This document shows positions 1 through 64,000 of a stretch of 64,000 bases of DNA, one piece after another. This DNA is from Psococerastis gibbosa (lineage: Eukaryota; Arthropoda; Insecta; Psocodea; Psocidae). Below the pieces are notes generated by a model. The model had not been told where the DNA came from, did no database searches, and worked only from the letters and a program-made list of their open reading frames with translations. The position numbers were made by a program, and so were the translations under genes. Each line of letters begins with the position of its first letter. Position 1 is the stretch's first letter. The stretch covers positions 9,052,001 through 9,116,000 of the forward strand of contig OZ020485.1 in the NCBI GenBank assembly GCA_963971405.1, read 5' to 3'.

Positions 1-124
1 CTCATAAAACAAACACAAAACTCAAAAACCATAACAATACAAAAACTGGAAGATTTGAAAACAAAAATACACTAACTACTACGAAATCTCAAATTAAGCG
101 TACCGTAAATAAAACTACCATCAC

Positions 125-673
125 ATGACTAAAGAAATACATACAACATACCTACCGCATAACAATAAGACAAGCAAGTTTATTAAAACCTTAGAGGGGA
201 TTAAACTAATTCACATGAACATAAGAAGCCTAAAAGAACACTTTGATGAAATTTTAATACTAATGGGAAGCATATTTAAAGGAATAGACGTACTAGTCCT
301 CACAGAAGCCTACATACACCCAGATTTGCCAAACTTTCCAATCCCTGAGTATCAATACTTTAAAACAGAGGGACAAATCAACAGAAACGATGGAGTTGTA
401 GTATACATAAAAAATTCATGGCAAGTAAACCAGATACACCACACAATACAACAATGCACAAGCTTACTCCTAGAAATCAAAAAAGAAAAAATAAATTTAA
501 CAGTGCTAGGTATCTACAGGTCTCCATCGATCAGGGATACACAGGGCTTCACGGATAGCTTAGAAAAAACACTAGAGTCTATTAAAGAAAAAAAAGTTAT
601 CATAACTGGTGATATTAATATAGATATAATGTATACGAAAAATACAGACAAGAGCAGAAAAATAACTACATAA
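125..673 (+). pseudogene. LINE endonuclease domain fragment
   Basis: The 182-residue frame carries hallmarks of the endonuclease/exonuclease/phosphatase fold of LINEs: an N-terminal HMNIRSL segment, an LTEAY catalytic-glutamate motif near residue 60, GIYRSPS near residue 130, and GDINIDI near residue 163. This enzyme nicks target DNA to prime reverse transcription. The frame shifts just after GDINIDI; the next part of the domain, ending in a recognisable TTDHY motif, continues in another frame to about 850. The start is only the first ATG in this frame; the true pol start is not visible. Confidence 0.75.
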
Positions 674-921
674 ACAGTCTTGAAACTTTTGGATATGTAT
701 CACTAATAAATAATTTCACGAGAGTAATCGCTACATCGAAGTCATGCATAGACCATATCTTCGTAAAACAAAATCTATTCGATAACAAAACAGAGAGCTA
801 TATTATAGAAACAGCAACAACAGACCACTATGTTCAACTTACAAACATTCCAATACAGATCATAAAACAAACAGCCAGAAATAGAGAAAGGCAGAAAAAG
901 AAAAAAATAAATTACGCATCA

Positions 922-1287
922 TTGATGACAGACATCGAAAAGGAACCGTGGGAAGGAATAATAAATAGCACAAGTTCCAGCACTGCATATGATAGATTCA
1001 TATCAATATTTACAAAATACATAGAACAAAATAGCCAAATACAAAACTCAAGAAAAAACAGAAGGATAACACCAGAGATTATTAAAGCTATAAATCAAAA
1101 GGATAAATTGATGAAAAGGACAAAAGAAAGTTCAGACCCGGACCCAATCAAACACGCCAAAGACTTCAACAACAATCTAAAGAGCCAAATAGGAATATAT
1201 AAAAACAACTACTATAAACAACAAATAATGGAAGCAAACAAAGACATTAAAAAGACATGGAAAATTATAAATAACAACAGCGAATGA
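922..1287 (+). pseudogene. LINE pol fragment between endonuclease and RT
   Basis: A lysine- and asparagine-rich 121-residue stretch linking the endonuclease to the reverse transcriptase. Its RRITPEIIKAI segment resembles the linker that precedes the RT fingers in CR1/Jockey-type polymerases. It is bounded by frameshifts, and RT sequence resumes downstream in other frames: GLKNKNSVGHD at about 1530 and ENYRPISLL at about 1718. Confidence 0.55.
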
Positions 1288-1633
1288 GTCTAGTAAGAAA
1301 AAAATCACAGAAATAATTCATAATAACCAAACCATAAATGTAGAACAAAGCAACAAAACCGTAGCGAACATCTTCAACAAATATTTTATAGATATCGGGA
1401 ACAAATTAGCGCAAAATATACATATAAACAAAGACAATCAAAATAAAATACTCAAAAACATAACCAGACAACCAGAAACTATATTCCTACAACCAACAAC
1501 AGAAGACGAAGTACTGGGAATCATAAAAGGACTAAAAAATAAAAACAGCGTAGGTCATGACAATATAAATACAGAAACTATAAAAAAATGCGCACTTTCA
1601 ATAAAAAAACCGTTAACACACATCATAAACATC

Positions 1634-3005
1634 ATGCTTACTAGTGGAATATACCCGGAAGCAGCAAAACAATCAATAGTAATACCATGCTACAAATCAG
1701 AAAATAGACAATCAATTGAAAACTATAGGCCAATATCATTACTATCGAACATCAGCAAAATTCTTGAAAGAGCAATGCAAACACGAATAGATTCATATCT
1801 TACGAAATTTAAAATCATAAACAATAAACAAGACGGATTCAAAAAAAAAATCTGGCACGGCGGAAGCAATCTATGAAACAATAAATGTAATAAACGACGC
1901 AAAAGAGAAACATAAAAACTGTCTGGCGACATTCCTAGATTTAAAAAAATGCTTCGACACAATCCCACACAACATTTTAATGATAAAACTAGAGAAAATT
2001 GGTATCAGAGGAATAGGGGGAGATCTAATACAAAGCTATCTAACAAATAGAATCCAGACAACAAAAATTGACGAAACAAATAGTGATATAGGTAAGATAA
2101 CGATAGGCCTTCCCCAAGGCACAATTTTAGCTCCAGTTCTCTTTAAAGTTTATCTAAATGACTTATTAAACCAGCCACTCAACGGTGAAATCAGCGCTTT
2201 TGCAGACGATACAAAACAAATACATATCGCTGATACCAGAACCGAATTATACAAACAAGCAAACGAAGATATGGAAAAAATTAAAACTTGGATGGAAAGC
2301 AACATACTTACAATAAATCTACAAAAAACAACTTACATAGAGTATAAAAATTCAAAAACTTTCACAGACAAAACAGAATACAAAATTGATTCCATCCAAA
2401 AATCTAAATATACAAAATATCTAGGTATCGTGCTTGATGAAGAAAATAAATGGAAAAAACACATAGATCTCTTAGCGACAAAAATACGAAAAACATTTTA
2501 TAAATTTCTCCAATTAAGACAATGCCTAAATACAGAAATACTAATGATGGTATACCACGCACTAGTACAATCTATATTATCATACGGTATAACCGCATGG
2601 GGATCAGCAAACCAAAACGTCATAGAGAAATTAAACGTAATACAACGGAAGACGTTAAAAATCATTCATAGGAAACCAAATAGATACCCCACCGAAGACC
2701 TATTACAACTAGCAAACGTACTATCAATCAAAAAGCTATACATAAAAGAATCTATTTGCAACACCTACAAAAATATACATAAACAAGACAGACCCACACA
2801 TCAACACAACACTAGGTACAAACAAACAAACCCACTATCCATACAAACGGTCTCGACAAGCTACACGCAAAAACAAACCTCTTATATAGGCAAAAAGTAC
2901 TATAATAAACTTCCTCTGAAAATAAAAAACCAAACAAACTATAAAGTATTTAGAAAAATATCAAAAAATGGCTTATTGATCTCGAAATTACATAATAAAA
3001 AATAA
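1634..3005 (+). pseudogene. LINE reverse transcriptase (frameshifted)
   Basis: RT fingers motif ENYRPISLLSNISKILE lies in the frame 1634-1876. After a frameshift the palm follows, with DLKKCFDTIPHN near 1940, then GLPQGTILAPVLF and the catalytic FADDT in the frame 1980-3005. A thumb/C-terminal region with YLGIVLDEENKWKKH and the WGSA motif follows. The catalytic aspartate pair is present, but the frameshift near 1860 makes the copy non-functional. The frame ends at 3005 and the 3' untranslated tail follows. Confidence 0.8.
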
Positions 3006-3769
3006 TAATAATTACAAATAAATAAATAATAATAATCTTCCATGTACCACCAACACACACATATACACACCACTACACTTACATACATATTCACTATATT
3101 TTTAAACTTGACATAAATTTTGTATTTTAACTGCATGCATTCATTGTATATACTAGTATTTTAGAATATTGTAAAATTTCCACCCTAAAACGGGCCTAGC
3201 CCATAGGGAAGTGACAAAAAACTGTAGAAAAATTTATTTTGGAAATACATTTTGATTGATTGATTGATCATCGGTAAGAAGAAAAGCTCTCTGTAGAAGA
3301 TCTAATATTAAATTAGAAAGTTATGCCTCTACGGCTCTATCCACTAGTTTATTTGTGAGTTTAATGTTTCTTTGATACTTTATTTTAAATAAAATAACAT
3401 ATTTTATTATTCACAACATTATTGCCAATTATCGTTATCAACAGACTGCATTAAGTACGAAACCAATTTATATATATTATATATATATACTGTTTGTGCG
3501 GTGGGCTCGTGGGGCAGTGAACAAAAAAACTGCTGACACAAATTGGTTCCTGAGGGCAGGTTGAGTACGAATCCCTAAATATCTAAATCCTATGTGTTCC
3601 TTTAGGAGATGGGGGCAAAAACCCCCGGAGGATATGTCAACAAATTGTATTATACATTAAAAATTTCAAAAGGCAAAACTGTTAGGTATGGACATATTTT
3701 TCAAACCGATCGTTGACCTTTACAACCAAATACCGTTGAAAACTAAAGTAAAAGAGAAATACACATTAC

Positions 3770-6700
3770 CTGCAAAAATTACTATGGACATGTTCCAAAG
3801 CTTCTAATTTTATAGGAAACCGTACATCACAAGTACCAACGATATTTGTAATTCTGAAGTGCTTTGGTTTAACCTAAAACAAAGAAATCGGGGGGTAATA
3901 TTAAAAATAACAACATTAATAAAAATCGCTATTCTCTTTTCTTTTTTGAAAAAAACATAGAGACAGCGAGATTAGGGCCTTCTCTCTTACACCTAACTGT
4001 ACATAACCGATTTCGAAATATTTTGTAAACAAGGACTGGTCGTGTACTCGCCTACCCCCGATGACCCCTCCTGGAAAAATTCTGGATCTGCCACTGTGTG
4101 TATGCTGTTTTTAAGGGGTGCTGGGTGCAAAATGCAGAAAACGCAGCAAGAGCGCAGAATTGGATTTGGGAGCAATGTGTGTCATGCCGGTACCGTGCCC
4201 ACTAGGGATACATCCATCTTAAAATACAACCCGGGACTCGTTGAACACGCACACCGTTTTCTACAACAACACCTCAGCGAAAGTTTCAGCTTACCTCTCA
4301 ATTCCTTTACGTCATATCTAATTAAAAAACGCAAAAGCTGCCAAAACAGTAGTCATGACAGCTGCGTATATCCAGGCTGGGCCGCGATCGAAAAGGATGT
4401 GAATATAAAGACGTTTCGACAACAACTGTGGCAGACATATTAAGTGGCCGCGTTGATATGAATTTTATTCCATTTCATGTTTAGTATAGTTCTAGTTTAA
4501 TTCACAGTATAGTAATAGGTACCGCGTTTTGTAATAATCCACGGGAAGATAGAAGGACTGCGGGCTCGCGGCAGAGGAACACCCTGGCAGTGGCCTGTGG
4601 CCTGTGGCCAGTGGCCTGAGGCAGTGGTTAGGCAAGAGCACCACTTGCCTTTTCAGAGCAGGAGTCTCCAAGGTCCAAATTGCCTCGATGATCGCCAATC
4701 TTCGATAGAAGAGGCATTGAAACAAGTTTAACCATAAGGTCAAATGTGGTGTAACAGTTGCTACAAATTTACTTTCAGCTATTTAGTGGAGTGCAATTAG
4801 ACAAAAGCCTCGGAATCCAGGGACAGTCCATGAATATTTATACAAATTTTGAAAATGTGTTGTTAGCGGTTCCTATACAGAAAAAGTTAAAAAAAAATTT
4901 TTGCCCGCTCTCAATTTTTAACTACAGGGTGTGGCCGCATAACTTCCTCGTTTTGTAATGCGCGCCATTCGGTCGGTGGATGTCGTAGCGAAGTCTTTAT
5001 GGTCTCGTTCGAGAGGTGGGACTATACACTTTTGTCTTAGGCGTACATAGTTCCGAAGATCAAAACATTTAGATCACGTCCCCCGATCACGATACATTGA
5101 GTATTAGTGGAGTCAAAAAAAGGTAATACCTAGGAATTCAGGGCCAGCCAATGAATATTTATAAAAACTTTGAAAATGTGTTTTTAATAGAATATAGAAA
5201 AATGTTAAAAAAAATTTTGCTCGTTCTCAATTTTTAACTACAGGGTGTGGCAGCATAACTTTCTGTTTTGTAATGCGCGCTATTCGGTCGGTTTTTGTAG
5301 TAACGTAGGGTTAGTGGTCTCGTTCGAGAGGCAGGACTATACACTTTTGTCTTACATAGTTCCGAAGATCAAAATATTTAGATCACGTCTCCCAATCTCG
5401 ACACAGTGAGTATACACATTTCCGATGTTTGTCATGACTGTTTCAAGCATAGCACAATTTCTAACTGCCTCAATGTTCTCAGGGGATCTAACGGGCCAAC
5501 GGATACCAGTTCTTTGTTTTGTCGCACACGCAGTTTCTCAGAACGTAGTGACCCACGTAACAATTGATTGCCGGTCCGGAGCAGGAGTAAATTAAAGCGA
5601 TTTCGAAATGAGCGCTGGGTTGCAATCACAGAACATCCGCTCGAAAAGCAGGTCTCAATGGCAAACGCACGCTCTTCAATGTTCCAACGCATGATGGAGT
5701 CTAAACTGTGCCTCGACAAAATATTCTAGCCCCGTCTCTCGGACGATACCACTAGCACTCCGCTACGACATCAATCGACCGAATGGCTAGCATTACAAAA
5801 AAGGAAATTATGCTGCCGCACCCTGTATTATTATAGGCTAAATAAGACGAATTAATTTTTCGGAGTAACTACTGCAGATGCCGCTTTTGAACACTTCAAA
5901 AGGGTATATCTGCAGATTCAGACATGGCTCGGAAGAGAAATACCACCAGAAGAATGGGTTTGGAGATATCAATGATGCGGAATACTGATACCACAAAAAA
6001 TGACGCAGCGACCAGCTCCAGAATATTTAAAGAAAATTATTTTTTGCAAGTGCAAAACAGGATGCGGAGCGTCTTGTGGTTGCAGGAAAAACTGCACTGC
6101 TGCTTGTTTAGAATGCAATGGTGACAGTTGTATTAATCCTTCACCTACAATTTACATCAAAGAGATCAACGACGACAATAATCAATAACTTATTAAGTTG
6201 ACGATGAATTTTTTTGTAAATCGTTATTTTTTGTGAAAATTGAATAAATTAACATTAAAGTTTCAATGCCAATATAATTTATTAAAATCTTTACTGTAAA
6301 CATTTTGTTCCCCCTTCTGCCTCTCCTTCTTCAGTAAATTGTTGTTAAACAATTGTTGTAATCGAGATCGGGAATTTTTTTTTAACTTTTTTATTTGAGC
6401 TTTTAATAATAATGCAGTCCAACGCTCGTTTCACATATTCATTGACTGGTCCTGAATTCCGAGGTGCATATTACCATTTTTTTTCACTTACACTAATACT
6501 CAATGTATCGAGATTGGGAGACGTGATCTAAATGATTTGATCTTCAAAACTATGTAAGAGAAAAGAATAGTCTCGCCTCTCGAACAAGACCACTAACACT
6601 CCGTTACGACAAAAACCGACCGAATAGCGCACATTAAAAAACAGGAAGTTATGCTGCCACACCCTGTAGTTAAAAATTGAGAACGAGCAATTTTTTTTTT

Positions 6701-9700
6701 AACATTTTTCTATATTCTATTAAAAACAAATTTTCAAAGTTTTTATAAATATTCATTGACTGGCCCTGAATTCCGATGCATTACCATTTTTTTTACTTAC
6801 GGCGCTCCACTAATACTCAATGTATCGAGATTGGGAGACGTGATCAAAATGTTTTGATCTTCAAAACAATGTAAGACTACAGTGTATAGTCCCGCCTCTC
6901 GACGAGACCAATAACACTCCGTTACGTCAAAAACCGACCGAATGGCGCGCATTACAAAACAGGAAGTTGTTTTGCCGCACCCTGTAGTTAAAAATTGAGA
7001 AGGGACAAAAATTTATTTTTAACATTTTTCTATATTCTATTAAAAACTCATTTTAAAAGTTTTTATAAATATTCATTGACTGGCCCTGAATTCCGAGGTT
7101 TTTCCATTTTTTTTGACTTACGGCGCTCCACTAATACTCAATGTATCGTGATCGGGAGACGTGATCTAAATGTTTTGATCTTCGGAACTATGTACGCCTA
7201 AGACAAAAGTGCAGAGGCGGCCTTTCGGGGTGGCGACCGGGGCAATCGGCCGGAGCCTCGCGCTTGCAGGGGCCTCACGCAACCCAAGCAAATTAAAAAA
7301 ATACATAGATTTTTAAAACCCTATATATTATTTCTACACTTTTGATTATGATCAATAATTATTTATTAAGGTTATACAATAACATAACATTAAAAAACAT
7401 AAAACTAATTAAACATTAAAAAAACAATAACAGAACATACTGCAACTATTTGGATTTCATAATGAATTGGGGGTGTTTATAGGCAGGAACAACCTGAAAT
7501 AACGTTCGTTTATCAACTTTTTGGCGTCATCTCTATCGTGGCCACAAGTGAGAGGTCTTTCTCTGATTGAAAATTAATTGCACAAACAAAATCAAGCTGT
7601 CACTGCTCTCAAAATGCTTAAACCCCAACTATTTCAAGCCAATTTTTCAAAAAATTTCACCCGGGGGAGACCCCCGGGCCCCCCTTATTGGCAGTTATAA
7701 TTTTCGTCTGTACCATCTGACCGCTAGCCTATTTCAAGCCAGTTCTTCAAAAAATATCTCCCGGGGCCCCCTTTTTTGCGATTATATTCATCGCCAGGAA
7801 GATCTAACTTTTACTGCTCTCAAAATGCGTAAACCCCCCTTATTTCAGACCTGTTTCTAAAAAAATTCACCCCCAGGTGTCCACTTGTTTGCAATTGTAT
7901 TCATCGCCTGTAAACTCTAAATATTACTGTTATCAAAATACGTAAAATCCCACTATTTCAGGTATATTTTTTCAAGGCATCCCACCATTCCTTCGGGTCT
8001 CATGCGCAAAGGACACCAAGGTCATTAATATAAAAGCTGCGTAGGTCCTTGAGAACGAGTTTCCCATTTTCCTTTACTTTTATGTGGGGACGCCATATTA
8101 TACACCCCCCCATCGATAACCTATCGTTAAGCCACTGCTCGGGACCGCGGGTCAGCTCGGGAGTCGTCTGCTACCCTATCGCTCGGGAAATTCCCGTGTT
8201 TCATTTTGTTCGTAAAGTTTTGACAAAGGGCCTCGCAATGACCCGTCGCCCGGAGCCTCGCAATGGCTAAGGCCGCCTCTGCAAAAGTGTATAGTCCCAC
8301 CTCTCGAACGAGACCATAAACACTTCGCTACACACAACATCCCCCGACCGAATGGCGTGCATTACAAAAAGAGGAAGTTATGCGGCCACACTTCATTTAA
8401 AAAAATTAAAAATTTTAATCAGATACAGTATTTCAAGTTGGATTGACACACTAGCACAATGTGAACACAGTTTATTTCATAAAGCCGTCAAACATATAGC
8501 CCAGAACTAAAAGAATGAGTATGAGTATGTAAGTGCTCCTTAATTTTTCGTGCAGACTTAAGTTTTTGACCATGTGATCAATATGACGAATGTGGTGGAG
8601 TTATACATACCGGAAAGCCTATTTTTTGAATTATTTTGGCGAATTTCTTAGTAGCTAAAAGTGAGTCATCCTCATTCCTGGCGCCAGTTACTACAATTTT
8701 GCCAGTAGAAAAGATTAGAGCAGTACTCTTCGGGTCCACAATTCTCATAATACATCCACGAAACCTCTTAGGGTTATACTCCGAATTTCTGGTTCTAGTT
8801 GATAATTTTAATAGATCGAGTTCGCATTTTAGATCTATAGTTGAAACTGTGTTCCTAAAATGTAAAAAAAAAAAATAAAGGCTGATTATTAAATAAAAAA
8901 AGTACCTAACGTAAAAATGACATTTTGCGTAAAAGAAAACTTATTAATAATTCTAACAGGGACGTTTAGTCCCAATTCACCAATGTGTCCATATTAACCC
9001 CCTTTTACGTTACCAACTCGTATTATTATAAAAGGAATGGTATGATGAGGCCATAACAAAGACAGGAAGCCGGGAGGCGAAGGACAGTATCCACAGTATA
9101 GTTGGCAGTGTGGTTACAATATTTATTACTTGCACACGGTAGCTGATTTGTAGAGAAACGGACTAGGCCTATATGAACCAGTAGAGGGCACATTGTGTAT
9201 TTTATATACATACAAACTGTATACCCATGATAACATGTGATGCATCGCTCGACATTTAATGAAATTTTTTTCCACCGGGTCTGAGCTCTAACATGGTTTT
9301 TGTCAACACAGGAAATGCGCGACAGATTACAGAAAATTATGAATCACTGAATCAGGCGATGCGAGTGATTCTGAAGGCGAAATAGGACACCCACATTAGT
9401 ACCATGTTAGAGGAGTTAGACTGGTTAACAGTGGAAGAGAGTATTAAGATTAACGCCCTAACATTTGTATATAAGGTGGAGAAGAGAATGGTCCCCGACT
9501 ACTTACAAGTTCTTCATCGGGGGCATGATGTTCACGAGTATAGAACAAGGCGTAGGTTAGTGATGTGAGTGTCATCGGATCGCAAGTGAAATCTATGTTC
9601 GACGTAATACCTGAGTATAACATACTTCCCAGGGAAATAAAAAACACAACGAACCCAAAGAAGTTTAGATTAGCACTGGCAAAAAAATTTAAGAACGAAA

Positions 9701-10489
9701 GAATGCAGCACCAAAGGCAATAGACAATCAGTGATCTGAAGTTGCAGATTCTAAATAAGCGCGCGGCGCTTCTGAGTTTCTACAACAACAACAACACATG
9801 AAGCACTAAATATGGGCATCTCTAATTTCATGAATATGAATAAACAAAGTCTTTCATTTATTTCAAATTCCAGTCCCACTGTAAGAGATAAGTAGGTCTT
9901 TAATCCACTCCAGTACCTACGACCTAGACATAATATACAAAGATGTATTGCTCCTAGCGAAAATGGAGATCACAAATTAAACTTCTTCTAGTTACCGTAC
10001 TTTAGGAGTAAAATAAGCATTTGAGTATTTCTAACTAATGTATTTTAGAATGGAATATTTAAAGGGTTTTAAGCGTTAAAATTTACATAATGACACAGGG
10101 ATAAAGTCTGGAGACCAGAGTCGTCTATACGGCTCTGCTGATTTGACAAGCGCAAATGTAATATATTATGTTATAAGAAAATAAGGGTAAATGCCAAATT
10201 ATGGCTCGATTGGTAGGGAGAAGCAACACATGTTTTTAATTCAAATTTTAAGCCTTCCCTCTGACCCATGTTCCCGTTAAATTACTTACTGTAGAGTAAT
10301 GGTGGGTCGAGTGTCCAAAATAGGTGGTAGTATAGCTGCCAGAGTAGATGACGCAAAGGATAGTGGTGCATATGACTGAGCAGAGGTGCCTGGCTGTGGC
10401 TGGAGTATGGCATTTTTGCGTGGGGAGTTGAGCAATGCGGTTAGTGGAGTATCCTGGGAGGTACCTGGTTGAGGCTCCATTACCTCCAT
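3770..10489 (-). CDS. Trf: TBP-related factor (TRF1-like), 5' part; exons 10489-10290, 8854-8611, 3873-3770
   Basis: A TATA-binding-protein family gene read right to left, giving about 182 residues so far. Exon 1 encodes a Pro/Ser/Thr-rich N-terminus from an ATG at 10489 and ends with ITLQ. Exon 2 is the whole first TBP repeat (CELDL, TRTRNSEYNPKRFRG, TALIFSTGK, TGARNE, QKIGFP). Exon 3 opens the second repeat (NIVGTCDVRFPIKLEAL). Phases agree (2, 0, 2), with AG acceptors and GTAAGT, GTATGT and GTAATG donors. Both DNA-kinking phenylalanines of repeat 1 are kept. Several residues (CELDL, TRNSEY, RFRG, TGARNE, HVH) match Drosophila TRF1 as I recall it, rather than canonical TBP. TRF1 serves Pol III with BRF and some Pol II promoters in flies. 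The C-terminal exons lie beyond the left edge. Confidence 0.85.
3993..4443. other. Transposon-end-like sequence and unrecognised 133-codon frame
   Basis: About 4045-4100 resembles the end of a hAT-type element (a GGATCTGCCACTG-like terminus next to a CCCC-rich stretch). An open frame 4042-4443 on + runs through it; its C-terminal half has no domain I recognise. I do not claim a gene. It sits in intron 2 of the TRF1-like gene. Confidence 0.3.
4588..4627. repeat. Short GTGGCCT minisatellite
   Basis: Four to five imperfect tandem copies of a 7-10 bp unit containing GTGGCC, in intron 2 of the TRF1-like gene. Confidence 0.7.
5432..5719 (-). pseudogene. DUF4817-type helix-turn-helix transposase N-terminus
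   Basis: A 95-residue frame with RWNIEERAFAIETCFSSG and VIATQRSFRNRFN, matching the DUF4817 helix-turn-helix found at the start of many arthropod transposase-like proteins. About 100 bp upstream is another copy of the CAGGGTGCGGCAGCATAA terminus at 5825-5808, so this looks like the 5' end of the element whose TIR was amplified in the flanking arms. Its C-terminal part (PLDPLRT) is degenerate and no DDE domain follows. Confidence 0.6.
5876..6188 (+). pseudogene. Cysteine-rich C-terminal fragment of a transposon-type protein
   Basis: The frame reads DAAFEHFKRVYLQIQTWLG, then a stop near 5970, then continues to a cysteine cluster (CKCKTGCGASCGCRK, CTAACLECNGDSC) and ends at 6188. The spacing resembles a CXC/tesmin-like cluster that I associate with the C-termini of repetitive arthropod proteins. 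The family name is uncertain. It lies in the centre of the foldback-like element. Confidence 0.5.
7212..8281. mobile_element. Non-autonomous hAT element, 1,070 bp, with 8-bp TSD
   Basis: The ends are perfect inverted repeats: CAGAGGCGGCC at the left and GGCCGCCTCTG at the right. The flanking octamer CAAAAGTG is duplicated exactly at 7204-7211 and 8282-8289, and joining the flanks restores the foldback unit it interrupts. No transposase is inside. The interior holds a degenerate minisatellite (about 7590-7990) of roughly 110-bp units containing AAAATGCGTAAA and CCCGGGGGAGACCCCCGGG-like blocks. An 8-bp TSD and CAG start are diagnostic of hAT. Confidence 0.92.
9403..9790 (+). mobile_element. 5'-truncated LINE 3' end (RT C-terminus)
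   Basis: A frame beginning LDWLTVEESIKINALTFVYK, continuing after a stop/frameshift into NEYNRLP-like sequence and KKFRLALAKKF, is typical of the C-terminus of Jockey/CR1-type reverse transcriptases. It ends in a (ACA)n-like tail near 9782-9798. It lies in intron 1 of the TRF1-like gene, antisense to it. Confidence 0.65.
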
Positions 10490-10760
10490 TATGAGTAGCT
10501 TTACTATAAATCAAATATAATACTTTAACTATTTATGTTTTGTTCCAAGGAAGAAATTAAAAACAGCCGACGGCCCGACAGGACATGTAAACAGAAATAA
10601 TTCAAAATAAAAAAATTTCAAAGTAGAAACAATAATGAAACACAAACATAATACACTGCTAACAACTTAACAACACTGAAAGTCTGAAACTTTCGCTTGA
10701 ATAAATTTGGCGGAACCTTTAAATTATTTTATAAAATTTACAATATAGCCTTAGGCCGTA
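10490..10760 (-). promoter_or_regulatory. Probable 5' leader/promoter of the TRF1-like gene
   Basis: Read on the minus strand, a putative acceptor TTTATAG lies 16-17 bases before the ATG at 10489, implying a spliced 5' UTR exon somewhere in 10500-10750. No TATA box or CpG-rich promoter is obvious. This is inferred from the splice site only. Confidence 0.3.
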
Positions 10761-11558
10761 GGCGGCTATTCCACTTGTCAGTTTTCTGACATTTGGTGAA
10801 CTTTCGTATAGAAATCTAGGAGCGGTCCCCCAAACTATGTGGCTAATTCTCGCTTATTTGGGCCCGAATCCCCATATTCAACTTATGGCCATTAAAACTG
10901 TCACACAAAGGTACCGTATATTACATTACTAGCTCCTTCGATAAGATTATAAAACGGTAAATATGTAATTTTTTTAATTTTTGGACAGTTATGTTGGCCT
11001 CAAATGTTTTTTCGGGGTAATGAATTCGATTCTGTTATTTCCCACCTAATTTTGGGGTGGAACAGTGCTAAATTTGAAAAAATCAAGGCTCTCCGGCCTC
11101 CGCTGTTTTCTACAGCTCGGAAACTATAAAATTCAAAAATATTTATCTATTATAAATTCAAGGCCATAACATTCTATTTTCTACAAAACCATTGCTAACA
11201 TTTTTTTTTCTATTATGATTTGAGTCTGGGAGCACTGAAATGGCTCTGTTCAGCTGCGTCTTACAATGTCATTTACTACCCAAATGAAATGGATAATGAT
11301 CGTGAGGATTTCATTGATTTACACATTTTGATGCCTCTGAACCACAAGAGGCCTACATTGGGTTGTACAAAACGACCATTCGTGCGTCCGCGTCTTTATA
11401 TACATATATGGAACTGCTTAGCTCATTTTTAATGTTAAACAAAAGGATAGGCATAATAAAAGATCAAACTACCACTATAACTGAGTTCTATTTTTTGAGG
11501 TGAGGTTAACAACACAGATTACATTTCTCAATTTCTAGGGTAGATGTTTTCCTATAAC

Positions 11559-11815
11559 GATGAATATTTGTTAAGGCAGGGATTCCACCGACCTCGCATT
11601 TGATAGTGATCCAGATATTGACGTGGTAGCAGACATTAAAGACTGTCTCTAATGTCTGCTACCACGTCAATATCTGGATCACTATCAAATGCGAGGTCGG
11701 TGGAATCCTCGCCTTAACAAATATTCATCCATTAAAGACAGCCTTTAATGTCTGCTACCACGTCAATATCTGGATCACTATCAAATGCGAGGTCGGTGGA
11801 ATCCCCGCCTAAGCA
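11559..11815. repeat. Near-perfect 171-bp palindrome plus a third arm copy
   Basis: 11559-11641 and 11648-11729 are inverted copies of about 82 bp with a loop of a few bases. The right arm's inner part is then repeated in direct orientation at 11731-11815. The arm contains TGTCTGCTACCACGTCAATA and GCGAGGTCGGTGGAATCC, also found in diverged form at 28199-28340. It starts about 100 bp past the SART1 stop codon, probably inside the 3' UTR. Confidence 0.85.
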
Positions 11816-11914
11816 TCAAGAAAGAATAGCAGCCTATTTACAGATTGAAAGCAGAAAAGGAACATTCAGCTCTTGCAGCTCTCCACAACTCCAGCTTTCC
11901 GCTGATTCAAGGTC

Positions 11915-14900
11915 TCATTTTGACTTGGATATTGTAGCTTGTGTCTTCCCGGTAAGAATAACGAACGGAGTCTGTGTTTCCTTCTGTTTATTCTGCAGCA
12001 TAGTCAGTGTTCGTAAAGGCGTGTCCGATGAACTCATTTGCTTCATTAGCTACATTAACAAAAGGTTCTAATTACTAAGATCATATAAGCAGAGTCAATG
12101 CAAAGTTTTAAACATCCATTTTCAAAATTTGAAGCTGTAGATTAGCGGGCCTACTATGACGATTATTATTATTATCATCTTAACCTAGGATTAAAAATGT
12201 AAACAAGATAATTTTAAAGTGGAAAGTGTAATTCAAAATGGTTTTGTTTACATTTTTAACCCCAAGAATAAGTTAATCCTAAACAGAGTAGCATTCGGAA
12301 CGTATTCCATTTAAACATTTAAATTCTACGACGCTTAAAATCAAACGAGGGGTTGAATCTATTGTAGTGTTTTGAAACTGAGTATGCATTGCTCTGAGCT
12401 AAAAAAGGATGACAGGTAGAATGGAACCGGATTTTGTTCTAGATCAATTCTTATAAAGGGCGTTGTAGAAAATAGTAAAACTTTAAAGCCGTGGTTCTCA
12501 ACCGGTGGTCCACGAGACCTTGGCAAATGGTCCGCGAGAATGCCTGCAGTGACTTAAGAGTTGCTATTAACAAGAACATTATAAAGCCCAGAATAAAACT
12601 TGACAGTCACTGGTTGGGAACCACTGCTTTAAAGCATCAGTATTCAGTATACGAGCAACTTACAGCTTCTTGTTCATTCTTTTTCATCCGTTTTTCTACT
12701 TTATTTTTGCCAGGTCCTTTCCCATGAAATTTATGTGAAAGATATCTAAAAGCTTCTTTAGGATTGAGAATACGGCCGTCATCATCGATATAATCCAATT
12801 TGACATTAGGCTTGTAGTGAGACTTCTCTTTGAAATCACTGGTAGGCCCCATAAACCGATCACGTCGCCCAAATTTGTCGTCCTCCCTGAAAGACAATTA
12901 TTAATTAGCATTATGATGTATCAGAAAAATAAACTATGGTCAGGATTTTTTCAGTGTTGATAATAAGGTCTTGAGAGTGTAGCCCCCGTAGGAAATTGGC
13001 AGCCCGAAATGTAATACGTATTATTTGTTATTAAATTAACTAAACAAGTAATTAAAAATTTGTCTAGTTTATATTTAAGGATATTATGACGTAATGTAAT
13101 ATCAATTCAATTTTTCAAAAGCGCCATTTGACCATTTGAATACTCACACATGACTTTTATCTTCAATGGAGTAATTTTGGGCTTGCAGGTGGGCAAACCT
13201 TGAAGCAGATGGTCGGTTAACCGTTTCTTTCTCCAGGTAGCCTTTACTTATAGCCAGTCGCAGCGCCCCGGCCACTCCATTTTTAATGTCAGGTTCTTCA
13301 TCAAGAATGGCCACATCTGTCGGGATGACTTCCAATTTGGTTTCATCTATCAGAAAAAAGAATTCGTTGATAAAAAATGTCGACACCTCTTCATTCAGCA
13401 CTAGGTTTAATTTTATCAAAGGATTTCAATGTAACAACATTTTCTTTTTATAGGTAAGACAACTTTTCTAATGACAAAAATGATTTTTAATGATTACAAA
13501 ATAGTCGAAAAATAAAGGTCAAACCCTCTACTCAACAACCCTACTTTCCACTTCACTGTTAATGCAAGATTTGACCATTTTTTAAGTGGAATGAAATAAA
13601 TACATAATTATTATTATTGTTATTCGCCTATTATTACTTCATGTGATTTGATAGTAGGCTTCTAGTAAATACAATCTTGAGATGAATTATCATGGGTCCT
13701 CGATTTTGATTCAGGCTTTAATTTCATATAAACTTCCTTCATATTAATTATTAATATTATCACAACAGAAAGTATATAGATTTGAAATTTGATGAAAATG
13801 ATTTATATGAAAGTATATTATATTATCATACCCAAGTCAACTTGGCTCCAAGCGCCACGATTTCGGCGTTCTTCTTCCCTCCGCTGTGCTTCTTCCTTCA
13901 TTTCTCTTTCAAAATCTAGCAGATCTTCCTCCTCCTCGCGATTACCCGACAGCCCATAAGTCGGTATATCACCAAGAGTGCGGCAAAACTCAGCGGTAGA
14001 ATTGAGTACAATTGAGCCCGCTCCTGTATCATGCGACGCGCTGAAATGATGAGAACTGTTAAAACCAACTGCTGAAAGACCATGATCAAAGAAGTAGTTA
14101 TTAGTTATAATTTTTTAAGAACTTTTTATGGACCATAGGTCTCTTGTCCAATGCCATCCCACCTTGTCAAAGACTAGCAGCTTGATTTAATGGCCTGAGT
14201 ACGAAGGAAATTCAAGAGAGACGGTAGTTGGGAAATTTTGTACTGCACAATATGGAACATCCATTGACTATGTGTCACTTAATCGCATGTCTGCGGGCCT
14301 ACTATGCCGTTTAGTATTAACTTATTCCTGGGGTTAAAAATGTACTTTAAACAAAACAATTTTAAATAGCACTTTCCATTGTAAAATTGTCTTGTTTACA
14401 TTTTTAATCCCAGGTTAGGATTAAAAATAATCGCCATAGTAAGCCCGCTGCTCAGGCGAATGGAATAAATACAAATGTAAATACATTAAATCTGCGACTA
14501 GAGACAATAAACTGCGACTAGAGGATGTAGGGCCCCACTAAAGAGATTCTGAGAGATGTGAAAAATTGTGCTCAAAAACCAAGCAAAACTTGTCCAAAAC
14601 AATTGGATGACACAAAGCCAACAGATCTATTGGTAAAGGTTAATGGCAATGGTTTAATACTGACAACAAAATGTTAGTTGGACATTGCCTACTGTGTTAA
14701 TAGTCATGGCATGTGCCTCATAGTCACCGAACGAAATTTATCTTAGGGCGGATATATTGCAACGGTCGTCCTAATCCATAGCCAACCAGGCCTGAATAAA
14801 GAATACCTCCTGCCGCACCAACTAAATATTACCAATAATGGATGCTATGTTATACCTTTGCTCATTTTTAATTATCTCCTTCGCTATTTTCTCTACTTGA

Positions 14901-17900
14901 TTCACTTTAGTTTCTTTCTGTTTGAGAAGCCTTGCTTTGTTGAGAGCTTGTTGGAAATCTAGGTCAGCTTCATCCGGTTCAATTTTAACATCTGTAACAA
15001 ACAGTTATATTAGGCGTATTTGTGAAACTTAAATAAACTAGACTGACTCTCTTGAGGCTGTGAATGGCTCAGCAAGTACCACAATTCCACATAAAAGGTG
15101 GCGGGCAGACTGGGAATTACTATAAAAGGTACAAGGTAAATTTCAACGAGGGGTGGGGATGATTATAAATCTTACTAGTACGGTACAATAAAGGTTTCCC
15201 CGACAATTGTCACAAATTTGCAAGACAATTGAAACCAACGCGCTCCTTGATTTGCCAACTGTTCTAACTACTAAATGCTAACTTTTCAGGAGAGCGTTCC
15301 AAAGTTTTTTCCGGTGGTTTTAACTCATTAACTCCTACACTTCAGCCAAGAAATTTTCAGTTTTTTTACAGGCTTGCACACACGACGATTGGACCTTAAA
15401 AAGAGGGGGAAAATACATTTTTTGAAGTAATAAAAAAAATTTAATTTTTTTCAGTTAAAACAGTTGGCAAATCAAGGTCCAAGGAGCGAACTTATAAATT
15501 AGTTAGCTCAAGACGTTAGCATCCCACGGGGGCGAACCCCTCAAGCTGCGCACGCGGCATTAAGAGGGAAGAAGAGAAGAAGTATAAATTAGTTTTCTGC
15601 CATGTTTCACCGTAAGATAACCGTTAGAAATTAGTGCCTGCATGATATCCGACCCATGGTTTGAGATACTTACTTGCGACATCTTCTTGTATGGGTAAAT
15701 GATCGATGTCAATGTCGCCAAGAGGCTCAGTTTTAACGAGTTCCATATCATCGTAATCTAATTCTTCTGGTTTGATACGCCGTGTGCAGCCCAGGGCTGT
15801 TACGCCTTCTACAGGCATAAGGTCTTCCACCTTCAGAGCTTTGGGCCTTTTGCGTAGTTTTCTGACTTTCTAAACATGAAAACTTTAAATTAAAACGGAT
15901 TGTGCCTGCAATATAATCACAAAGGCTTTCACGGCCGGAATTACGTGACGAAGCAGTAGAATCCGGGATGATAGGTCGTGGTCGTTCTGAAAGAGTGCTT
16001 CAAAACGTTCCGTCAACATCGTTGTACTGTCGAAAAAATTTTCCTGAAATGTATTTGAATTTGTATTTTTTAAATGATATTTGGTCAATACACAGTTATT
16101 ATTATTATCTGCGACCGACATCTACAGTGGAACTGCGTAGACTTCTAGTCTAAAAACCCATCTTAATACATATCTAGGCTAAACCCTACTCAAGAATGTG
16201 CACGAACCCTAGGTTTGCGGAATTTTGAAAAAGCTTCTTCCTCAGTGTAATAGTCCGAGGCAGGACGAAGTTCGCTGGTGAGATCAACCTTAGTTTTTTG
16301 CAAAAGTTTCCTCTTAACCTCCATCTTTTTCCGCGCCTTCTCAGCTGCACTCATTTCTTCCCCTGCGACAAAAATTTAGAAAATGTAATAAATTTATTTA
16401 TAGTGAAAACGATGAAAAAATATGCAATTTTTATTTGTCATTGCCACCATTTGGTAACATACTGTATATATATAGTATATTAGTATAGTATTTTGTACTT
16501 TTGCATTGCTTATACATACAGAGTAGAAAATTGTAGGACTACGAAAAAAAATCAACATCGAGAACTTCCGTTTTGTCATGCAGGTTTGCGAAGAAATTAT
16601 AAACCATTAGACTACTTAGGACCATCACGTTGGGATAACTTTTAGTGAGGAATAGTGGAGGCACGCTATGCACTGGAACATACTAAAAATGACGTCAGAC
16701 TTCTTTACTGCGCCATTGTCATTGAGTATGGCGCCACCCCATGTTCCAATTCCAAGCGTGCCTCCACTATTCCTCATTTCTAAACTTGGAGGACCGAATC
16801 AAAAAGAAATTAGTGTGACATACCGATAGCAAAGCTTTCCTCCTTTTCTCCATCGATTTCCTCGTCATACTTTGACAACACATCCTTCTTTACGTCCATT
16901 TCTTCATTGTCATCATACACACTCTTCTTTGTTTTCCTTTCTATATTCTTTTTATACCTGCAACATGACAGTGGTAGAATTGAAATTTCACTTAGAAGGA
17001 GAAAGAATAGTAGAGGAGAATTTGTGTAATGAAAGTCATGGCATAAAAATATTGACAAAAATTATAGAATTTGGACCTTATTTTGGTATAATCATAACCA
17101 GTCAACTTAGGTTAGTAGAGACGAAGCAGAACTTCTGGATTAGATGGTGTTGGCCCGTAACACATAAAATCCGGGTTTTTTTTTCTCGACGTGTGTGCAA
17201 ATCGTAACTCCCCCACCAAAAAACCCCCAAAAATTCCATTCTAACATGAGTTAAGTTGGCTAACACTCCTAACTAGATACCTGTCAAGTCTAAGAAAAAG
17301 CCCTGTCCAAACTTGCAATGACAAGAGTGAGGCAGTGGCAACGCAGTGCAATACAAACCGTAGAAAGTATCACATCATTCTCTCTTTATAAATTCTATCC
17401 ATTATCGCGCCTTGGGTTTGTGCCCTGACTGTGCCGAGTTCCAGATATCCACGTCCAGGTCTGTACGTTCTGTTGCACCCCTGCGAACCTCTGTCGGCTT
17501 GGCCCATCCACCGTGGGAACTGCACAGGATAACACCGACACTGTGAACACCCTTATAAAATCTTCTGTTTGAACAGAGTAACTTTCTTATACTTCTTCTT
17601 CAGCCAACGCCCGTCCTTGGCTGGTAGGCCATTTGACGCCGTGCCGCGTAATAGACCTGGGCCAATCCCTCCAGTGTCTCAGTTCAGTTTTCTACCTCAA
17701 TGCCAGTGCACTTTATTATACTAGACTACTGAAAATGAAATAAGTGGAAGAAACTCAAACAAACCTTTCATCATCGAGCATATTAACGTTGACCAGAGTA
17801 TCACCATCCTCTTCGAGAACCCCCTTGTCCTTCAAGGTTAGGATGACATTCTTCCCTTCATCGAAACCACCAAACGAGTGTCCCACCTTAAGTCCACGCA

Positions 17901-20900
17901 AATCACGGCCGGAATATAGGTCTCTCCTAGTCACTTTCCTTTCCTCTTCTACTAGTGCGCCGATCCCGAAGTCATTATCTAGCTCTTCCAGCATTTTCTC
18001 CTGGAACACAGAAATAGTTTAATAATTGCGTTTAAGGATACTTCGTAGGGCGTTCTGGACACGCTCCCGATGGTTCCCATAAAAATCTATTTATCTTCTA
18101 TTGTGTGACATCCTGCGGTGTAACGCTGAGAGACAAATGTAGAAAAAACCAAGATATACGTAGAAAAAACCAAGATATAAGGCAAGAGATGAGAACCCGT
18201 GACGTACAAGAGAAACTTAGAGAAAAGAGGCTGAACTGGTGGGGACACGTACTACGTAGAGACGAAGACTGGAGACGAGACATGAGTCGACTATTTCACC
18301 CCCGAGACAAAAGAACAGTCCAAACAGTGGTGGCATCCAAGCGACGAGGAAGTCACTGCAGTGAACAAATTTCTCCGTGAGGCGGCGGGAGAATGGTAAT
18401 ACGAAGGGATAAAGACGCTCGTGGGGCAACGTCAAAAATGCATCGAACGAAAAGGTGACTATGTCGAAAAATAAAGAAACAAATAAGCTTTCGGAGTGTG
18501 TAACTTGTTTTGTAAATAAATATATTTTACTATGAGAAAAAAATAGGGGACTTTATTTTACGGACACCCCTCGTACATTCTAAATTGTTTATTTAGTGCG
18601 AATGTAATTATAATTAATTTAGGTTCAAATTAAATGTCTTAAATAGAGGTTTCATGGGTGTGTTGGCCACTTGGCGCACTGGCTTCCTGAAAAATGGGGA
18701 CAATGGAACGACTGTCGTCTAAAATTCTAGTTTTGGAGCAATAAACTGGAACATGTATTCATTTATAACCTGATTATTATAGAGATATGAAGTAATCACA
18801 TTTATTTTGATGTTTAACTTATCTTTACATTTGAAATTTCCGAGATGCCATCTATGCACCCTCTGAAACCCCTTTCGGACTGGACCCCCCCCCCCCTAAA
18901 AATAAAAAATAGCAATCCCCAATGATAGTGTGTTATCGAACTTTTCACCGCGTTTCAAAATTCCTCATAATATCCGAGCTAAATGGGTTTTTTTTTGTTT
19001 TCTTTTTCAGACGAATCACCCTTCTCTTCGGGAATATAGCTTTGTTTGTTTGGTGCGGATGTAATTAATAAATCTTTACGTGCAAAGAGAGACAGTCCGA
19101 GAAGATTGACATGGAAGAGAGATGGATCGGAAGTGAGAGACAGGAGGGAGTGGAGGAAGCTCACGTGTGATAAAAAAAAGAGGAAACGGGGAAGTCTCGT
19201 ATACCCAATATTTTTTTCTTCCATTACTAAGCCAACCTAGCGGAGTTAAATAAAATAAATAAATAATCATTTATTTGCAAACAGACCTGTTATAAACAGA
19301 TCTATAAAGTTAGCGAATACAAAAAACCAATACAAAGCCCTTTCTTACACTCAACCAGGAAGGCATGTACTGGCTGATACGATGGCGGTATGAAGTTCGC
19401 TGGGCCTGCTAGTAACACAATAAATGAGAATATTTTTAAACTGCAATGGTACGTTTCTATGTCTTCTTATCTCTAGTTAGTGACTTACCCTCTTCTCCGC
19501 TTCCTTCTTCTGCTTATCCTTTTCCCTAGATTTCTTGACCCAATCCCTGGCGTCGTCCTCTCCATCGCTCTCACCGAGCCCCTTCACTGTAATCAACTTT
19601 TCTTCGATTCTCCGCCTGTCTTTCCGATTATCTAACCTAAAAGTAAAACATTTAAATAGAGCAATCATCGATTTATTTAAGCCAACTTTAATTGGATGTT
19701 AGAAACTACTCTACGCATTGTTAAAACTATCCATTTGTAAGATGTTACAAACATTACATTTAGAAGTATCCATTCCCTTTCTTTGAGAGCATTTACTCTC
19801 AGGAACAACATTAGAGACACGTACCTCTCTTTCAATTTTTCGGCACGTTTCTTCTGAGCAATATTTTCAGCTGGTTTATGAACAAACTCGCCCATGTCGG
19901 TGCCATCTTCGGCTTCTCTCTTATACCTTTGCTCTCCATCCGTTGATGTCGATGGCCGACTGTCCACTTGCAACGGTTTTAAACCTAATTTAGCACGAAG
20001 CGCATTTGTGGCTTGTATTGAAAGTGAGTCCTGAAACATAAATAAATTAAAGTAGTTTATGATTTAAAATTCGCCTGAATAGTTGTTATTTATAACGTGA
20101 GTAAATGGGTTAAATTATTACGTGCATGACTGAGAATATCTTCGTTGTAACTGGCTAAAATCCGAAGGGAACTTATTTAAATTTTCAGAAGATTTCGGAA
20201 AGCAATGCAAATTCATTTTTTGCAATAATAATTACTAAGCGCATTTCAGCAATATATTTATCAATTCAGCAAAATTTACACTTACGTAAGTTTTCCCCTC
20301 AACCAAGGGCTCTGTAGAACTTATGACTGGTGGGGGTGGCGCCGGCGGTGGCGTTTTCGAAATGGCTCGTTTATGAGGTGGGACCAGTACTGCTACTTCT
20401 TCCACTAAACGAAAAATAATTATCATTAATATAGTGGGATGATTGTAGATTAAATATGACACGACTCCTCTAATTGTAATAATTGAAGAATTGACCTCCA
20501 TACACACTCCTACAGTCGTCAGGTATATCCTTATATAATAAAAATAATTTGACCGAATGTTCTTGCAATGGGCTAATTTTATTTCGTTTTGTAAATTGTA
20601 TTTTTATGGTTGTAAGTTAGTGAAGTTAAATGTTAGATTTTTTTAAGTATAGTTGTAATTGTATTGTATTGTGTTCATTACAATTATTCATTCATTAATA
20701 TCCTACACAAACCGACATAGGCTTCTAAAAATATAAAAAAAATGTTGTTGTTGAGAAAAACCTTAAGTGTGTACAGCAGCACTTAGGAAAGTGGCAGGCC
20801 GAAATTTAATACTTTTTATTTAATTAACTAAGCTTGTTATTAAAGATTTGGCTCATCAAAGTTGTAGAAGACTACTTCATGCATCACGTAATAAGGTATA

Positions 20901-23900
20901 TTTAGTTTTCGAAATTGTAGTTTTTTTTTTGTAAAATCGATTATACGTTAATTGTTTACATAATATTTGCATGTTTATGAGAAAACTGCATTTTCGAAAA
21001 TTAAAAATATCTTATAAATATGATGCATGAAGTAGTCTTCTACAACATTGATGAGCCAAATCTTTAATAACATGTTTAGTTAATTAAATAAAAAGTATTA
21101 AATTCCGGGCTGCCAATTTCCTACGGGCTGTACACTCTTAAGAGGTAATAATACGAAAACATAAATGCTGGACTGCCTCCTTGTTACTGCGCATGTGTCA
21201 GGACTTAGTCCAATTGGCTCTACCCCTCCAACGAGGAAGGTGTACAACTTACAAGTTCCAGAATTTTAAAATATAGCCTAAAAGTAAAACCTCCAGCACT
21301 CATTTTTATCAATAGCTTTTCATGGTCCTTAAACGTTATTATAAGCCTAAATGCAACCAGTATGTACTGGATTTTGATCATAGCATACCTACCTACCTAT
21401 AGGTTTTACTTTTAGGCTATATTTTTAAATTCTGGAACTTTGACTTTATCAAAATTAATGGTTAATTGTTAGGTATTATTAATTATGGCAGCTAACTTAA
21501 CTAGTTACTGGGCGAAAGATGCGAAAGACCAAAGATGAAAAATGGTAGAAAGGTAGGTTAGGTACTGTAGGCCCTATATGCAAAGTAGTAGGCTATTTAT
21601 TCCATTTCCAACCATAAGTCACGACATATAATACAAATCAGTAGATTCTCGATTTCGTTATGGAAAATTGTCAAAACAGTAACAAATTAAGTTAGCTGTC
21701 ATAATAAATAATACCTAACAATTAACCATTTGATAAAGTCAAAATTCCAGAATATAAAAATATAGCCTAAAAGTAAAACCTATAGGTAGGTATGCTATGA
21801 TCAGAATCCAGTACATACTGGTTGCATTTAGGCTTATAATGACGTTTAAGGACCAGGAAAAGCTATTGATAAAAATGAGTGCTGGAGGTTTTACTTTTAG
21901 GCTATAACGATAACAAATGCTGGACTGCCTCCTTGTTACTGCGCATGTGTCTGGAGTCCAATTCGCTCTACCCCTCCAACGAGGAAGGTGTACAACTTTG
22001 AGTAAATAAAACAATTTAAAAACATAATAAACGAATAATTTAAAAAAAAAAAAAATTCTCAGAGCATAACAATAATTTTTAAAAAATCACTATAGCGCAA
22101 ATAATCGAATAATTAACTAAAGGAAATACATACAATTTACAAGACAGTACGATAGGTTACAGAAAAATTAATTCAAAACAAAATGACAGTAGTTACTGTA
22201 CGTGGAACAGCAGGCCATATAGAAATTAACTTACAATAAAACGACACCAGATGGGCCTGGAGACCAAGGTGTGCAAGTGACAAAAATAAATATTCGAGAT
22301 AATTGCGGCTAAAGTGTGAAACTCAATCGAAAATGAACTGACACGCCCCTTTTCTATGTATTGTAGTATTGTCTAAATGGCTGATACCAATGTTCCTGTT
22401 AGCTTAGAAGATAAGGAGCATATGAATACATACTGCAATTATCTTTAAATGGCAAAACAAACCACTTTATTCTACACTAACCTAAATTCACTTGTTGTAG
22501 ATGTATCATGTATCTGAAATTTGAGTACTGGTTTTCAACGTTTTTCTGTTTGTCCCGACGCTCTCCGCTGCTTTGGCGCTCTGACCAGCACCGGCCCACT
22601 TCTCCTTTTGACAGCCTTGGACTGTCTTGGCGCCTTCAGTAACGAAATTTTCATAAATGTCTCCCTAATATCACCTTCACGATTGTGTACACCGTATCGG
22701 GGGATAACAATTTCCGGGAGCAAAGCTTCTTCATATGACATCTTCAGTTTGGGCACCATAACATTTCGCCAGAGTTTCTGATCACGCTTAACAACCACGA
22801 CTACCTGCCATTTCGGTGTATATAAAAATTTAAATAGGCACCAATATTCTTTCATCAATATATTGAGTTGCCCCTGAATTATATAGAACCAAGGACTATT
22901 TTAATTAAGTTCGGCCCCTTGGTTCCCCATTTTAAAATGCATAGCCCTATTTTTGGTAATTGCGTCAACTAGTGATGCAGTGCCAGCTTTAGTGGCAGCC
23001 CACAATCATTTTATTTCCAGAAGAGCGTCTTCGTTGACCCCTAAACCATCTGGAGAAGCTATTAAAAACGGGTACTCACGATCGACCACAAGACCCCACG
23101 CGACTACCATTTTCGAATGTACCTTCGAGAAAGCCTCCCGAGCTCGGAGCTATCCCTTCGTTTTGCACACCAAATTTGATTGCGGGAGAAGAGACTTCAC
23201 CGTATAGTATGGAGTGCACTGAGTTCCTCGTCGATGTTGCAGTCCTGAGGCCCATCACTTTCCTGAAGTTCGAAGCTGTCAGCCTCAATTTCCTTTCCTC
23301 GCCCCATTCTTTGCAAAGGCTTTGGCCTCTGGTGGGCTTTTCAATGGCTTCACTGCACTTCGACTGTAGCTTTGCCAAAAATTTAACTTTCACCTCATGC
23401 AGAACATCTGCCGCTACATCTGGGAATTCCTCTGCGTCACCGTAGTCCTCAACGGGGCCCGTTTCAACAATGAATTTAATTCTCCCAAATGTTAGGCGAC
23501 GCCTTCTGGTACGCTCTACACTATTTCGGGTGCGGGCAACGAGACGTTTATTCTACTACAAGGCGTTGTACCTCCGGAACTACGGCGTGCCATGATTTCG
23601 AGGAAATTCCCTTCGTTAAATTGTAGCGCAGCTGCTTCCACACGGGGGTTGTAACTTCTACTGCACCCGTAAAATATGCACCTATGCATTTTGTGATTTG
23701 GCTAATTAGCTGCTCACACAAATTCAATTGCTGTCCATGTTGAGGAGAAGAGAATCGGCATAACTCCCCACCCTAGCCATTAGGCGAGCCGACTCATTTG
23801 ACAACCCATAGAGTCATATAATGCGACATCTTCGCTGCCTTTACAATAATATTGTAGACAGGCATCATGACGACCGAAGATGTGTCTGGGGGAGTTGCAA

Positions 23901-26900
23901 ATATCAGTTTGAAGCACTTGTGCTCCGGTTTCTCCACGCCCTTCCTCCGGTCAAAATTCCTCCGGCTGTAAAATTAATTTTTGGTCCCGACAAAAAGCAC
24001 TTTCTTCGTACGGTACGGAATCCAATAATTGGCGCCATGCCTGACAGGCTGTTGTACTTGGTTTTGTAGTACCGCTTTGCCCACGCTCAGTCAGCAATCA
24101 CTGCAATGTGAGGAGTCCCATCGGGTAGAATGTCCCCACATGCAACTGCCAGCCTTTTCTCCTCTTCCCCACACTTCTTCATTGATTTCACTAAACTCAT
24201 GTGAATGTCGACAGCCAACTCTGTCCTCAACGCCTTTGTAAGTTTTTGGGGAGAAAAACGGCAAATTTATCGAAGTGAATAATGGTGCCGTGGCGGAATA
24301 GCATTCAATAAATAAGACTCCCGTCCATATCATGGTCGCCGTCCTTAGGCTGCAGGCTATACATCCGTTTGCAACCACACATATTGCACTGGTACAGAAG
24401 TTGAGTGGAAAGGGAAGAACGAACTCTTACTGGCACCTCTCTAATGAAATCCATATTTGTAAAGTTGCACATGAACGGTGGATGTATGTCACTTTTGATT
24501 TGCTCAAGGAAGTGGCTTAAATTCACCAGCCTATTCCCAGGCAATGTTCCAGTTGGCAACGGTGAATCTGCTGCAACATCATCATCTGACTGGAGCGATC
24601 CCAAGACTGAATCTGGTCTACTGCGATCCGGAGTAGTTTCCAATTGTTGTGACAGTGTGACAAATTTTTGCTGAGATTTAGCTGGGGATTCGTCCATAAT
24701 AGCAGCCGGTGAAACATCTACAAGTTCAGGTGACCGATAAACAACTTCTTCAGCTACTTGTTCATCTCCTGAATGAGATGGTTCAGGCACAGTAGAGTTT
24801 GGCATCGCAAAAACTCCTTGCATCTCAAGGTAGTTATCAACTCTGAAATAAATTAATGTTATACTGCTCCAGTTTGACACGTTTGCCTAAGTAATTCGCG
24901 TCTACCTTTTCAAGAAATTAAAAAAAATCCTGGCTATGCCTTTTACTCGCATGTAGTTGGCATATAATTTAATGTGGTTTACGACCCAACGAAGGAACAT
25001 TCCCTTGTTTACCATATCCGCACTGTCAGAAATTTTACTGGCTTCTTCAAGGCTTAAAAGGTGGGATTTCGCCTTTCTGCCCCAATTTCAATTACTAATT
25101 AATGGAATTAAAAACAATAGAAATACTGCTTATTTCCGTTTTGTGACTCTTCTTTTAAACTTTGATTATGATTCCAGGTGATTTACAGCTACATAGACCT
25201 ACATATTTACGTTCTAAATATACAGGAATTCGTAACGGGCCCTTTCTGGGACAAGGAGCAAAAAATAGAAAAAAATTGTCTTTACAGCATTTTAAGCAAC
25301 ACATCCACCAATTTAAACAAATATTTATTACTTGTAATTGCAAAATTAAATGCACGGTCAACATATCATCATCACATACGGAATCATATTTTTGTTTTTC
25401 AATTTATACGTAGTATAAGGAAAGCTTTGTGACGGTCCAAATTTTCCATTCCGAGATTTCAACGGAATTACACGTTTTGAGGTCCCGGGAACCCAAAAAA
25501 GTGGTTTTTACGAAATGTCTGTCTGTCTGTCGCTCTGTCTGTCTGTTCATCGATTTCCGGGCAAACTACTCGGCCGACTTTGATGAAATTCTGCATGTAG
25601 GTTAACAAAAATCACACCTCGGGACCATTTTTTATATATTTGGGGCTAACTCAATTTGGGGGGGTTTTAATATCAAAAATCTCCAAAAAACGTCTAAAAA
25701 AATTATTTCTCAAAAACGGCTCTAACGATTTCTTTTAAATTCACATATATTGTAGTCGTCTTTAATGTTGACAAAATGCGGGGGGTCGCTTGCCCCTTCA
25801 TAGTTTGCTTCTGGGGGTAAAAAAATAAAAATAACTAAATTTTTATGAAAAATGACTAAAAAAATAATTTTTCTGCGAAACCTTTCTATCGATGATTTCT
25901 ACCTTCTGGCATGTTTTAGGTGTTAAATTGAGTACCGAAACCGGTCAGTTTGCTTTCCCAAATACTATTTGGTTTTGTGCAAAAAAATGTTTTTTTGAAA
26001 AAAATTATAGAAAATTCACGCTCCAATGCATTGCGTGCTCTGCCATTATGAACCCCCCCCCCCCTTGGCTACGGCCTTGGATATGCTATGGTATTCTGAA
26101 GTTTACACTGACCAATTTATGTAGTCAAGAAATCAATAAACTGAGGTGACAACTGGTCAGGGGCGTAAAGTGGGGGGGGGGGGGGCACGGTCCAACTTGC
26201 CCCCCAGCTACTTTTGGGGGGCTTCCCCCACCTTAGCCTCGAGCATTGTAAGACGTGGTTCATACTTCATGGTCCCCTCTGCAGCAATATGAATATAAGC
26301 ATTCCTTTTTAAGCTTTGTAAAATCTACAGCTATTCTTTACAACTATTAAAATGCGTACAAACCTACTGTTTTGCTCTTATATTTTCAATTTTTCCTTAT
26401 CCTGCCTGATGACGTCATAAGGTCATAAGATGGTAGCAGACATCAATATTAAGTCTCTACCATATTAAAACTTTATTTATAATAGATAAGTTAAGTATCT
26501 ACATAATATTCTACTTAAAACAAAAATCTGATCATTTTTTAACGCACAAATGAAGAAAATATGACAAGTGGAATGAATACACGCCTATGGTGTTAATGCA
26601 TGTAAACAAAACGAAACCCCACCAGACGATATGAAATGTTTTATTTTTTTTCGAAGCAATTTCATTATTATAGGCGTATTTTGTTACACGAATTCGAATC
26701 TGGATTACTGGATTTGGTGCATTTTGTTACCAAAGGGGGCGGAGCGTATTAAATGTTCGATTCTTAACCCGGATTAGAGAACAGGATTAGTATTATGTAT
26801 TCAATAATATTTAATCTTGGTCGGGAGGTAGATCAGATATTCATTTTTTTTTCTGATAAGTTTTTTTTAGTTTTGCTACGATTTTGGCTTACAAAAATTT

Positions 26901-29124
26901 GTTTACGCTAGGCTGACATCTTGGATTTGTGATGACTATCGTGTTAATGGTTAATATTATGCTGTTGGTGTGACTTTTATAGGGTTTATTTTTTAAAATG
27001 TAACTGCAAAGGCTTTCGCGGCCAGAGTCATATGAAGAATCAGTAGAAAATGGGCTGATGGTCCATAGTCGATATGAAAGTCAACTTCCATAATCAACTT
27101 TCAAATCAACCACGGCCCATCAGCCCAATTTCTACTGGTTCTTTATTTTTTTAGTTAGTTGTTTTAAGTTATTTTTTTATAATGGGTGATCTTGATATCA
27201 TTTATTTTCTTCAAATTTTGGATTGGCGCCTTTAATTTGAATTCATGTCTACTGCTTAGAATATAATATTTGAATATCACAATACGCTCATTTTGTTGCA
27301 TTTTTTTTTGCTTCTTTTCCTCCTGTTCCCTGATTGGTCCAACTTCTAATACGGATTTGTGTTCAAATGTAAAATATTCGTGTAACAAAATACGCCTTAT
27401 GTACTTATTTTGAACTTTCAAAAAATATTTTTCGATATGTGACCACGTCCGTCTATACCCAGGACTAAGGCACTATATACCCTGGTATTGTCATCCGCCA
27501 TGTTGTATCCCATATTTCCTATATGGTAAGTATTGTAAGAAAAGTAAAAAATTGAAAAAAACTAATACACGTTTTAGTAATTTTTTATTATACACTTCCC
27601 TACTTGGTAGCACGTTTTTTAAATAAAAATAAATAAACGATAAATTTCAAAAAATAAATAGGTAAACACCCAATGCTTGGCTTATACACAAGACTTATAA
27701 TGGATACAAAATGGCGGATGACAATACCAGTCTAATATAGAGCCCTACCCAGGACTGGTCTAAAACAATAAATTTACTGTTGGGCCAGCTACTGAGACAA
27801 TGATTAATGAAAAATTTCCATAAACATATAGCCTACCCATAGATTTTAATAATAATATTATTATTATAATCATGAAATCGGACTAACTGTTGGTCCTTGG
27901 TCGCTCTTACCTGGCACGTTTAGTAATTTCATGGCTTGAAATGCCACGGAACACTTTTTTAAAAATAATTTTACGGCTCTTCTTGTTATATTCTTTTTTA
28001 ATCTTTCGGTTTCCCATGATGTCCACAACAGTAATATTAATAAAAATCGAACTAATAATATTCACTTCACAGTTCACGAGCGGAAAAATAAAATGTGTGT
28101 TTACTACTTTCATTCGTGGCAGCAACAACTAACAAGAGCGCTGCAAATGCGGTGGAATATCTCGCAACTACTGCATTACTTTTTGGACATTTTGGTTTGG
28201 CGCGTATTCCACCCACGTCAATAGTCAATAGTAAATGTGGTATTGGCGTGGTAGCTGACATTTTTAGACTGTCTTTAATGTCTGCTAAAACGTCAATACC
28301 ACATTTACTATCGACTATTGACGTAGGGGGAATAAGCGCCTTTCTTGAATCTTGACTCTTGTTCCAATTGTAAACAAAAATCACAAATTTTTAAATATCA
28401 TGGTTTTTATGGCAAAATCGTGAAAAATAGCTCACCAATAATGCAGATATAGACCATTAGCTAATGTTAATATGCAACAACATCTCTGTTCCTCATAAGG
28501 TAAGACTGCATTTTCCAGAACCCGCTCTAAATATTGCCCTATTTTGTAATCTTTCAATAAAATGTTGAGCCTTAAAATTAAAGTTCCATCCCATGCATGT
28601 TCAATATTGATGTTTCATGCTTCCAAGGACGAGTGGCCGTGCTGAGAATGCAGAAACAATTACTGATGTTTCTTGGCGCCAACAATTTAAAAAATGTTGA
28701 GTTGGTAATAACTCAATTTATTTATCATTTAACAGACCGTAACAATTAAAATAATTCTGGTGGGTCAAAATACCAGACCCAAAAAGCCCCCTGCAAAAAG
28801 GTCTGAACAGCAATTTCGATAGCATGTCCTCTTTAAGTTAGCACCTTGCGCAATTAATAAATAAAAAGCGATTAATATTAATAATGAATAAATTTATTAG
28901 GGATGAGAATTAGTTTAAATACCAAAAAATTCAGGTTTTATTTAAAGGTATACATCGATTTACTTACCATCACTATCTGAGGAAGAAATAATTTCTACTT
29001 CCTCTGGGCGAATCCTTTGACTTTTATGCTTCTTATGATGTCTGTGACGTTCTCTATCGCGTTCAGGAGAATGACTGCGTTTTCTGCGTTTGTCACTTTT
29101 GTGGCGTTTACTTGTAGAACCCAT
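11915..29124 (-). CDS. SART1: SART1 / Snu66, U4/U6.U5 tri-snRNP-associated protein 1 (13 exons, complete)
   Basis: Splicing factor that binds the U4/U6.U5 tri-snRNP in the nucleus and is needed for spliceosome activation. Exons (minus): 29124-28968, 20404-20286, 20030-19825, 19636-19489, 18000-17765, 16957-16824, 16362-16208, 15869-15674, 14991-14856, 14040-13832, 13346-13148, 12886-12664, 12049-11915. All phases join, giving 2,253 nt (750 aa; human about 800). Order: Arg/Lys-rich N-terminus (exon 1), Pro-rich exon 2, a HIND-type Hub1-binding element [19 protein letters not shown] at the start of exon 3, [16 protein letters not shown] and [14 protein letters not shown] (exon 5), [16 protein letters not shown] (exon 6), [20 protein letters not shown] (exon 10), [11 protein letters not shown] (exon 11), [19 protein letters not shown] (exon 12), [11 protein letters not shown] (exon 13). 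The exon 7 donor is an unusual GTTCGT. Intron 1 (8.6 kb) is full of transposons. Confidence 0.97.
12145..12296. repeat. GCGGGCCTACTATG-terminus MITE, copy 1
   Basis: One end is GCGGGCCTACTATG; internally it carries inverted TTAAAAATGTAAAC / GTTTACATTTTTAA blocks. The same elements recur at 14293-14448, 50708-50916 and 55818-56064, with a half copy near 30340-30386. It lies in SART1 intron 12. Confidence 0.7.
12968..13140. repeat. TTAA-MITE, truncated copy (left arm only)
   Basis: Begins GAGAGTGTAGCCCCCGTAGG after a TTGA that replaces the usual TTAA, and matches the left arm of the complete copies at 20767-21137 and 51462-51794. The right arm is missing. SART1 intron 11. Confidence 0.65.
14293..14448. 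repeat. GCGGGCCTACTATG MITE, complete copy, 156 bp
   Basis: The ends are inverted (GCGGGCCTACTATG at the left; CATAGTAAGCCCGC at the right) and the interior repeats TTAAAAATGTA in inverted orientation. SART1 intron 9. Confidence 0.75.
15905..15990. repeat. AAAGGCTTTCACGGCC repeat fragment
   Basis: A segment containing AAAGGCTTTCACGGCCGG and CAGTAGAATCCGG recurs in diverged form near 27005-27060 and 46435-46475. The CGGCCGTGAAAGCCTTTG string, read on the other strand, is a style I associate with the termini of Penelope-like or similar retroelements; I cannot assign it firmly. SART1 intron 7. Confidence 0.4.
16647..16775. repeat. 129-bp MITE with 21-bp TIRs
   Basis: Left end GAGGAATAGTGGAGGCACGC and right end GCGTGCCTCCACTATTCCTC are perfect inverted repeats around a GC-mixed centre containing GACGTCA. 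SART1 intron 6. Confidence 0.8.
18105..18480 (+). mobile_element. LINE 3' fragment (RT C-terminus)
   Basis: The frame contains [20 protein letters not shown] and [10 protein letters not shown], the WWGHVLRRD motif typical of the last part of RTE/Jockey-like reverse transcriptases. No upstream RT domain is present. It lies antisense in SART1 intron 4. Confidence 0.6.
19218..19375 (-). mobile_element. Fragmented SINE, family 1
   Basis: AAGCCAACCTAGCGGAGTTA at 19229-19248 and CCCTTTCTTACACTCAACCAGGAAGG near 19338 correspond to the 3' part of the SINE seen at 30751-30967 and 63608-63790. AT-rich sequence splits the two blocks. SART1 intron 4. Confidence 0.5.
20767..21137. repeat. TTAA-flanked palindromic MITE, copy A, 371 bp
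   Basis: Almost the whole element folds on itself. Left arm: GTGTGTACAGC, GGCTCATCAAAGTTGTAGAAG, ACTTCATGCATCA; the right arm is the inverted equivalent ending CTGTACACTC. TTAA occurs directly outside both ends (20763-20766 and 21138-21141). A TTAA duplication is the signature of piggyBac-type transposition. SART1 intron 1. Confidence 0.85.
21272..21421. repeat. 150-bp MITE with TATAGCCTAAAAGTAAAACCT termini
   Basis: Ends are TATAGCCTAAAAGTAAAACC and its inverse. A second copy lies in inverted orientation at 21761-21906, and the inversion continues outward, so 21272-21500 and about 21690-21906 form the arms of a larger foldback. Confidence 0.75.
21761..21906. repeat. Inverted second copy of the 150-bp MITE
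   Basis: Reverse complement of 21272-21421 with few differences. The pair is flanked outside by direct copies of a block of about 85 bp (21167-21250 and 21910-21998) containing GCTGGACTGCCTCCTTGTTA. Confidence 0.75.
22535..24880 (-). mobile_element. Decayed Mutator-like transposon with YqaJ nuclease domain
   Basis: Pieces of one protein appear in order on the minus strand. The first is an N-terminal region (24880-24305) with [20 protein letters not shown] and a CNMCG zinc-type pair. The second is transposase-like fragments (about 24300-23900). The third is [19 protein letters not shown] with [16 protein letters not shown] (23393-23080), the YqaJ exonuclease signature. The last is a C-terminal block [21 protein letters not shown] (about 22780-22700). 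Many frameshifts and stops separate them. It sits in SART1 intron 1 in the same orientation. The Mutator_dom plus YqaJ pairing is my recollection of arthropod elements. Confidence 0.65.
25430..25660 (+). repeat. TCTG-microsatellite-bearing repeat
   Basis: A (TCTG)n tract at 25519-25551 is followed by GGCCGACTTTGATGAAATTC. This arrangement is common in dispersed arthropod repeats. No coding capacity is evident. SART1 intron 1. Confidence 0.45.
26040..26240. repeat. Homopolymer-C/G transposon-end remnants
   Basis: A run of about 13 C next to TTGGCTACGGCC and, 100 bp on, a run of about 15 G next to CACGG. Both match the ends of the GGCCGTAGCC elements at 54623-55640 and 59563-59728. SART1 intron 1. 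Confidence 0.55.
27467..27746. mobile_element. 280-bp MULE-like MITE with 10-bp TSD
   Basis: The inverted ends share GGTATTGTCATCCGCCAT and TTGTATCC over about 45 bp. The decamer ACCCAGGACT is duplicated exactly on both sides (27457-27466 and 27747-27756). A 9-11 bp duplication points to Mutator-type transposition. No coding capacity. SART1 intron 1. Confidence 0.75.
27911..28017 (-). CDS. Possible first coding exon of an unrecognised basic protein
   Basis: From an ATG at 28017 in good context (GACATCATGG), 35 codons run to a GTAAGA donor (GCCAG|GTAAGA). The peptide is very basic ([18 protein letters not shown] at the start, ending SHEITKRA). I do not recognise the family and find no convincing second exon. 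It lies inside SART1 intron 1 on the same strand. It could be a nested gene, a transposon-gene exon or chance. Confidence 0.25.
28199..28340. repeat. 142-bp hairpin MITE
   Basis: Arms of about 65 bp beginning GGCGCGTATTCC and ending GGAATAAGCGCC, with CGTCAATA and ATGTCTGCTA motifs shared with the 11559-11815 palindrome, so both belong to one family. SART1 intron 1. Confidence 0.8.
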
Positions 29125-29674
29125 AATAAGTAATATAAAACAATATTTTTACTACAAAGAAAAAAGTACACCGAAACGTATTATGAACGACAAACACAAT
29201 TAGCGGCCATTACTAAAAAAAAATAAAAACACCAAATAAAATTATATTGAAAGTTTTCTTGCGTTATATTAAAATAAATGAAGTATAGATTATGTTGCAA
29301 AAACGTAATGCAACAAGACTTTGCAGTATGTGAATTTTGTTGGCTGCTCTGGAAAAAACAAAGGAAAATTATTTATTTACCTATGTAAGGTTGGCTAAAT
29401 TGGAAATGTTAAAAATGAGTTATTTTTGTTTCAAAAAATCCTTATTAAGTTTTTTAGATGGGCTCAATAAGTTAATTGTCTAAAGAAAATATATATTACA
29501 ACACTACAAAGTAAGCATTACTTTTTATATAATGATTTTCATTTAAGATACTTGTTGCTTACTTAATATTTCATTAGTAGGGTTCAAGGTCAAGACTGAA
29601 TTGATGTTCAAACACTGCAGAGGCAAATGGGGATTGCAAGCGGGATAACCAAATGTTTTAATTTTTATTTTTAG
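29125..29674. promoter_or_regulatory. Divergent SART1/HBP1 promoter interval
   Basis: SART1 starts at 29124 going left and the first HBP1 exon found begins at 29675 going right, after an acceptor (TTTTTAG). About 550 AT-rich bases separate them, so the HBP1 transcription start (with a non-coding first exon) may lie here. No TATA box or clear motif was seen. Inference from gene layout. Confidence 0.4.
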
Positions 29675-29684
29675 TTGTTTTCCT

Positions 29685-32600
29685 ATGGATAATTGTGAAG
29701 AAAGTACCTTTTATATGGAAAATCACCAGGCGGAGGATTTAAGCGCCAAAATGGCTCGCAAGTCAAAGCCCATACCTCCTCCCCTAAACCTTAGTGCAAT
29801 GGGCGAGTCTGATACCTCGAATAGCCCACACAAAGAGTTTTCTATGTTCGCAACTAGCCCAAGGAGCCCACTAGTTCAAAAAAATTTGCCCTTTCGAAAA
29901 AGGTAAGTGGGTTTGTTAACTGACAGTAAACCGAATGAATGAAATTTTAAAATGAACTTTCTATTTTTGTTCCCTAGTCAATTATAAATCTCCCCGTTTG
30001 TGTCTATTTTGATAATCAACATTGGCATACTCAATACAATAAGCAATATGGGACCGTCATGTTTGTAATTGAAGTGCACGTGTGGCAATCATATGCATCA
30101 CATACGTAAACCATTCACTGTGACTGATGATAGGTACTCCCACATGCTCGTTTCCGGAATGATTACGATATGGTCCACTACTTGGTGTTTACTAACGATT
30201 GAACATCATCCGCATTTTTTAAACATGTAATAAGGGCCATTAAGAAGTGAAATGTTAACACTTCTGTTTGAAGTAATTATTTTTATTTGTTTACGATTTC
30301 ACATTGCGCAAAGTATTAGTCTTAACAGCGATGACTTTTAACTCCAGGAATAAGTTAATACTAAACGGCTTAGTAGGCCCGCTGGTTGATTTCAAAAATA
30401 CATTATAGTTGTATAAGTATTGAAGATTATCACTTCACTAATGTCTAAGTGCGGCCGTGTAATCTTCCCAGACCTCATCAGATTATTCGCATAGAAAATG
30501 TTCAAAATAATAGTACTCATGTTAGATATCTAGGCGATGCATGCCCATTAATGTATCAGTCCAGCACCAGAATTAATGTTTCCTTGCCCGCTTCAACTTC
30601 TGGATTTTTACGGTGAGGACAATAAGGTAATAAATATAAACATATACATACAGTGGCGGAGAAGCACTTAAGGACATCAAATTTTTTTCTTGTAATTTTC
30701 ATATTAGCCCTATCTAGGGAGATCTGAATGACATGGCAGTTGGATGTCGGGACATGTAGCGTAGTGGTACGGACTCTGACTTTCACCCGAAAGGTTGTTG
30801 GTTCGAGTCCTACACTTCCTACATTTTCCGGCCATGCTTCAGAGGGCATGTAAAGCAGGCGGTCCCGGGCCTTCCTAGTTGAGTGTTAGAGAGGGCTTTA
30901 TAGCCCTAACTCCGCTAGGTTGGCTTAGTAATAGAAGCAATGAAGGGTCCTTATTATTATTATTTATGTAGTTGGTTGCCCTCTAAGAGCTGTATAGCTC
31001 GATACTATTTTGGTTCACTTCTTTGAAGATTTGATTTTTTTTTTCGAAAATGCAATGGGAGAAAAACATAAGGACGCGAGCATTTCTGTTGATATTTTGA
31101 ACAAAAAATATTGATTTTTAGTTCTTTATTTTTAATTGGAATAAGTAGGAGTCTGTTGTTGCCGAAAGAAGAAAAATGTTCAATGGGAAAATTGCAAACC
31201 TGAGGAGAAGAAGGTGATTTATAAACTTCGGGAACGAGGGCATTCTATAAGAAAAATAGCGGACATGATTGGAAGGTCATGAACAATGGTCGAACAGGCT
31301 CTCAGAGCTCCCCGTCCTGTGAAAAAGGGGACGTCCTCGAAAAACAACGCAGCATTTCGACAATTTGCTGGTTCGTAAGAGCAAAATGTCACCATTATGT
31401 ACTGCCGCCGACCGCCGATAGGAAATGAATTCACCCATTTGTACTCGAATGTTTCGATAGAGTCTTAAGAGATGCCCAACTTCATGGTCGGTCACCTAGA
31501 AAAGTTCTGCTTTTGTCAAAAAAGAATATTACGGACCGTCTAAAGTATGCTTCAGAAAACGTAAATCGTGCAAATCGGAAAAACGTTCTGTTCGGCGATG
31601 AAACAAAGATCAACTTATTCGGTTCCGATGGGATACAGTGTGTGACAAGACCCTCCAATGCTGAATTTAATCCTAAATATACAAAGAAGACCGTATAGTT
31701 TGGTGCCGGTAACATTTTGGTGTCGGACTGTTTCTCTTACAACGGCGTAGGCCCGATACTCCGTATAAATGAATTATGACGAAAGAGATATATACCGGGA
31801 GATTTTGCAAAATGCAATGCTACCTTTTGCGGATGATAACATGCCAATTTCATGGGTGTTCCAATAGGAGAATGACCTGAAGCATTCATCTAAGATTATA
31901 AAGCAGTGATTCGCGGGGAACAATGTTTCGGTCATGCCGTGACCTGCTCAGTCGCCCGACCTGAACCCCACTGAAAATCTTAGGAGCCACTTAAATAATC
32001 AACTACCAAAGGCACTGTATGAAAACAAGGACCTTCTATGGAGGAGGTGAGAAAGACATGGCTCTCGATACCTATTTCAAGTTAATGGACACTATGCAAA
32101 CTTGGTGCAAGACAGCCCTGCAAAACAGCGGCCATAGCACTAAATAATGATGTTTTAGTTTAATTACTATGTTATTTCTACAATAAAACTCTATCGAGTA
32201 GAAAATGAACCTTAAATGTGCGCGTCCTTCTGTTTTTCTCCCCTTGCATTTTCGAAAAAACATCAAATCTTCAAAGAGGTGAATTGATCAAGAACCTAAA
32301 TAGTATCGAGGTATACAGCTCTTTGAGGGCAACCAACTATCCAACTACCATGCGGGTCCATGCCATTCAGATCTCACTAGATAGGGCTAATATGAAAATT
32401 ACAAGAAAACATTTGGTGTCCTTAAGTTTTCTCCGCCACTGTATATGATGTTTCACACCACCCGTCCATATATATTTCGCTTATTATGCGAAATTTGGGG
32501 TAAACAATTGGATAGACAAGTTGGGGAACTATCGTTTGGTTGCATAATTTTTTTCTTTGGGAGGTGGGAAATGGAGGTTTTTGGGGAATTTTCTAATGTA

Positions 32601-35600
32601 AACCGTAAAGTAAGGGGCATTTTTACGAACCTTTAATTTGGTATATTTTTTATGACCTTAACCTGAAGGTCAATCTCTTCCATAAGGTTATAAATTTCAT
32701 TGGTTATTCTATAAAATTAAAATTTAACTTGTGCTAAACCATAAATTAGCTGTTAGGATGTGACATGTTGCACATCAAATGAAAGCCCATGAAATAATTT
32801 GTCCTGTGACACAATAATTATGAGTCTTGGGTTTGGGAGAAAGTCGTGACCTTTGAGCAAATCAATCCCGAACCTGAAGGCGTGAACTCAAAATTGACAA
32901 AATTAAAAAAAAAACATGTGATCCAAGTTAAATTTACAAGTGTAGACGAATAATACAGACTACTAGACATACTGCCAATAGAAAAACTTTATAATTATTT
33001 TATAATTCAGAATAACCATTTTAATTGTTTAAGCGAATTTGATGGAAACCGACAGAATAAGAGGCAACTGAGACATGAATGCATATTGTTGTAATGCTTC
33101 ACAGGTACAGATGCCAGAGATATTTAACAAATTGCCATTTAAATTAAAGCAATTGAATAAAATATGGAAAATTAAAATAAATACTTAATTTCAAATAGTC
33201 TATTAATTTACGTACTCGTAGTACATAGGGATCCCAGCCATGAGCGCGATGGCGGGAGCAGGTACACTTAATGGTTAATAATAGGAAATTAATAAATAAA
33301 AGTATCTTTTGCAGTGCCACCTGGGCCAAGATTGCTCGGTAAGCGAATGCTTGAATGTGAAATATTACTGTTTCGAAAAACTAATTGTCCGTAGTTACCG
33401 ACAAGGAAAAAAGTGAAGTAAAAAGCTTTTACCTAATATTATATGTTTAGTAATACTTGACAAAGTTATTTTTTTAATATCCTTTATGCCTTTATTCCTG
33501 GAATCGGGCAGACTAAGATCGCTGGCATTGGAAGTCTTTTAAATGGCAGTTCATTGGATAGTTCGACGTCAAGCTCTGTGATGTTTAAACATTTTGTGTT
33601 ATTTTACAGGGCGCACAGTTATTCCAGCACTCAAACTAGTTCAGAATGTGACAGTCCCGACTCACCTGTTGTTCCGGCCAGTCCTGTGGCTAGCGCTCCT
33701 TCTCTCTTTCCTTTTGTCAAGTCACCGCTCTCTTCTCCTAATCATTTTGGGAGGAGGTTTCTACAAGATCCGGGCGTCATAAAGTCACTGCTGCCGTCGC
33801 CGAACACCTCTGCATCGTTTTTCAACAACGAGTGTGACCCAATTAAAAGCCCATGCCTCGGTTACTACCGACCAACACCCGATCTTCTGCCACTGTCCAT
33901 GTTGGAGAAGAATTCCCTGAAGAGTCCTCTACAAACGCCCACCAGGTTTGTTACCGTGTAATTAAGCAGGCTTTCTAATTAATTTAGACATTTAAATCCC
34001 TTTGATATTTTTGTTGTGGTTTTTATCTGTAAATATGACCCAAGGTTTACTTGCTTATGCTCAAAACAAAACAAAAACAAAAAATCAGTTGCTATAGGTT
34101 CTTTGCTGGGTTTTAATAATTAATGTGGTCCCTGATAATATCATTCTGCCCGACTTCTCTTTCTTGGAGTTTAGTCCCTCAAACAGGATTGTTATGACCA
34201 TTAATTGCTGAAGGCTTTACCTCTTATTCTTCTTCTTCCGGCTCTACAGCCCTTGGTGGGCTTTGGCCTGCTCGACAACACTCCTCCATTCTTCTCGGTT
34301 TTGCACAACGCTCCACCATCTGGAGACTCCCAACTCGCGAAGGTCATTCTCTAACTCGTCCTTCCAGCGGTTTCTTGGCCGTCCTGGCAGTCGTCTTCCC
34401 GTCATGCTTGCTTTGTACATTTTTCGTGGCATGCGTTCTTCAGACATTCTTACAATGTGTCCCAGCCACCTTAATCGTTGTGCTTTAATGAACCTTACTA
34501 TGTCTTCTCCGTTGAGAGCGGCGTCGATTTCAGCGTTGTTTCTTATACGCCATTCTCCGTACTCGTAAAGGGGTCCATATATCCTTCTTATTATCTTTCT
34601 TTCGAGTACACGTAGTTTGTTGGCATCGTTTACAGTGAGATTCCAGGTTTCCGATCCGTATGTTGCAACTGGTCTTATAAGGGTTTTGTATATTCGTAGT
34701 TTTGTGGCTCTAGAGATAAGTCTTGACTTGAGCAATTTTAGGTTGGCAAAATATGCTCTATCGGCTGCTGTTATTCTTCTGTCTATCTCTGCGCTAGTTT
34801 TGTTTTGATTGTTTACTTCTGCACCAAGGTAGATGAAGCTCTTTACATTCTCGAAAGCCATTCCTTGTACAGTCAGGTTGTCACTTCTCCGTCTCCTTTC
34901 TAACGCTGACATTACTAGATACTTAGTTTTTGAGACATTTATTTCTAGTCCAGCTCTACTCGCCTCTACACATAGTCTAGCAAGTATCTCTCCTAGTTGC
35001 TTCCTATTTTTAGTGATTATGACTATGTCATCCGCATATGCGCAGATCATTTGTGACTTGTATACAATTGTCCCACTCTCTACTATATTCTGTAACGCTG
35101 CTTGCAGTGCCAGGTTGAACAGTGTAGCTGAGAGGGCGTCTCCTTGTCGTACCCCTCTGCCGAGTGGGAATTCTTCTCCACATCGTCCGTCTATTATTAC
35201 ACTGGCTCTGGCGTTTTCCATAGTCATTTTTACTAGATTAACTAGTTTTTTTGGTATTCCTTGTCGGATCATTGTGTTATATAGGCTGTCTTTCCAAATA
35301 GAATCGAAAGCCTGTCTAAAATCCACAAAGAGCATGTGTAGGTCCGTATTATGCTCGTAGCATTTTTCCATAGTTTGCCGTACAACGAAGATTTGGTCAA
35401 CAGTTCCCCTGGCTGGTCTAAAACCACATTGGTACTCGCCTATTATTTCTTCTGCATACGGTGAGATTTTTCTTAATACAGGGCTGGAACTAGGTCAGTT
35501 TTTCCCACGAAAGTCAGATTTTTCGTTTTAAGTCAGCAAAAGTCAGGAAAATACGAATTTGGTCAGGAAAGTCAGGAAAATATGCATTTCGGGTAGAAAA

Positions 35601-38600
35601 GTGAGATTTCATTCAGTATAATGATAATATAATAGGGGTATTCGCGCTGGTCTGCTTGCTTGCTAATCGAAACTTTTTCTTGTCTATTGACACTTTTTTT
35701 TGTCAATGCGACCTTTTGATTGGTCAATCGACAAAAAAAAGTTTCGATTAGCAAGCAAGCAGACCAGCGCGAATACCCCTAATATATATTATAGCCTATT
35801 TAAAATTGTGTAACTATATATAACTTGTGGTGTTCTGCAACTATGACAAAAGTAAAACAGCTCTTCAGCACTGACTGCGGTGACAACCGGTTCTATCATC
35901 AAACAGGCTAGTAAGGCGTGCATCCGCTAGAAGGTGCTGCCAGCATTAGGTTGCTTTGAAGTGGCAGCAGTTCAGTGGCGCACTTTTCACTTTGTTTACT
36001 TTTCTGCCGCTTATTAGATATTTACATTTTACAGCTCTTGTTCTTCGTAGTTGCGTTGATGCGTTTTCATTGTTGTCTATTTTTAAACGCGTTTCTGAGT
36101 TTCCTTTAATAACTTATTGTAATCAACTGAGCGACGCGTTTTCTTATAAAATATTATATGGCTTACATGCTGAAGTAGCCGTTATATACTTAAATATAAC
36201 TTATTAAGTTATTATTCACACTCAAACTCATAAGTGATAAGCCAAAGCCGACAAGGTAAGTCTAAGTAAAAGTATCAGTGTATCACTAAAGTGTGGCTAC
36301 TGGCTCGAGGAGCGAGGACTCATCGGACATACATACTATAAATATAAAATACTGTACCTATTTTGGTCATATTTCAGTGCTTGTAGAGTTTTAGTTTAAG
36401 AAAAAAGAAATGTCAAATGTCTATTATTGAAATAATTTAAGTCTAAGGAAGTAAGGAAATTGCAATATAGCCTTGTATAGGCTTTGTACTGTAAAACGTG
36501 CCTTTGAATTTGACTAACTTACAGTATGTACGTAGATTGTAGGTCTGTACGTCTGTATCTTAGGTGGATTATTACCTTAAATCATATAGCCTAAATAAAG
36601 TATTATTTCATTTCAATCGGTGAATTATATAGGTAAAGAAAAAGACACGTGTATTGTACTAGCTACGTGTTCTTTACTGCATTATTAAGTTGGGAAAGCT
36701 AATAACCAATTTGATTTAACGAAGGTGTTCTGAGCTAATTTAGGTATATTTTCATTTTCCAGTCTCCGCCAATTTACCATAGTACAATGATGTCTATTTT
36801 AATTACTTTTACTTAATTAATTTTTAAATCTACTCAATAATTTTAATGATTTGTATAATTTTCAGGTAGAACCGAAGATGGGAAAATGTAAAGTTAGAGA
36901 CTATTGGTTGACAAGAATAGATGCAAATGGCATGGCAATTAATAAGTGGGGGAAAAAGCAAGACGATGAGCATATTTTATGCTTATTTTGCAAGAAGTCC
37001 TTCAGCATTACATCTGGCTTTCAAACTGTTGAGAGACATGCTGATTCTTCGAAACACAAGGAAGCTGTCGCTCCCTATTTGTGTCCGGGGCAACTTCGGC
37101 TGTCCAGTTCCAGTGTATCTAGTGAAGCTCCTGTGGTTCCTCCCTCAATAAATGCAATTCAAGTTACCAGCCCCAGGGATGCCACTACATGGGCGGAACT
37201 GCAATGGGTGATGAAGTGTGTAGTCCAGAATTGGTCTGCATCGTCGTGTGAAAACCTTGGTGCACTTTTTGCATCAATGTTTGGTGGGAGTGCTGTTGGG
37301 GATTTTTCCATTAGTAGAACAAAATTTCGCTATTTACTAACTGAAGCTCTAGGGCAATTTTTTAAGAATGAACTCGTCAAAGACTTAACCAATGCGTACT
37401 ACACACTGTCGTTTGACGAAACAACGAACAGTGCTGGGGCAAAAGAACTGCAACTTATGGTAACATACTATTCAGGAAAACAAGAAGCAGTAGTAAGCCA
37501 TCATCTGAGAACTTTTTTTATTGCTTCAGCGACAAGTGAAATCTTAGCTGATAAAATCCTGGAAGGCATTAATGAAGCGAATTTGCCTTTATCGAAATTG
37601 TTGATGCTCGGCATGGATGGACCTAATGTCAACAAGAAAACACACCGCCTTTTATCTGAACAAATTTTAAAAATAAGAGGAAAGCCATTGATTAATATTG
37701 GATCCTGCAACATTCACGTAATACATAATGCGTATGAAAAAGGTTTATTGGAAATTGGCGAGGACGCTTCAGAATTGATCCGAAAAGTTTACTATTTCTT
37801 GAATGGCTGGCCCTTAAGGTTGAGCGACTTCAGAGAGATTCAAAATCAAATGGGTATAAAGCAGCACAGTTTTATAAAGCATGTAAGCTCGCGTTGGCTC
37901 ACTTTAGAAACGGCAGCAAGCAGAATGCTGGAACAGTGGGAGGCTGTACTTCAGTATTTTTTAACTTTTATTCCTAAAAAGAGGAATAAACTGCTGCCCA
38001 GCAAAACATACCTTGAAATAGTGAAACTACTTAAAATAAGTGACATGCGGGCTCAATTATTACTGATTTGTGAAAGCGCCAAATTATTTACGCGCTTCAC
38101 CGGCAGCTTTCAGAGCTCCAGCCCCATGATACATGTTCTGTATCACGAACTTGTTCGATTGGCAAAAGTGTTGATTAATAAAGTGTGTAAGCCGGACGCA
38201 ATTAAAGCCTTAGGTGTTTGTGAAAAAGTTTTATTGCCCGACAACCTTATCTCACCCGTCAAATTAATTCTAGGCGATGAAATTGTCTGTGAGATTAGCA
38301 AACTGAACGAAATGGACAGTTTACGATTTTTAACAAAAGCTCAAAAGCACTATGTAAGTGCTTGTAATCATATTCTAAAAAAAAGTTCAATCAACAACAC
38401 TTTTGTAAAAGCCTGTCGTGCCTTGAATCCTAAGGAGCGAAGGACACCTGCGTCTGCGAAGTGGGTGAGATCTATAGCAAGTGCACTGCCTTTTGAGGTT
38501 GACCTCAATATATTACACGCTGAGTGGCAGCTTTTACAAGATGAGGCTGATCATGTGCCCATCCAGAAAGATGGAAAATATATTCCTGTAGATCAATATT

Positions 38601-41337
38601 GGGCACATTTTTTTTCTAAAAAAACGGATGCAGGTGACATTTCATTCCCAGCAGTCAGCAAGGTTGTAAAAGCAGTGTTATCAATGTCCCATGGAAATGC
38701 TAATGTTGAGCGTGGGTTCAGCGATTCTGCCCGATACTTGACTGACGACAAAGCAAGCATGTGTGAAAGGTCGCTAAACGCTGCCATGACTGTGAAGTCT
38801 GGATTACATAAATATTTTTATAAGCCAGAGCTCCTGCCTTGGAACAAAGAACTTAGTGACTTGGCTAGATTTGCGTGCAGCTCCTATAAATCATATCTTG
38901 AAGAACAAAAGAAAAAAGCAGAAGAGGAAGATAGAATGAAAAAAGAAATTGAGGAATCGAAGTTGGAAGAAGCACAGAAAAAATTAAGAATGAAGTTAGA
39001 AAAAGATACGATTGATGAGGAAGAGTCCAGGTTGAAAGAGCTAAAAGCTAACCAGGCGGCAAAGAGAAAAATTGAAAGCAAATTGCTGGATGAAGCCAAT
39101 AAAAAGTTGAAAAATGCAGTGCAAAGAAACGATATGGTTGAGGTTGCAATCGCAACAGCCCTATTAGAGGGTGCGAAAAAAATACACAAGGAAGCTGAAA
39201 ATGAAAGTAAAACAATTAATTCTGTGGAAAAGATTGTGGAGAAGAAGAAAAAATTAATAATTACAGATTTTTTCAAAAAGAAGTAATTTTATTTAAGAAA
39301 TTTCAATTAAATATTCCTACTTCTTAAATCTGTTACTGCCAAAAATTGTTGGCTTTCTGTAATTTGTAAGATTTGCGATGACGTGTGAAATATACTATAT
39401 TTCTTATTTCCATGAAGACGCTGATTTAATTCATTTTAGTTTTGGAATTGTTAAATTTTATACGCTCATGCTCAGTATACAATACTATAGTATGTTTATG
39501 CATTTTATAACAAAGTAGCTAAACATAGTTGTTCGAAATATCATTAAGGTAGAAAATAATATTAACATAGGCTACAATATGTATGTATTTATAATGATTT
39601 ACATTCGATGATTAAATTTTCTAATTTTTCGTTACTTTAAATAGTGGTCAGCAAAAGTCAGATTTTTCATGTTTTTGGTCAGGAAAGTCAGATTTTTAGC
39701 TTGACATTTCCGGTTCCAGCCCTGTTAATAGAAGATTTGAGAAAGTCTTGTAGGCAGTATTAAGGAGTGTAATTCCTCTGTAGTTATTGCAGTCCAACTT
39801 GTCGCCTTTCTTGTAAATCGGTACTATAGTTCCTGTTTGCCATGCTTCCGGCATACATTCGTTTGCCCAGATCTTTGTAATAATGTCATGTAGTTCTTTT
39901 ACAACCTCTGACCCAGAGTATTTTAGTATTTCACTGGTGATGCCATCTTTGCCTGGTGCTTTATAGTTCTTCATCCTTTTTATGGCGTTTTCTACCTCTA
40001 TTAGTGTTGGTGGGGGTATAAGCATTTCCGCAGTTTGTGGTAGTGGTTCTTCTTCTGGTGTAGTGTCGCTCTCTTTGTTGAGTAGTTCTTTGAAGTACTC
40101 GGTCCATCGTTCCATAATACTCTCCTCTTCGCCAAGTAGTTTCCCATTCTTATCTTTGCAACCGCTTAGTCTCGCCTTGTATTCTTTCCTGAACCAGTCT
40201 GTGTCTTTATAAAATTTCCTGGTCTGATTTTGCTGCCTTTTGTTTTCTATTTCTTCTAGTTTTTTGTTAATCATTTCTTTCTTCTTTCTGCGGCATACTC
40301 GGTTTGCTTCTCTTCTGAGTTCATCATATTCTTCCTGGGCCGACCTGGTGTTTCTTTGTAATTTCCTCTTTCTGGCTTCATTCTTCCGTTGTATTATTTG
40401 TACACATTCATCATCAAACCACTCATTTCTTACGCGCTCTTTCTCTCCAATAATGTCTCTAGTCACTGTTGTCAATGCTTCTCTAAGTTGTTCCCATTTA
40501 TGGTTTATATCATTTACATTCTCGTCTTCTGCTCTTTCTTCTCTTTGTTCTTGCAGCTTATTTCGTATCTCACGTTGAAAATTATCTTTTACATCTTGTA
40601 CTTTAAATAACTCTTGGTTCCACACCGTACGTTCTTTTGGCTTTATTTTTTGGGCGTTGGACAGTCTCATCACTGCTTTAACTAGGAAATGGTCGGAATC
40701 ACAATTAGGTCCTCGGCAGGTCTTCACATCTATTACCGACGATGCGTGTCTAGCTGATACTAGGATGTGGTCTATTTGATTCGTCTCTCACTGGAACTAC
40801 AGAGACGAAGGCTTTACCTGGACAGGTTAAAAATTATCATAGAATTTTCATCGTATTGCCCTCACAGTCTAGCATTGTCATTCAAACCTCCCGTATGCAA
40901 TATCCTTTGCAGTAGTAAGTAACTAAGTAATTAATGTATTACAATTTACATATTTTACATTTAAAATGCCAACCCCTGCACTAAGTACTCTATGTAGAGA
41001 TTTGTATTGCAGGGGTAAAGTATATTCGACCTCATGAAAAGCTTGCTCTTTTATCAATGATTTCGTTGTAGTCAACTCTTATCTCATTTCCATTGCCGGC
41101 CATAAAAACAGCTGCGCTTAGTTGTTCAAATAAACGTATTATTGCATTTTCCTCAACAATGACAATTTATACTGGCTAGATTTCGCTAGTCTCTTTGTAA
41201 ATTCTTTATTGGACGCCGCCTATCCCACCTTGGTGGATCGTGGACAAAGATTGATTGATTGATTGATATGCTTTGCAAAACGTAGCGATGACGGCTTCAA
41301 AATAAGAAAATTTTTTGCTTTCTTTCAGTAATTCCCG

Positions 41338-41374
<37 letters not shown>

Positions 41375-43828
41375 GAAAGTTGACGCTTCGGACTCTTTGA
41401 ACAGCATAACTATTGGGATCACAGCAGTGTACCCCAATCATTCATACTATGGCCATTGCCAATTGCCAATCTACTGTTGAAAAACAACAGCTTTACCTTT
41501 TTCTTTTTCCATTGTAGCCATAGGGCCTGGTGAATGATTGGTGCAAAACCACATAGTCTACTTCAGAAGATTTCTATGAGTTGGCGTGTCTTATAGCATG
41601 TCGTTTTAATACCTCTATTATTGGTTAACCTGATCTTGCATTAAACAGCGATTTCCGTTGCTGTCGGAACAAGATTAAATCTAAATTGTGGCATACAGAT
41701 TTTTTAGTGTCACGAGCCTATGACTCGTACCATCTGTCCATGGTGAAGTCATTCGACTGTTGCATTGCGTCAATGGTAAGCTTGTCTCAGCTTGTCCCTT
41801 ATCGCTGGTAGCTGGTTTATGTTGTGACATCCATGCGGAAACAATACAAATAATGGCCGAAAAATCCGTGGGGTTGTTGGAGGACCATTAGTTGTCATAG
41901 GTCCATTATAAGTGAAGGCATCGCTGCCACATGTTTCTGCCAACCAGCCAGCCGGCTGTAACTTGAAGAAGAAGGTCTATAAAAAGTATTTCAGGACATT
42001 ATCATTTATTTATTTATTTATCTTATAGTAAACTGCTTGTTCTGACAATTTTCATGTTACAGGTCAGTGTTCCTACAAAACCACGTAGACAGCACGTTAT
42101 TCTTTACCGACATCCCTGGAATTAAAAGCCCTTTATCTACGCCGACCCTTCTCCGTACTGTTACGCAAACGAACAATGACGTGTTCGTAATGCCGGAGGA
42201 GCCGATACCGATACCGATCTCAGTCAAATCAGAACCCATCGAGCCCGAGAAGGAAAATGTGGGCGCCACCGGTGAAGTGAAACCGGACGTTTGCAACAGC
42301 GCAATGCTTCCGTCCCTGCTTCCCATCAACGATCTCGGGCCCCACGGTATGCCACTAGGAGGGCTAGATGTCAAGAGGGAGCCCTCCAGCCCGGAGGCGG
42401 ATAGATCTCATGATGAATATTCATATCTGGACTCGAAACTGATCGAGTCTTACAGTAAACTTAATAGGAACTATTATATACCCCAGAACTATGGTTTTTA
42501 TTGCTCTGATACGCCTACGCAACCTCAACATATATACCCTGATCAACCACCTCCTCGAGGAAAACCAGCCAATTACCAAAAGCCACAGACATACCGGAAG
42601 AACTCAACGGCAAAGCGAGCGAGCGACAAGTCTGAGGATGAAGCTCCAAAGAAGTCGAAGAAGGAGCTTGACGAAGAGAGGCCGCGACGGCCAATGAATG
42701 CCTTTATGTTGTTTGCGAAGCATCAGCGACCTTTGCTCATTCAGCAACACCCGGGAAAAGATAACCGGTAGGTCGTACTAACTTCTCAGTTTTTTCAATG
42801 ATACTTAGGGTATTCACAATATTACAATAGTATTAAATGGTTATCCCTGGTTAAGTGTGTTAAGTTCAGCTAATGCATTGCAGTAATATATGGTATAACA
42901 CTGACATTAAATTAACTTAGGTCAATGATCACTTCCGCGTTATAACCGAAATTAGAGGTATAGAAAAAACTGGACTTGGTGAGATTCGAACCCACGATCT
43001 ACCCCTAACTGGGGCGGGTTACCTCTTCAACCAAAGTTAATTTAAAGTCAGTGTTATATATTATGGGCCTATACCATATACCTTTATTCAAAGCATTGCC
43101 TTTATGCCATAAAGTAAGCTCTTAGACCTGTTCGGTTAGATAGTTGTGTAGCTGTGCTAACCTGTCTAGCAATACGAATCATGTCAATTTGAGCATAAGT
43201 AGAGGATTTGGAGAAGGCTGGTCTTGTCGGGCCCCGGTTAGGCGTAGATCGTGGGCTCTAATCCCGCCAAGTCCAGTTTTTTCATATCCTCTTATTTTGG
43301 TTAAGTTCAGTTCAGTTAAACCTCGTGGAAACTCAAAACTATGGTAACCAGCGTGTCAGTTAAACGCGCTTCAGGGTTGGCTAAGCCCTTAACCGGCGCT
43401 GCGTTCGATATTTTAATGGAATGCATTCGATGAGCCGACGCCATATTTGTTTTTATACAGTATATATAGTGAGTGTCTCCAAATTGACTTCGTGGACCTT
43501 GAACATACTTCTAAGTATAAAATTGAAAAAACGCAAATGTTCCACAATAAATTTTATTAAATGTGACCGGTTTCGGTAAGATACCATGATCAGACATTAA
43601 GGCTGGATTGACTCTTGTTTCAGGGCCATAAGCGTAGTCCTTGGGACGACGTGGAGGGAGCTGGACGCTAGTGAGCGAGCCGAATATGTGCGACGTGCAG
43701 CCGCCATGGCGGTGGAGCACAAGCGGCGTCACCCAGACTGCTGGAAGAGGAGACGAAGAGAGGTCCGCGTTAACAGCAACGCGGCGGCTCCACCCATCGC
43801 CGCTACGAACCTTGCGACAACTAGTTGA
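29685..43828 (+). CDS. HBP1: HBP1-like HMG-box transcriptional repressor (4 coding exons)
   Basis: Exons 29685-29902, 33610-33945, 42063-42767 and 43624-43828 join in phase (2,2,2) into 487 aa. In vertebrates HBP1 represses cell-cycle and Wnt targets by binding DNA. The HMG box is split by the last intron: RPRRPMNAFMLFAKHQRP then PGKDNR in exon 3, AISVVLGTTWREL and HPDCWKRRR in exon 4; this PGKDNRAISV...PDCWKR pattern is specific to HBP1. Near the N-terminus FATSPRSPLVQ matches the TSPQSPL motif of HBP1. The middle is Ser/Pro-rich with SP motifs, two sumoylation-like VKSEP/VKREP sites and a Lys-rich stretch before the box. No AXH domain is visible, unlike vertebrate HBP1. The first exon follows an acceptor and is open upstream of the ATG, so more 5' coding sequence is possible. 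Confidence 0.9.
30340..30386. repeat. GCGGGCCTACTA MITE, half copy
   Basis: CCAGGAATAAGTTAATACTA followed by AGTAGGCCCGC matches one end of the 14293-14448 element. HBP1 intron 1. Confidence 0.55.
30651..32441 (+). mobile_element. Tc1-like transposon, degenerate, TA-flanked
   Basis: Ends CAGTGGCGGAGAA and TTCTCCGCCACTG are inverted and flanked by TA. The TIR homology extends about 95 bp (AGATCT...GGGCTAATATGAAAATTACAAGAAAA). Within is a broken transposase: KVIYKLRERGHSIRKIADMIG-like HTH near 31210, then NVLFGDETKINLFGSDG (31585-31635) with the first catalytic Asp of a DDE/D domain. Stops and frameshifts follow to about 32140. A SINE has inserted in the left TIR. HBP1 intron 1. Confidence 0.85.
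30751..30967 (+). mobile_element. tRNA-derived SINE, family 1, nested in the Tc1 element
   Basis: Pol III box A (TAGCGTAGTGGTA, about 30757) and a perfect box B (GGTTCGAGTCC, 30800-30810) lie in a tRNA-like head. A unique body with CTCCGCTAGGTTGGCTTAGTA follows, then a (ATT)n tail. It interrupts the Tc1 left TIR, and the right TIR shows the uninterrupted version. Flanks show an imperfect AGTTGG duplication. Another copy is at 63608-63790 in reverse. Confidence 0.8.
34244..35371 (-). pseudogene. LINE reverse transcriptase, C-terminal part
   Basis: 375 residues with VDFRQAFDSIWKDSLY (palm A), GVRQGDALSATLFNLAL (motif B), catalytic AYADDIVI (motif C), YLGAEVN, and a C-terminal RLRWLGHIVRM plus GRPRNRWKDEL. 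The frame is open from 35371 to its stop at 34244. Upstream, sequence between 35371 and 35478 continues the same protein (QCGFRPG) but with a one-base frame break. Dead because it is truncated and interrupted. Confidence 0.85.
35635..35779. repeat. 145-bp near-perfect palindromic MITE nested in the hAT
   Basis: GGGGTATTCGCGCTGGTCTG starts an inverted repeat of about 50 bp that is matched almost without mismatch at the right end. TA flanks both sides. The near identity of the arms means a recent insertion or strong arm conversion. Confidence 0.88.
36881..39286 (+). CDS. hAT transposase with BED finger and coiled-coil C-terminal tail
   Basis: An ORF of 801 aa from MGKCKVRDYW (an upstream ATG at 36851 would add 10 residues, but an acceptor-like TTTTCAG lies between). 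It begins with a BED-type finger (CLFC...H, SSKH). The RNase-H-like core follows: LSFDETTNS with the first Asp near residue 179, GMDGPNVN with the second near residue 245, and NANVERGFSDSARYL with the catalytic Glu near residue 608 inside the hAT dimerisation domain. Beyond about residue 666 is an extra tail of about 135 residues that is Lys/Glu-rich and predicted coiled coil, ending LIITDFFKKK, a PIP-box-like motif. The frame is uninterrupted, so the protein may be functional. It excises and reinserts the element by cut and paste in the nucleus. Confidence 0.92.
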   Translation, partial: GKCKVRDYWLTRIDANGMAINKWGKKQDDEHILCLFCKKSFSITSGFQTVERHADSSKHKEAVAPYLCPGQLRLSSSSVSSEAPVVPPSINAIQVTSPRDATTWAELQWVMKCVVQNWSASSCENLGALFASMFGGSAVGDFSISRTKFRYLLTEALGQFFKNELVKDLTNAYYTLSFDETTNSAGAKELQLMVTYYSGKQEAVVSHHLRTFFIASATSEILADKILEGINEANLPLSKLLMLGMDGPNVNKKTHRLLSEQILKIRGKPLINIGSCNIHVIHNAYEKGLLEIGEDASELIRKVYYFLNGWPLRLSDFREIQNQMGIKQHSFIKHVSSRWLTLETAASRMLEQWEAVLQYFLTFIPKKRNKLLPSKTYLEIVKLLKISDMRAQLLLICESAKLFTRFTGSFQSSSPMIHVLYHELVRLAKVLINKVCKPDAIKALGVCEKVLLPDNLISPVKLILGDEIVCEISKLNEMDSLRFLTKAQKHYVSACNHILKKSSINNTFVKACRALNPKERRTPASAKWVRSIASALPFEVDLNILHAEWQLLQDEADHVPIQKDGKYIPVDQYWAHFFSKKTDAGDISFPAVSKVVKAVLSMSHGNANVERGFSDSARYLTDDKASMCERSLNAAMTVKSGLHKYFYKPELLPWNKELSDLARFACSSYKSYLEEQKKKAEEEDRMKKEIEESKLEEAQKKLRMKLEKDTIDEEESRLKELKANQAAKRKIESKLLDEANKKLKNAVQRNDMVEVAIATALLEGAKKIHKEAENESKTINSVEKIVEKKKKLIITDFFKKK
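39725..40806 (-). pseudogene. LINE endonuclease end and RT N-terminal part
   Basis: Residues DSDHFLVKA are the C-terminal motif of the LINE endonuclease. Then come a long charged linker, WTEYFKELLN, KAPGKDGITSEILKYSG (RT finger), VPIYKKGDKLDCNNYRGITL and AYKTFSNLL, at which point the hAT TIR interrupts. It pairs with the 34244-35371 fragment on the other side of the insertion. Confidence 0.85.
41170..41270 (+). mobile_element. Solo LINE 3' end with (GATT)n tail
   Basis: TGGACGCCGCCTATCCCACC followed by GGTGGATCGTGGACAAA and four GATT units. The same microsatellite end as the LINE at 1-3270 suggests a related, heavily 5'-truncated copy. HBP1 intron 2. Confidence 0.5.
41340..41371. repeat. (ATT)n microsatellite
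   Basis: About ten uninterrupted ATT units in HBP1 intron 2. Confidence 0.9.
42890..43085 (-). mobile_element. tRNA-derived SINE, family 2, within an inverted-repeat frame
   Basis: Minus-strand box B GGTTCGAATCT follows GTAGATCGTGG and precedes CACCAAGTCCAGTTTTTT. On both sides are inverted copies of about 25 bp containing TATAACACTGAC and TTAATTT. HBP1 intron 3. Confidence 0.55.
43145..43295 (+). mobile_element. Second family-2 SINE copy, opposite orientation
   Basis: GGCGTAGATCGTGGGCTC, TAATCCCGCCAAGTCCAG and TTTTTTCATATCC match the copies at 42890-43085 and 51100-51215. Box B is mutated (GGGCTCTAATCC). HBP1 intron 3. Confidence 0.5.
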
Positions 43829-44007
43829 CGGCAAAAAGGCCGCAAAAAAAAGGGGCGGGAGTGATTGAGAGATTATACTTTTGGTAATAAGTACTCTGGG
43901 TTACAAGGCAAGTAATTGCTTTAGTAAGATGATTGGTGTCTATAAAGTGTCCATACTAATTAATTGATTAATTATGTATATATTTTAAAAGTTTATCATG
44001 TGGCCTG

Positions 44008-44328
44008 TTATTTCATCTCACTACAGCTTAGTTTTGATCGCTGTGGTAATTGCTCTAAAAGCATCGGACTGAAGCCATAGGTTGGAATTTCTATTTCTTC
44101 TTCTGAGGTCACAATCTCAACAATTGGTTGACGGCAACTCCCTACATATATCATCCTCCATCTCTCTTGGCCTTTTTCTTCAGTTCTTGATGACTTCGAG
44201 CTCCTGCGTCCTCCTTCAGTTGATCCATGAAATCCTTGTATTGGTTCCTTCCACTGTCCCACAATGATGGTGTGTACCAAATGCCTTACCCATTGCGCTC
44301 TTCTACGTTTTACGAGGTAATACCTCAA
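44008..44328 (-). mobile_element. LINE RT C-terminal fragment
   Basis: RRRAQWVRHLV and EEKGQERWRMIYVGSCRQP resemble the last residues of RTE/Jockey-like RTs. The same phrase (ESWRMIDYVELLPTNS) appears at 57365-57485. Intergenic, just 3' of HBP1. Confidence 0.5.
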
Positions 44329-45321
44329 TAGCCTCTAGCACTCTTTTATTGGTCAGGTGGTCCCTCCAGCTAATCAGAAGCATCCTTTTTTAACACCACA
44401 TTTCAAGTGCTTCTAGCCTCTTCAGGTTCTTCTCTGTTATAGTCCAGGTTGGACCTCATATACAGTTAATCAATTGCCTGCTTGTCATTATTAGCTTTAG
44501 TGGGATAAATTAATACTCCCCATGTCATTTTTGTATCCATTAATTGTGCTGTGTTGTTCATAATCACTGTATTTATTAATTCACCCCTGTTAGATGGTGT
44601 CTACATTATTTGAGTTCAGCATTATGTAGGTTATTAATTAATGTTAGGTGTTGACATAGTTAAGAATATTGACGTTGCTAAACGGGGCTGCTTCCAATCA
44701 GCCATGAAAATCGTAACGTAGTCTTATTTTCGTTGATTCTAGAGGATAGTTTATTTTATTTTTGACATAACCTGCTTACTTTTGGCTGTTTAGTGGCATT
44801 TTTTTTAGTGTTTTTCGGCTTCTGGAACCCATAATGTAGACTAAGAAAAATTACTTCATTTTCACCATGTGTTTGTTAATCTCTAGTTGTTGTCTGAAAT
44901 CATTTGTGTTTAAATAATAGATACGATTGTATAGATATCACGCTCATGTGACTCAATGACTCATAACAGTTTACAATATAAGTTAAAAGATATTATTTAA
45001 TATTGTAGTTCGTGGTCATGTTACACTTATTCATATGAGACAGTGGGCCACTACACTTAAATCCATAAATTATTCCACATCAGACTAACGATTTCTGTTG
45101 AACAGTCCGCATACCAGGCAACATTGGAACTGACAGACTGCTGTTTGCAGGTTGTCTGGACGCGACTTGTGTACCGTATTCAAATCCATTAGGAAGTTGT
45201 AGATTTTGTATGCAAATATGCCCTACTCTGATTGGCGGGACTATTCTCATTGAACCGCCCATGTTTAACTTTTAAGATGGGCCCATCACGTGGTACGCCA
45301 TTTTGCCGCTCACAAATATTA

Positions 45322-45823
45322 GGGGTCTTCACAGTGTTCGTGTTATCGAGTTATACCTAGTTAAGTGTGTTATATCAAGCTAAGTTAACACATCGATAAC
45401 CCGATAACCAGCTAACCAGCGTACTATCCTAAACCCACTTCCAAGTTGGTTAACGTGTTATTTACCTTGCTATAGCTCAGGTTTGACCGCCGCCATATTT
45501 GTTTTTTTCGATTGATTTGAAACACGAGTTTAAAATTTTGTAGTATTTAAATGTATTTGTGTAATCTATTATCACAAGCAATTACCGTAAATACTTAAAA
45601 TTATAATAACCAAAATGAACAAAAAATATAAACAAATGTGGCACTAGAATAGAGTTCTGCCACTTTCTTTAAAGCCGTGCCACGAACGTCTGACTACTAC
45701 CACGTTGTTTACTCTGTCGATATAGCATGATAACTCACTCCTGAGGTCCACTCACGATTGTGTGTTAAGTTGAATAGCACATCTAACTCGATAACTCGAT
45801 AACACGAACACTGTGAAGACCCC
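45322..45823. repeat. 502-bp MITE with about 34-bp TIRs, TA-flanked
   Basis: The left end GGGGTCTTCACAGTGTTCGT and its continuation GTTATCGAGTTAT are repeated inverted at the right end. TA flanks both. The interior is non-coding and contains further TTAACACATCGATAAC-like inverted blocks. Confidence 0.85.
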
Positions 45824-45999
45824 TATTGTAAAGAAAAATCAAATTTTTTTTCCGCTTTGTTGCTGTAAAATAAGGACGAGTAATGATTCAGAATAAAGTA
45901 AATAGTAGTTTGTTATGTGAATTATAGCCATTACTCTTAAATTATGATGACCAAGCCTCCAATCCAATATTTTTTTACAGTATTTTGATTTTTTTTTTA

Positions 46000-47900
46000 A
46001 ATATCGACCAGATAATCCAAGATCTAAACATTGAATGTTGTTCTTTGATCTTTTGTGCTTCTATTGATGCCTACTTCTTTACATTCCTACAATTTCTTCT
46101 TGTTTAAACATGAAAACCAAAGAGGCCCTATCCGCAATTTCAATACCATATTCTCTTGAATAAAAAGTAACAAGATGTGCCCCACTTTATGAGTTAAATA
46201 TGGTGGTTGAATCGCCAATTTCAGCGAGGCAAAGGTCTGCCATCATGGGAAATGTTATATGCTAGTTGTCTATAGACAATATACAATTTTGTTACGAAGA
46301 TACAATGGGGTTCTCGACATCGTCATATAACCTAATTGAATTACAAATAATAAGTATTAATGAATGTAAATGTGATGAAATAACTTATTTCCTCAGTATT
46401 TCCTCAAAATAGACATGAAACTATGTTTACAAGGTGAAGCAGTAGAATCCGGAATGATGTGGTCGATCTGAAAGCAGGAAACTGAAAGTGGAAGTTTACT
46501 ACTATTCCGTTTACAGATCAACTTAACTGGGAATAGGATTAAATTATTGTAAATAACCCCCCAAGTGTCACGTGACAGGATTGAAACCACTTAACTTGTC
46601 AGCTACACATTGATTTAATTGTTCTTCGGCTATATTTTCGATGAGTTTTTAATTTTTTCTCCTTTAGATTTAAACAAGTTATTTAAAATAATTAATATAT
46701 TCCAAAGGTCCACGCGTACAGTTTATTGTTAATTTGTATTGCCTTCAATTATAAATCAATGCAATCATATTTTTGTACTCAAATAATTTACTAATTTCAA
46801 TTTCACGGCATTTTGCTCTTTGTTTAATCAGTGTAATATAATTTTCCGGTTAAATACCAGAACATATGGCTGAATCCACATCATCATTAAAACCATTGAA
46901 TCAGAGCGTATTAATCAATAATTGATAAGTTAAATGATTATAATACTGTCACATGACACCTTGGGGTTCGTTTACACTAATTTAATCCTATTTCTGGCGT
47001 TAATCTGGAAACGGCAGGCCCACAATGAGATTCATTTGTGTAGTCAATTTGTAGATGGTAGCACCACTTGCTAAGATATCAAAGCGTTGATTTTTCCATA
47101 AGCCTCAATAATATTTTAAAATTATTTTATTTATGTATTATTTGAAAGTGATATTTTTCTATAAATCATGGAGAATATGTATATTATAAACTATATGCAG
47201 CGCAATAAGGTCCAGGCATATAAAAATAAAAATATTAAAAGAATTAATTAGATGCTAAGAACTTAGTTTTCACATACAAACGGTTGCCATTTTGAATAAT
47301 ATGGATGTCTTATTGTCGTCAGCGATCCTAGTGACCAAAACTGTCCCTACAGAACCTTATAGGTTGTCCCACTTTGGCGTTTTTAGTTTTACCTTATGCT
47401 TTATCAGTTAACTTTTTTGAGTCACATGAGTATCTTCTCATCATGTCTTGTAATCCAGAGGTGTAATTTGCTAATTGTAATCAATTTGTCTATGGACATG
47501 TAACATGTACATAATTATGTACTTGGCATGAAACAACTTAAATGTGTTCAGCGGCTACCACCGATCTCGTTCTCTAGAGCCACTGTCACTCCCAAGCTGT
47601 TGGACAATCCGAATATTGTATACTATATTATATATTATCAGTGCCATGACCATTGCGGAACTGGCCGCCAGACAATAATCCCACAACGTATGTGCTAGCA
47701 TTGAACGATTTGAGCCAAAGCGTTTTAAATTTTGGAAAATAACAAGGCGGATGTGTCAATCTAATTAAATTACTTAATTATCGTGTCAAAGCCCAAAACA
47801 TTGGAGTTCGGATAGCAGACCGGTGCCTGAAATCGGATGTAGTCTATTTTACATAGTATAGAATAATGTCAGCTGCGCATGAGCAAAACTTGAGTTTGAT
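46000..47900. other. Intergenic, no supported gene
   Basis: AT-rich sequence with one CAGTAGAATCCGG repeat fragment (46435-46475) and a degenerate GCAGGCCCAC-type MITE end near 46985-47025. No coding region recognised. Confidence 0.5.
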
Positions 47901-47949
47901 GAAGCCTGGTTGTTGGGCTGTGATTGATCTGAAAGTGTACTTTCATCAG

Positions 47950-48052
47950 TTGCAATCTTGGAAGTCTACGAAGATGAAACGCAAAGTTCGGGTGTACGCT
48001 TTGAAGTCGACAATGTCCCACCCAGGATTTTACGACCGACTCCGGGCGTGAA
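47950..48052 (+). other. Possible orphan exon
   Basis: After an acceptor-like TTTCATCAG, an open frame reads LEVYEDETQSSGVRFEVDN then VPPRILRPTPG. The composition looks protein-like and the frame stays open for 70 codons, but I recognise no family and see only a weak donor (GTGAAA). It could belong to an unseen gene or be chance. Confidence 0.2.
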
Positions 48053-48199
48053 AGGCTTAGTAATTACAAAACGTGAATTTCTTGGGCCACTCGCTAAGCC
48101 TCCTATGGCCAGCCATTGCAAAAACTTAGCAAGTGGCCCCAGGATACTAAATTTTTTTTGGCACGCTTGAATGTCCCGTCTCTCCTAAGTTATATAGAA

Positions 48200-50500
48200 C
48201 TCTAATATGTGAAGAGGAATTAACTAATCTTGTTATGTTGGCTCGTCCGCCATTTTGGTGTTCAGCAGTGTGGAATGTTATCCCTTGGCGTTTCCATCAA
48301 ATGACCATGAACATTGGCCTCTGCTTTGTCTATGGCTACCATCGCTTAACATGGTGCTGCTCTGTCTTCTAAAGTTGGCCTGAGGTATTTGCCGACTAAT
48401 AAGATTGACGGACATACATTAAATATGCATAACTGGTTGGGTAGAACGGACCGTTAAATGTTCTTGGTCACCAGATGGCGGCGTTTACATTGCGCTCTCT
48501 TTAATGGGCCTTGGACTCTTTGAGGAAGCTGTCTAATAAATATTAATAAACTCGTCATTACTTCTTTATGGGCAGGAATTATGTTTTCCCAATTTCCAAA
48601 AGAGGCTGTATTATTGAGTGAGTGGAGTTCATAAAAGGAAATTAAATCTTTCTGCTGCACAAATGTGTACTTTTCATAAATTTTATAATTTTGTTTTGTT
48701 AATGCAAGGTGCCTGCTAACATGCATACAATAAAGCAACGTACGTAAAAAACATACATGCAACCACTCTAATATTTATTCGATCGAAGAAAAATTTGGAA
48801 TGTTTATGTTTATGTATGCGATTTCAATCCGAATTTAGATATATTACCAGGCGGACTTACATTGTCTGCTGTTTTAATAGCCATTAGAGGCAGGGGCCTC
48901 ACATTTATCGAACAGTTAGGGCGGAGCCCATTGTCAGGGAAAAAGTGGTGACTGAGATTTAGCTTGAAGGTTCTCGTCATAAGCTTACTACATTCATAAT
49001 GAAGCAATTAAGCTTGCCCAGTCAAGTGCGCAGAAACTAACTGCGTCGGTTCTGTTGGCAGCCCTGTCTGCTGGATTGTACATTTTCTTTTTTTATGTTG
49101 TCACCCGACAAAGTCAGTCCCCTTTCCTTTGACATTTCCCCTTACGTTTCACTGCTATCAGCCTTACTTAGCTTATGGCTTGGCGCAACCTATTCTAATT
49201 TATATCTTAATATACCCAATTTTTCATAGACTCAAATTTATTGGATCGAATATTGGAACAATATTAGTATGTAAATGATGTTGTTTCTAACGCCTGCTTT
49301 CAGCATTTCTGCTTTTAAGCAACCCTGCCAGTCTGGCGGGAGAGTTTGTCTGACAAGTGTGGACCTCTTGATTATAGTGGATTCCGAACCACTTGGGGAA
49401 CATGGTAAAGTCACACGATTAAATCGGAGGTGACCAGGACTCGACACGTACGTAGACTGCTGGTATAGTTTCAGCGCGTTATCATGTCCCACCATGTTTC
49501 CCTGCCAACGGTGTGCTCACTACCAAGTTTGCCGCAGTTTGAAACATGCTCTGCTCTAATGGATTCAACATGGTAAGGCCGTTGGCGTATGTAAGTGCGG
49601 GGAATAAAACAATATGGAGTACATGCTATATTAGCAGAAGGTTTTTTCGATGAATTAAGAGTGGTTCTTTATAAGTAATAAAATAAATGTTATAAGTTAT
49701 GAAAATAATAATATTTTTCTTTCTACCTATAAGTTATAGCCTATATACTCATGATAGAAATACTTGTATTTTTTTTATAAATTCCACTGAATATCTAGAT
49801 AAATTGCAAAGCGTTCTTTTTTTGTTTTTTTTTGTTTGCAACTCTGCTTGCTCAATTGACCTCAAATATATTAACCAAAAGCGTTTTGTTGTCGCTTTAC
49901 TTAGCTTATTATGAAAATTTGTGTCCAGACAACCGACAATAACTCTGTGACTTTCTCAACAATACATACACTCTCTGCCGATAAACACTACGTTTACTAA
50001 AAAATACTGTCTAATAAGCCATTAGAGCCCATGGTACATTTATTTTCAACGCAAATATGTAACAAAATTGTGTTGTTTTTTCTATACACCTAATTGTAAG
50101 TTTGGCATCCAGTAATTCAGTCTTTTAATATTATGGTTTAAACTGGAAGTGAACTGTCTTGGTTGACAAAATGGCTGCAGTCTGAGCAAGAGTCCAGTAC
50201 AGCCATTTCAAAAATGTTTTCCCGCCATTTTTTTCTGTTAGTCAATCATAGCCAGTACTGAAATGAAATTATGCAAAACCCTGCCCACCAAGTCCTTGAC
50301 GACGTGTTATTTGCATTTCAGAGAACCAGCCATGTTGATAGTCTGCTTCCAGTTTATCAGAGTATTTGCTGTTGTCATGTACCTGGAGGCGGTGACCACA
50401 TTTTGTATTACTAGCTATATTTATAGACGCTAATGATTGTTCATAAAGGATGAAGATGATTTTTTTTTTTTAATTTGACACATCCCGTTGTGAACTACAT
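48200..50500. other. Intergenic, no supported gene
   Basis: No domain, RNA gene or bounded transposon recognised on either strand; only short open frames. Confidence 0.45.
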
Positions 50501-50707
50501 GTCTGCACTGGTATTATTAATTGCCCACTGTATCGAGCGATGATCACACTTCAGGCGAACTTTAGGCCCGGTACACACACGATTTGCCTACATGTCTGCA
50601 CGAATATTTTTACCTGCCCATTGTATCGAACGATGATCACACTTCAGATGAACTTTAGGCCCGGTACAAACGAGTTGTCTACACTGACATTATTAATTGC
50701 CCACTGT

Positions 50708-50916
50708 ATGCGGTTTAGCATTAACCTATTCCTAGAGTTGAAAATGTAAACAAAACCATGTTGAATTTTTAATCCCAACGGAGATTAGTTTTAATCTTAG
50801 CCTTGGATTAAAAATATAAACCAGGTAATTTTAGAATGGAAAGTACTCTTCGAAATTGTTTTGTTTACATTGTTGACCCCAAGATAAGTTAATGCCAAAC
50901 GGCATAGTAGGCCCGC
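50708..50916. repeat. GCGGGCCTACTATG MITE, 209-bp copy
   Basis: The left end ATGCGGTTTAGCATTAAC is damaged and the right end CATAGTAGGCCCGC is intact. The interior carries GTAAACAAAACC and its inverse. Just before it (50470-50705) a block of about 100 bp with GTACACACG / TGATCACACTTCAG is tandemly duplicated. Confidence 0.65.
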
Positions 50917-51099
50917 AGGTTAATATTATAAATAATAGTAGGCAGATGGTAAATTCTACGATGCCCCTTCTGTGCAGGTGGCTCTGGAGGTTGTTGTAAC
51001 CATCCGTGATGTCCCTTAGCCGTCCACTGGGGATGGGTTTGACCCAAAGGTAATTTCAGGATGTTTTCATGGTGGATTGGGTGATGAGGTGGCACGGGA

Positions 51100-51215
51100 C
51101 AGGGTAGCTAGTGGGTAAGACTTATTTCTGTAGTGTAGTTGTAAAACATAATTTCCGGGAAAGGCATAGATCGTGGGTTCGAGTCCCGCATTGTCCAGTC
51201 TTTTCTTGCTTCCCT
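51100..51215 (+). mobile_element. tRNA-derived SINE, family 2, best copy
   Basis: Box A TAGCTAGTGGGTA (51105-51117) and perfect box B GGTTCGAGTCC (51176-51186). The inserted 30 extra bases between the boxes and the missing acceptor stem argue against a functional tRNA. The tail begins TGTCCAGTCTTTTC. Confidence 0.65.
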
Positions 51216-51461
51216 ACAGTACAAGACATCGTGGTGTTAGCAGGAGAACCGTGGTGATGTCAGGGGGTTTAGTTAGGGTTCAACGATCTATGTTTTTAGT
51301 AGGAATTAATATGTCGACACGGACCCCAAACATTTCATTTCCCTAGCATTATTCACTGTATAATTGTTGAATTACATTCCCAATACTTATAACTATAACC
51401 ATGACAAAGGCTGTGTATTTATTTTAAAATATAAAAAGCCATTTCCAATATACCTATTTAA

Positions 51462-51794
51462 AAGTGTATAGCCCGTAGGAAATTGATAGCCCGAAATATA
51501 CATTTTTTTATTTAATTAACTGAGCAAGTCATTAAAGATTTGGCTCATTTAAGTTGTAGAAGACTACCTACTTCATGCATCATATAAGGTATTTTTAATT
51601 TTACGCGAAAAGTTATTATTTACAAATTATTATCTTGTTTATGAAAAGACTACAATTTCGAAAATTAAAAATACCTTATTATATGAAGTGGTCTTCTACA
51701 ACTTGAATGAGCCCCAAATCTTTAATAACTTGCTTAGTTAATAAAATAAAAAGTACTAAATTTCCGGCTGCCAATATCCTACGGCTATACACTC
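51462..51794. repeat. TTAA-flanked palindromic MITE, copy B, 333 bp
   Basis: Same family as 20767-21137: AAGTGTATAGCC...GGCTATACACTC with TTAA at 51458-51461 and 51795-51798. Arms still pair over most of their length. Confidence 0.85.
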
Positions 51795-51799
51795 TTAAT

Positions 51800-53600
51800 A
51801 TCGTCTAAAATTGAAAAATAATAGTTTTGAGTAAGAAACATTGTATAAATGCAGAGGAACTAGTTAACAATGAAATAAAAATGCCGCTATATCACCGGGC
51901 GATCGGGTACATAAAACGAACAATAACGTTTTAGGAAACATATTAGAATCCGCCCTAAATCAATTTTCTAACTCGTCTGAAGCCTGCCTTAAAAAAGAAC
52001 CCGTTATTCTGCTAATCGTAATGGAGGTGCGGATGTTCAAACAATGTTTTTCCTACAAATTGGCGAATGAATGAAAGAAAGAAAATTGTCTTTATTTTCT
52101 ATGTGTAATCTTCTGAAGGGATACAACATTGAGGGTGACTGAAATGAAGCGAAGTACTATGTGATGAATGCATTAAATACTGTGTGAGAAATCTCTCATT
52201 TACAATACGCTGCTGCAGGATCTAAAGTGTGATCATTGATTCAAGATCTACTAACAGCGCATTTTTGTGCAATTTAAAAAGAAAATTGGAATCAATGTTT
52301 ATGTGCGCAAATCGAGATTTTCAGCCAAATTATTTAATTAAGTGTTGCATGTTACGTTTCCGGAATTTATGGTCTGTAAAAGAGTTTTTCTGTTTCGTTT
52401 GTTCGAAGCTTTTGGCTACTTTTCTTTTATAATTTAAGAAGAGGTTATTTTTCTGTCTTCCACAAAGTTTGTATACATCTTTTGTTTTGTACATTGTCTC
52501 ATTAAATAGTTGTAGAGATCAATTTTAACTGTAGTTTGATAGATATTTTGTTACTTTCGAGTTTTCATATTTATCCATTTTTTAATAACTTAAGTCGTTG
52601 ACTTTTCTGATTATTCTAGTACAGAATATTCCTATTTAGAGAAAAACGCTTGTATTCTCAAAAGTGTCAATTTGATCCATGAGATGGTATTTGATATGTT
52701 GCGTCATTTGGGCTAATTTACAAATCACTCCGCAAACTACCAATTTTCTTAGTAAATGACCAGAAGTTAAGAGGTGAGGGTCGACCAATCAACGATTGCT
52801 TCTGCTCGGCGCGTCGCCGTAAAGTCGGAAGAGTTTAACTTTCATTTTGGCGAAATGTAGTTATGATCAGATTCCGTGACCTTTGCATGTACCGAAAAAA
52901 TTTCAATATTGAAAAGTAAGGCTGACATTTTTTTGATTTTGATTGAAAGGGCGTATCTGACTGGAGCTGACTATACAGACACAGAAACGCAATTATCTCA
53001 AAATGTTGTTTCGTATGGTACGCCCTTCTGATTTTAGGGTGACGCGGAGTATGACCATAAAAAAGGAACATTTCCTTTCTTAGTAGGGTATTTACCTCAG
53101 AATTGACCAATAAACCAAGCGTGTTTCTCCTTAATTTAGCAATTATTTAATCCTTGAGCGAGGGTATTTCTTTTTAGTTTGCTAACCCTTGGAACAGTAG
53201 CCATTGTTTCACATTTCCCGCTTTGGTATGGAATTAGAATGCATTCTGTTGTTTAATAAAAACAAATTAAATTCGTGGTTATTGAGCAAAAAGATGTGAA
53301 TGTTGAGGCCTTCAGTAGTGTTAAATAGGGCAGTGAGCTATATTTTATTATCAAGAGAAAATATTTTCGTATTTCACTGTTTTTTTAATAGATTGGGATT
53401 ATTATACCATCCTGTGCTAATTTTTAACAATTCACTTTTTTATTTTTTTAAAGATTTTAATTTAATTCTAATTTTAGTATTGTACTAATACTTTTAATTG
53501 AGCTTGGCATAGGAGCATCCTCAGCAAGAATAGGAAAAAAGTAGAGTGCTTACATTTGAAAAAAAAGAAAACCCAGAAATAATATAATATATATATAATA
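51800..53600. other. Intergenic, no supported gene
   Basis: AT-rich, only short open frames; nothing recognised. Confidence 0.45.
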
Positions 53601-53603
53601 ATA

Positions 53604-54458
53604 CTACCCTAACCAGCTCAAGTTCGGACACTTGAATTTTTTTATCACTTCGAAATTTGGTCAGAAGATGACTGGCGCAGGGTTGTCTGTTCGGATAAAT
53701 CGAGTATTGAACATTAATTTCCACAAGCGCGTCTTCTTTTCATTTGATGCAAACTAAGTGCCAGTTACTTCTTAGCAGCGTAAGATTGAAACCCCATGTT
53801 CTTCAAAGTTTGGTGAAAAGTATCTTTGCAGTATTTTTTACCAGTGAGCTGGTTCCATTTATGATTAATAATAGAATCATTAGTATCCGTTCTATTGCAT
53901 CAGGCCACTCTTCCCCTTGCGTCACTGACCGAATACTTCCTTCCGTAGGTTTGGCTACGATTTCTCTGGTTTTTTCGTGTTTTCAGGCAATATCTTGAAC
54001 AGTGCTTTCTGTTAGGAGTAGCCAGCAGCTATTTTCCATGCGCTTTTCCCAAGTTACGAAAGCGTTATCACTCATTCGCGTAAATCCGCGGATAACGCGA
54101 TTCCTCTCGCCATGATCACAAAAAAATTTTGTTGAAAAAATTTCAACTAAATTATTATTGTTAAAATGAAATTGTTTTCCACTTTTACATGGTTTTTGAC
54201 CCGGTAAGTTAAATTTTTTACGAAAAAACCAGGTCCTAGGAAGTGGATGATTTTCCTAGTCCTTGCAAGGGTGGAAACAAATATTATCCCTGAGGTTATG
54301 CTTCTATAGATTTTAAAAATATTTTCTTTAAAATCTACCTAATGGTCCATATTCTAATGTATTATAGTCAAACAAAAATTAATCTGTGAAAAAAAAAGTA
54401 TTTTGTAAAATAAGTGATACAAAAATTCAAGTGTCCGAACTTGAGCTGGTTAGGGTAG
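53604..54458 (-). mobile_element. Tc1/mariner-type element, degenerate, 38-bp TIRs
   Basis: CTACCCTAACCAGCTCAAGT begins the left TIR and its inverse ends the right, each TA-flanked. On the minus strand, near 53850-53760, a fragment ends in KNMGFQSYAAKK, which matches the LGFHSRAARRKP-type segment of Tc1 transposase DNA-binding domains. Internally deleted. Confidence 0.75.
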
Positions 54459-54622
54459 TATATATAGAGGTGGAGCCAAACCAAGGATGGGTAGGTTAAC
54501 ACATGGCACCGGAAATGCCAATAGATTGTGGATCCCGCCGTTTTCCATGTTTCTTGATTTCCCTTTTTTAAATTCAATGAGTATTTATTATTGTACAGTA
54601 ACAGAATATTCTGACTTCAAAT

Positions 54623-55640
54623 CAGGGCCGTAGCCTGGGGGGGCTCAGCCCCCCAAACGTTCAGTCGCGCCCCCCCCCCCCAAGAAGGATTAAAGCAAAG
54701 GAAACTTAACACTATTGGGCTTCGAACAGGAAAGAGTGAAAATTTTAGACCTCGAAGAGTTTTGTAGAAATTTCAGCAAAACCAAAACACGGCGGTTGCA
54801 ATTGTACTGATTTTCAGACATATAAAACTTGTATTTAATTAATTTGTTGTTTTGAGAAATGAAAATTTGTGTTGAAACACAAAACCATGCATAGGTACAT
54901 ACATCGGCTACGGGCTTAGCCCCCCTCCCAGGATTTCTGTTGACAAAGACGTTAAGGAGGCGAAAGGCATAGTATCCACAATAACGAAAGGGAAATTAAT
55001 TCTTGGTATGCTTATATTACATGAAAGACATCATGAAAAAATCAACACATTGAATTCCTTTCACAAAAATATATTACTCAAAATGCTTTAAACCCCAATA
55101 TTTCGGACCTATTTTTCCAAACTTTTTCTTCGGGGGAGACCCCCGGGCCCCCTCAGTGGTAGGTTTATTCATCGGTACAATCTCAACTTTACTGCTTGCA
55201 AAATGCAAAAAACCTCACTAATTTGGGCCTATTTATTAATTTTTTTTCTCCGGGGAGACCCCCGGGCGCCCCTTTCTCCAAGTTATAGTATGCATAAAAC
55301 CTCACTAATTCGGGCCCATTTATCATTTTTTTTTCTCCAGGGGGGACCCCCGGGCGCCCCTTCCTCCAGGGGATAAAATGCGTAAAACCTCACTAATGTG
55401 GGCCTATTTATCAATTTTTTTTTTCTCCGGGGGATGAAAGTCTTGGGGGTCCAAAAGCCCCCCCCCCCAGAAATTTTGGGAATTTACGCCAATGGGTACA
55501 TAGTTAGATGTTATTGGTGAGACCTATTTCAGGTTTACCATAACATTAATGGCTTGGATTCACGGAAAATAGCTTAGATCTGATTATGACAACCCAAAAA
55601 ACCTAGCCCCCCTAATGCTTTTCTCAGCGCTACGGCCCTG
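54623..55640. mobile_element. Non-autonomous hAT, 1,018 bp, with 8-bp TSD
   Basis: TIRs CAGGGCCGTAGC and GCTACGGCCCTG are perfect, and CTTCAAAT is duplicated exactly at 54615-54622 and 55641-55648. The interior (about 55080-55440) is a minisatellite of about 75-115 bp units with AAAACCTCACTAAT, GGGCCTATTTATCA and CCGGGGGAGACCCCCGGG blocks, plus C-runs. No transposase. Confidence 0.92.
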
Positions 55641-55817
55641 CTTCAAATGAATAATTCATTTACAATATTATATACCAGTACAATTATTGTACTCGTGGTG
55701 GTATTTTTTAATTTGTTTTGTAACAATTTATTAACTTTTGTCCCTTTGATAGCAGTTAAATTGCGTCTGTCTGTCAAATGGCGTAATGTTTTCTTTTAAC
55801 AAATGTTAACTAAAACT

Positions 55818-56064
55818 GTGGGCCTATTAATAACTGACCCCTGGAGTTAAAATTATTAACAGGGCAATTTTAGAACGCAAAGTGCTACTGTTACGGTAAC
55901 AATTTTACCCAGAGTTTAAATTATTCAATATCGGCATAGTACCGTACGCTGTTTAATATTAATTAATGTAAACAAAACAATTTTGAAACGCACTTTCCGT
56001 TTTATAACTATCTTGTGTACATTTTAAACAGGTTAAGTTAATACTAAATGGTAAAGTAGGCCCG
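55818..56064. repeat. GCGGGCCTACTATG MITE, diverged 247-bp copy
   Basis: TGGGCCTATTAATAACT at the left and AAGTAGGCCCGC at the right, with inverted GTAAACAAAAC-type and CACTTTCC blocks inside. Confidence 0.6.
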
Positions 56065-56099
56065 CTGATGTGCGAAATGACAATTTCAACTGAGGTATA

Positions 56100-57350
56100 A
56101 TTCTTGGTTAAAAATGTATTCTTCCAGTTTGCAAAAAATTCACATTTTTTACATTGATTTTACTTTTAGCACAGGATTGGCAGCATAGGCTATGGACATG
56201 TATTACCTTTAGGTAACAGCGAATTTCTATGAAATGAACACTTCCGCTACTGCAAGTACGCCATGTAATTTACTTTTCTGTACCTATTTGTATAAATGTC
56301 GATAGCCTTGACATGAAAAAAGTTGGAAACAGTATATTTTTTAAATGAAGTAAACCGGTATTGGGGCTCAATGCCACGCGATGAATTGCAATGCAATGGT
56401 TGAAAACGCTGGTGCTGATTCAATAGAGATGTCCAAATGCAGATCTGCTACGGCAACACTACTCCGGGAGATCTGTCATTGGAGTAAATGGATTAGTGCA
56501 AGACCACGGGCACTGAGCTAGTCTACTTCAATGCATTTCTCTTTGGAGCTTCTGCTGTTGCACGGTTTTAGCATGAAACAAAATGTCGGTCTGCGTGTGA
56601 AAATATCTCATATACAGTATGAGATCTACCTATTTTCAACTTGCGCAACAGTATACAGTTGACCAAATATTCGAATACAATTTTGTTATGTATCTAGATG
56701 CAAGTTCTCCATTAAGCCTATTAATTCGATAACAATGCAATTAATGTTAGGAACTGTCCATGCCCATCCCAAATACATTACATTGAGAATGATTAACTTG
56801 CATGTCTACACTACAACCGTTTTAAAAGCATAACCCCGCTTAATCAATTTCGGATCCTTTCTGTCCGTGGCTTCTGAATGATTGGGTGGCACAACTCGAA
56901 GAATGCCTCTAAATCTGATTAACATTTGACTGGAATTTATTCGTATGGATCTTAAATCAAGCTAAATTAGCCAACCCGAGCAACTGCCTCGAATATTTTT
57001 CCTGTACCGTATTGTAGTAAGGGCGGTTTGTAATGCAAGGCAAGGCACTACTGTATGACACCGCCATGCGTTGGAACATGGCGGTGCCGTCCAGTATTCC
57101 TTACAGAGACTTTGCCCATAATCAGCACCAGCGCATGAAACGTCTTCCTGCACCTATCGCCATTTTAATGTTGTGAAATTGGAATTGTATAGTCAACATT
57201 TTATTTGTATTGTTAAAATTTTAAAGATTAATATCTACAACAGCTGTGTTTGTTAGTAAATCCAATGGAATTTACATGTATGACTACCCTGATCTAAGAA
57301 ATACAAATACAATTTATAATTAGATTTTCTTGTTTAAATTGTTCCTCTAG
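56100..57350. other. Intergenic, no supported gene
   Basis: No gene recognised. The only structure is a strong hairpin at 57058-57088 (CACCGCCATG, 7-11 base loop, CATGGCGGTG). Confidence 0.5.
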
Positions 57351-57364
57351 TCCTTTCCTATTCA

Positions 57365-57490
57365 TGAATCAATTTATTGAAGGAGAACGCTGGAACTCGG
57401 ACGTGCCAAGAGCTGAAGAAGGCGCAGGCCGAGAGAGCTGGAGGATGATAGACTATGTTGAGTTGCTGCCAACCAATAGTTAAAGATTGT
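57365..57490 (+). mobile_element. LINE RT C-terminal fragment
   Basis: GAGRESWRMIDYVELLPTNS followed by a stop; same LINE tail as at 44008-44328. Confidence 0.45.
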
Positions 57491-57824
57491 GACCTCAGAA
57501 GAAAATGTTCCTTCTATCTAATAAAATTGCTGTCATAAATTAATTACCGACTCCTGTTGTCCTCAACTCTTATGACTTTGGACCGAGGTGAACTCGTATT
57601 TGTCTTCTATATCCGGAGTGTTCTTGTAACCATTTGCTGCCGATGTCATCATTTACATAGGAAGAAACATATCTGCTTTAGTAGGTAGTCTATTAGTCTA
57701 ACTACCGGTAGGTAATAGTAAACAGTCCTAACATTCAATTAAAGTAGCTAATAAACGACTTGTTTACTGTTTGGAAAGTCGGGGCATTTTTTCATGCAAT
57801 GGAACTTATTATTTATATAAAAGC

Positions 57825-57950
57825 GGGGCTTGGGACCGCATCACGGTCCCCTCCCCACTTGCGCCTACGGCGGGCGGCAGCTCGCCCCTTCGGGGCCTTG
57901 CATTGGGCAGTACGCAGCTCGCCCCTTTGGGGCTCGCATGACACCTGAGA
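57825..57950. other. GC-rich island in AT-rich DNA
   Basis: A 125-bp GC-rich stretch with two direct copies of GCAGCTCGCCCCTT and a GCCTACGGCGGGC block. It may be part of a transposon end; no gene recognised. Confidence 0.4.
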
Positions 57951-58186
57951 ATGGTCGTAGTGGCCCTATTTAGTTGTTGAATCCAAACCAAGCAGGTACC
58001 GGCACAGTGGCACTCCAAAACAGTCCCCTGCACTTAGCTTAACCACTTACACTTACCTAACAAAATAATATGAAAATCTGGCGTTGCACACAACCCCCAT
58101 TCATAAGAGGCTTCACTCAGGTCTCAGGTCTCAGGACCTCAGGTACCGGCATAGCGGGTGACCCCTCTAGAACAGTAAGTAGTAAC

Positions 58187-58680
58187 AGAGCGGAGCTAAC
58201 AGCGCATGCGTGATTGCGAAAATAATGTAAACAAAATCAGCTGTTAGGACATTACTAGGGCTCTAGACATTACAGGATATAAAGTGCATTGAGCGCTATT
58301 GATTTTTACAGTAAGTTTTCAGTTGTTATTAGACTATTCATATTTCTAGCGTTATGGTCAAGGATTGCTGCTATGGCTTGTGTTATAGTAATAGCCGATA
58401 CCAGGACAGACCACATATATGAGAGAGGTCCGAATTATGTCGTTCCCCAAGCCACTGGAAAAATTTGAGAAATGCAAAGTGATGGTTGCATCTTTGTGGC
58501 AGAGCGAATTCCACAATATTTAAAGTTACAAAATTCACATATAAATGCATGGTCGTGCATAGGGGGTGGTCCATGGGGTCCGGACACCCCCCCCCCCCCG
58601 AAATAAATTTTTGCATGTAAACCTGTATGGTTTGAAGAATTTATCCATTAATTCATTGCGTAAAAAAATGTTTGGTTCAA
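58187..58680 (+). repeat. Left arm of 2.1-kb inverted repeat (promoter + THAP + poly-C element)
   Basis: Reverse-complement homologous to 59855-60322. It contains, in order, AGCTAACAGCGCATGCGTGA, a THAP-domain start at 58354 and a C-run element (58546-58680) with TTGCATGTAAACCTGTATGG. The other arm has the same order. Confidence 0.8.
58354..58546 (+). pseudogene. THAP-domain fragment (left arm)
   Basis: MVKDCCYGLCYSNSRYQDRP is a THAP N-terminus with the first zinc Cys pair. A stop and frame breaks follow (PSHWKNLRNAK in another frame, then CGRANSTIFKVTKFTYKC). The sequence ends at the poly-C element before the Cys-x2-His ligands. Dead copy. Confidence 0.65.
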
Positions 58681-58849
58681 TCCGCCCTCCCCGAAATGTG
58701 AAATGGCTCGATACTAGATAGTATCGGAAATTGAGAGGAAAAATAAAAACTACTGTGTAATATCCAATTAAATTACATGTGCAAGTCCTTGGTAACAAGT
58801 TACTAACTTATATTAAGGTATATGTCTACTCCCCATTGGCGTAGATAGG

Positions 58850-59335
58850 GCACCCGTAGCATCCGCCCAGGATTTCTGGTGACAAAGACATTATGGGGGC
58901 GAACGGCATGGTATTGACATTATCGAAAGGGAAATGAATTATTGGTAATATTTATGCCTATTTCACATGAAAGACATCACGAAAAAAAAATCAACATATT
59001 GGCGACTAATTACTTTCACAAAAATGAATTACTCAAAATGCATAAACCCCCAATACTTCTGACCTATTATTTCGAGCTTTTTCTCCGGGGGGGGGGGGGG
59101 ACCACCGGGCCCCCCTGAGTGGCAGGTTTATTCGTCGGTAAAATCTCAACTGTAGCCTACTTGCAAAATCCGTAAATCCTCACTAATTTAGACCTATTAC
59201 TCAATTTTTTCTCTGGGAGAAACCCCCAGATCCCCCCTCCCCGAATATATAACTTGCGCAAAACCTCACTAATTTGAGCCCATATTTACCACTTTTTTTT
59301 CTCTTGTTATAACCAAAGCAGTTAATTTTCGCAGG
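58850..59335. mobile_element. Truncated relative of the 54623 hAT
   Basis: CCAGGATTTCTGGTGACAAA, then AACGAAAGGGAAAT-like and CATGAAAGACATCA blocks, and the CTCAAAATGC...CTCCGGGGG minisatellite, occur in the same order as in 54900-55300. The true ends are missing. Confidence 0.6.
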
Positions 59336-59336
59336 G

Positions 59337-59511
59337 CCACAGGCCGTTCCCAGCTTTTGTTTTCGGGGGGGGGGGGGGGGGTCCAAATTTTTTTAACGTA
59401 ATTTATTATTGAATTAATGGTCATCGAGCAATACAGGTTTACATAAAAAAATTATTTCGGGGGGGGGGGGGGTCCGGACCCCATGGACTACCCACCTGAG
59501 CACGGCCATGG
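59337..59511. mobile_element. Poly-G MITE, copy 1
   Basis: About 175 bp between GGCCGTTCCCAG and GAGCACGGCCATGG with two G-runs (about 18 at 59366 and about 14 at 59459) and a middle containing AACGTAATTTATTATTGAAT. Matches 59811-59993. Confidence 0.65.
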
Positions 59512-59562
59512 CCACTGGAAAGTAACGCCGATATATATTAATATACATTGTTGATCCCAATC

Positions 59563-59728
59563 AAGGCCGTAGCCAGGATTTATCAGGGGGGGGGGGGTCA
59601 GAAATTTAATTGGATATTACATAGTAGTTTATATTTTTCCTCTCAAAATCCGATTCTATTTAGTATCAAGCCATTTCATCACGGGGGGGGGGGGGGAAGG
59701 TTGAACTCCCCCTTGGCTACGGCCATGA
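59563..59728. mobile_element. Poly-G MITE of the GGCCGTAGCC type, 166 bp
   Basis: Ends GGCCGTAGCCAGG and CCTTGGCTACGGCC are inverted; runs of 12 and 14 G lie just inside each end. The middle, with AAATTTAATTGGATATTACA, also occurs inverted at 58690-58785. Confidence 0.7.
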
Positions 59729-59810
59729 TCTCAATCAACTGTCCGATTGGATCTGGAAAATCTTTTGTTGGCCCACTATAGGATCCACTAAATGTTTTGA
59801 ACATATATAC

Positions 59811-59993
59811 ATGGCTGTTCCCAGGTTATGATTTCGGGGGGGGGGGGGCAAACATTTGTTTACGTAATTTATTAATGAATTAATGGATAAATATTTCAAA
59901 CCATACAGGTTTACCTGCAGAAATTTATTTCAGGGGGGGGGGGGGGGTGCGGACCCCATAGACCACCTCCTGGGCACGGCCATGCATAGGCCT
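59811..59993. mobile_element. Poly-G MITE, copy 2 (truncates the right-arm THAP exon)
   Basis: CATGGCTGTTCCCAGG to CCTGGGCACGGCCATG, 183 bp, with G-runs of about 12 (59836) and about 16 (59934). It abuts the THAP sequence at the same position as the C-run element in the left arm. Confidence 0.7.
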
Positions 59994-60322
59994 ATATATG
60001 TGTATTTTGTAACTTTAAATATTGTGGACTTCGTTCTGCCACAAAGATGCAACCTCCACTTGCATTTCTTAATTTTTTCCAGTGGCTTGGGGAACGATAT
60101 AATTCGGACCTCTCTCATATGTGTTCTGTCCTGGTGTAGGCTATCACTATTACACAAGCCATAGCAGCAATGCTTGACCATAACGCTAGAAATATGAATA
60201 ATAACATCAACTTAAAACTGTATAAATCAATAGCGCTCAATGCATTTCATATCCTCCAATGGCCGAACAGCTGATTTTGTTTACATTATTTTCGCAATCA
60301 CGCATGCGCTGTTAGCTCTGCC
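59855..60322 (-). repeat. Right arm of the inverted repeat, next to the TSEN2 promoter
   Basis: Homologous in inverse to 58187-58680, from the poly-G element through the THAP start to CGCATGCGCTGTTAGCTCTG. Homology stops a few bases before the CRE-like TGACGTCA at 60332. Confidence 0.8.
59994..60181 (-). pseudogene. THAP-domain N-terminus (right arm), truncated
   Basis: From an ATG at 60181: MVKHCCYGLCNSDS with the first Cys pair, ISFPKPLEKIKKCKW with the conserved Pro, then LCGRTKSTIFKVTKYTYI. THAP domains are C2CH zinc-finger DNA-binding modules found in P-type and other transposons and in host regulators. The frame is open to the poly-G element, which replaces the expected C-x2-H end, so the finger is incomplete. 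The gene would be divergent to TSEN2. Confidence 0.7.
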
Positions 60323-60436
60323 CTCTTACTTTGACGTCACTATGTAAGAACTCCATAGTCTTTGTTTTTGTTATTAAACAAACAGCCACTGATAAGTAGT
60401 CAGTAATTTAAGTTAAAAGTTGAAATATAAATTATA
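60301..60436 (+). promoter_or_regulatory. TSEN2 promoter with NRF1-like and CRE sites
   Basis: A palindromic CGCATGCGC (60301-60309, NRF1-like) and a perfect CRE TGACGTCA (60332-60339) lie 100-140 bp upstream of the TSEN2 ATG. No TATA box at a fitting distance. The NRF1-like site is within the inverted-repeat arm; the CRE is not. Confidence 0.5.
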
Positions 60437-62918
60437 ATGAATTTGAGACCAGGAAAACGCAAGAAATTGTCAATCCCTAATGATTATTATTTTATACCTA
60501 AACTGAGTGAATCATTATTTACTGGATATTTTAATGGCGTTGGGGTTGTTGTGAAGGAGTCTATTAATGAACTTAATAATATGGTAGGTTCCCTTACGAA
60601 TTTGGTTGATGGGGGACGCATAAATGTTTTTGACAAAAGTTGTCTTATGGACAGACGTACGGTACGTGGGTTTAAAGGGATGAATTAAATTACAGACAAT
60701 AATTATTAGTATTTACCGTTGGGCCTAACAGTACCGTAAACAGCAGGTTATTTTAAGCTATTTAAGGTTGCAAAATAATATTGGAGCGCTATGTGTGTGG
60801 AACTGTTTTTTTGGGTCCCTTCAGTGGCGAACGGTCCATACAGGAAACCCTAGCACTGCTGTAGTGGCCCTCTAGAAATATAGAATACTTTAAAGAGATA
60901 CATTCCCTTAAACGAGAGAATAATGCCAAATTGTTCTTAAAACGTAATAAACAAATTCTTCCATTCCTCAAAGCTCTGCGCTTATGCTCATTGTCATTGA
61001 AACTCGGCAGTGTATCTTGAGCGCTCTGATTTACGCTGGTAGCGTACCGTGGGACTTCCAGCTTTGCAGGGTGTAGGCCGTAAGGCCACGACTCGCTACT
61101 GGGTCCCATAATACTTGTAGAACGTATATGTCGTAATTCGAGCGTACTGTATATGCCTTGGAACAATGCGTCATGTTGACGAACACTGCTAAATGATTTG
61201 GAACTTGGAACATTCGAAGCCTTCCGATATCTGAAGACTGCTCTATATAGAGTAATGACATGTGCTATGCAGGAGGCCAGATGGCCTGGAAAATTCTCGG
61301 AACCGCTTTTCTTGCCTGTGGTAACCTAATGTTGAGGTCGTACGAGGGACCAAATCGATCATGTACTGACACAACGCAGACATCAAAGTTTAACAACGGA
61401 TTTGAGGTCTTTCAAAGGGGCTGAGCTGCTGAGCACCACCTAGTTGTATTTGACCTGCGTCACAAGATCGCTGTACGAGGCAAACGACCATGCCACTCGC
61501 AACTGCCTTGGAATTAATTATTTATGTTTTAGGGCTTCTATGGTAAAGGGTCGTTGTCAAGAAGTGTACCCAATTTCAATGTTGATGACGGTTTTCCGGA
61601 TGTAGTTACCAGGCAGCAGTACGAAAACCGGTTCGCTAGTAATTACGGGGAGGACACGTCAGCAGCCATTACCCCGAGCATCAAAAATACAGAACTAACA
61701 AAGAGTAGCATTACGAAGTTGTTTAAAGGTTTGACTAGTGAAAACAGAAATATGTCTTGGAGTGAATGGAAAGCTGCAAGAGGACAGGGGAGTTCTGTCG
61801 CTTCATTCGCCAATAATAAATGTTCGTGGTTGGATAGTGTGGATGGTAGGTTACTTCAAACTGTTAACGTATATTTTGTAATCTTAGCCCAACCTAACAA
61901 ATTCTTCACAAATTTCATTTTGTCTTTTATGTTGGGAAATTGTCTAAGGAGCGATCTTATCTGTTGTAATGCCTAACTGCTTTCGTTACTTTCTAATGTA
62001 GGCATGAGAACTGAACTTATGGCTTCAAGCGTTCTATGGAGGCTTCGTCAGTAAAACTAGTAAATCGCGTACTTTTTCCTTTTTATTTAATTTTTTCAAT
62101 TTTAATTATTTATTTATATATTGGGCTAAGGAAACTGATTAACCTCTCTTTTATTTCAGAACACACACAAGATGGAGATAATAACGCTTCACCTATTGGT
62201 CAACTTGTTGATGAAATTTTGCGGACTGGACAACCTCGTGAAATGCCACGTAACATTAATTCTCTGCAAAAGGAAGTGATCGTAGTAAGCAGTGATGGTC
62301 CCAGAATGGAGGCGGCTCCTCCAACACCAGTTGAAGCGCTACATCTCATCCTCGAGGAAGCGTTTTTTCTGGCACTGGTAGGAAGCTTGCGTGTACTTCA
62401 TTTGGACGGCACAGAATTGGAAATACAGCAATTGTGGAATCTATTTCGGTCCGCGGAGGATACCTTTTTAAAAAGGTAGGCCCAAGAGTTGTTGACTCTA
62501 AACATTTGCAAAGTCTTGTGGCAGGAGTGTCTAACAACCAACATCGCCAGTATAAAAAAAGACAATAACATCCAACATCGCCAGTATAAAAAAAGACAAC
62601 TTAAGTCAATGTTTTATTGCAATGTACTGAGAAATCCTAGCCGTGTATTGGCAGTTGCACTTGTTGCAGTTGCCATTAATCATCGGTCAAATCCCAGGGC
62701 CCTCATTGATTCTTTCTTGCAGGTACGTGTGTTACCATTGGTACCGTTCGAAAGGATGGGTTGTGCGACCTGGAATCAAGTATGGCAGTGACTTCCTTCT
62801 CTATGAAAAGGGGCCACCATTCTGCCATAGCTCTTATGTTGTCCATGTCGTCGGTGATGAAGTATTTTCATGGAGTGATATGATTATGTTGCACAGATCT
62901 GCTGGGAACTCGAATAAA
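60437..62918 (+). CDS. TSEN2: TSEN2, tRNA-splicing endonuclease catalytic subunit (5' four exons)
   Basis: Sen2 is the subunit of the nuclear TSEN heterotetramer that cuts the 5' exon-intron junction of pre-tRNAs. Exons 60437-60583, 61533-61845, 62160-62475 and 62723-62918 join in phases 0,1,2,0 for 324 codons. The N-terminus has PGKRKK and GFYGKGSLSRSVPNF (exon 1/2 join), matching the GYFGKGILSRS motif of human TSEN2. A variable linker follows, then ALHLILEEAFFLAL (exon 3) and the nuclease domain YHWYRSKGWVVRPGIKYGSD (exon 4). The catalytic Tyr (KYGSD), His (PPFCHSSY) and Lys (NSNK, last codon of exon 4) are all present. Human TSEN2 has about 465 residues; the final 30-50 residues must lie in an exon I could not locate before the right edge. 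Confidence 0.92.
62538..62601. repeat. 34-bp tandem duplication
   Basis: CCAACATCGCCAGTATAAAA and its following AAAAGACAA are repeated twice head to tail in TSEN2 intron 3. Confidence 0.8.
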
Positions 62919-63297
62919 GTTAGTTTTTCAGCCAAATGGGTTACTTTTCGTTTGATGCATTGATAAAGCGAGAAAGAAATAATAATTCCACGTCATTTTC
63001 TTTAATAAACCCTTTCATAAAAGCACACGTTACTTCGAAGTTTCGTTCACAAATAACTGACTTATCTTTCTGATTGGGTAACCCAGATATAATTGCTGCC
63101 CAATTAAATAGTAAGCCTAAGCAGGAATACAGTGCGATGGACAAGCTAAAATGTAGAAGTGTCTGCACTTTATGTAGGGGAGGAGTTCACCAGTCGCAAC
63201 TAAAGTTGAAGAATGAACTAAAACAGAAGCAGGAGTAAGAACTGCTATAGCAGCTAGAAGTAAAAAAGAAAAGGGAATTTGAGCACTATAACTGTAG

Positions 63298-63298
<1 letters not shown>

Positions 63299-63333
<35 letters not shown>
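63299..63333. repeat. (TA)n microsatellite
   Basis: About 17 uninterrupted TA units, 3' of TSEN2 exon 4. Confidence 0.95.
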
Positions 63334-63340
<7 letters not shown>

Positions 63341-63607
63341 ACAGATAATTTCCAGTTTTGCGTATGAGAAAATATTATAACTGTCCATATTAATAGCAAA
63401 TGTGGTAAGAATGTATAACTGGATGCGCAACAAACGTTTGGTTACTCCCCACCTTCTCAAAAATGAAATATCTCCCACGAATAACGTTCTAACCCTCATT
63501 TTTCCCCCTTCAAAACTAAGAACTTGGAACAATGTACCCACAGGAAATTCCCCGCCAGCCAGTATTTTTATAAATAATAATTAAATAAATATTGATTTTT
63601 TTTGTTC

Positions 63608-63790
63608 TATTACGAAGCCAACCTAGCGAAGTTAGGGCTATAAAGCCCTCTCTTATACTCAACTAGGAAGACTCGGGCCCGCCTGCTTTACATGCCCTCC
63701 GAAGCATGGCCAGAAAATGTAACAAGTGTGGGACTCGAACCAACAACCTTTCCAGTGGAAGTCGGAACATAGGTGTGCGCGTAAGGGCAT
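63608..63790 (-). mobile_element. tRNA-derived SINE, family 1, reverse copy
   Basis: Reverse complement of the 30751-30967 SINE: AAGCCAACCTAGCGAAGTTA at the 3' part and GGACTCGAACC (inverse of a box B) near 63732. Probably in the last TSEN2 intron. Confidence 0.75.
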
Positions 63791-64000
63791 AATAGCCTGA
63801 CTTGGACATTTTAATCACGCCATTTACGAATGAAAATTTGGGATAGAACGTTATTCAAGAGAGGTATGAAAGCCATCAGTGGAGAATTGTAACCGAGAGG
63901 ATTCTGATATAGGCTACAACATGGTGTGATGTTCAGTATTACAATAATTTTTTTTCGTTCGTTTGTGTTAATAGAACTTGCATCTTTCAGGATGTTCTCC

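Follow-up and report, generated by a model that had tools for sequence, protein, structure and literature searches.

A complete TBP-family gene of the barkfly Psococerastis gibbosa, distinct from TBP and TRF2, as a candidate orthologue of fly TRF1

A five-exon TBP-family gene

The window analyzed here is a stretch of 64,000 bases of contig C2 of the Psococerastis gibbosa genome, with window base 1 at C2:9052001. Its minus strand carries the first three exons of a gene of the TBP family, and two further exons lie to the left of the window (positions are those of the window unless given on C2):

Exon 1, 10290..10489, minus strand: 66 full codons from the start codon (first base at 10489), then the first two bases of Gln codon 67, phase 2
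Intron 1, 8855..10289, minus strand: 1,435 bases, GT-AG, phase 2 between LQ and N
Exon 2, 8611..8854, minus strand: first TBP repeat (NTVST...IGFP)
Intron 2, 3874..8610, minus strand: 4,737 bases, GT-AG, phase 0
Exon 3, 3770..3873, minus strand: beginning of the second TBP repeat (VKPKHFRITNIVG...SNFC), ending in core codon 116 in phase 2, with its 3' end at 3770
Exon 4, C2:9049967-9050061, minus strand: 95 nt, about 1.9-2.0 kb left of window base 1
Exon 5, C2:9048858-9048934, minus strand: 77 nt that encode ...KSFRKQ and close with the stop codon, about 3.1 kb left of window base 1

Exon 4 was found through a match to the Pfam TBP profile at C2:9049965-9050072 in a search of the genome (409,210,807 bases), and exon 5 with a TBP C-terminus as the query. 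Joined, the five exons form a frame of 720 nt (239 codons and a stop) with no internal stops, the sole stop falling at a TBP-like terminus directly after KSFRKQ. All splice borders are canonical, with GT at 4/4 donors (that of exon 1 reads GTAAGTAA) and AG at 4/4 acceptors; an RNA fold of the exon 2 donor gave nothing notable. The N-terminal tail encoded by exon 1 contains no poly-Gln stretch. The joined protein matched Pfam TBP (PF00352) with 201.3 bits in two stretches, against a cut-off of 22.9, so that two tandem repeats are present, and it also matched 10 NCBIfam TATA-box-binding-protein models, each below the cut-off of its own.

An earlier note on this DNA, written from the letters of the window, had joined the three minus-strand exons in phase into one and a third TBP repeats and had placed the C-terminal exons left of the window. 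Its outer coordinates, 3770 and 10489, proved exact, and exons 2 and 3 do encode one whole repeat and the first part of a second. Both C-terminal exons were found where it had placed them, and no stop interrupts either. The observation of three exons was right, yet understated: the gene is complete.

Several other features were seen around the gene. Within intron 2, window positions 4783-7216 contain units about 309-321 bases apart. Two of the units run one way and three the opposite way, so that they make up large inverted repeats (226 nt long at 92% complementarity) in the manner of a foldback-like element. The rest of the window holds the following:

1821-3005, plus strand: LINE-type reverse transcriptase in open frames from position 113 (PF00078, 88 bits)
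33461-33961, plus strand: reads by eye like an earlier exon of the HMG-box gene below, perhaps; no Pfam match
34244-35494, minus strand: LINE-type reverse transcriptase (PF00078, 111.3 bits)
36821-39286, plus strand: open frame of 821 aa, no Pfam match at 0.001
42046-42771, plus strand: exon in which a long Pro/Ser-rich stretch is followed by positions 1-28 of the HMG box (PF00505, 26.6 bits)

The start of the 821-aa frame resembles a zinc finger, and by its appearance the frame may encode a transposase. The HMG-box gene is a host transcription-factor gene adjoining the TBP paralogue.

Three TBP-family genes in the genome

The new gene is one of three members of its family in this genome, the others being a canonical TBP gene at C2:35.457M (C2:35456906-35459479) and a TRF2/TBPL1 gene at C3:34.594M. 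In the Pfam TBP search of the genome 7/8 candidates matched, and in the protein search 9/10 did at E values up to 1; every one of these matches falls in the three genes, and neither whole-genome search found a fourth. The barkfly TRF2 owes its assignment to Trp 214 (human numbering) and to the 40-43% of residues that it shares with TBPs, a Trp in place of Phe at position N.L5.1 being described as a mark of TBPL1 (PMC7221094); by our alignment, N.L5.1 is human position 214.

Over the core, the new protein shares 107/172 residues (62.2%) with the barkfly's own TBP, 101/171 (59.1%) with human TBP, 104/172 with yeast TBP, 103/171 with Chaetomium TBP, 92/148 with a partial row of Arabidopsis TBP and 58/170 (34.1%) with the barkfly TRF2. 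Among the 148 columns covered by the partial Arabidopsis row, it keeps 82 of the 115 that are invariant in five TBPs. The 37.8% of residues replaced relative to the barkfly TBP exceed the divergence of that TBP from its human (9.4%) and yeast (19.2%) counterparts. At the 16 columns where barkfly and human TBP differ, the new gene has the barkfly state in 8, the human state in 3 and neither in 5; of those 8 barkfly states, 5 occur also in yeast and are therefore old. Lys 182, Asp 323, Ser 334 and a terminal KQ before the stop are common to the new gene and the barkfly TBP and are absent from every other TBP row that extends over these positions (the last two human residues lie outside the compared rows). 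These shared states favor an arthropod TBP ancestor for the new gene.

Constraint on the new gene

Nucleotide differences between the new gene and the barkfly TBP are distributed over the three codon positions as 44, 41 and 109, each of 172 (chi-square p 1.2e-10, a value to be read loosely, because third positions also collect synonymous changes of TBP). As saturation of dS left NG86 without a value, codon positions and simulations were used in place of dN/dS. The 3,000 neutral simulations, substitution-only, started from the barkfly TBP core and were stopped at equal protein identity; 37/3,000 ended without a stop codon. The mean BLOSUM62 score of the 65 observed replacements was +0.31, compared with -0.49 in the simulations, the highest of which reached +0.21, and 92 of the 133 columns invariant in four TBPs were kept, a number that 1/3,000 simulations reached, against a simulated mean of 81.8. 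On these patterns of substitution, we conclude that the new gene is under purifying selection.

The same evidence bears on whether the gene is a decaying TBP pseudogene or a retrocopy lying among transposons, as its surroundings of reverse-transcriptase frames and repeats and its long branch in the trees described below might lead one to suppose. A retrocopy is at odds with the presence of introns, and decay with a 720-nt frame that is open over five exons and eight canonical splice borders, as well as with the excess of third-position differences and the conservative nature of the replacements; we regard this explanation as very improbable. The claim of the earlier note that the locus holds a TBP paralogue is borne out by the frame, the identities and the simulations, which support an intact and constrained gene distinct from both the TBP and the TRF2 of the same genome.

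Functional residues

In human numbering, the new protein retains Phe 197 and Phe 214 (both in exon 2), Phe 288 and Phe 305, together with Glu 284 and Glu 286, whereas the barkfly TRF2 has N, W and H at 197, 214 and 288 in the same alignment. Phe 197 and Phe 288 are DNA-kinking residues. With the canonical barkfly TBP it has in common the two repeats, the four DNA-kinking Phe, the TFIIB/Brf glutamates, the intron between LQ and N and the KQ terminus, and its N-terminal tail is, by eye, unlike the TBP exon before the core.

The consequences of changing some of these residues in TBP have been reported: mutation of yeast TBP F116 (N.L5.1) reduced DNA binding, and F305A in human TBP cut transcription, while the two glutamates (284, 286) contact TFIIB, the Arg that meets E284 being kept in Brf1 and Brf2 (PMC7221094). 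In the N-lobe of the new protein we found the changes R205V, R231L, K181L and A184S, along with the conservative R235K and R239K; through R205V and R231L two basic N-lobe residues are lost. The basic positions N.L2.3 and N.H2.13, 17 and 21 are described as a surface common to TFIIA, TAF1, Mot1, Brf1 and Brf2 (PMC7221094), and from their spacing we infer that H2.13/17/21 correspond to 231/235/239. The face that contacts DNA and the stirrup for TFIIB/Brf thus look intact and the regulatory N-lobe face looks to have drifted, a pattern that is reversed in the barkfly TRF2 at the positions examined.

These residues also bear on the idea that the new gene is a second gene of TRF2/TBPL1 type. Two of its intron sites are common to it and TRF2 (see below), which would fit such an origin, but TRF2/TBPL1-type identity is contradicted by the Phe at N.L5.1 (human 214), where the barkfly TRF2 has Trp, and by 34.1% identity to that TRF2 versus 62.2% to TBP, and we give the idea practically no credence.

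Introns and the age of the duplication

The introns of the three genes are placed as follows:

New gene: between LQ and N just before the core, phase 2; codon 82, phase 0; codon 116, phase 2; codon 148, phase 1
Barkfly TRF2 (core introns): codon 33, phase 0; codon 116, phase 2; codon 148, phase 1
Barkfly TBP: between LQ and N, phase 2; codon 70, phase 2

Intron 1 of the new gene thus occupies the same site as one intron of the barkfly TBP gene, and 2/3 of its core introns match those of TRF2 to the nucleotide (nt 347 in phase 2 and nt 442 in phase 1), the exon between them being 95 nt in both genes. The chance of that coincidence among 516 sites is 7e-5, ignoring preferred insertion sites. The TBP gene itself, with one core intron (codon 70) against three in the new gene (codons 82, 116 and 148), is without the two core introns that both its paralogues carry. 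We consider that the introns at codons 116 and 148 are probably ancestral and were lost by the barkfly TBP after the new gene had split off. The introns shared with TRF2 and with TBP mark the new gene as an old DNA-level duplicate and not a retrocopy, and if those at codons 116 and 148 are indeed ancestral, it was not copied recently from the TBP gene as it now stands either. The intron pair held in common with TRF2 offers a dating mark for duplicates of this kind, one that is independent of residue changes.

Phylogenetic position

Trees were inferred under LG+G4 from six rows, the new gene and five TBPs, and, with the barkfly TRF2 added, from seven rows. The new gene falls outside the pair of barkfly and human TBP (PgTBP+HsTBP) in both, on a branch of 0.64 in the six-row tree and of 0.54 in the seven-row tree, its grouping with that pair having support 55/40 and 47/11; neither tree contains a starred branch. 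A sister relationship of the new gene to the barkfly TBP was not rejected (AU p 0.198 with six rows and 0.194 with seven), nor was a grouping of all five TBPs together without the new gene (p 0.398, seven rows).

Taken at face value, the position outside barkfly and human TBP, together with introns older than the present structure of the TBP gene, could point to an animal TBP duplicate that predates the arthropods and was lost in most lineages. That position lacks real support and concerns a long row, however, and Lys 182, Asp 323, Ser 334 and the terminus agree with descent from an arthropod TBP, so that we think a pre-arthropod origin quite improbable.

A more serious alternative is that the gene arose as an independent, fast-diverging duplicate of TBP in Psocodea or more broadly among hemipteroid insects and converged on TRF1. 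Both the unrejected sister position and the states shared with the barkfly TBP (Lys 182, Asp 323, Ser 334 and the KQ terminus) agree with such a history. Against it, the introns at nt 347 and 442 are found in TRF2 and not in the barkfly TBP, which suggests that the new gene probably split off before TBP lost them, and the divergence of 37.8% is greater than that between the barkfly TBP and human or yeast TBP, although a fast duplicate could need less time. We hold an independent origin to be possible but rather unlikely.

Relation to TRF1

TRF1 is known from the fruit fly and a mosquito and has been described as insect-specific; in flies its core is 63% identical to that of TBP, and it acts with Brf1 in TFIIIB (PMC3142196). 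The earlier note had called the present gene TRF1-type, on the strength of residues that would be typical of Drosophila TRF1 (CELDL, TRNSEY, RFRG, TGARNE, HVH), and had supposed that a genome outside the Diptera would bear on the origin of TRF1; the genome is indeed not dipteran, P. gibbosa being a barkfly (Psocodea). Like TRF1 of Drosophila and Anopheles, the new gene is a second insect TBP-like core beside TBP and TRF2, here in a barkfly rather than a fly or mosquito and likened to TRF1 through the published identity figure. The observed 62.2% is close to the published 63%, a weak criterion, since a different old duplicate might match it equally well. The vertebrate TBPL2/TRF3 (TBP2) is likewise an additional TBP duplicate, but it is reported to be vertebrate-specific and 95% identical to TBP (PMC2731028), as opposed to the 62.2% seen here.

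Sequences that might serve as TRF1 comparators were sought more widely. None of the 35 solved sequences matched is named TRF1, and no relative was confirmed among viral contigs (8 and 34 stretches) or among genome contigs (48 and 21 stretches). Our literature searches on TRF1 and on TRF1/TRF2 in Bilateria found no TRF1 outside flies and mosquitoes, though full texts may hold one; the result of the search on TRF1 would also accord with an independent duplicate in the barkfly lineage. PMC1852559 makes no mention of TBP, TRF, TATA or polymerase III. The TRF1 of Entamoeba, as it appears in PMC5842622, is another use of the name and was set aside.

Weighing the frame, the residues and the introns, we interpret the new gene as an intact, functional and diverged insect duplicate of TBP, and, with somewhat better than even confidence, as the orthologue of fly TRF1. 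More tentatively, and with a good deal of doubt, we propose that TRF1 originated by duplication of a TBP gene that still had the codon 116 and 148 introns, at a time before hemipteroid and holometabolous insects diverged, and that it then changed its N-lobe regulatory surface (R205V, R231L, K181L), TRF2 having oppositely changed its DNA face. Should orthology hold in a tree with fly sequences, TRF1 would be older than flies; the presence of a TRF1-like gene in a barkfly makes the timing of the second insect TBP addressable by such trees in non-dipteran insects.

Proposed role of the new protein

We propose that an old duplication at the DNA level, in which introns were kept, gave rise to the new gene. 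Its protein would bend TATA-like DNA through the saddle and would offer its conserved C-terminal stirrup to a TFIIB-type partner, either TFIIB or, as in flies, Brf1, while the altered N-lobe surface would cause TFIIA, TAF1 and Mot1 to bind it differently from TBP. In this way the protein may take the place of TBP at some of the promoters, probably those transcribed by Pol III. The genome contains one Brf1 locus (1/2 candidates), and a partnership of the new protein with the product of that locus in a Pol III role is what we would infer from the fly system. A simple partnership with Brf1 is made somewhat less likely by R205V and R231L, which by our mapping alter an N-lobe surface also used by Brf1 (PMC7221094). 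If the early origin of TRF1 proposed above is true, the hand-over of Pol III from TBP to TRF1 would date from early insects rather than being peculiar to flies, and whether flies alone made this move is addressable by pull-down in non-dipteran insects.

Other features of the genome

Some further observations were made on the assembly at large. COX1 was matched at 43 places, of which 42 are on contigs other than the mitochondrial C68, and one such match, on contig C14, spans 326 profile positions; many nuclear copies of mitochondrial DNA are implied. TTAGG arrays fill 4/14 of the contig-end pieces counted, and one piece with N at both ends showed no repeat. Matches to insect odorant receptors were obtained for 6/27 candidates in the genome. 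On the mitochondrial contig of 17,084 bases, tRNAs and frames read by eye place nad3 between nad5 and trnN, and trnM-trnC-trnI-trnQ ahead of nad2. This order agrees with translocations that have been reported in psocomorphan barklice (PMC3632521).
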